Part shown: positions 1 to 32,796 of the stretch, one piece after another | Layout: each line of letters begins with the position of its first letter | How positions within the stretch are numbered: the first letter of the stretch is position 1 | From: Bacteroidota bacterium | Lineage (GTDB): Bacteria > Bacteroidota > Bacteroidia > Palsa-948 | Length of the DNA: 32,796 nucleotides | Assembly: GCA_004297845.1 (NCBI GenBank) | Contig: SCSP01000007.1 | Span: 1-32,796, forward strand | Direction of reading: 5' to 3' | Program-made: the position numbers and the translations under genes | The notes under the pieces: generated by a model | Seen by the model: the letters and a program-made list of their open reading frames with translations, nothing else | Database searches by the model: none | Told to the model about the DNA's origin: nothing

Positions 1-1
1 G

Positions 2-1060
2 CATATACTGGCAGCCGTTCTGCAATCGGCTGATTACAAAGTCGGACTTTACACTTCTCCGCACTTAAAAGATTTTCGCGAAAGGGTCAGGATAAATGGA
101 AAGATGATCTCTAAAGATTACGTGGTTGATTTTGTAAAGAAATACAAAAATGATTTTGAAAAAATAAAGCCTTCTTTCTTTGAATGGACAGTCGGGCTGG
201 CCTTCGACTATTTCTCAAAAGAGAAAGTGGATATTGCCATCATTGAAACGGGCTTGGGCGGAAGGTTGGATTCCACTAATGTGATCACTCCCTTACTCTC
301 TATTATTACCAATATCAGCTACGATCACCAGAACCTGCTGGGCGATACGCTTCAGAAAATTGCAGTTGAAAAAGCAGGAATTATAAAGAAAAACGGGATT
401 GTTCTGATCAGCGAAAAACAAAAAGACGCTTCGACTCCGTTCAGCGCGACAAACGTATTTGAGAGAAAAGCAAAAGAAGAAAACGCTTTGCTTTTATATT
501 CAGAGGATTTCATTTCAGGAATTAAAAACATCGAATGTGGACTCAAAGGCGCTTATCAAAGGAAAAATATCCCAGCCTCAATCCTTGCATCCGAAATTCT
601 GAATCAGCTTGGGTTTGAGATCAACAGCCAAGCAGTTATAAATGGATTAAGGGACGTTATAAAACTCACAGGGCTCAGAGGGAGATGGGATATCCTAGCA
701 AAAAAACCCCTCATCATTGCCGACATTGCCCACAATGAAACAGGAATAAAAGAAGTTTTCAGACAGGTAAAAAATACTCCGCACAAAAAGCTTCACATTG
801 TCTTCGGAACAGTAAATGATAAAGATGTTGGCAGAATAACAGCCCTTCTTCCAAAGAAGGCAAGGTATTATTTCTGCAAGGCCGATATTCCCAGGGCTCT
901 GGATGCCGCCATACTCGGCATCGAGGCACAAAAAAATGGATTGAACGGGGTTATTTTTCCAAGCGTGAAAAAGGCCCTTGCTGCTGCGAAAAATAACGCC
1001 TCTTCAGATGACCTCATCTTGGTAACCGGCAGCGCTTTTGTGGTGGCTGAGATGATTTAA
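2..1060 (+). CDS. folC: Bifunctional folylpolyglutamate synthase/dihydrofolate synthase (5'-truncated by window)
   Basis: Frame is open from base 2 (HILAAVLQSADYKVGLYTSPHLKDFRERVRINGK-M...), with Mur ligase/FolC motifs LYTSPHLxxFRERxxING and ETGLGGRLDSTNV. Confidence 0.95.
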   Translation, partial: HILAAVLQSADYKVGLYTSPHLKDFRERVRINGKMISKDYVVDFVKKYKNDFEKIKPSFFEWTVGLAFDYFSKEKVDIAIIETGLGGRLDSTNVITPLLSIITNISYDHQNLLGDTLQKIAVEKAGIIKKNGIVLISEKQKDASTPFSATNVFERKAKEENALLLYSEDFISGIKNIECGLKGAYQRKNIPASILASEILNQLGFEINSQAVINGLRDVIKLTGLRGRWDILAKKPLIIADIAHNETGIKEVFRQVKNTPHKKLHIVFGTVNDKDVGRITALLPKKARYYFCKADIPRALDAAILGIEAQKNGLNGVIFPSVKKALAAAKNNASSDDLILVTGSAFVVAEMI

Positions 1061-1088
1061 TACACCTTCTTTACTATAATAAATCTTT

Positions 1089-1096
1089 TATATTTG
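1089..1096 (+). promoter_or_regulatory. Bacteroidota -7 element TATATTTG upstream of tRNA-Val
   Basis: Exact match to TAnnTTTG, 13 nt before the tRNA 5' end. Confidence 0.6.
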
Positions 1097-1108
1097 CACT
1101 CCTTTTTT

Positions 1109-1183
1109 GGGAGCTTAGCTCAGCTGGTTCAGAGCATCTGCCTTACAAGCAGAGGGTCGGGGGTTCGAACCCCTCAGCTCCCA
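1109..1183 (+). tRNA. tRNA-Val(TAC)
   Basis: Cloverleaf: acceptor GGGAGCT/AGCTCCC, anticodon stem-loop TCTGC-CTTACAA-GCAGA (TAC), T-arm GGGGGTTCGAACCCC. Confidence 0.96.
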
Positions 1184-1192
1184 CTTCACAGG

Positions 1193-1225
1193 GCAGCGCA
1201 TCAAAAATGGTGCGCTGCTTTTTTT
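1193..1225 (+). terminator. Rho-independent terminator of tRNA-Val
   Basis: GCAGCGCA-tcaaaaatgg-TGCGCTGC followed by TTTTTTT. Confidence 0.9.
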
Positions 1226-1407
1226 CGTTTCCTCCGTAAACCCCGTCTTTTCTACATATTCTAAACACCGCTTCATTTATTTTTGTGGTTCGATACTCGT
1301 TATAAGAATTATTATTGTAACTCTCCGAAAGAGTCCTTCGAGACCTTCAGAGAGTACGGATCCTCGTCCGGACGGAAATTTTTTTCATATAAAAACGGAA
1401 TTTTATG

Positions 1408-1415
1408 TAATTTTG
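1408..1415 (+). promoter_or_regulatory. -7 element TAATTTTG upstream of the thiolase
   Basis: TAnnTTTG match 36 nt upstream of ATG 1451. Confidence 0.45.
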
Positions 1416-1450
1416 GCAAGCATGGTTTATCACATCTCATACCTAATCTT

Positions 1451-2677
1451 ATGAATGCATACATTGCAGCGGGATTCCGTTCCGCAGTAGGCAAAGCCGG
1501 CCGCGGTGGATTCCGCTTCACCCGTCCGGATGATATTGCTGCGGGTGTTATCAAACACCTAATGGCATCGGTACCCAATGTTTCAGCCGATCAGGTAGAC
1601 GATCTGATCGTTGGAAATGCAATGCCCGAAGCAGAACAGGGCATGAACATGGCGCGATTCATTTCGCTGCTTTCTTTTAACACCGATAAAGTGCCGGGCA
1701 TGACGGTAAACCGTTATTGTGCATCGGGGCTGGAAACCATTGCCATCGCCAGTGCAAAAATAAATTCCGGATTATCCGAATGCATCATTGCGGGAGGCGC
1801 AGAGAGCATGAGCCTGATCCCCATGGGCGGCTGGCGCATCATTCCGAATTACGAAGTTGCAAAAGATCACCCCGATTATTACTGGGGCATGGGACTCACT
1901 GCCGAAGCGGTGGCGAATGAATATAAAGTTTCGCGCGAAGATCAGGATAAATTTTCGTTGAACTCCCACTTGAAAGCGATGGCTGCCATAAAGGAAGGAA
2001 AGTTCAAGGATGAAATCGTGCCTATTAAAATTACAGAAAATTACTATGAGGATGCGGACTCTTCCCCTTCTTACAATCAAAGATTGGGATCGCAGCCCAC
2101 AGGTGCGGCCAAAAAAACAAGAGAATTTATTATTGATACCGATGAAGGTCCGCGTGCAGATACCAATATTGAAGCACTTGCAAAACTTAAGCCTGTATTC
2201 GATGCGAACGGCTCCGTGACAGCGGGAAATTCCTCCCAGACCAGCGATGGCGCTGCTTTCGTAATGGTGGTGAGCGAAAAATTCATGAAAGAAAATAAGC
2301 TGAAACCAATAGCTCGTTTGGTTTCCTTTGCAGCAGCCGGAGTAGCTCCGCGAATCATGGGTATTGGTCCTGTAACTGCAATTCCAAAAGCGCTGAAGCT
2401 TGCCGGTTTAAAACAGGATCAAATTGATCTTGTTGAGTTGAACGAAGCGTTTGCATCGCAGTCATTAGCGGTGTTGCGCGAACTGAAACTGAATCCAGAG
2501 ATCGTGAATGTGAACGGAGGTGCGATATCGCTTGGACATCCACTTGGATGCAGCGGTGCTAAGTTGAGTGTTCAACTTTTCAATGAATTAAAAAGAAGAA
2601 AAAAAAAGTATGGCATCGTTTCCATGTGCGTAGGCACGGGGCAGGGGGCAGCTGGAGTGTTTGAAATGCTAAATTAG
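1451..2677 (+). CDS. Thiolase family protein (acetyl-CoA C-acyltransferase)
   Basis: NRYCASGLETIAIA active-site Cys region, GGAESMSLIPMGG, NEAFASQ, NGGAISLGHPLGCSGAK, CVGTGQGAA. Start set at ATG 1451 rather than the ORF-track start 1283. Confidence 0.95.
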   Translation: MNAYIAAGFRSAVGKAGRGGFRFTRPDDIAAGVIKHLMASVPNVSADQVDDLIVGNAMPEAEQGMNMARFISLLSFNTDKVPGMTVNRYCASGLETIAIASAKINSGLSECIIAGGAESMSLIPMGGWRIIPNYEVAKDHPDYYWGMGLTAEAVANEYKVSREDQDKFSLNSHLKAMAAIKEGKFKDEIVPIKITENYYEDADSSPSYNQRLGSQPTGAAKKTREFIIDTDEGPRADTNIEALAKLKPVFDANGSVTAGNSSQTSDGAAFVMVVSEKFMKENKLKPIARLVSFAAAGVAPRIMGIGPVTAIPKALKLAGLKQDQIDLVELNEAFASQSLAVLRELKLNPEIVNVNGGAISLGHPLGCSGAKLSVQLFNELKRRKKKYGIVSMCVGTGQGAAGVFEMLN

Positions 2678-2700
2678 TATCAGGTACCAAGACAGCACGT

Positions 2701-2840
2701 ATGCATAACTTCAAGGAATTAAAAATATGGCAGGAGTCAATGAGTTTATCAAAAAAGAATTACAAACATTAACCGAAAAGGTTACCAAGATTCAAAGGAT
2801 GATTAACAAATTAAAAGATTCAATCAAGCAGCCATCCTGA
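2701..2840 (+). pseudogene. Internally deleted four-helix-bundle (S23/IVS-type) protein gene
   Basis: N-terminus MHNFKELKIWQESMSLSKK... in one frame (stop at 2772). C-terminus EFIKKELQTLTEKVTKIQRMINKLKDSIKQPS* in another frame, ending at 2840. The family core is missing. Confidence 0.65.
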
Positions 2841-2867
2841 TACTTGACACCTAATACTTTTATATTT

Positions 2868-4664
2868 ATGAGTACAGACACAAAAACAACCACAGCTCTC
2901 AAAGGAGGCGAATTCCTCATCAAGGAAACCAACGCTCAGGATATCTTCATCCCGGAACAATGGAACGAGGAGCAACTGATGATTGCACAGTCCTGCACGG
3001 ATTTTCTGGCGCAGGAAGTTTGGCCCAATTTAGACCGCATAGATGCGCAGGAAGAAGGATTAACTGTAAAACTGCTCGACAAGGCCGCAGAACTCGGTTT
3101 GCTCGGACTAAGTGTTCCGGAGGAATTCGGAGGATTTGAAAAAGATTTTGTTACAGGAATGTTGGCGACTGAAAAGCTAGGCTCCGGATATTCCTTTGCA
3201 GTTTCTATTTCCGCGCATACGGGTATAGGTACCTTGCCGATCTTATATTACGGAAACGATGCTCAGAAGAAAAAATATATTCCCAATCTTGTTAATGGTA
3301 AATGGAAAGCATGTTATTGTTTAACGGAGCCGAGTGCCGGTTCTGACGCAAATTCAGGAAAAACAAAAGCGGTTCTTTCCCCGGATGGGAAACATTATAT
3401 CCTGAACGGCCAAAAAATGTGGATCACAAATGGTGGATTTGCTGAAATTTTCACCGTGTTCGCGAAAATTGACAATGATGAAAATCTTTCTGCCTTTATC
3501 ATAGAAAAAAACTTCGGAGGCATTTCTCTGAATCCTGAGGAACATAAAATGGGTATCAAAGGAAGTTCTACCCGTCAGGTTTTCTTTAACGATTGCAAAG
3601 TTCCGGTAGAAAACCTTTTATCCGATAGACAAAATGGGTTTAAGATTGCGGTAAATATCCTTAATATCGGGAGAATTAAATTAGCGGCAGCAGCGCTGGG
3701 AGCTTCCAAAAAAATCTCTGAAAAATCGATTCAGTATGCAAACGAGAGAAATCAATTTGGCAGACCCATCGCAAAATACGGAGCCATACGTTACAAGATT
3801 GCTGAACAGGCCATCCGCATTTACGCTACGGAAGCTGCTTTGTACCGCGCCACCCAAAATATTGAGGATGCTATGAATTCCCTCACCGCAGGAGGAATGG
3901 ATCACAGCAAAGCGATCCTGAAAGGCGTGGAACAATTCGCGCCTGAGGCAGCTATTCTTAAAGTTGCCGGAAGCGAGGTGCTGGATTATGTGGTGGACGA
4001 AGGTGTGCAGATTTATGGAGGTATGGGTTTCAGCGCGGACGCTCCTATGGAACGCGGTTATCGTGACTCACGAATCAATAGAATTTTTGAAGGCACTAAC
4101 GAGATCAACCGTATGCTCATCGTGGATATGATGCTCAAACGCGCTATGAAAGGGGAATTGGATCTCATGGGTCCAGCAACCAAAGTAGCAGGTGAGTTGA
4201 TGAGCATCCCTGATTTTGGAGGAGAGGATACGGCATTGTTTGGTGCCGAGAAAAAATATTTGAGAAATTTCAAAAAAGCCGTCCTGATGACAGCCGGCAG
4301 CGCAGCGCAAAAGCTGATGATGGAGCTTGCCAAAGAACAGGAAGTGCTGATGAACATTGCCGATATGCTCATTGACCTCTATGTTTCAGAATCTGTTTTA
4401 TTGAGAGTGGAAAAACTGGTTTCCATGCGCGGAGAAGAGGCCTGCAAGGAGCAGATCGATATCATGCGTGTGTACCTCAACGATGCGGCCGACCGCATCA
4501 ACAAGAACGGAAAAGAAGCTATCAACTCATTTGCTTCGGGCGATGAACAGCGCATGATGCTCATGGGCCTCAAGCGCTTCACCAAAACCGAACCTTTCAA
4601 CGCAAAGGATGCGAGAAGGAGAGTGGCTGCGAAGCTGATCAGTGAGAATAAGTATTGCTACTAG
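2868..4664 (+). CDS. Acyl-CoA dehydrogenase family protein
   Basis: CYCLTEPSAGSDA, GQKMWITNGGFA, YGGMGFSADAPMERGYRDSRINRIFEGTNEINRM; long C-terminal domain. Start at ATG 2868. Confidence 0.95.
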   Translation: MSTDTKTTTALKGGEFLIKETNAQDIFIPEQWNEEQLMIAQSCTDFLAQEVWPNLDRIDAQEEGLTVKLLDKAAELGLLGLSVPEEFGGFEKDFVTGMLATEKLGSGYSFAVSISAHTGIGTLPILYYGNDAQKKKYIPNLVNGKWKACYCLTEPSAGSDANSGKTKAVLSPDGKHYILNGQKMWITNGGFAEIFTVFAKIDNDENLSAFIIEKNFGGISLNPEEHKMGIKGSSTRQVFFNDCKVPVENLLSDRQNGFKIAVNILNIGRIKLAAAALGASKKISEKSIQYANERNQFGRPIAKYGAIRYKIAEQAIRIYATEAALYRATQNIEDAMNSLTAGGMDHSKAILKGVEQFAPEAAILKVAGSEVLDYVVDEGVQIYGGMGFSADAPMERGYRDSRINRIFEGTNEINRMLIVDMMLKRAMKGELDLMGPATKVAGELMSIPDFGGEDTALFGAEKKYLRNFKKAVLMTAGSAAQKLMMELAKEQEVLMNIADMLIDLYVSESVLLRVEKLVSMRGEEACKEQIDIMRVYLNDAADRINKNGKEAINSFASGDEQRMMLMGLKRFTKTEPFNAKDARRRVAAKLISENKYCY

Positions 4665-4742
4665 GGCGGTAGGCAAGTGGAACAGCAAAGATGCTCCTTC
4701 CGGGCGAATTAGTCTTTTATTATCTGAAGACATCCTTGTTAA

Positions 4743-4764
4743 CGTCAGGTGGAAACACCTGACG
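4743..4764. repeat. Perfect hairpin CGTCAGGTG-GAAA-CACCTGACG
   Basis: 9-bp stem with a GAAA loop read directly. Confidence 0.85.
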
Positions 4765-4771
4765 CCACGCT

Positions 4772-4831
4772 AAAGAAACGAGAAGGAGAGTGGCTGCGAA
4801 GCTGATCTCGGAGAATAAATATTGCTATTAG
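4772..4831 (+). pseudogene. Orphan duplicate of the acyl-CoA dehydrogenase C-terminal tail
   Basis: Encodes KETRRRVAAKLISENKYCY*. The gene's own end (4605-4664) is AKDARRRVAAKLISENKYCY*. Confidence 0.85.
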
Positions 4832-4834
4832 CTC

Positions 4835-5260
4835 TTAAGGAGCAATCTTGTCTTCCAGTTGTTTGAATTTTTTCACCTTGGATTTTCCATTCTTCTTTCC
4901 GAGATGGTAGTAAATGATAACGCCTTTGGTAAGGTTGGACTGGTTGGGAACCGCATCGGAGCATACCTTGCATTTTTCAGGCTTAGCCAGTGCATAACCA
5001 AAGGCCAGTTCGCAATAATTTTTTTCAGTCTTATTGTAATAGAACCGCATGTCCGATTTACCTGCAATAGTCCGGATAGAATCGACCACAAGGCTGTCGG
5101 CAAATCTATTTGTCAATCCAACTTCGTAATTCATGAAAACGCCTCCCATTCCTGCAATCGTTTTTTGATTTGTGGCTTTAGCAACCTTCACCTGTCCAAA
5201 GGAATACGCAGTACACAGTAGACAATAGACAAGAACAACAGGAATGATTAACTTTTTCAT
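4835..5260 (-). CDS. Small secreted hypothetical protein
   Basis: 141 aa with signal peptide MKKLIIPVVLVYCLLCTAYSFGQ; divergent from the next gene. Confidence 0.65.
   Translation of the reverse strand: MKKLIIPVVLVYCLLCTAYSFGQVKVAKATNQKTIAGMGGVFMNYEVGLTNRFADSLVVDSIRTIAGKSDMRFYYNKTEKNYCELAFGYALAKPEKCKVCSDAVPNQSNLTKGVIIYYHLGKKNGKSKVKKFKQLEDKIAP
5209..5232. repeat. Left arm of a 24-nt perfect inverted repeat (heptameric)
   Basis: CAGTACACAGTAGACAATAGACAA, reverse complement of 5323-5346. Confidence 0.95.
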
Positions 5261-5304
5261 TTTCTAAATTTAATCAAATATAAAAATGTTGTACTTTGGT
5301 CGCA

Positions 5305-6164
5305 TGAAAGGGCGGCTGTTAATTGTCTATTGTCTACTGTGTACTGTTTACTGCTTCGCCCAGCTTCCCGATTGCGACATCTGGTTATTGGACATCAAGG
5401 ACAGTTCAGGACAAACATCGTTCCACAATCCTGTAAACATCACCAATCGCAAAGGATACGATAATCAACCCGCTTTTTCACCGGATGGCAAATACATACT
5501 TTATTCCTCCCAGAAGGACAGTGCCGGCCCAACGGATATTTATAAGTATGACCTGAAAACCGGAAAGAACACTCTGTTCACCAATACACCCACCAGCGAA
5601 TATTCTCCCACGTTCATGCCCGATGGCAAAAATATTTCGGTGGTGATGGTGGAGAGCGATTCCACCCAGCGCCTCTGGAAGTTCCCTCTTGATGGCGGAA
5701 AGCCATCCCCGGTGATGGACCAGGTGGCCTTCATCGGCTATCACACATGGATAAATAAGGACAGCCTCGCGCTGTTTGTGCTTTCCATGCCTGCATTCAC
5801 GCTGCAGATATTCAACATACACACGCAAAAGCCTTCGTTGGTAGGCGACAGTATAGGCCGTTGCATGCGGATGAAGGATGATAAGTTGTGGTTCACCACC
5901 AAAGCCGGCAGGTTCCAGAACGTATTTGAACTCTCCTTTAAGAATAAACAGGCCACATTAATTGGAATGCAGGAGAGTGAGGATTATTGCTTTTACAAAA
6001 ACTCTTTGTGGTCCATTTCCGAAAATTCCATCGTATCCGGATTCATGAACAGCAAGGACGGGGCAGCCGAGATTGCCGATCTCTCAAAATTCGGTATCAG
6101 CAAACCAACCCGCATCGCAATTTCACCCGATGGAAAGAAACTGGCTGTGGTTTCCAATAAATAA
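5305..6164 (+). CDS. PD40/TolB-like beta-propeller secreted protein
   Basis: Repeats NQPAFSPDGKYILYSS, YSPTFMPDGKNISVV and IAISPDGKKLAVVS; signal peptide MKGRLLIVYCLLCTVYCFAQ. Start at 5286 is an alternative. Confidence 0.8.
5323..5346. repeat. Right arm of a 24-nt perfect inverted repeat (heptameric)
   Basis: TTGTCTATTGTCTACTGTGTACTG, period 7. Confidence 0.95.
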
Positions 6165-6231
6165 CCCTATATCTTAAATAAGGAATATTACAACCGCTTC
6201 CTTCATAAATTTCATTTGAAAAACTACTATC

Positions 6232-6873
6232 ATGGATTTTATACCCAAGGAGATTGAAGACTACGCGCTGAAAAATTCAGAGGCTGAACCGGACGTGCTT
6301 TATCGTCTTAATCGCGAAACGCATATGAAGATGACTATGCCACAGATGCTCTCCGGACACATGCAGGGGCTGCTACTGCAAATGTTCAGCAAAATGATCC
6401 GCCCTACAACTATTTTAGAGATCGGAACTTTTACGGGTTATTCCGCGATTTGCTTGGCTCAGGGATTGCAGAAGGGAGGCAAATTGCACACCATAGACAT
6501 CAATGAGGAGTTCAGTGAAATCATCCTTCGCCACGTTAAAGAAGCGGGCTTGGAGGGCAAAATAAGGCTCCATATAGGCCATGCTGTTAATATCTTACCT
6601 ACCCTGAAAGAGCCCTTTGACCTCGTATTTATCGATGCCGATAAGGAGAACTACAGCACCTATTATGACCTGGTGTTCCCGCAGGTAAAACAGGGCGGAT
6701 ACATCATAGCGGATAATGTGCTTTGGAGTGGGAAAGTGCTCAGTTCTGCTATGAAAATGGACATTGAGACCAAATCTCTCTTTGAATACAGTCGTAAAAT
6801 CCAGAGCGATTCCAGAGTAGAAAATGTGCTTCTTCCCCTGAGAGACGGGCTCATGATTGCCCGAAAAAAATAA
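6232..6873 (+). CDS. Class I SAM-dependent O-methyltransferase (caffeoyl-CoA/catechol OMT-like)
   Basis: ILEIGTFTGYSAICLAQGL, FDLVFIDADKENYSTYYD, GGYIIADNVLWSGKV. Confidence 0.93.
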   Translation: MDFIPKEIEDYALKNSEAEPDVLYRLNRETHMKMTMPQMLSGHMQGLLLQMFSKMIRPTTILEIGTFTGYSAICLAQGLQKGGKLHTIDINEEFSEIILRHVKEAGLEGKIRLHIGHAVNILPTLKEPFDLVFIDADKENYSTYYDLVFPQVKQGGYIIADNVLWSGKVLSSAMKMDIETKSLFEYSRKIQSDSRVENVLLPLRDGLMIARKK

Positions 6874-6956
6874 ATTTCCATAGGGGAATTTTCAATTTCT
6901 CCTATGAAAACTTATTAACAATCACATTTCCCCTATGAATGTGAATGAAAATGTCT

Positions 6957-6964
6957 TATCTTCG
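6957..6964 (+). promoter_or_regulatory. -7-like element TATCTTCG upstream of the SWIB gene
   Basis: One mismatch to TAnnTTTG. Confidence 0.4.
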
Positions 6965-7015
6965 CTATGAAGTTAAACAAAAAGTTAAACTTTTAAAACC
7001 AAAACAAAAAACAAA

Positions 7016-7282
7016 ATGGCAACAAAAAGAAAACCAAATGCGGCATTCATGGCTCCGCTGACTCCAACCGCTCAACTCGCAGCAGTAACAGGCGCAAAAG
7101 CGCTTCCACGCACAGAAGTTGCAAAAAAACTTTGGGCTTACATCAAGAAGAACAATCTTCAAGATAAGAAGAACAGACGCAACATCAATGCTGACGACAC
7201 TCTCAAAGCGATCTTTGGCGGTAAAAAAACAGTGAGCATGTTTGAAATGACCAAATTGGTTAGCAAGCATCTCAAGAAGTAA
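7016..7282 (+). CDS. SWIB/MDM2 domain-containing protein
   Basis: 88-aa basic protein; LPRTEVAKKLWAYIKKNNLQDKKNRRNINADDTLKAIFGGKKTVSMFEMTKLVSKHL is a SWIB fold signature. Confidence 0.93.
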   Translation: MATKRKPNAAFMAPLTPTAQLAAVTGAKALPRTEVAKKLWAYIKKNNLQDKKNRRNINADDTLKAIFGGKKTVSMFEMTKLVSKHLKK

Positions 7283-7300
7283 TTTTTTAAAAATTACGGT

Positions 7301-7336
7301 AAAGGCGGGTTAAGAAATTAATCCGCCTTTATTATT
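7301..7336. terminator. Bidirectional terminator between convergent genes
   Basis: AAAGGCGGgTTAA-gaaa-TTAAtCCGCCTTT followed by a T-rich tract. Confidence 0.75.
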
Positions 7337-9348
7337 TTGCTGAGGATTACCGATTCACCCGAATATATTTTCAGGATGTATATGCCACTCGGCTGAGTGG
7401 AAAGGTCAATGGAAAGCGAAGATGAATTTGCTGGCAGCAAAGCAATTTTCCTCCCGAACAGGTCAAACACTTCTGTTTTTTCAATTATTGACTTTGTCCC
7501 GATAGCTATCGGGATTTGTATCGTAAACTTTCCTGAAGATGGATTTGGAAAAACAGATATATCCTTATTTGAACTATTTTCCGCAACAGCAGTTGTAAGG
7601 CAATTTCCCGGCATATTCGCATCCATCCATGCTATGCGGTTGCTGATCCATTGTTTCAGCCGATCAATCTCGCCTTGATAGGAAGTTGGAATAGGAGAAG
7701 GATTTGGCCACACATAAACTCCTATAATTGGCCAGAGTTTAAAATTTCTGTTTATCCCTTCTGTTAAATATCCGGCCGTGGAATCGATAAACGTATTGAT
7801 ATAAGCTATATCTAACACGGTGCTTCTTAATTGCAGCCACCGACATTTTAACTGATTGATAAGGTTGGTATCCTGCCCAAACCTGCCCCACCAGAATGGA
7901 AATCCGCTGTAATACCAGCCTGTATCGGTGGGGCTTCCGGCATAATTAGCATTCAGCCAGGCAATGTCAAAATCCCATGGAGGGCCAATGGTTAGTTTGC
8001 CCCCCTTGCTGAACTTATCTTTGTACAAATACATACTAAAATTGTAACCGTCAATGTTTCTGCTGAGTTCGGTGAGGATGAAATAATCCATGAAAGAATT
8101 CGGATCACAGTATTTTGCATAGCCGTTTACGGGATCTGCGAAATTCGGCCCTGACAACGCAGTTTCAAAACTATCCACATATTGCCGGATATAATCTTGC
8201 TGCTGCAGGCTGATAGAATCAGGGTCAGGATATTCATATTGCAAATAGACAGCCGAAGTAGCAGTAGTCCAGCCCCCGCCCGGATTGCCCGTGGGTTTAT
8301 CCAACTTGATAATGTATCCTCCTGTAAGAGAATCGCCCGCATTTTCCCACGTATTTAATTTAGCAATGTCAACACGATTCTTGTCACGCTTAATCCTTTC
8401 CATCAAAATGTAAACTCCCTGATATTGTCCGTTTAGTACTAATTCACAGTATTTTGTGCGTGAAGCATACCTTCCCCAATCCCTATAAAACTTATAGGAC
8501 AGAACATTTCGGATATGGGTTTTATCGGTGTAGGACGCGCTCAGTATCCAGTCATGCTCGGAAGGCATTCCGAGAAGCGATGTGTCCTTTTTTGTTCCGT
8601 CATTATTTCTTGTCTCAAAACCATAACTTTTTTTAGGGAAATTTTGAGAAGATGAACCGCGGATCTCAATGGCTATTTTTCCTTTGTAATTATTGAAAGG
8701 ATCCGCCAGATGATTTTTCACTCCGATGCCATTGAAAATGATTCCCATATCGCAGGTAATTTTAGGTTCATCCGGAATGTTTTGGTTATTTGTGTTTATA
8801 ACAACGATGGGGAGATTGGTAGAATCCAATGGCACCAATGCTGCCGGATTATTGCCGAACATAAGCCTCCAGTCAATCAGATTTCCGGTATTGCCTCCTG
8901 TATTATTATCATCATATACACGGAGTTTCCATATCCCATTTCCGTTTTGCCAGTTGTTTAAGATGGATAATTGTTGTTCGGGGATATAACTTCCATTAAA
9001 TGGTGCGGTGCCGCTTACAATTGGAGTTATTGCATCCTGCCTGAAACAGGCAGTGAAATAATTATCGCCCAGGTCACCGTTATCAGTAGTCAGTTCTATA
9101 ATGGTTCCATCGGGAGATTCCAGATAAATATCCAGGTCGCGGTCTTTGGTATGGGTTAGGTTTATGCATATTTCTTCCAACCCAAAAGCCGTATTAATTA
9201 CGGAGGGATTAAGCCCCGTTACATTAATGGAAAAATAAGTGGTATCTAAATTATCGGAGACAGCTCCTCCAGCACCCGTGTATGTTTGGGCAAACAAACA
9301 GGATGAAATCAGAAGCTCAGAAAAGACGGATAATTTTTTTTTATGCAT
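7318..9348 (-). CDS. CotH kinase family protein with P-domain and T9SS type A sorting domain
   Basis: P-domain-like CINLTHTKDRDLDIYLESPDGT...GIWKLRVYDD; CotH motifs AIEIRGSSSQNFPKKSYGFE and HDWILSASYTDKTHIRNVLSYKF; C-terminal FPNPSSGKFTI...IYILKIYSG. Confidence 0.92.
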   Translation of the reverse strand: MHKKKLSVFSELLISSCLFAQTYTGAGGAVSDNLDTTYFSINVTGLNPSVINTAFGLEEICINLTHTKDRDLDIYLESPDGTIIELTTDNGDLGDNYFTACFRQDAITPIVSGTAPFNGSYIPEQQLSILNNWQNGNGIWKLRVYDDNNTGGNTGNLIDWRLMFGNNPAALVPLDSTNLPIVVINTNNQNIPDEPKITCDMGIIFNGIGVKNHLADPFNNYKGKIAIEIRGSSSQNFPKKSYGFETRNNDGTKKDTSLLGMPSEHDWILSASYTDKTHIRNVLSYKFYRDWGRYASRTKYCELVLNGQYQGVYILMERIKRDKNRVDIAKLNTWENAGDSLTGGYIIKLDKPTGNPGGGWTTATSAVYLQYEYPDPDSISLQQQDYIRQYVDSFETALSGPNFADPVNGYAKYCDPNSFMDYFILTELSRNIDGYNFSMYLYKDKFSKGGKLTIGPPWDFDIAWLNANYAGSPTDTGWYYSGFPFWWGRFGQDTNLINQLKCRWLQLRSTVLDIAYINTFIDSTAGYLTEGINRNFKLWPIIGVYVWPNPSPIPTSYQGEIDRLKQWISNRIAWMDANMPGNCLTTAVAENSSNKDISVFPNPSSGKFTIQIPIAIGTKSIIEKTEVFDLFGRKIALLPANSSSLSIDLSTQPSGIYILKIYSGESVILSKIIKAD
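7497..7514. repeat. 18-bp perfect palindrome TCCCGATAGCTATCGGGA inside the CDS
   Basis: Self-reverse-complementary; encodes IPIAIGT on the minus strand. Confidence 0.95.
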
Positions 9349-9375
9349 GGATGAATTTGAAACAGCCTTTATTTT

Positions 9376-12108
9376 TTATCTGACGATATTCACATGCCCT
9401 ATGTAAGTATGGCGCCTGTCAAAAATATCGGTCAGCCTTACTTTCCATACATATACATCTTCCTGGGCAAACTGCTTGCTGCCTCCGCTCATATCCATGC
9501 CGCCTTTTGCCACCACTCCATCCCATTTACAGGAAGATGATAGTCCTTCCTGCTTAGGTACGGTGGCATCGCTGTCCCAGTTCGTGTTCTTGTCTTCCTT
9601 GTAGCAGTCCCATAGCTGGTTGCCCCATCGGTCAAAGAGCCAGATGTTGTATTCTTTCACTCCCCGGCTCTTTCCATAGAACAATTCATTCATAAAGTCT
9701 CCGTTAGGAGTGAACGTGTTGGGTATATAGAACGTATACTCCGGCACCAGTTCCACCACTTTGCACGTAGTATCCCAGCATCCGTACTGGTTCTGCACCC
9801 GTATGCAGATGTTGTAAGCGTAAAAGTCGTTCTCCGTAGCGGTTGCCGAGTATGAATGCACCGGATCGGTGTTTACAAAGTCCGAATCGTTGTCGCCAAA
9901 ATTCCATGACCAGGACACTACGTCTGTAGACCACAGGTCACAGAAGGTGAATACAGGGTTGGTGGTAGGGGCTACCGTGGGCGCTACACAGAACTCGGCT
10001 TTGGGCCATGGATACACTTCCACCATCGGAAGCGCAATCGTATCCTTACAGCCGTAATTGGTTGTTACAATGAGCGAAACATTGTAGCTGCCAGGGGTAT
10101 AGTAACAAATGTTTTGCGGGTCATTGGCGACAGAACTGGTAGGCGTTCCTCCGGGAAAGGACCATTGCCAGTTGTTTATAGTTCCATCGGTGGAGGTGGA
10201 AAGATTCGTATAATTGACGCATACAGGCGCGCAGCCTTTGTCGGGTGCAGAAAAGTTGGCAACCGGTGGATTGTATACAATTACCTGTTGAAGCACGGTA
10301 TCCTTGCATCCCTGCGCGGAAGTTACAACCAGCGCTACAATGTGAGTGCCGGCTGTCGCATAAGTGGTTGCTGTGTTGTGCGAAGTGGTTGAAGTTGAGT
10401 TATAAGAAGCAGGAGTGCCGCCCGGCATACTCCAGTTCCATGACGCAATAGGGTCACCCGATACCGCCACTGATCCGTCTGTAAGTGTGGTGGCTACTCC
10501 TAAGCAGGGGGCAGTAGGTGTAATTGCTGCAGTGGGGAAACCGATCATAGAAAATGAATGTTGCATTGTATCTATACATCCTTCCGTTGATGTTACAATC
10601 AGTGTCACAGTATAAGTTCCAGGCGGATAATTTATTATACCAGGGTTTGATGCAGCAGAGGAGGTGGGTGTTCCCCCCGGAAAAGACCAGTTCCATGCAA
10701 CAACAGGGCTTCCTGTTGAGGCAATGCTGATATCAGTAAAAGTCATAGTCCCACAAACTCCCGTACTGGTAAAATCTGAAGTAATATCCATTGGTTGAGG
10801 AGTAAAAGGCATCCAAAAATTACAGCCGGATCCCTGTTGCACATATACAGCGAAAACATCACCTATCTTGGGGATTGGGGTAATGCTTTGTGAAGAAGCG
10901 TTTGGAAGACCGGTATATAGCTGTTTGTTCTGATACCATGTATATGTATATGGATTAAATGGATCGGAAGCAGGTCCCACAATAGTTGTTTGCTGACCCA
11001 AACAAAACGGATTGACAGCCCCGGAAAGAGGGGGACAATGAAAATCCCAATAGGATTGTGCAAAATGACCGCCTAAACCACAATCCGCATTGGTAACAAC
11101 GACTGTTAATATCTGATTTACGTATGCAGATAAATTCACTCCAACAACTGTCCATGGCTTATACCAAACAGCGCCATTACTAGTACTAGGACAAATTGCC
11201 TCATAAAATCCGGACAAATTATAAGCTGTATAAGTAAAACAGGCGCAAGGAATGGGGGTCCCCGCCTGATCGTAAACGCATAAACTAACAAAAGGCCGAT
11301 AGCCTGGAAGATGGGGATTAGTAGTGCTGTCTGGTTCGTCAAGAAATACAGAATATGCATAAATAAAATTTGTATCGTTTGGCGCTACCGTCAATGGATA
11401 TGTTAGTTGTTCTACACAACCAGACGTACATCCGCCCACTATACCATTGGTTTGCGGTTGGCCCAATTGAATGGAAGCATTGCCAAATCCTGGCGCCACA
11501 ACCGGAACGGGAGGATCTCCCGGATTTACGCCCGGAGTGCAGGGATCAATGCCTGCACCGCCAGTAAGATTAAAGCGAGGTGCTATAGGGGTTCCAACTC
11601 CCGGTGTGATAGTAACAGTACCGCTGCCAATGTTACCAGTTGCTGCTATCCATGCACCCCAACCATTTTCAACTCCCATATCGGAACAAGCAGCAAAAGG
11701 AATAGGATTCTTTTGTTTTTCCAATTGTGTCCATTGTATTGTTCTGCCATTTTTGATTAAACTTTTTCGTTCCGCAATAATTTTGTCAATAGTAGCAGCC
11801 GGTATCCCGTCTGCTTTCAGCATCTCTCGTTGTTTCTGTTCATCAAATTCTGTAATAATATTCTTACCCTTTACGGAATAATCTTTTTGATATTTCACCT
11901 CTTGCGCGTTCAAATTTGTGGAGAAGAATGCAAATACACAAGCCATTCTGATAATAGCTGAAGCAGGCAGTATCTTGTATATTATTTCTTGTAACTGCTT
12001 CAAAGTGTGAATTTTAAAAACGCTCCTTGAATGATAAGACGTATAATTGACAATAGGTTGCCTGCCCGACTTCATGTTTTTTTTGATCGCAGGTACATAC
12101 GTCTGCAA
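9376..12108 (-). CDS. Multi-PKD-domain gliding-motility-associated (CHU_C / T9SS type B) secreted protein
   Basis: PKD repeats (AWNWSFPGGTPTSS, SWNWSMPGGTPAS, NWQWSFPGGTPTSS, SWSWNFGDNDSD); C-terminal YIPNTFTPNGDFMNELF...NIWLFDRWGNQLWD. Confidence 0.92.
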   Translation of the reverse strand: MQTYVPAIKKNMKSGRQPIVNYTSYHSRSVFKIHTLKQLQEIIYKILPASAIIRMACVFAFFSTNLNAQEVKYQKDYSVKGKNIITEFDEQKQREMLKADGIPAATIDKIIAERKSLIKNGRTIQWTQLEKQKNPIPFAACSDMGVENGWGAWIAATGNIGSGTVTITPGVGTPIAPRFNLTGGAGIDPCTPGVNPGDPPVPVVAPGFGNASIQLGQPQTNGIVGGCTSGCVEQLTYPLTVAPNDTNFIYAYSVFLDEPDSTTNPHLPGYRPFVSLCVYDQAGTPIPCACFTYTAYNLSGFYEAICPSTSNGAVWYKPWTVVGVNLSAYVNQILTVVVTNADCGLGGHFAQSYWDFHCPPLSGAVNPFCLGQQTTIVGPASDPFNPYTYTWYQNKQLYTGLPNASSQSITPIPKIGDVFAVYVQQGSGCNFWMPFTPQPMDITSDFTSTGVCGTMTFTDISIASTGSPVVAWNWSFPGGTPTSSAASNPGIINYPPGTYTVTLIVTSTEGCIDTMQHSFSMIGFPTAAITPTAPCLGVATTLTDGSVAVSGDPIASWNWSMPGGTPASYNSTSTTSHNTATTYATAGTHIVALVVTSAQGCKDTVLQQVIVYNPPVANFSAPDKGCAPVCVNYTNLSTSTDGTINNWQWSFPGGTPTSSVANDPQNICYYTPGSYNVSLIVTTNYGCKDTIALPMVEVYPWPKAEFCVAPTVAPTTNPVFTFCDLWSTDVVSWSWNFGDNDSDFVNTDPVHSYSATATENDFYAYNICIRVQNQYGCWDTTCKVVELVPEYTFYIPNTFTPNGDFMNELFYGKSRGVKEYNIWLFDRWGNQLWDCYKEDKNTNWDSDATVPKQEGLSSSCKWDGVVAKGGMDMSGGSKQFAQEDVYVWKVRLTDIFDRRHTYIGHVNIVR

Positions 12109-12117
12109 GATTTAATT

Positions 12118-13047
12118 TTATCGTACAACATTAAACTTGCCGGTGCGAAGAGACGCACCGCTTTTATCAACCACGCAATAAGAGTATAACCCCGATGATA
12201 AAACTGAAGTGTTTATCCTGCCCGATTTCATCTTCATGCCATTCGTTGTGAGTGAAAGAGGAGTGGTGGAGATGATTCTTCCGGTTGCATCATAGGCGGT
12301 TACTGAATATGCATCGGTAAGTTCATCCACAGAGATATTTATGAATTCTTTTGCCGGATTCGGGAACAACGTAACCCCCTCCGCACTCAGGTTTTCATTA
12401 ATGGTATTCAACCCGGAGAATGAAATATCATCCACCCAGAGAGTACTGCCTGCTTTTCCGCAATTAAGGCACATAGTATTATTTACGTTAAATAATTTTG
12501 TAGAAGAAAATGTAATCGCCATTGAATCCGGAAGTTCAGCAGAAAAAGCAGGGTTGTACATTATGGCAACACTTTGAAAGGCGTAGCTATTAACTGTTGC
12601 GCCTGTTTTCCAGTAGCCGAATCCTAGTGTATCATCGGTCGTGCTATTCCAAAGGGTGATAAGAAATTCTGCTGTATCATTCGCAGCCGGAGTGTATTTA
12701 TACCAGAAATCCACAGTTGCCGGACGGCTTGTGTATGGCATCCCAAACTTTGGAGCAAAACTAACAAGTTTACCAGGGGCTGCCAAGCCAATTGGATTAG
12801 GTAAGCCTGCAACAGGGCTGGTCATGGTTACAGAAAGAAGCCTCATTGCTTTTGCCCCGCCATGAACATTGGCAGGGGCAGTCTCTTCAAATGCAGATTG
12901 AGGGTTCCCTATAATCATCAACTCATTTTCGCTGATCCAGCCGGTAGGTTCTGTGCCTGTCCAACTTTCAAAATCCCACATGGGAGTTTGTGCAAATACA
13001 CAAAAAGAAGCACTTGAAATAACGGCAGAGAGTAAAAGTTTTTTCAT
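12118..13047 (-). CDS. T9SS type A sorting domain protein (PCMD-like), tandem copy B
   Basis: 309 aa; signal peptide, FPNPAKEFINISV sorting domain; close paralogue of 13044-13973. Confidence 0.85.
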   Translation of the reverse strand: MKKLLLSAVISSASFCVFAQTPMWDFESWTGTEPTGWISENELMIIGNPQSAFEETAPANVHGGAKAMRLLSVTMTSPVAGLPNPIGLAAPGKLVSFAPKFGMPYTSRPATVDFWYKYTPAANDTAEFLITLWNSTTDDTLGFGYWKTGATVNSYAFQSVAIMYNPAFSAELPDSMAITFSSTKLFNVNNTMCLNCGKAGSTLWVDDISFSGLNTINENLSAEGVTLFPNPAKEFINISVDELTDAYSVTAYDATGRIISTTPLSLTTNGMKMKSGRINTSVLSSGLYSYCVVDKSGASLRTGKFNVVR

Positions 13048-13973
13048 CGTACAACATTAAACTTGCCGGTGCGAAGAGGCGCACCGCTTTTATCAACTAC
13101 GGAATAAGAATATAATCCCGATGGTAAAGTTGAAGTGTTTATCATGCCCGATTTCCTGTTCATGCCATGCGTTGTGAGTGAAAGAGGAGTGGTGGAAACG
13201 CTCCTTCCGGTTACATCATACGCGGTTACAGAATAAGCTTCATCCAGCGCATCTACAGCGATGTTGACAAACTCTTTTGCCGGATTCGGGAATAACGTAA
13301 CTCCCTCAGCGCTCAGGTTTTCGTTAATGCCATTCCAACCGGAGAATGAAATATCATCTACCCAAAGCGTGCTGCCTGCTTTTCCGCAATTCGTGCAAAA
13401 AGTATAATTAGCGTTGAATAACCTTGATGAAGAAAAAGTAAGAGCCATTGAATCCGGAAGTTCAGCAGAAAAAGCAGGATCGTATATTATTGGGACACCT
13501 TGCGCAGTATAGGCGCTGACTGCCGTTCCTGTGTTCCAGTAAGCAGAGCCCAATGTATCACCAGTTGTGCTGTTCCAAAGGAAGATTAAAAATTCAGCAG
13601 TATCGCCTGCAGCAGGAGTGTATTTATACCAGAAATTCACCAATGCAGGACGACTTGTATATTGCATGCCGAATTTTGGAGCAAAGCTAACAAGTTTACC
13701 AGGGGCTGCCAAGCCAATTGGGTTAGGTAAGCCTACAACGGGACTGGTCATGGTTACAGAAAGAAGCCTCATTGCTTTTGCGCCACCATGAACATTGGCA
13801 GGGGCAGTCTCTTCAAATACAGATTGAGGGTTCCCTATAATCATCAACTCATTTTCGCTGATCCAGCCGGCAGGTTCTGTGCCTGTCCAACTTTCAAAAT
13901 CCCATGTGGGGGTTTGTGCAAATACACAAAAAGAAGCACTTGAAATAATGGCGGAGAGTAAAAGTTTTTTCAT
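13044..13973 (-). CDS. T9SS type A sorting domain protein (PCMD-like), tandem copy A
   Basis: 309 aa; FPNPAKEFVNIAV; its TGA overlaps the next ATG (ATGA). Confidence 0.85.
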   Translation of the reverse strand: MKKLLLSAIISSASFCVFAQTPTWDFESWTGTEPAGWISENELMIIGNPQSVFEETAPANVHGGAKAMRLLSVTMTSPVVGLPNPIGLAAPGKLVSFAPKFGMQYTSRPALVNFWYKYTPAAGDTAEFLIFLWNSTTGDTLGSAYWNTGTAVSAYTAQGVPIIYDPAFSAELPDSMALTFSSSRLFNANYTFCTNCGKAGSTLWVDDISFSGWNGINENLSAEGVTLFPNPAKEFVNIAVDALDEAYSVTAYDVTGRSVSTTPLSLTTHGMNRKSGMINTSTLPSGLYSYSVVDKSGAPLRTGKFNVVR

Positions 13974-13998
13974 AGGGAGATTTTTTTTATTAGAGGGA

Positions 13999-14028
13999 CA
14001 AAGGTAGAAAAAAAATGTGTTTCTGCAA
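13999..14028 (-). promoter_or_regulatory. Promoter of the T9SS cargo cluster
   Basis: Minus strand TTG-N19-TACCTTTG, canonical Bacteroidota -33/-7 spacing, upstream of ATG 13973. Confidence 0.65.
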
Positions 14029-14082
14029 ATATTTTAAGGATTTTTATTTAAGAAGATTGTATAGGTGATTGGATTATGCGCT

Positions 14083-14090
14083 TATATTTG
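14083..14090 (+). promoter_or_regulatory. -7 element TATATTTG
   Basis: TAnnTTTG upstream of ORF 14118. Confidence 0.6.
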
Positions 14091-14117
14091 CCCTTTCTTA
14101 CCTAAGGCGGGACTTCA

Positions 14118-14834
14118 ATGCGAAAGAATCTTATTATTATTATTATCCTTGTTTTTGTGGCGGGTATTGCTGTTGTCTTCTATTTGTATAAGAATGGAGG
14201 TATACTTGGCGGTAAGGATATTTCGGAAGGTGTTATTGAATATGACATCACCTACCCAAAACTTGATCCGAACAGCATGATGGTTTCCGGAATGCCCAGT
14301 AAAGCATATTTGCGTTTTAAAGGCAATAATATGTCAAACGACATGTCAGGCATGATGGGACTTATCAGCATCACTTATATATCCAATCATCAGAGCCGGG
14401 TTGTGGAACAAAGGCTGACACTCATCAATAAAAAATATGCTTCAGAAATATCTGCCGATGATCTGAAAAGACTGAATGATTCTTATCTAAGTTCAGTGGA
14501 AGATGGGGGCGGTTCTGCAGAAATCGCAGGATATAAGTGCAAAGAAGCCATTGTTAAATTAATGGATGGAGAACAGGTAAAAATATATTACACCAATGAT
14601 ATTGGCATTGAAAACCCAAACTGGTCTAATCCGTACAGCAAAATTGACGGAGTGCTGATGGAATTTCAGATGGAACGTTACGGGGTGGTCATGCATCTGC
14701 GGGCAAAATCTGTTCTTGCCCAAAAGGTAGAGGATGAGGCTTTTCAAATTCCGGCCGATTCTACCGAGTACAAAAAAATTATTTTCTCTGAATTGGAGAA
14801 AATACTTGAGGAGTTGAATCCCGGCTCCAATTGA
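14118..14834 (+). CDS. Membrane-anchored hypothetical protein, paralogue 1
   Basis: N-terminal TM, then SEGVIEYDITYPKLDPNSM...YYTNDIGIENPNWSNPYSKIDGVLMEFQ. Confidence 0.75.
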   Translation: MRKNLIIIIILVFVAGIAVVFYLYKNGGILGGKDISEGVIEYDITYPKLDPNSMMVSGMPSKAYLRFKGNNMSNDMSGMMGLISITYISNHQSRVVEQRLTLINKKYASEISADDLKRLNDSYLSSVEDGGGSAEIAGYKCKEAIVKLMDGEQVKIYYTNDIGIENPNWSNPYSKIDGVLMEFQMERYGVVMHLRAKSVLAQKVEDEAFQIPADSTEYKKIIFSELEKILEELNPGSN

Positions 14835-14882
14835 GATAAAATATTTCCTCTTCAAGCGATTGGGTGTAATTAAATTATCGCT

Positions 14883-14890
14883 TATATTTG
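14883..14890 (+). promoter_or_regulatory. -7 element TATATTTG
   Basis: TAnnTTTG upstream of ORF 14919, same context CTTATATTTG.CCC as paralogue 1. Confidence 0.6.
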
Positions 14891-14918
14891 TCCCTTATTA
14901 AGCGGGTACCTTTTTATT

Positions 14919-15623
14919 ATGCGTAAAACAATAATTTTCATTTTTGCTCTTGTTTTAATTGGAGCAGGTATTTTCTTTTATTTGTACAGAGGAGGAGAGT
15001 TGTTTGAGAAAATGCTTGTGTGGAAGAATGTCACGGAAGGGGTCATTGAGTATGAGGTCACATATCCCAAACTAGATCCCAATAGCATGATAGCTGCGGC
15101 CCTGCCGGATAAGGCATACATGCGTTTCAAAAATAATAACATGATTACCGAAATGTCAGCTATGATGTTCAACATTTCATACATCTCAAACCAATCAAAT
15201 AAGTCGGTTGCGCAAACCTTTACCCTCTTCAGTAAAAAAAATGTTTCCGATATTTCAGCGGCAGACATGAAAAAGCTGAATGGATCCTACCTGAGCAGTA
15301 TTGAGGAGGGAACACATACCCGGCAAATTGCCGGATTCACATGCAAAGAAGTAATAGCTAAGTTGCAAACCGGTGAATCCATTCGTGTATATTACACGAA
15401 TGATATCGGAATCAATAACCCCAATTGGTCAAATCCCTATACTAAAATAGATGGGGTGCTGATGGATTTCCAGTTAGAAAGCTACGGGCTTTCCATGCAC
15501 CTGAAGGCAAAAACTCTTCTTCCGCAAAAGATTGAAGACAGTGCATTTGATATTCCGGCCGATCAACAAAAAATTCCATTCGCTGAATTAGAGGCAATGC
15601 TTCGAGCTGCAGTATCTAATTGA
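14919..15623 (+). CDS. Membrane-anchored hypothetical protein, paralogue 2
   Basis: Shares TEGVIEYEVTYPKLDPNSM and IRVYYTNDIGINNPNWSNPYTKIDGVLMDFQ with 14118-14834. Confidence 0.75.
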   Translation: MRKTIIFIFALVLIGAGIFFYLYRGGELFEKMLVWKNVTEGVIEYEVTYPKLDPNSMIAAALPDKAYMRFKNNNMITEMSAMMFNISYISNQSNKSVAQTFTLFSKKNVSDISAADMKKLNGSYLSSIEEGTHTRQIAGFTCKEVIAKLQTGESIRVYYTNDIGINNPNWSNPYTKIDGVLMDFQLESYGLSMHLKAKTLLPQKIEDSAFDIPADQQKIPFAELEAMLRAAVSN

Positions 15624-15749
15624 GCTAAAATATTTCTTCCCGGCCTCCGTTATAGTGTAATTAGCCATACTTTCTACACGTCTGCTTTTTTAACATCAAT
15701 CCGTTAACAAGTTATTGGCTGGAACAAGGATTATGGAGTGCTTCGTACC

Positions 15750-15757
15750 TATTTTTG
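15750..15757 (+). promoter_or_regulatory. -7 element TATTTTTG upstream of ftsK
   Basis: TAnnTTTG match. Confidence 0.45.
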
Positions 15758-15820
15758 AATAACAATGAAAGGTACAGAGGGATAAGAGCATAGAGGTGTA
15801 AAACACATCTACATCCAATT

Positions 15821-15844
15821 CCCTATACCTTATACCTTATACCC
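15821..15844. repeat. Heptameric tract (CTATACC TTATACC TTATACC)
   Basis: Period-7 repeat immediately before the ftsK ATG. Confidence 0.85.
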
Positions 15845-15849
15845 CTCTC

Positions 15850-18528
15850 ATGGATCAGGAAGAAGAAGTTATATCAACCAACAAGTTTAAGAACGCCAGG
15901 AACGAGTTCAGGAAATCACGCCCTGAAACTGAAGAGGAGGATACGTTGATAGAGGAAGACGCTGAAGAAGATGACGATCCCGCTATTGAGAAATCTGAAA
16001 AGACCGGTAAGGCCGGGAAACAGGAGTTAAACAGCGAAACAGCAGCTCCTAAAAGAAAAAGAAAGTTACCGAAAGAAAGAGTAAACCTGTTTCAGCCCGT
16101 TATTAATTTTATCAAAGATGATCGCCTGCACAGGATAACAGGGCTAACATTAATCCTCTCATCCATCTATTTACTTGTTGCCTTCACCTCTTTCCTGTTT
16201 ACCTGGAAAGCAGATCAGGACAAGGTACTGGGATCATGGTGGGAATTATTTTTTGCAAGTGATGAGATAGCGCCTGCTATCAGCGACACAGGGGTTGATA
16301 ACTGGCTCGGCAAGCTTGGTGCGGTGGTTTCGCACCTGTTCATCCACCGGGGATTTGGAATAGCTTCTTACTTTTTTGTGGCGTTCTCTTTTCTGGCAGG
16401 CTTCAGGATACTTTTCAAAACATCTCCTTTTCCGCTGCGTACATTTTTCAAACGTTCCTTGTTTATCCTGTTCTGGAGCTCGGTAGGGATCGGATATATT
16501 TTCCACAACGATTACTTTTTTCTGGGTGGCGCTTTCGGATATCAGACCAGCCTGTGGCTGAATCAATCGATAGGCATCATAGGTACAGGATTCCTGATGG
16601 TGTTTTCGTTTTTCGGGTTCATGGCGATCTCGTTTAACTATGCGTTTGACTGGATGAGAAGCAAAAAATCCGAAGAGGCTATGGAATCCCTCGATACGAT
16701 GGAGAAAAACGAAGTGCTTCCTGCGGAAAACATTGAGATGGAGGTGATCACTGTTCAGCCGATCGAAGAAAAGGAAAAACCGATTGAACTTCCTGTGGAA
16801 GAATCCATACATGAAACAGGGACGATAGAGGAGCCGAAACAAATGACGTTTGAGATGGTTCCCGAAGTGCAGGAAATCAGAACGGAAGAAACGGAAGCAA
16901 ACGAAGAGAATGTCCAGTTTACCGTGGCGCAGATGAATGAAGAGGCTATTGTGGAAGAAACAGAAGACGATCTTTCTTCTTTCGGTGATTTTGACCCGAC
17001 TCTTGAACTTTCGGATTACCAAAAACCTTCCATAGAGCTGCTGAAAGAATATGGCAACAACGAAACCAATGTGAACCAGGAGGAACTGGTAACGAACAAA
17101 GACAGGATCGTAAGCACGCTCAAAAGTTTCGGCATTGAGATCGCCAAGATCAAAGCAACCATTGGTCCAACTGTTACGCTGTATGAGATCATTCCCGCAG
17201 AAGGGGTGCGCATTTCCAAGATCAAAAACCTGGAGGATGACATAGCCCTTTCACTGGCAGCCCTGGGCATCCGCATCATTGCGCCCATGCCCGGAAAGGG
17301 AACCATTGGCATTGAAGTTCCTAACCAGAATCCGGAAATGGTTTCCATGCGCTCTGTCATTGCTTCCGAAAAATTTCAGAACACCTCATTTGAGCTGCCC
17401 TTCGGGCTTGGAAAAACGATTTCCAACGAAACATTCATTGCCGACCTAACTAAAATGCCCCACTTGCTGATAGCGGGAACAACCGGGCAGGGAAAATCGG
17501 TAGGATTGAACGTGATTCTCACTTCGCTTCTTTATAAAAAACATCCCGCGCAGGTAAAATTTGTGCTGATCGATCCCAAGCGCGTGGAATTGACGCTCTT
17601 CAAAAAGATCGAAAGACATTTCCTCGCGAAACTCCCTAATTCGGAAGATGCCATCATTACAGACACCACTAAAGTGATCCATACGCTCAAATCGCTTTGC
17701 ATGGAAATGGACGACCGCCTGAACCTCTTCAATATTTCGAGTACGAAAAATATTAAGGAGTATAACACTAAGTTCATAGACCGGAAATTAAATCCCAAAA
17801 AAGGTCATAAATTTCTTCCTTATATAGTGGTGGTGGTGGATGAATTTGGAGACCTGATCGCACAGGCAGGAAAGGAAATAGAGACTCCATTAACACGCCT
17901 GGCGGCCGTTGCAAGGGCAACAGGAATACATTTGATCATTGCAACTCAGCGCCCATCTGTGAATGTGGTAACCGGTCTTATCAAAGCCAACTTTCCCGCA
18001 CGTATCGCCTTCCGTGTTCAATCCAAGATCGATTCAAGAACCATTCTTGATTCAGGAGGTGCCGATCAGTTAGTAGGCAAGGGCGACATGCTGTTCTCTT
18101 TAGGCAGTGAACTCATTCGCCTGCAATGCCCGTTTGTGGATACTCCGGAAGTTGACGCAGTTACTGATTTCATCGGTAATCAGCGCGCGTATCCGGAAGC
18201 GTTCAAGCTTCCTGAATACATAGATGAAGATGCAGAAGGACTTGATGATCTTGACCCTTCAGAACGGGACAGTTTCTTTGCTGAAGCTGCCCGAATTGTT
18301 GTTACTCATCAACAGGGATCAGCCTCCCTCTTGCAGCGCAAGCTCAAGCTGGGCTATAACCGAGCTGGCAGGATTGTAGACCAATTGGAGTCTGCAGGTA
18401 TAATTGGGCCATTTAAGGGAAGTAAGGCGCGCGAGGTGCTTATAAAGGATCCTGCATCTTTGGAACAATTATTGTCTAAAGCAGATTGGAGCGTGGATGG
18501 TATGGGGGATAATACTCCGATCGTCTGA
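15850..18528 (+). CDS. ftsK: DNA translocase FtsK/SpoIIIE
   Basis: N-terminal TM segments, acidic linker, Walker A AGTTGQGKSVGLN, Walker B VVVVDEFGDLI, IATQRPSVNVVTGLIKANFPARIAF, C-terminal gamma winged helix. Confidence 0.97.
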   Translation: MDQEEEVISTNKFKNARNEFRKSRPETEEEDTLIEEDAEEDDDPAIEKSEKTGKAGKQELNSETAAPKRKRKLPKERVNLFQPVINFIKDDRLHRITGLTLILSSIYLLVAFTSFLFTWKADQDKVLGSWWELFFASDEIAPAISDTGVDNWLGKLGAVVSHLFIHRGFGIASYFFVAFSFLAGFRILFKTSPFPLRTFFKRSLFILFWSSVGIGYIFHNDYFFLGGAFGYQTSLWLNQSIGIIGTGFLMVFSFFGFMAISFNYAFDWMRSKKSEEAMESLDTMEKNEVLPAENIEMEVITVQPIEEKEKPIELPVEESIHETGTIEEPKQMTFEMVPEVQEIRTEETEANEENVQFTVAQMNEEAIVEETEDDLSSFGDFDPTLELSDYQKPSIELLKEYGNNETNVNQEELVTNKDRIVSTLKSFGIEIAKIKATIGPTVTLYEIIPAEGVRISKIKNLEDDIALSLAALGIRIIAPMPGKGTIGIEVPNQNPEMVSMRSVIASEKFQNTSFELPFGLGKTISNETFIADLTKMPHLLIAGTTGQGKSVGLNVILTSLLYKKHPAQVKFVLIDPKRVELTLFKKIERHFLAKLPNSEDAIITDTTKVIHTLKSLCMEMDDRLNLFNISSTKNIKEYNTKFIDRKLNPKKGHKFLPYIVVVVDEFGDLIAQAGKEIETPLTRLAAVARATGIHLIIATQRPSVNVVTGLIKANFPARIAFRVQSKIDSRTILDSGGADQLVGKGDMLFSLGSELIRLQCPFVDTPEVDAVTDFIGNQRAYPEAFKLPEYIDEDAEGLDDLDPSERDSFFAEAARIVVTHQQGSASLLQRKLKLGYNRAGRIVDQLESAGIIGPFKGSKAREVLIKDPASLEQLLSKADWSVDGMGDNTPIV

Positions 18529-18556
18529 AACGCCCAAAACCCTTAATATTGATGCT

Positions 18557-19306
18557 ATGAAAGCTAAATTCGTCATTCGTCATTTGTCATTTGTCGTTTC
18601 TATTGCCTACTGCCTACCTGCCCGCCATCTTATATTGCTATTGTTGGCAGGCGGGCTGCCTACTGCCTACTGTTTTTCCCAGCAGCCCAAAGAAGTAGTT
18701 GATACAAAGGCTAAAGCAATATTAGATGAGGTTGCAGCAAAGACCAAATCCTACACTTCGATAAAAGCCGAGTTCGGGTCTGTTACTGAAAAGAAGGTAA
18801 GCAACACCGAATCAAAAGTTACGGAAACACAGTCGGGCACATTGCAACTGAAAGGAGAAAAATACAAACTGGAAATTAAGGGACAGGTAATTTTTTGCGA
18901 CAGCAAAACCCAGTGGACATATATCAAGGAATCAAACGAAGTGCAGATCAACAATGCGCCCGACCCTAAAGCAACCGATGATCCAAATCCTGTGAATATT
19001 TTTACCCTTTACGAAAAGGGATATAAATATAAATATGCGAACGAAGAGGTGATGAACGGAACTAAAGTAGAGGTGGTGAGTCTGTTCCCGCTTGCGCCCG
19101 ATAAAAAAGCGTATCACACGATACGGCTCAGTATTGACAAAATAAAAAAGCAGATCGTGTCAGTCAAGATAATGAACAAGAACGGGACGATCAACACAAT
19201 CACGGTCAAAACATTCATCGCCAATTCCGAAATGCCGGATGCGATGTTTATATTCAACAAAGCGGAATATAAGGGGGTAGAGGTGGTGGATTTACGGGAT
19301 AACTAA
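18557..19306 (+). CDS. lolA: Outer membrane lipoprotein carrier protein LolA family
   Basis: SYTSIKAEFGSVTEKK, GTLQLKGEKYKLEIKGQVIFCDSKTQWTYIKESNEVQI; downstream of ftsK. Start at ATG 18557. Confidence 0.85.
   Translation: MKAKFVIRHLSFVVSIAYCLPARHLILLLLAGGLPTAYCFSQQPKEVVDTKAKAILDEVAAKTKSYTSIKAEFGSVTEKKVSNTESKVTETQSGTLQLKGEKYKLEIKGQVIFCDSKTQWTYIKESNEVQINNAPDPKATDDPNPVNIFTLYEKGYKYKYANEEVMNGTKVEVVSLFPLAPDKKAYHTIRLSIDKIKKQIVSVKIMNKNGTINTITVKTFIANSEMPDAMFIFNKAEYKGVEVVDLRDN
18569..18672. repeat. Heptameric tracts with a 39-nt hairpin-like insertion
   Basis: (TTCGTCA)2(TTTGTCA)2-like, then (ACTGCCT)n interrupted by CCTGCCCGCC...GGCAGGCGGG. Confidence 0.85.
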
Positions 19307-19364
19307 CAGGGGAAATATTTTCACTTAGGTATGATCAATAAACCCGTAATATTAGGATGGACTT

Positions 19365-19586
19365 TTAATATTCGTCCTCGTTGAAAAAGAAATCCTCCTT
19401 GGTAGGATAATCGGGCCAGATGTCGTCAATAGATTCAAACACTTCTTCATCGTCTTCGATCTCCTGAAGGTTTTCAATCACTTCCATGGGAGCGCCTGTG
19501 CGAAGACCGAAATCAACCAATTCGTCTTTGGTAGCAGGCCACGGTGCGTCTTCGAGATAAGAGGCGAGTTCTAATGTCCAGTACAT
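19365..19586 (-). CDS. DUF2795 domain-containing protein
   Basis: MYWTLELASYLEDAPWPATKDELVDFGLRTGAPMEVIENLQEI...; acidic small protein. Confidence 0.85.
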   Translation of the reverse strand: MYWTLELASYLEDAPWPATKDELVDFGLRTGAPMEVIENLQEIEDDEEVFESIDDIWPDYPTKEDFFFNEDEY

Positions 19587-19730
19587 GTTTTGACGATTTT
19601 ATTTCCCCGACATCTGCCAGGGCAAATTGCTTTATAATTTTTTTGAGTTTCCTCAAATCGTGCGCGAAGATAAAAATTTATGATACCAAACAAAGAAATT
19701 GTAAAGAAATTTTATAGGATTTTTTTCCCC

Positions 19731-20279
19731 TTATAAGGAGGGCTTCCAGGGAACCTCTTTCGCTTTAAGGTCCTTGGTGAGTTTGCGGGAAAGGACAAAA
19801 AGGTAGTCTGACAGGCGGTTGAGGTATTTGATGATGCTATCGTCCACCTTTTCTTCGCTGGCAAGTCTTACTGAACACCTTTCAGCTCTGCGGCAAACAC
19901 ATCGGGCAATATGACAGTATGAAGCAATGGTATGCCCTCCGGGAAGAACGAATGAGCGCATTTCGGGAAGAGATTCATTCATCTTGTCTATTTCTTTTTC
20001 CAGTATAGTGATATCTTCTTCTTTTATGTCAGGAATCTTTGCTTTGGATTTGGCAGGATCAGAAGCTAAATGAGAGCCAATGGTAAATAATCGATCTTGA
20101 ATGTGGATGAGTATCTCTTTCGAATGCTTGTCAATATTTTGATCGCGAATTAACCCAATCCATGAGTTCAGTTCATCCACGGTTCCGTAAGACTCGATTC
20201 TGATATGGGATTTTTTAACCCTTGTTCCACCGAGAAGTCCGGTTTCCCCTTTATCGCCTTTCTTTGTATATATTTTCAT
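19731..20279 (-). CDS. Cob(I)yrinic acid a,c-diamide adenosyltransferase (PduO/ATR type)
   Basis: [75 protein letters not shown]. Confidence 0.95.
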
Positions 20280-21022
20280 GCAATTGTCTGTTGTTTACTA
20301 TCTACCGTCAATTTCGATTTTTCAACCGTGATTATGTTTTCATTCAGTCTGTCGGATTCAACCAATCCGTCTTTCAGGCGTACAATCCGATGCGCGTGCT
20401 GAGCAATATCTTCTTCGTGTGTAACCAAAATGATAGTGTTTCCTTGCTTATGAATTTCTTCGAACAATCCCATTATTTCTTCCGAAGTTTTTGAATCTAA
20501 ATTTCCGGTTGGCTCATCGGCAAGAATGATGGAGGGCTTGTTCACCAGTGCGCGTGCAACCGCAACTCTCTGCTTTTGTCCTCCCGAAAGTTCATTGGGC
20601 TTGTGCTTTACCCGGTCGCCCAGTCCAACATGTTCAAGGGCAGCTATTGCCATTTGCAGCCTGTCTTTTTTATTAATACCTGAATAAACAAGCGGCACCG
20701 TTACATTTTCCAACGCAGAAAGTCGGGGCATGAGGTTAAAGGTCTGAAACACAAAACCAATTTCTTTGTTCCGTACTTCTGCCAGCTCATTATCCGACAT
20801 TCTTGCAACTGAAATTCCATTCAGAATATATTCTCCTTTTGAGGGTGTATCCAAACAACCAAGCATATTCATCAGGGTAGACTTTCCGGAACCTGAGGGT
20901 CCCATCAGCGCCACATATTCATTCTTGTAAATATCCAGTGTAACCGAGCGGAGGGCGTAGATCACCTCACTTCCCACCTTATAGGAACGACCAATGTCCT
21001 TGAGTTGGATGATGGTTTTCAT
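20276..21022 (-). CDS. ABC transporter ATP-binding protein (LolD/MacB family)
   Basis: [66 protein letters not shown]. Confidence 0.95.
20284..20311. repeat. Heptameric tract TTGTCTGTTGTTTACTATCTACCGTCAA
   Basis: Degenerate period-7 relative of 5323-5346, inside the ABC ATPase 3' end. Confidence 0.65.
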
Positions 21023-21085
21023 TGATAGAGCAAAGTTATTTATTTCGGCTAAAGCCGGATTTGTTTCTGCTTCCTATTAACTACC

Positions 21086-21165
21086 GGGCATTTCTAAAAA
21101 CCCTCTTTTCGCCTCACCCTTCCCTCTCCTCAAGAAAGGGTATAGGGTAGTTTTTAGAGATGCCC
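21086..21165. repeat. 80-bp MITE-like inverted repeat element
   Basis: GGGCATTTCTAAAAAC...GTTTTTAGAGATGCCC arms, one mismatch over 16 nt. Confidence 0.75.
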
Positions 21166-21294
21166 TACCTGAAGGTCGTGGAAAATGCGGCAAGCGTTCA
21201 AAAGAGATTTTACCTGTTGAGTTGTGTATTTAATAGCCAGGACCTTCAGGTCTGGGTAAAAAAGGCAGGGTGTAAAAGGGCTTTAGCCCAATTA

Positions 21295-22077
21295 TCAATA
21301 GCGTAAGGTGAAATTTTCTTTCACCTGCTCCTTTCGAAAGAACACAATCCCAAGGAAGAACAGGTCAACAGTTAAAGATATGTTCGGATGCGCCTTGATC
21401 TCCTCCCATGCATCTTCCATTTCATCGGACCAATGTATATCATCAAAAATAAAAATGGAATCGTTGCTTGCCCGGGCAAGGCATAATTTGAAATAATTTA
21501 GTGTAGGCGCTTTCCGATGGTTTCCGTCTATGAATACCAAGTTGCCGGCTCCTTGCTGCCGGCTACTGGCTAATACATCCGGAAGAACAACATCAAAATT
21601 GCCAACAATGGGTTCAATATTTTTCAAGCCAAGCGATTCAAAATTCTTTTTAGCTTCTGCTGCAGTGTTCGGACAACCCTCTATCGTAATAACTTGTGTA
21701 TTTGGGTTTGCTGAGGCGAGATAACTGGTGCTGATGCCAAGTGAAGTTCCCAATTCAAGAATGATAGTTGGTTTGAAATGATAAGCAAGCCGGAAAAGCA
21801 ACTCACAATATTTCCTGTTTTTAGCAGACCCCTCAGCAATTTTACTTATAGTTCTTTTGCCCGATCTCCCTGCACCCAGATCCTTTACTTCAATTTTTTT
21901 TTTTGATGCAAGAAGCTTTTTTCTGAGCTGCTCGATTTTGTCAAATGAATAATAACTTCCTTTTTTATTTATTACATCATTGTAAAGCCCAAATACAAAA
22001 GGAGAATGAATGCCATGCCCATTTTTAGCCAAAAACCAATACTTTAGGTATTTAATTAGGAAGGAGAATTGCTTCAT
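21295..22077 (-). CDS. Class I SAM-dependent methyltransferase
   Basis: IILELGTSLGISTSYLA, VITIEGCPNTAAEAKKNFE, NLVFIDGNHRKAPTLNYF, FIFDDIHWSDEMEDAWEEIK. Confidence 0.92.
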   Translation of the reverse strand: MKQFSFLIKYLKYWFLAKNGHGIHSPFVFGLYNDVINKKGSYYSFDKIEQLRKKLLASKKKIEVKDLGAGRSGKRTISKIAEGSAKNRKYCELLFRLAYHFKPTIILELGTSLGISTSYLASANPNTQVITIEGCPNTAAEAKKNFESLGLKNIEPIVGNFDVVLPDVLASSRQQGAGNLVFIDGNHRKAPTLNYFKLCLARASNDSIFIFDDIHWSDEMEDAWEEIKAHPNISLTVDLFFLGIVFFRKEQVKENFTLRY

Positions 22078-22111
22078 GGGGCGAAGGTACTAATTCATGT
22101 TTTAATTTTCC

Positions 22112-22119
22112 TACTTTTG
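22112..22119 (+). promoter_or_regulatory. -7 element TACTTTTG immediately upstream of the peptidase ATG
   Basis: TAnnTTTG, 5 nt before ATG 22125. Confidence 0.4.
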
Positions 22120-22124
22120 AGGAA

Positions 22125-23222
22125 ATGAAAACACTACATACAATTTTAGCTGTTGGCTTGTTTTTCTCTCCTCTCTGGCGGGAAGGGATTGGGAATGAGG
22201 CTTCAGCACAAACCAAACCCATGGAAAACTTCGCCATTGTCATTCACGGAGGGGCGGGAACTATCCTTAAAGATAGCATGAGCCCTGCACTTGAACAGCA
22301 GTATAAAGATAAGCTCAATGAAGCGCTTAAGTCCGGATACAATATTCTTGCAAAAGGAGGGACTTCCATGGATGCCGTTGTGGCAGCCATCAAAGTGATG
22401 GAGGATTCTCCTTTGTTTAATGCCGGCAAGGGCGCGGTGTTTGCCAATGACGGCACCAATTCCATGGATGCCAGCATCATGGATGGCAAAACAATTAAGG
22501 CGGGAGCCGTAGCAGGAGTGCATACCATTCGCAACCCGATAGAAGGCGCAAGGGCTGTGATGGAGAAATCCAAACACGTAATGCTTTCGGGAGATGGAGC
22601 GGACAAGTTTGCGAAAGAGCAGGGACTTAAAATTGAAGACCCAAAATATTTCTTTGATGAGAAAAGATGGAAACAATTCCATGAGATCAAAAAGAAGGAT
22701 GAAATTAAATTAGATCATTCATCAGATACCTCGGGTTCCATCAACCCGTTGGATGTGGAGTTTCTGGGAGATGGTTCAATCCCGCTTACCACAGGCGACA
22801 AATTCGGAACCGTGGGCTGCGTGGCATTGGACAAATACGGGAATCTGGCAGCGGGCACTTCTACGGGCGGCATGACCAACAAAAAGTGGGACAGGGTGGG
22901 AGATTCTCCCATCATTGGGGCCGGAACATACGCCAACAATAAGACCTGCGGGGTTTCCTGTACAGGTCACGGGGAGTATTTTATCCGCAACGTGGTAGCC
23001 TATGATGTAGCAGCGCTTATGGAATACAAAGAACTATCGGTTGAGCAGGCAGCAAACGAAGTAATAATGAAAAAATTGAAAGCTCAGGGAGCCGAGGGCG
23101 GACTTATTGCCATGGATGCGAAAGGAAATATAACCATGCCTTTTAACACCCCAGGAATGTATAGGGGTTATACGAAACAGGATGGAAAAACGTGGATTGG
23201 AATCTACGGGAGTGATAAATGA
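22125..23222 (+). CDS. iaaA: Isoaspartyl peptidase/L-asparaginase (Ntn hydrolase, type 2)
   Basis: VIHGGAGTI, GGTSMDAVVAAIKVMEDSPLFNAGKGAVF, catalytic GTVGCVALDKYGNLAAGTSTGGMTNKKWDRVGDSPIIGAGTYA. Confidence 0.95.
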   Translation: MKTLHTILAVGLFFSPLWREGIGNEASAQTKPMENFAIVIHGGAGTILKDSMSPALEQQYKDKLNEALKSGYNILAKGGTSMDAVVAAIKVMEDSPLFNAGKGAVFANDGTNSMDASIMDGKTIKAGAVAGVHTIRNPIEGARAVMEKSKHVMLSGDGADKFAKEQGLKIEDPKYFFDEKRWKQFHEIKKKDEIKLDHSSDTSGSINPLDVEFLGDGSIPLTTGDKFGTVGCVALDKYGNLAAGTSTGGMTNKKWDRVGDSPIIGAGTYANNKTCGVSCTGHGEYFIRNVVAYDVAALMEYKELSVEQAANEVIMKKLKAQGAEGGLIAMDAKGNITMPFNTPGMYRGYTKQDGKTWIGIYGSDK

Positions 23223-23230
23223 AATCTTCC

Positions 23231-23261
23231 GGTGGAATCCACTTACCGAATTCCAAACCAA
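23231..23261. repeat. 31-nt dispersed repeat, copy 1
   Basis: GGTGGAATCCACTTACCGAATTCCAAACCAA; 28/31 identical to 25468-25498. Confidence 0.9.
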
Positions 23262-23311
23262 CCACTCCATGCCTTTTGACCCGCAAATAAATTTGATGTA
23301 TTTATTTTCTT

Positions 23312-23995
23312 TCATACTCCTTCCTCTTTTTTTGATGATCCATGATTTTTTAGAATTGAGTTCTTCATCCATACGGCATTTTTTATTCTTTCCAAAAGAA
23401 AAACATATTGATAAATAAGAAGCGAAGTTACCACGCCAATGACAGACCCTGCACAAACATCATTCAAAAAATGCTGGGAAAGGTAAACACGTGAAAAGCC
23501 AATCAGAAGCGCAATGCAAAACATCAGGAATTTCAAAAGTCTGTTTTCAAGGACAAGAGCAAGGCAAAAAAATGTAGCGAAGGCAGCCGTTGTGTGTCCG
23601 GAAGGAAAACTATTGTACGAGTAATTCTCTACCCATGGGATTAATTTCAGTTCAGTAATCCCTTCGAAGTATTTTTTGGGTCGTACCTGATCTGCAAAAA
23701 TGGTGTGCTTGAGTGTTTGCGTTACAAGTGCTGCCAGGATATTACTTGCAGCAATCAGGATGGCGTGCCTGTATCTGATAAAGCAAAGCAGCATTATTAT
23801 GATAACTACTGTATAGCCATCTCCCAGATAAGTTGCCAGGAAAAAAAAGTGGTCGAAGAACTCTGCTCTATATTGATTTATGATGAGATGCGCTTCCCCT
23901 TTCGAGTATAAGGCGCCAAAAATTCCGGCTACAACAAGGAATAATAAATAAGGTAAAAGGAAAGCAAAATTTTTCCGGATTGTTTTCTTCATCAC
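23312..23995 (-). CDS. Phosphatase PAP2 family protein
   Basis: Multi-TM; KxxxxxxRP (QVRPKKYF), YNSFPSGHTTAAF, SRVYLSQHFLNDVCAG. Confidence 0.93.
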   Translation of the reverse strand: MMKKTIRKNFAFLLPYLLFLVVAGIFGALYSKGEAHLIINQYRAEFFDHFFFLATYLGDGYTVVIIIMLLCFIRYRHAILIAASNILAALVTQTLKHTIFADQVRPKKYFEGITELKLIPWVENYSYNSFPSGHTTAAFATFFCLALVLENRLLKFLMFCIALLIGFSRVYLSQHFLNDVCAGSVIGVVTSLLIYQYVFLLERIKNAVWMKNSILKNHGSSKKEEGV

Positions 23996-24008
23996 AGATA
24001 TAGGAAGC

Positions 24009-24560
24009 CTACACTTTTGAACCGATCACTTTCATCAGTCGCTGCACTTGTCCCTGCCACAACACTTCAAGGGAGTTCTTATCCTCCATGTTTTCAGCAA
24101 AGTCGGTGATGACAAGGGATAGTTCGTGTGTCAGCTCATTCTTCTCTATTCTGAACTCAAAATAGGTGTCAGCAGATCGATCCGTCCAGCGAAAGCGGAT
24201 TGATCTGCCTTCAGTTATATTTAACATTTCCGCCTCTTGTTTCGCGCCATCCCAAACGAATGTATAAATATTCCCATGGACATTTACGTCATCCGCAAAC
24301 CATTCGGAAAGCCCGCTTGGACTTGTAATAAATTCAAAAAGCAATTTGGGAGAAGCGTATATAATGTATTCAAGGATCAGTTTGTTCTTAGGTTCAGGGG
24401 TTGATGGTTTAGCAATAATCGGGGTGGAGATAACTGCTGCCGATGTAGTGTTTTGAGTAATGATTGCAACTTTCTCTGGTGTCCGAATGGACTTTCCGAT
24501 AGCCTTCGTAATTGGTTTTTTCTTACCTTTTTTTGTCTTCGTAACTTTCTTCTTGACCAT
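24009..24560 (-). CDS. START-like/AHSA1 (SRPBCC) domain protein with Lys/Thr-rich N-terminus
   Basis: LEYIIYASPKLLFEFITSPSGLSEWFADDVNVHGNIYTFVWDG...; start chosen at MVKKKVTKTKK. Confidence 0.8.
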   Translation of the reverse strand: MVKKKVTKTKKGKKKPITKAIGKSIRTPEKVAIITQNTTSAAVISTPIIAKPSTPEPKNKLILEYIIYASPKLLFEFITSPSGLSEWFADDVNVHGNIYTFVWDGAKQEAEMLNITEGRSIRFRWTDRSADTYFEFRIEKNELTHELSLVITDFAENMEDKNSLEVLWQGQVQRLMKVIGSKV

Positions 24561-24642
24561 ATTATCAATTGCAAATGTGCGGGCAATGTATAAAAAAAAC
24601 ATTTACACCAGCAAAATACCTTTTTCAGGTTGTTGATTTTAA

Positions 24643-24650
24643 TATCTTTG
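24643..24650 (+). promoter_or_regulatory. -7 element TATCTTTG upstream of tRNA-Met
   Basis: Exact TAnnTTTG. Confidence 0.6.
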
Positions 24651-24673
24651 CCGCCTTTTAAGGGACTTTTAAT

Positions 24674-24747
<74 letters not shown>

Positions 24748-24812
24748 CTTATTTTTTGATGTTCAGTGAATCAATCTGTGCATTCCGCCCTTAATTCCTA
24801 AATAATTCCTAA

Positions 24813-25379
24813 ATGAAGGTACTTGTTTTAGATAATTATGATTCATTCACGTACAACCTTGTTCAATACATGGAAAGGGCAGGTAATGTTGAGATAGACG
24901 TGTACAGAAATGATAAGATAATGATGGAGGACATTAACGGCTATGATAAGATTCTTTTATCGCCCGGCCCGGGGATACCTAAAGAAGCAGGAATCCTGAT
25001 GGACGTGATCCGGGAGTACGCTCCGAAAAAAAGCCTTTTTGGAGTTTGCCTTGGGCAACAGGCGATAGCTGAAGTATTCGGGGGAAGGCTCATCAATCTT
25101 GATGCTGCGTATCATGGCGTAGCAACCGAAATGGAAGTGCTTAGAGAGGATATTTTATTTAAAGGAGTGCCAAAAAAATTTAAAGCGGGACGTTACCATT
25201 CCTGGGTGGTGGATGATAAAAAATTTCCTGACGAATTAGAGATCACCGTTAAAGATGAGAATGGTTACATCATGGGACTGCGGCACAAACAATTAGATGT
25301 GCGCGCTGTGCAGTTTCATCCTGAAAGCATTTTAACCGAGTATGGAATGCTGATTATAAAGAACTGGGTAGAGGGATGA
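24813..25379 (+). CDS. trpG/pabA: Glutamine amidotransferase, anthranilate/aminodeoxychorismate synthase component II
   Basis: LDNYDSFTYNLVQY, LSPGPGIPKEAG, FGVCLGQQAIAEVFGG, VQFHPESILTEYG. Confidence 0.95.
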   Translation: MKVLVLDNYDSFTYNLVQYMERAGNVEIDVYRNDKIMMEDINGYDKILLSPGPGIPKEAGILMDVIREYAPKKSLFGVCLGQQAIAEVFGGRLINLDAAYHGVATEMEVLREDILFKGVPKKFKAGRYHSWVVDDKKFPDELEITVKDENGYIMGLRHKQLDVRAVQFHPESILTEYGMLIIKNWVEG

Positions 25380-25467
25380 ATCTCTTTGTTGGGAATTTCC
25401 AAAAGTGGCAGCAAGTGAAAACCACAAAACACTATATGCCCCGAAAAAATCTTACGCATACTATTTT

Positions 25468-25498
25468 GGTGGAATCTACTGACCGAATTTCAAACCAA
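25468..25498. repeat. 31-nt dispersed repeat, copy 2
   Basis: GGTGGAATCTACTGACCGAATTTCAAACCAA. Confidence 0.9.
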
Positions 25499-25676
25499 TT
25501 ATTACAAGATATTGAAATTTTAGCCAATCTAAAAACATATATATCACCCGATTAATCGCATTACAGCTATATAAGCTCCATGCAATAGCAGCTTCCTCAT
25601 CGCTTATGTTCTCAATACCCGGAAATGACTTAACACTTCCTATGGTCAGATCCTCGTAAACTTTTTTCTTTCCCAT
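25476..25676 (-). CDS. Small hypothetical protein (possibly truncated)
   Basis: 66 aa, MGKKKVYEDLTIGSVKSFPGIENISDEEAAIAW...; C-terminal codons lie in the dispersed repeat. Confidence 0.4.
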   Translation of the reverse strand: MGKKKVYEDLTIGSVKSFPGIENISDEEAAIAWSLYSCNAINRVIYMFLDWLKFQYLVIIGLKFGQ

Positions 25677-25852
25677 CGTATTTTTAATTGCAAAATACTC
25701 AATCCTCTTTCCCAGTGTAGTATCATAGTAGCAATACTACCACATTTTTCGCATCCTGACTACATTTCCGGGCAGATTGCATTTTTCATAATAAAATAAA
25801 AATCAGCGCATTACATTTTTTGGAATTTTCTTTTTCAAAAACCTTTTTTCTT

Positions 25853-25938
25853 AATACTACAACTACTACACTACTACTTCTATATATATTATTTATTATT
25901 AAGCAATTATAAAATTATAATGTAGTAGTTGTAGTATT
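25853..25938. repeat. Inverted repeat, 18-bp perfect arms, TAC-rich
   Basis: AATACTACAACTACTACA (25853-25870) and TGTAGTAGTTGTAGTATT (25921-25938) around a 50-nt AT-rich spacer. Confidence 0.95.
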
Positions 25939-25983
25939 TGTAGTAGTGTGGTAAGATTAAAACAGAAAAAATTAGATTTTGAT

Positions 25984-28495
25984 TTATGTCAATCTTTCTT
26001 CCAGCAAATCCTTCCAAATAACAAACCCTTTCCTTTCATCGGAATAATCATGAACAATTCTGCTGAACCCATCGGTTTGGCTTCCAAGATATTCCTGCCT
26101 TCCGGTTGTCCTGATCTTCCCGATGTATGAATCTATCTCTTTCAGTTTGTTTTTGAGGGCTGGAATGTTTTTATGAACGTGCCATACATAAGTTGCTTCT
26201 TCGGTGTCGAGTGTTTCCCAAATAACATGGTATTGGTGCTTACCGCTAAGTAGGAATACGAATGAAAATGGATATAGAACAAACCGCAGCTTCAAAATAT
26301 TGCTTTCATGCTTTTGGGATAGATAAACCAGTTGACGGTGATGTTTTACGTTCTTGTTTTTCAGAATGTCGTCTAAAAGTTCTTTCTCTGAGCCGTACAG
26401 AGGCGACTTTTGTTCATCCTGAACTTGATTTAGATCGAGCAAATTATCTTCACCCTTTGGAATCTTTCCAAAAATTCCTTTTGAAACAAATTGAAATTTT
26501 ACGCTGTCTATAATCTCTCTGTTTATTTTGCTCAAATCATGGGAAGATGCTGTATGAATTACCGGAACTCCATTATGAAACTTCGCCAGTACATCAATTT
26601 TTACCTTTTTTGTTTTCAGAATTTTTGAAAAGTATGGCTTCAATACATCAAATTCAGGGCGCATCTCGTTATTCTCCACCTCAAATTCCTGCTCGGTATT
26701 TATCTGTGGGATCAAGTGTTTGAATGCAACCGCCCCAAATCGAAACTCAAGCTGCTCAATCGGAATATTTATTCGCTGCTCATAAACAAAAGTGCTTGTA
26801 TCAGAATCACTCTTGCTATCAGGTTGGCTGAATAGGGTACCGCTTAAATAGAATTTCTTGTAGTAGGCGTTTCTTTTTTGAAATAATTTTTCGAGGTATT
26901 CAATTTTGTGATCCCTATAATCATAAATAACAGGCGTTATTTCTGAACGCTGAGCCCTGCCTATGTATTGAATCAGCTTACCTTCAAACGAGAAAGGATA
27001 AACCAAAAACAGGCATTCTATTTTTTGCAAATCGCTTCCTTCCCCAAAATATTGTCCGGTAGTGATAAGCACCTGAAAATTTCCTTCTTTCAATATTTCC
27101 CATTTCGTTTTCTTGTTGGAATAAGAATCATCTCCGCTTAATGTTATGGCTTCGTACTTCTGCTTTAGGTATTGGTGCAGCGTATCAATATGCTCTTTTC
27201 TTTCTGTTACGATTACTGCTTTCTTTCCTTTGTTCAGTTCCGCCACTACATCATCCAAAATAAGTTTGTTCCGACCTGAATCATGCACCAATACTTTCGA
27301 TACTGTTTCAAACTTATCAGTTTTGGCATTGAACGGAATAGACAGTTCGGTATTTCGTACAATAATTTTTGCTCCGGGAGTGTCTGAAATATCCTGTGGT
27401 TCGACTTCGGAGATAATATCCCCTAAATGAATAAAAATTAGTTTGCCATCGTTGTATTTTCGGAAGGGCGTGGCTGTTAATCCATACAAATAAAAAGTGT
27501 GGAATTTTGAAATTGTATTTCTGAAAGTATCTGCCGGAACATGATGACATTCATCAACAATAATGGTTCCGAAAGATTTTAAGAGTTTCTCAGCTTGCTC
27601 TGATTCAATAGCCTTTTCTAAACTTTGGATCATTGCAATCGTTATGTGTTTCCCAAGAGTATTTTTTCCCTGACCAATTTTCCCGATTTCTCTTTTGGGA
27701 ATGCCAAGAAAAGATTCTATCCTTTCTGCCCATTGGTCGGCAAGTTGTTTGCGATGCACAATAATTAATGCGGGTTGCTGCTTGTTGGCAATTACAGAAA
27801 GACCGATAATTGTTTTGCCTGACCCCGGAGGTGCTACAATAACTCCAAAATCTTTTTTCTTCGTGCCTTCTAATACAGGCTTCTGATGTTCTCTTAATTC
27901 GATACTTGGCGAAAAAAGAACCGCATTTGCTTTCTGCCTTTCATCATTAAAATCATATTCGATGGTATGCTCCCTGAAAAAGCGGATTAGCTTTCCAATG
28001 AAACCTCTTGGAATAATTATATCATCTTCTGTTTCCTCTATCATTTTAAAGTACCGCTCCGTCCCCCATACATTTTTTCCCATTTTCTTTTTTATAAAAT
28101 ATTCGGTGTTGGCAAAATTGAGTTCGTCTTTCAGGAAATTAATCAACGGGGTAGTTAAGCTGGAACGGTTTATATAAACTGCATTTTTTAGGCGTACATT
28201 GATTTTACCAGCAACAACGGGTTTTTCTTGTGGAGATGAGGGGGAATGGACTAATTCCTGATATAAGCTATCGAGTCTTTCAAGCGATACTTTTTTGATG
28301 TTCTTCAGAAATTCCCACTGGTCGCTAAAGGTTCTAAAGTTTCAGGGTCAATGAAACAACTATTTCCTGTCTGCATAGCGGTTTTATGGAAAGGCAATGC
28401 GATTAAATTTCCTAATAAACATCTTCTCTACCCCTGAAAATAGATTTGAAAAGAGTTATTTCATTAGCTGTAATCAAAGCGCACACAATTTCTCT
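25984..28495 (-). pseudogene. TOTE-type archaeo-eukaryotic primase-helicase, primase domain deleted; SF2 helicase ORF (25984-28341) still open
   Basis: Helicase: VIVAPPGSGKTIIGLSV, IIVDECHHVPADTF, YGLTATPFRK, TTGQYFGEGSDL, YIGRAQRS. Three upstream fragments lie in different frames: LFKSIFRGREDVY* (28415-28495), GNLIALPFHKTAMQTGNSCFIDPETLEP (28329-28412), NFRTFSDQWEFLKNIKKVSLERL (to 28341). Confidence 0.8.
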
Positions 28496-28502
28496 TTAAC
28501 TA

Positions 28503-28940
28503 TCAAAGTGGTTGGAAATTTGGATTAGATAGTATCATTTCTTGACATTCTTTCAGAGAAATTCCTTCAGCAACTAAGTGCCACTGACCTGTATGACGGA
28601 AGTATGAAAAATCAAAGCAATCTTTTCCAACGTATTTTAACCGTACCACTTTTGCTTCAAATTCATCGGCTATTCTATTAACATGTTCCGACTTATATTT
28701 TTCACATAAGTAAAAATTATTTTGATTCCACTTTGAATAAACATCAATTACATAGTTGCATTCCTTATCAGGGTTCTTTTTCACACACTTCTTTTTAAAA
28801 GCCTGAACAAGTGGTTGAAAATATTCCTGAATACTTTCTTTTTCTGATTCTGAAGGTTTTGCATTAGGTCGCTTTTCTGGTGAAAACACCCAGCGTTTTT
28901 TATTTTTATTCATATTGGTTTTTGTTTCTGTAATCACCAA
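28503..28940 (-). CDS. DUF3024-like protein
   Basis: KKRWVFSPEKRPNAKPSESEK...NYVIDVYSKWNQNNFYLCEKY...FEAKVVRLKYVGKDCFDFSYFRHTGQWHLV; family assignment from memory. Confidence 0.6.
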   Translation of the reverse strand: MVITETKTNMNKNKKRWVFSPEKRPNAKPSESEKESIQEYFQPLVQAFKKKCVKKNPDKECNYVIDVYSKWNQNNFYLCEKYKSEHVNRIADEFEAKVVRLKYVGKDCFDFSYFRHTGQWHLVAEGISLKECQEMILSNPNFQPL

Positions 28941-29456
28941 TTATTCAAACTTAGCATCCTCGAAAAATTCATAATAGTAGTCCGACAATTCATCGTGAAA
29001 GCCCCATCCAATACCATCGGTATCGTCCATTATTTTTTTACAACGCTGTTTAAACTGTTCTTTCATCCCATTTGCCTTAATATACTCACCTGCATCGTGA
29101 AACATGCCTGCCACGCTATTGTAAAAAGGTTCGTCAATATCACCAAAATCATTTGTGTAGTTTACACCACATTCCACATAAAATAACATTACATCCGCAA
29201 TATCATTTTCAAGTGGAGATAATTTTTTGAAGCCGGTAATGGCTTTGCGGGCTTCCCTTAATTTTAAATCGCAATTTATATTAGTACTGATACATTTACT
29301 GATTATTTTCTTTGCCTCCTCTTTAGCTTTATCGCTATTGGGATTGATAGAAAATTCATAGTATGTTTTTACATCTTTATATTTTTTGTGCAATTCTATA
29401 ATCTGCTCCATAAGCTGCTCTTTGCTGAATTGCTTTAAGTATTTTTTGATGGACAT
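28941..29456 (-). CDS. DUF6155-like protein
   Basis: IKKYLKQFSKEQLMEQIIELHKKYKDVKTYYEFSINPNSDKAKEEAKKIIS...ENDIADVMLFYVE; family assignment from memory. Confidence 0.65.
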   Translation of the reverse strand: MSIKKYLKQFSKEQLMEQIIELHKKYKDVKTYYEFSINPNSDKAKEEAKKIISKCISTNINCDLKLREARKAITGFKKLSPLENDIADVMLFYVECGVNYTNDFGDIDEPFYNSVAGMFHDAGEYIKANGMKEQFKQRCKKIMDDTDGIGWGFHDELSDYYYEFFEDAKFE

Positions 29457-29462
29457 GATTAT

Positions 29463-29924
29463 TTAAAGATTCTGTTTTTTCAGCATTTTTTTCAGCGCAT
29501 CAAATATTTCTTCACCTTTTGTGAGAGTTTCTATTTTTTCCATCAGAGATACGTCCTTTACGGCTTGGTTAAATAGCTGCACGAAATACCGGATCAACTG
29601 CACATGAATTTTTATGGCTTGTTCACTTTTTAGGCTGCCTCCGGTCATTAATATTCCCTGCTCAGTAAAAACAAAAGGGAATTTTTCCTCTTTGAACATC
29701 GCCAGCTCCTTTAGATTCAGCTTAAACATAAATTCTTTCGGGAAACGGTCAATATTTTTTTTGACCTGTTTATGCAGGTACTCAGGAGTTACATGGTATA
29801 GTTTTGCAACATCACTGCTTAACATTACCTGCTTACCCCGGATTTTTTTCATACTACTTTCAATCATTGCTTCTAAAGCAATCAGTGAAGTATAATCGTT
29901 TTGAGTAATTGTTTCCCTTTTCAT
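29463..29924 (-). CDS. ORF6N domain-containing DNA-binding protein
   Basis: KKIRGKQVMLSSDVAKLYHVTPEYLHKQVKKNIDRFPKEFMFKL...FVFTEQGILMTGGSLKSEQAIKIHVQLIRYFV. Confidence 0.9.
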   Translation of the reverse strand: MKRETITQNDYTSLIALEAMIESSMKKIRGKQVMLSSDVAKLYHVTPEYLHKQVKKNIDRFPKEFMFKLNLKELAMFKEEKFPFVFTEQGILMTGGSLKSEQAIKIHVQLIRYFVQLFNQAVKDVSLMEKIETLTKGEEIFDALKKMLKKQNL

Positions 29925-29978
29925 TTAGGCGTATGGTTGACTTTCCCTAGTTTGGGCATTATCTTAATTATTAGCGAG

Positions 29979-32796
29979 CTATTTTACCCATAAATCGGCA
30001 AACAATTCGGCTTGTTTCAATACGGTATCAATAGCTTTTTGTTGTTTGTCCGGGGGATAACCGTATTTGGCGAGTGTGCGTTTAACGAGTACCATTAATT
30101 TTGCTCTTGCACTTTCTCTGATTGCCCAATCAATAGTGGCATTTGATTTTATTTTTTCTGCAATTTCTCTTGCTATATCTCGTAATGTATCATCTCCCAA
30201 AACATTTACTGCGCTGTCGTTTACTTCTAAGGCATTGTAAAAAGCGACTTCATCCTGTGTCAGTCCCAGGCGTTCACCTTCTTTATCAGCGTCTTTAATA
30301 TCCTTTGCGATGTTGATTAACTCCTGAATAATTTCAGCCGTTGAGAGTAAATTATTTTGATACCGTTTTATTGCTGATTCAAGCATTTCAAGAAATGCTT
30401 TGCTTTTTACAAGATTGGTTTTTGTTCGTGTTTTAATTTCATCATTCAAAATCTTTTTTAGTAATTCCAATGCGAGATTTTGGTGCTTCATTCCTTTTAC
30501 TTCTAAAAGGAATTCATCTGAAAGGATTGATATTTCAGGCTTTGCCATTCCCGCAGCTTCAAAAATATCTATTACATTATCGGAGCTTAATGCTTCATCA
30601 ACAATTTGTTTAATAGCGGTTTCAATTTCATAATTAGATTTACCAGTGCCAGTTCCTTCAAACTTCACTAATCGTGCTTTTACCGCTTGAAAGAATGCGA
30701 CTTCCGGTAAATGTGCCTGTACTTCTTCTTTAGAGATGCAAATGGAAAGGCTTTGACTTAATAAACTTACTTCACGAATGAATCTTTCCTTGCCTTCCTG
30801 CAATCCTAAAATATGTTCTTCGGCTTGCAGAATAATAGAGAGTTTTTCTTTTGCATCAACGGAAAAGAATCGTTTGTAGTTAAACTTGAAACTATTTTCG
30901 TAATACGCTTCGGGTTCTTCTACCAAAGTACCCTTGCGTGTGTTGCTGTCTTCATTGAACATCTGTTTCACCACCTCAAGTTTCTCCTTGAATACATCAA
31001 TGGCTTGCTCAATTTTTTCTGTTGGATCACCTTTACCTCCGGCATCTGAATAAAATGAAAGTGCTTTCTTTAAATCGGTGGCTATGCCAAGATAATCCAC
31101 AACCAAACCGCCTTTGATTTCTTTGAACACCCGGTTCACCCTTGCAATAGCTTGCATGAGGTTGTGTCCTCTCATGGGTTTGTCAATGTAAAGTGTTTTT
31201 AAAACGGGAGCGTCAAAACCTGTAAGCCACATATCACGAACTATTACCAGTTTTAATGGGTCGGCAGGGTCTTTCATTCTCTCGGATAAATCCTTTCGCT
31301 GTTGCTTGGTAGTTTTGAATTTTGCAAGTAACGGACCCTCATCGCTCGATGCTGTCATCACCACTTTAATAACGCCTTTTGCTAAATCGTCATTGTGCCA
31401 CTCCGGTCTTAAAGCAATAATTTCAAGGTAGAGTTCTGCTGCAATTCTTCGGCTCATTGCCACTATCATCGCCTTGCCTTCAAAAACTGTTTGACGTTTT
31501 TCAAAATGCGTAACAATATCTTTTGCTAAATTTTTTATTCTGCTCTGATTGCCTACAATCGCCTCCAGCTTTGCCCACTTTGCTTTTGCTTTTTGTTTCT
31601 CCGAAATTTCTTCGTCCTGCTCCAACTCTTTGTCAAATTCTTCAATCAATCTTTTGCCTTCTTCATCCAGATTCACCTTTGCCAAACGGCTTTCGTAATA
31701 AATTTTCACCGTTGCACCATCTGAAACAGCATCCTTTATATCGTATCTGTCAATATAATTTCCAAAAATTTGGGGTGTATTTACATCTGTTCCTTCTATC
31801 GGTGTGCCTGTGAAGCCAATGTAGGTGGCTTTTGGAAGGGCATCACGTAAGTATTTTGCAAAACCATACGCAATTCGTTTTCCCGCTTCTTTTGTTACAG
31901 GGTCTGTGGAATCTAAAAGTTTTGCTTCAAAACCATATTGAGTACGATGTGCTTCATCAGCAATTACTACAATATTTTTTCTGTCGGAAAGTTGGTCATA
32001 TTCTGATTTTTTCCCTTCGGGTGAGAATTTCTGAATGGTGGTAAATACAATGCCTCCGCTTGCAACTTTTAAAAGTTCTTTCAGGTGTTCCCTGTTTTCC
32101 GCCTGCACTGGCTCTTGTCTTAATAATTGTACTGATGCAGCGAAAGTGTCAAACAACTGATCGTCTAAATCATTGCGGTCGGTGATGACAACAATAGTAG
32201 GATTTTGCATTTCGGGAGCAGTGATGAGTTTACCGGAATAAAAAACCATGCTCAAACTTTTACCGCTTCCCTGTGTGTGCCAAACTACGCCACCTCGTTT
32301 ATTTCCATTAACCCCCGATGCTGTGATTGAAGATTGCACCGCTTTATTTACTGCATAGTATTGATGATATGCCGCTAATTTTTTCTCTGTAAAAACTTGT
32401 GTCAGCCCGGTTTTTGCATCTTCCTTTTTTGTTTTCTCAAACACAATGAAGTTCCGCACTAAATCCAAAAGAGTGGAAGGCTGCAACATCCCTTTAAGCA
32501 GTGTTTCCAACTGTGGCTTAAATTTTGAAACATCTTTTATTCCGTCTGCACTTTTCCAAGTCATGTATCTGCTGAACTCTGCCGAAACACTTCCGGCTTT
32601 ACATTCTAATCCGTCAGATATGATACAAACGGCATTGTAAGTAAATAAAGATGGAATGATTGCTTTATATGTTTGTATTTGCTCGTATGCCTTGCGAATG
32701 CTTGCGTTTTCATCGCTTGCATTTTTAAGTTCAATCACAACAAGCGGAATTCCATTTACAAATAGAATAACATCAGGTCGCTTATTCTGATTGTTT
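29979..32796 (-). CDS. hsdR: Type I restriction endonuclease subunit R (N-terminus outside window)
   Basis: PDVILFVNGIPLVVIELKN nuclease motif (open to window end), GGVVWHTQGSGKSLSMVF, VIADEAHRTQYGF, YIGFTGTPIEGTDVNT, DMWLTGFDAPVLKTLYIDKPMRGHNLMQAIARVNR. Confidence 0.95.
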   Translation of the reverse strand, partial: NNQNKRPDVILFVNGIPLVVIELKNASDENASIRKAYEQIQTYKAIIPSLFTYNAVCIISDGLECKAGSVSAEFSRYMTWKSADGIKDVSKFKPQLETLLKGMLQPSTLLDLVRNFIVFEKTKKEDAKTGLTQVFTEKKLAAYHQYYAVNKAVQSSITASGVNGNKRGGVVWHTQGSGKSLSMVFYSGKLITAPEMQNPTIVVITDRNDLDDQLFDTFAASVQLLRQEPVQAENREHLKELLKVASGGIVFTTIQKFSPEGKKSEYDQLSDRKNIVVIADEAHRTQYGFEAKLLDSTDPVTKEAGKRIAYGFAKYLRDALPKATYIGFTGTPIEGTDVNTPQIFGNYIDRYDIKDAVSDGATVKIYYESRLAKVNLDEEGKRLIEEFDKELEQDEEISEKQKAKAKWAKLEAIVGNQSRIKNLAKDIVTHFEKRQTVFEGKAMIVAMSRRIAAELYLEIIALRPEWHNDDLAKGVIKVVMTASSDEGPLLAKFKTTKQQRKDLSERMKDPADPLKLVIVRDMWLTGFDAPVLKTLYIDKPMRGHNLMQAIARVNRVFKEIKGGLVVDYLGIATDLKKALSFYSDAGGKGDPTEKIEQAIDVFKEKLEVVKQMFNEDSNTRKGTLVEEPEAYYENSFKFNYKRFFSVDAKEKLSIILQAEEHILGLQEGKERFIREVSLLSQSLSICISKEEVQAHLPEVAFFQAVKARLVKFEGTGTGKSNYEIETAIKQIVDEALSSDNVIDIFEAAGMAKPEISILSDEFLLEVKGMKHQNLALELLKKILNDEIKTRTKTNLVKSKAFLEMLESAIKRYQNNLLSTAEIIQELINIAKDIKDADKEGERLGLTQDEVAFYNALEVNDSAVNVLGDDTLRDIAREIAEKIKSNATIDWAIRESARAKLMVLVKRTLAKYGYPPDKQQKAIDTVLKQAELFADLWVK

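Follow-up and report, generated by a model that had tools for sequence, protein, structure and literature searches.

A disrupted AEP primase-SF2 helicase gene without its primase core in a probable defence-type island of a Bacteroidota bacterium

Introduction

What is left of a primase-helicase gene whose coding sequence is spread over three reading frames, and could any part of it still be in use? The question is raised by a stretch of 32,796 nucleotides (hereafter the window), which is contig C151 of a 412-contig, 98.5% complete draft genome of a Bacteroidota bacterium. A preliminary description, made from the sequence alone, had proposed a decayed TOTE-type primase-helicase from which the primase core was deleted, upstream of a helicase part that remains open. 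Here, this locus is compared with its relatives and with known systems, and the features concerned are listed in Table 1.

Table 1. Features of the window and lesions in other disrupted copies of the AEP-helicase family
Feature	Sequence	Position	Strand	Evidence or remark
Two tandem paralogues	window	12118-13973	-	309 aa each
Two similar tandem genes	window	14118-15623	+	238 and 234 aa
trpG	window	24813-25379
Disrupted AEP-SF2 helicase gene	window	25984-28495 (region)	-	DUF3024 gene directly upstream, same strand
C-terminal domain	window	25984-26860	-	about 290 residues
Longest ORF with a standard start	window	25984-28146	-	TTG at 28146, 720 aa; first ATG near 28082
Open frame	window	25984-28338	-	785 codons: AEP tail, helicase N-terminal region, SF2 core, C-terminal domain
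1-nt loss, frame shift ahead of FSDQWEFL	window	28327-28328	-	DNA alignment with L013 and L002
Second AEP remnant, GNLIALPFHKTAMQTGNSCFIDPETLEP	window	28329-28412	-	frame unlike the first; PF22548, and tblastn to L002 residues 188-233
Deletion junction	window	28414-28415	-	L002 4325 resumes after 3834; 490 nt gone relative to L002
N-terminal AEP remnant, ending ITANEITLFKSIFRGREDVY	window	28415-28477	-	followed by TAG (28414-28412); nucleotide alignment to L002 and L013
DUF3024 protein gene (island neighbour)	window	28503-28940	-	Pfam E=3e-13; gene end at 28503
DUF6155 protein gene (island neighbour)	window	28941-29456	-	Pfam E=2e-26
ORF6N protein gene	window	29463-29924	-	PADLOC candidate defence family PDC-S05
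Type I restriction enzyme hsdR	window	29979-32796	-	open to contig edge
Nearest relative	L013			frameshift at residue 35
Disrupted copy	L069			frameshifts near residues 115 and 820
Disrupted copy, type strain Pedobacter alluvionis DSM 19624	L008	5182-8187		GGA to TGA stop, residue 204
Disrupted copy	L021	674-3645		poly-T frameshift, residue 223
Disrupted copy	L055	1501-4470		stop, residue 240
Disrupted copy	L020			stop, residue 414
Putatively disrupted copy	L071			unrelated sequence from residue 635
Disrupted copy	L061			stop, residue 689
Disrupted copy	L056			frameshift near residue 950; 97% identical to intact L053

Three remnant frames and two lesions

The three minus-strand frames of the preliminary description are all present, namely GREDVY followed by a stop, GNLIALP..LEP at 28412-28329, and FSDQWEFLKN, which runs into the helicase. 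Taken in this order, the three align with an intact 997-aa protein encoded at locus L002, in which an AEP primase precedes an XPB-like SF2 helicase that is itself followed by a C-terminal domain, as well as with the copy at L013; the alignments to both and a match to the PF22548 profile bear out the earlier assignment to the AEP primase-helicases. The first remnant, for which a GTG near 28484 is a possible start, does contain LFKSIFRGREDVY, although at about 28453-28415 and not over the 28495-28415 given previously. The 60 nt 5' of the junction, on the GREDVY side, share 38 identities with both L002 and L013, as compared with 34 and 35 for the best of 2000 shuffled sequences. The second remnant was detected by both searches that had been suggested, with the TOTE AEP profile and by tblastn. 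These 28 aa alone pass the Pfam cut-off for PF22548 (AEP-TOTE; E=3e-6, profile positions 182-208) and, once joined to the next frame, match positions 181-229 of 230 (E=1.3e-12), which is all of the profile that the window copy matches.

Two lesions set the frames apart. A primase-core deletion is supported by comparison with intact relatives, but at 490 nt (489 nt relative to L013, itself short by 1 nt), or about 163 codons, it is smaller than the roughly 200 residues first estimated. DNA homology restarts exactly at the junction, with 87% identity to L013 and 76% to L002, and any repeat at the deletion ends is limited to one or two bases. The second lesion is the loss of about 1 nt that had been predicted near 28327, and which the DNA alignments place at 28327/28328.

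Loss of the primase core

The deleted stretch corresponds to about residues 25-187 of L002. Motifs I (hhhDhD/E), II (sxH) and III (hD/E) of the Prim-Pol superfamily (PMC10345425) were located in L002 by alignment with 7nqf, at residues ~99-102 (ADFD), 131-136 (SGKGGH) and 173-175 (FDRLF), respectively. Because all three lie within the gap and none is left in the window copy, the primase cannot work, and primase activity of this gene is, to judge by its sequence, gone. A search of all contigs detected neither another copy of the gene nor a primase core outside this locus.

Relation to known systems

The window gene shares its domain order with the AEP (Prim-Pol)-SF2 fusions (PF22548), intact homologues of which, in this same order, comprise L002 and dozens more. 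It keeps the end of the AEP domain (GNLIALP..GNSCFxxPETLEP..DQW), but differs from these fusions by the absence of 163 codons, including all AEP catalytic motifs, and by the absence of a single ORF, being spread over three frames with a TAG after DVY. The nearest solved relative of the intact AEP is CAPP, a CRISPR-associated Prim-Pol (PDB 7nqf/7p9j, PMC8211822; E=2e-11), with which it has in common an N-terminal LFxGREDVF and a C-terminal GLGNLIxxPL. However, this match spans the AEP only, the aligned chain is without a fused SF2 helicase, and no CRISPR genes were found among the window ORFs examined.

The term TOTE, for TPR, OB, TBP, Effector (PMC12458937), deserves comment, since the AEP Pfam family bears the name of these conflict systems, whereas the window gene is solitary. 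TBP (PF00352) has zero matches in the whole genome, control genomes being positive, and no TPR or OB gene is present on the contig, where the neighbours encode DUF3024, DUF6155, ORF6N and HsdR, and which stops inside hsdR. For these reasons, the earlier label of "TOTE-type" holds as the name of a Pfam domain but not as that of a system, and the proper name is disrupted AEP-SF2 helicase gene.

On the helicase side, the best PDB match is XPBII of the XPB/Rad25 helicases (E=3e-28), of which the SF2 core alone aligns. Free-standing SF2 helicases of phages and plasmids (phrog_16; RcZahn gp58; an Alicyclobacillus dauci plasmid) are homologous over residues 1-432, at ~26-32% identity and without the C-terminal domain of 290 residues; those of the Rhodobacter phage RcZahn and of the A. 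dauci plasmid adjoin a separate primase gene. A search of a viral collection returned one distant helicase and nothing else.

The remaining helicase frame and the selection acting on it

As first described, the helicase part is open, and after FSDQWEFLKN it continues to its end without further lesion. All helicase motifs are kept (APPGSGKT, DECHH, TATP and QYIGRAQRS, i.e., Walker A, DECH, TATP and QxxGRxxR), the SF2 core matches PF04851 (E=1e-31) and PF00271 (E=8e-10), and long invariant stretches are common to 14 aligned relatives. Identity over this part is 77-79% to L002 and 91% to L013. The first ~64 of the 785 codons comprise no standard start codon, and the TTG of the longest ORF lies immediately before the helicase N-terminal region. 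The Bacteroidota-type -7 motif (TAnnTTTG) is absent from the minus strand between 27951 and 28560, a weak result given that only 0.33 occurrences are expected by chance.

The conserved C-terminal domain has no Pfam match. Foldseek with a model of this domain (pLDDT 72.5) retrieved nothing from the PDB at E<=0.001, and a likeness of the model to TnsE, in its DNA-binding C-terminal domain (E 0.68, prob 0.72), may serve as a weak lead only; a model of the whole helicase (pLDDT 61) was set aside.

Comparison of the helicase parts of the window and L013 gives a dS of 0.60, a dN of 0.053 and a dN/dS of 0.09. When changes are assigned to branches by means of L002, used as the outgroup, the window branch receives 76 synonymous and 38 non-synonymous ones, versus 82 and 37 for that of L013, and these ratios do not differ (Fisher p=0.78). 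In a simple two-rate model, neutral evolution accounts for at most ~10% of the window branch. Relaxed selection on the window helicase part was thus undetected by either approach, so that either the lesions would be young or the helicase would still be selected, both of which fit these substitution counts equally.

Recurrent disruption in the family

A census of the AEP-helicase family, duplicates removed, gathered 61 distinct copies, 10 of which, including that of the window, are disrupted by a stop, frameshift, deletion or interruption (Table 1). Sequencing errors may be behind some of these disruptions. Given that 10 of the 61 collected copies are affected, decay is recurrent in this family. 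A lesion falls in the first 275 residues in 6 of the 10, a bias that is weak and was assessed post hoc (p=0.03). It was also noticed post hoc that L008, L021 and L055 are all broken within residues 204-240, at the AEP/helicase border. No member with an intact frame, without the AEP and with the C-terminal domain is present among the 61 copies; L070, which starts at residue 186, was considered as a primase-less copy and rejected, as it lies at a contig edge. Two copies, L024 and L025, represent a shorter form, with an open frame of ~728 aa that stops after the helicase core and is without the C-terminal domain.

Genomic context

None of six congeners has a match to the AEP-helicase gene, and in the five congeners read at that region, none of the island genes of the window is found beside trpG. 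The N-terminus of hsdR is absent from the window solely because the contig ends there. Elsewhere, the copies L002, L013 and L005 adjoin AbiE-type genes, and a cytosine methylase gene is also near the L002 copy. Such neighbours (hsdR, ORF6N/PDC-S05, AbiE-type and methylase genes) would correspond to the customary surroundings of defence genes.

Other features of this contig may be mentioned. trpG is solitary here and in congeners G001 and G004, while in G002, G003 and G006 it is followed by an apparent trpDCFBA (loci compared: L083-L087). The two 309-aa paralogues are highly similar, overlap by 4 nt and probably stem from a recent duplication; the 238- and 234-aa genes are probably another duplication.

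Origin and fate of the disrupted gene

Taken together, the locus is likely to be a recently inactivated, horizontally acquired AEP primase-SF2 helicase gene, located in a defence-type island that is absent from the sampled congeners. Recent decay is favoured because intact homologues exist, the two lesions are independent, the Prim-Pol motifs all fall within the gap, there is no second copy, the six congeners are without the gene, and 10 of 61 collected family members are disrupted; the absence of a -7 motif counts weakly in its favour as well. A 490-nt deletion would have brought the first ~24 codons up against the final third of the AEP domain, thereby removing all catalytic primase motifs, and a separate 1-nt deletion, before or after it, would have moved the rest of the gene into another frame. 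The helicase part may be made at low level from an internal start, and the gene is probably on its way to loss, as would be about one sixth of the copies of its family. Against decay, the 785-codon remainder is lesion-free and its N/S ratio equals that of L013, so that selection on the helicase may possibly persist.

This leads to the main alternative, which we hold to be rather unlikely: a functional helicase-only derivative that has shed its primase and is kept by selection, as a 720-aa protein from the TTG or one of ~700 aa from the ATG, with transcription by read-through from the DUF3024 gene. No relaxation of selection is detected, every helicase motif is intact, the TTG is suitably placed, directly before the helicase N-terminal region, and the early position of most census lesions points the same way, with the same post hoc reservation. 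In addition, such a product would be a complete domain, given the free-standing phage and plasmid helicases that are homologous to residues 1-432. However, the start of the open frame offers neither a standard start codon nor a promoter-like motif, the census holds no comparable AEP-free member with this C-terminal domain, and an identical dN/dS is predicted by recent decay. It is a little more doubtful still that a primase-helicase deprived of its primase survives as a selected stand-alone helicase with the 290-residue C-terminal domain, the helicase half then having a role of its own.

An assembly or consensus error masking an intact gene is improbable: the genome is a draft in 412 contigs and other census lesions also come from drafts, but two unrelated errors would be needed, including a clean deletion of 490 nt, and primase-core sequence is on no other contig. 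Least plausible is a programmed arrangement, in which frameshifting or reinitiation would yield separate proteins from the locus, as the splits of L008, L021 and L055 near the AEP/helicase border could suggest, since these three (nonsense, poly-T and nonsense, at differing residues) share no slippery site and none resembles the window's lesions, in which the absence of the primase core leaves no first product to make.

Recent decay being the preferred reading, the window documents how an AEP-helicase gene lost its primase half, in what is mostly ordinary gene decay. The census further suggests that roughly one sixth of the members of this patchy family are broken, which would be expected of defence-type genes with a rapid gain and loss. 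Should the helicase half nonetheless be kept by selection, the roles of the two halves would be separable.
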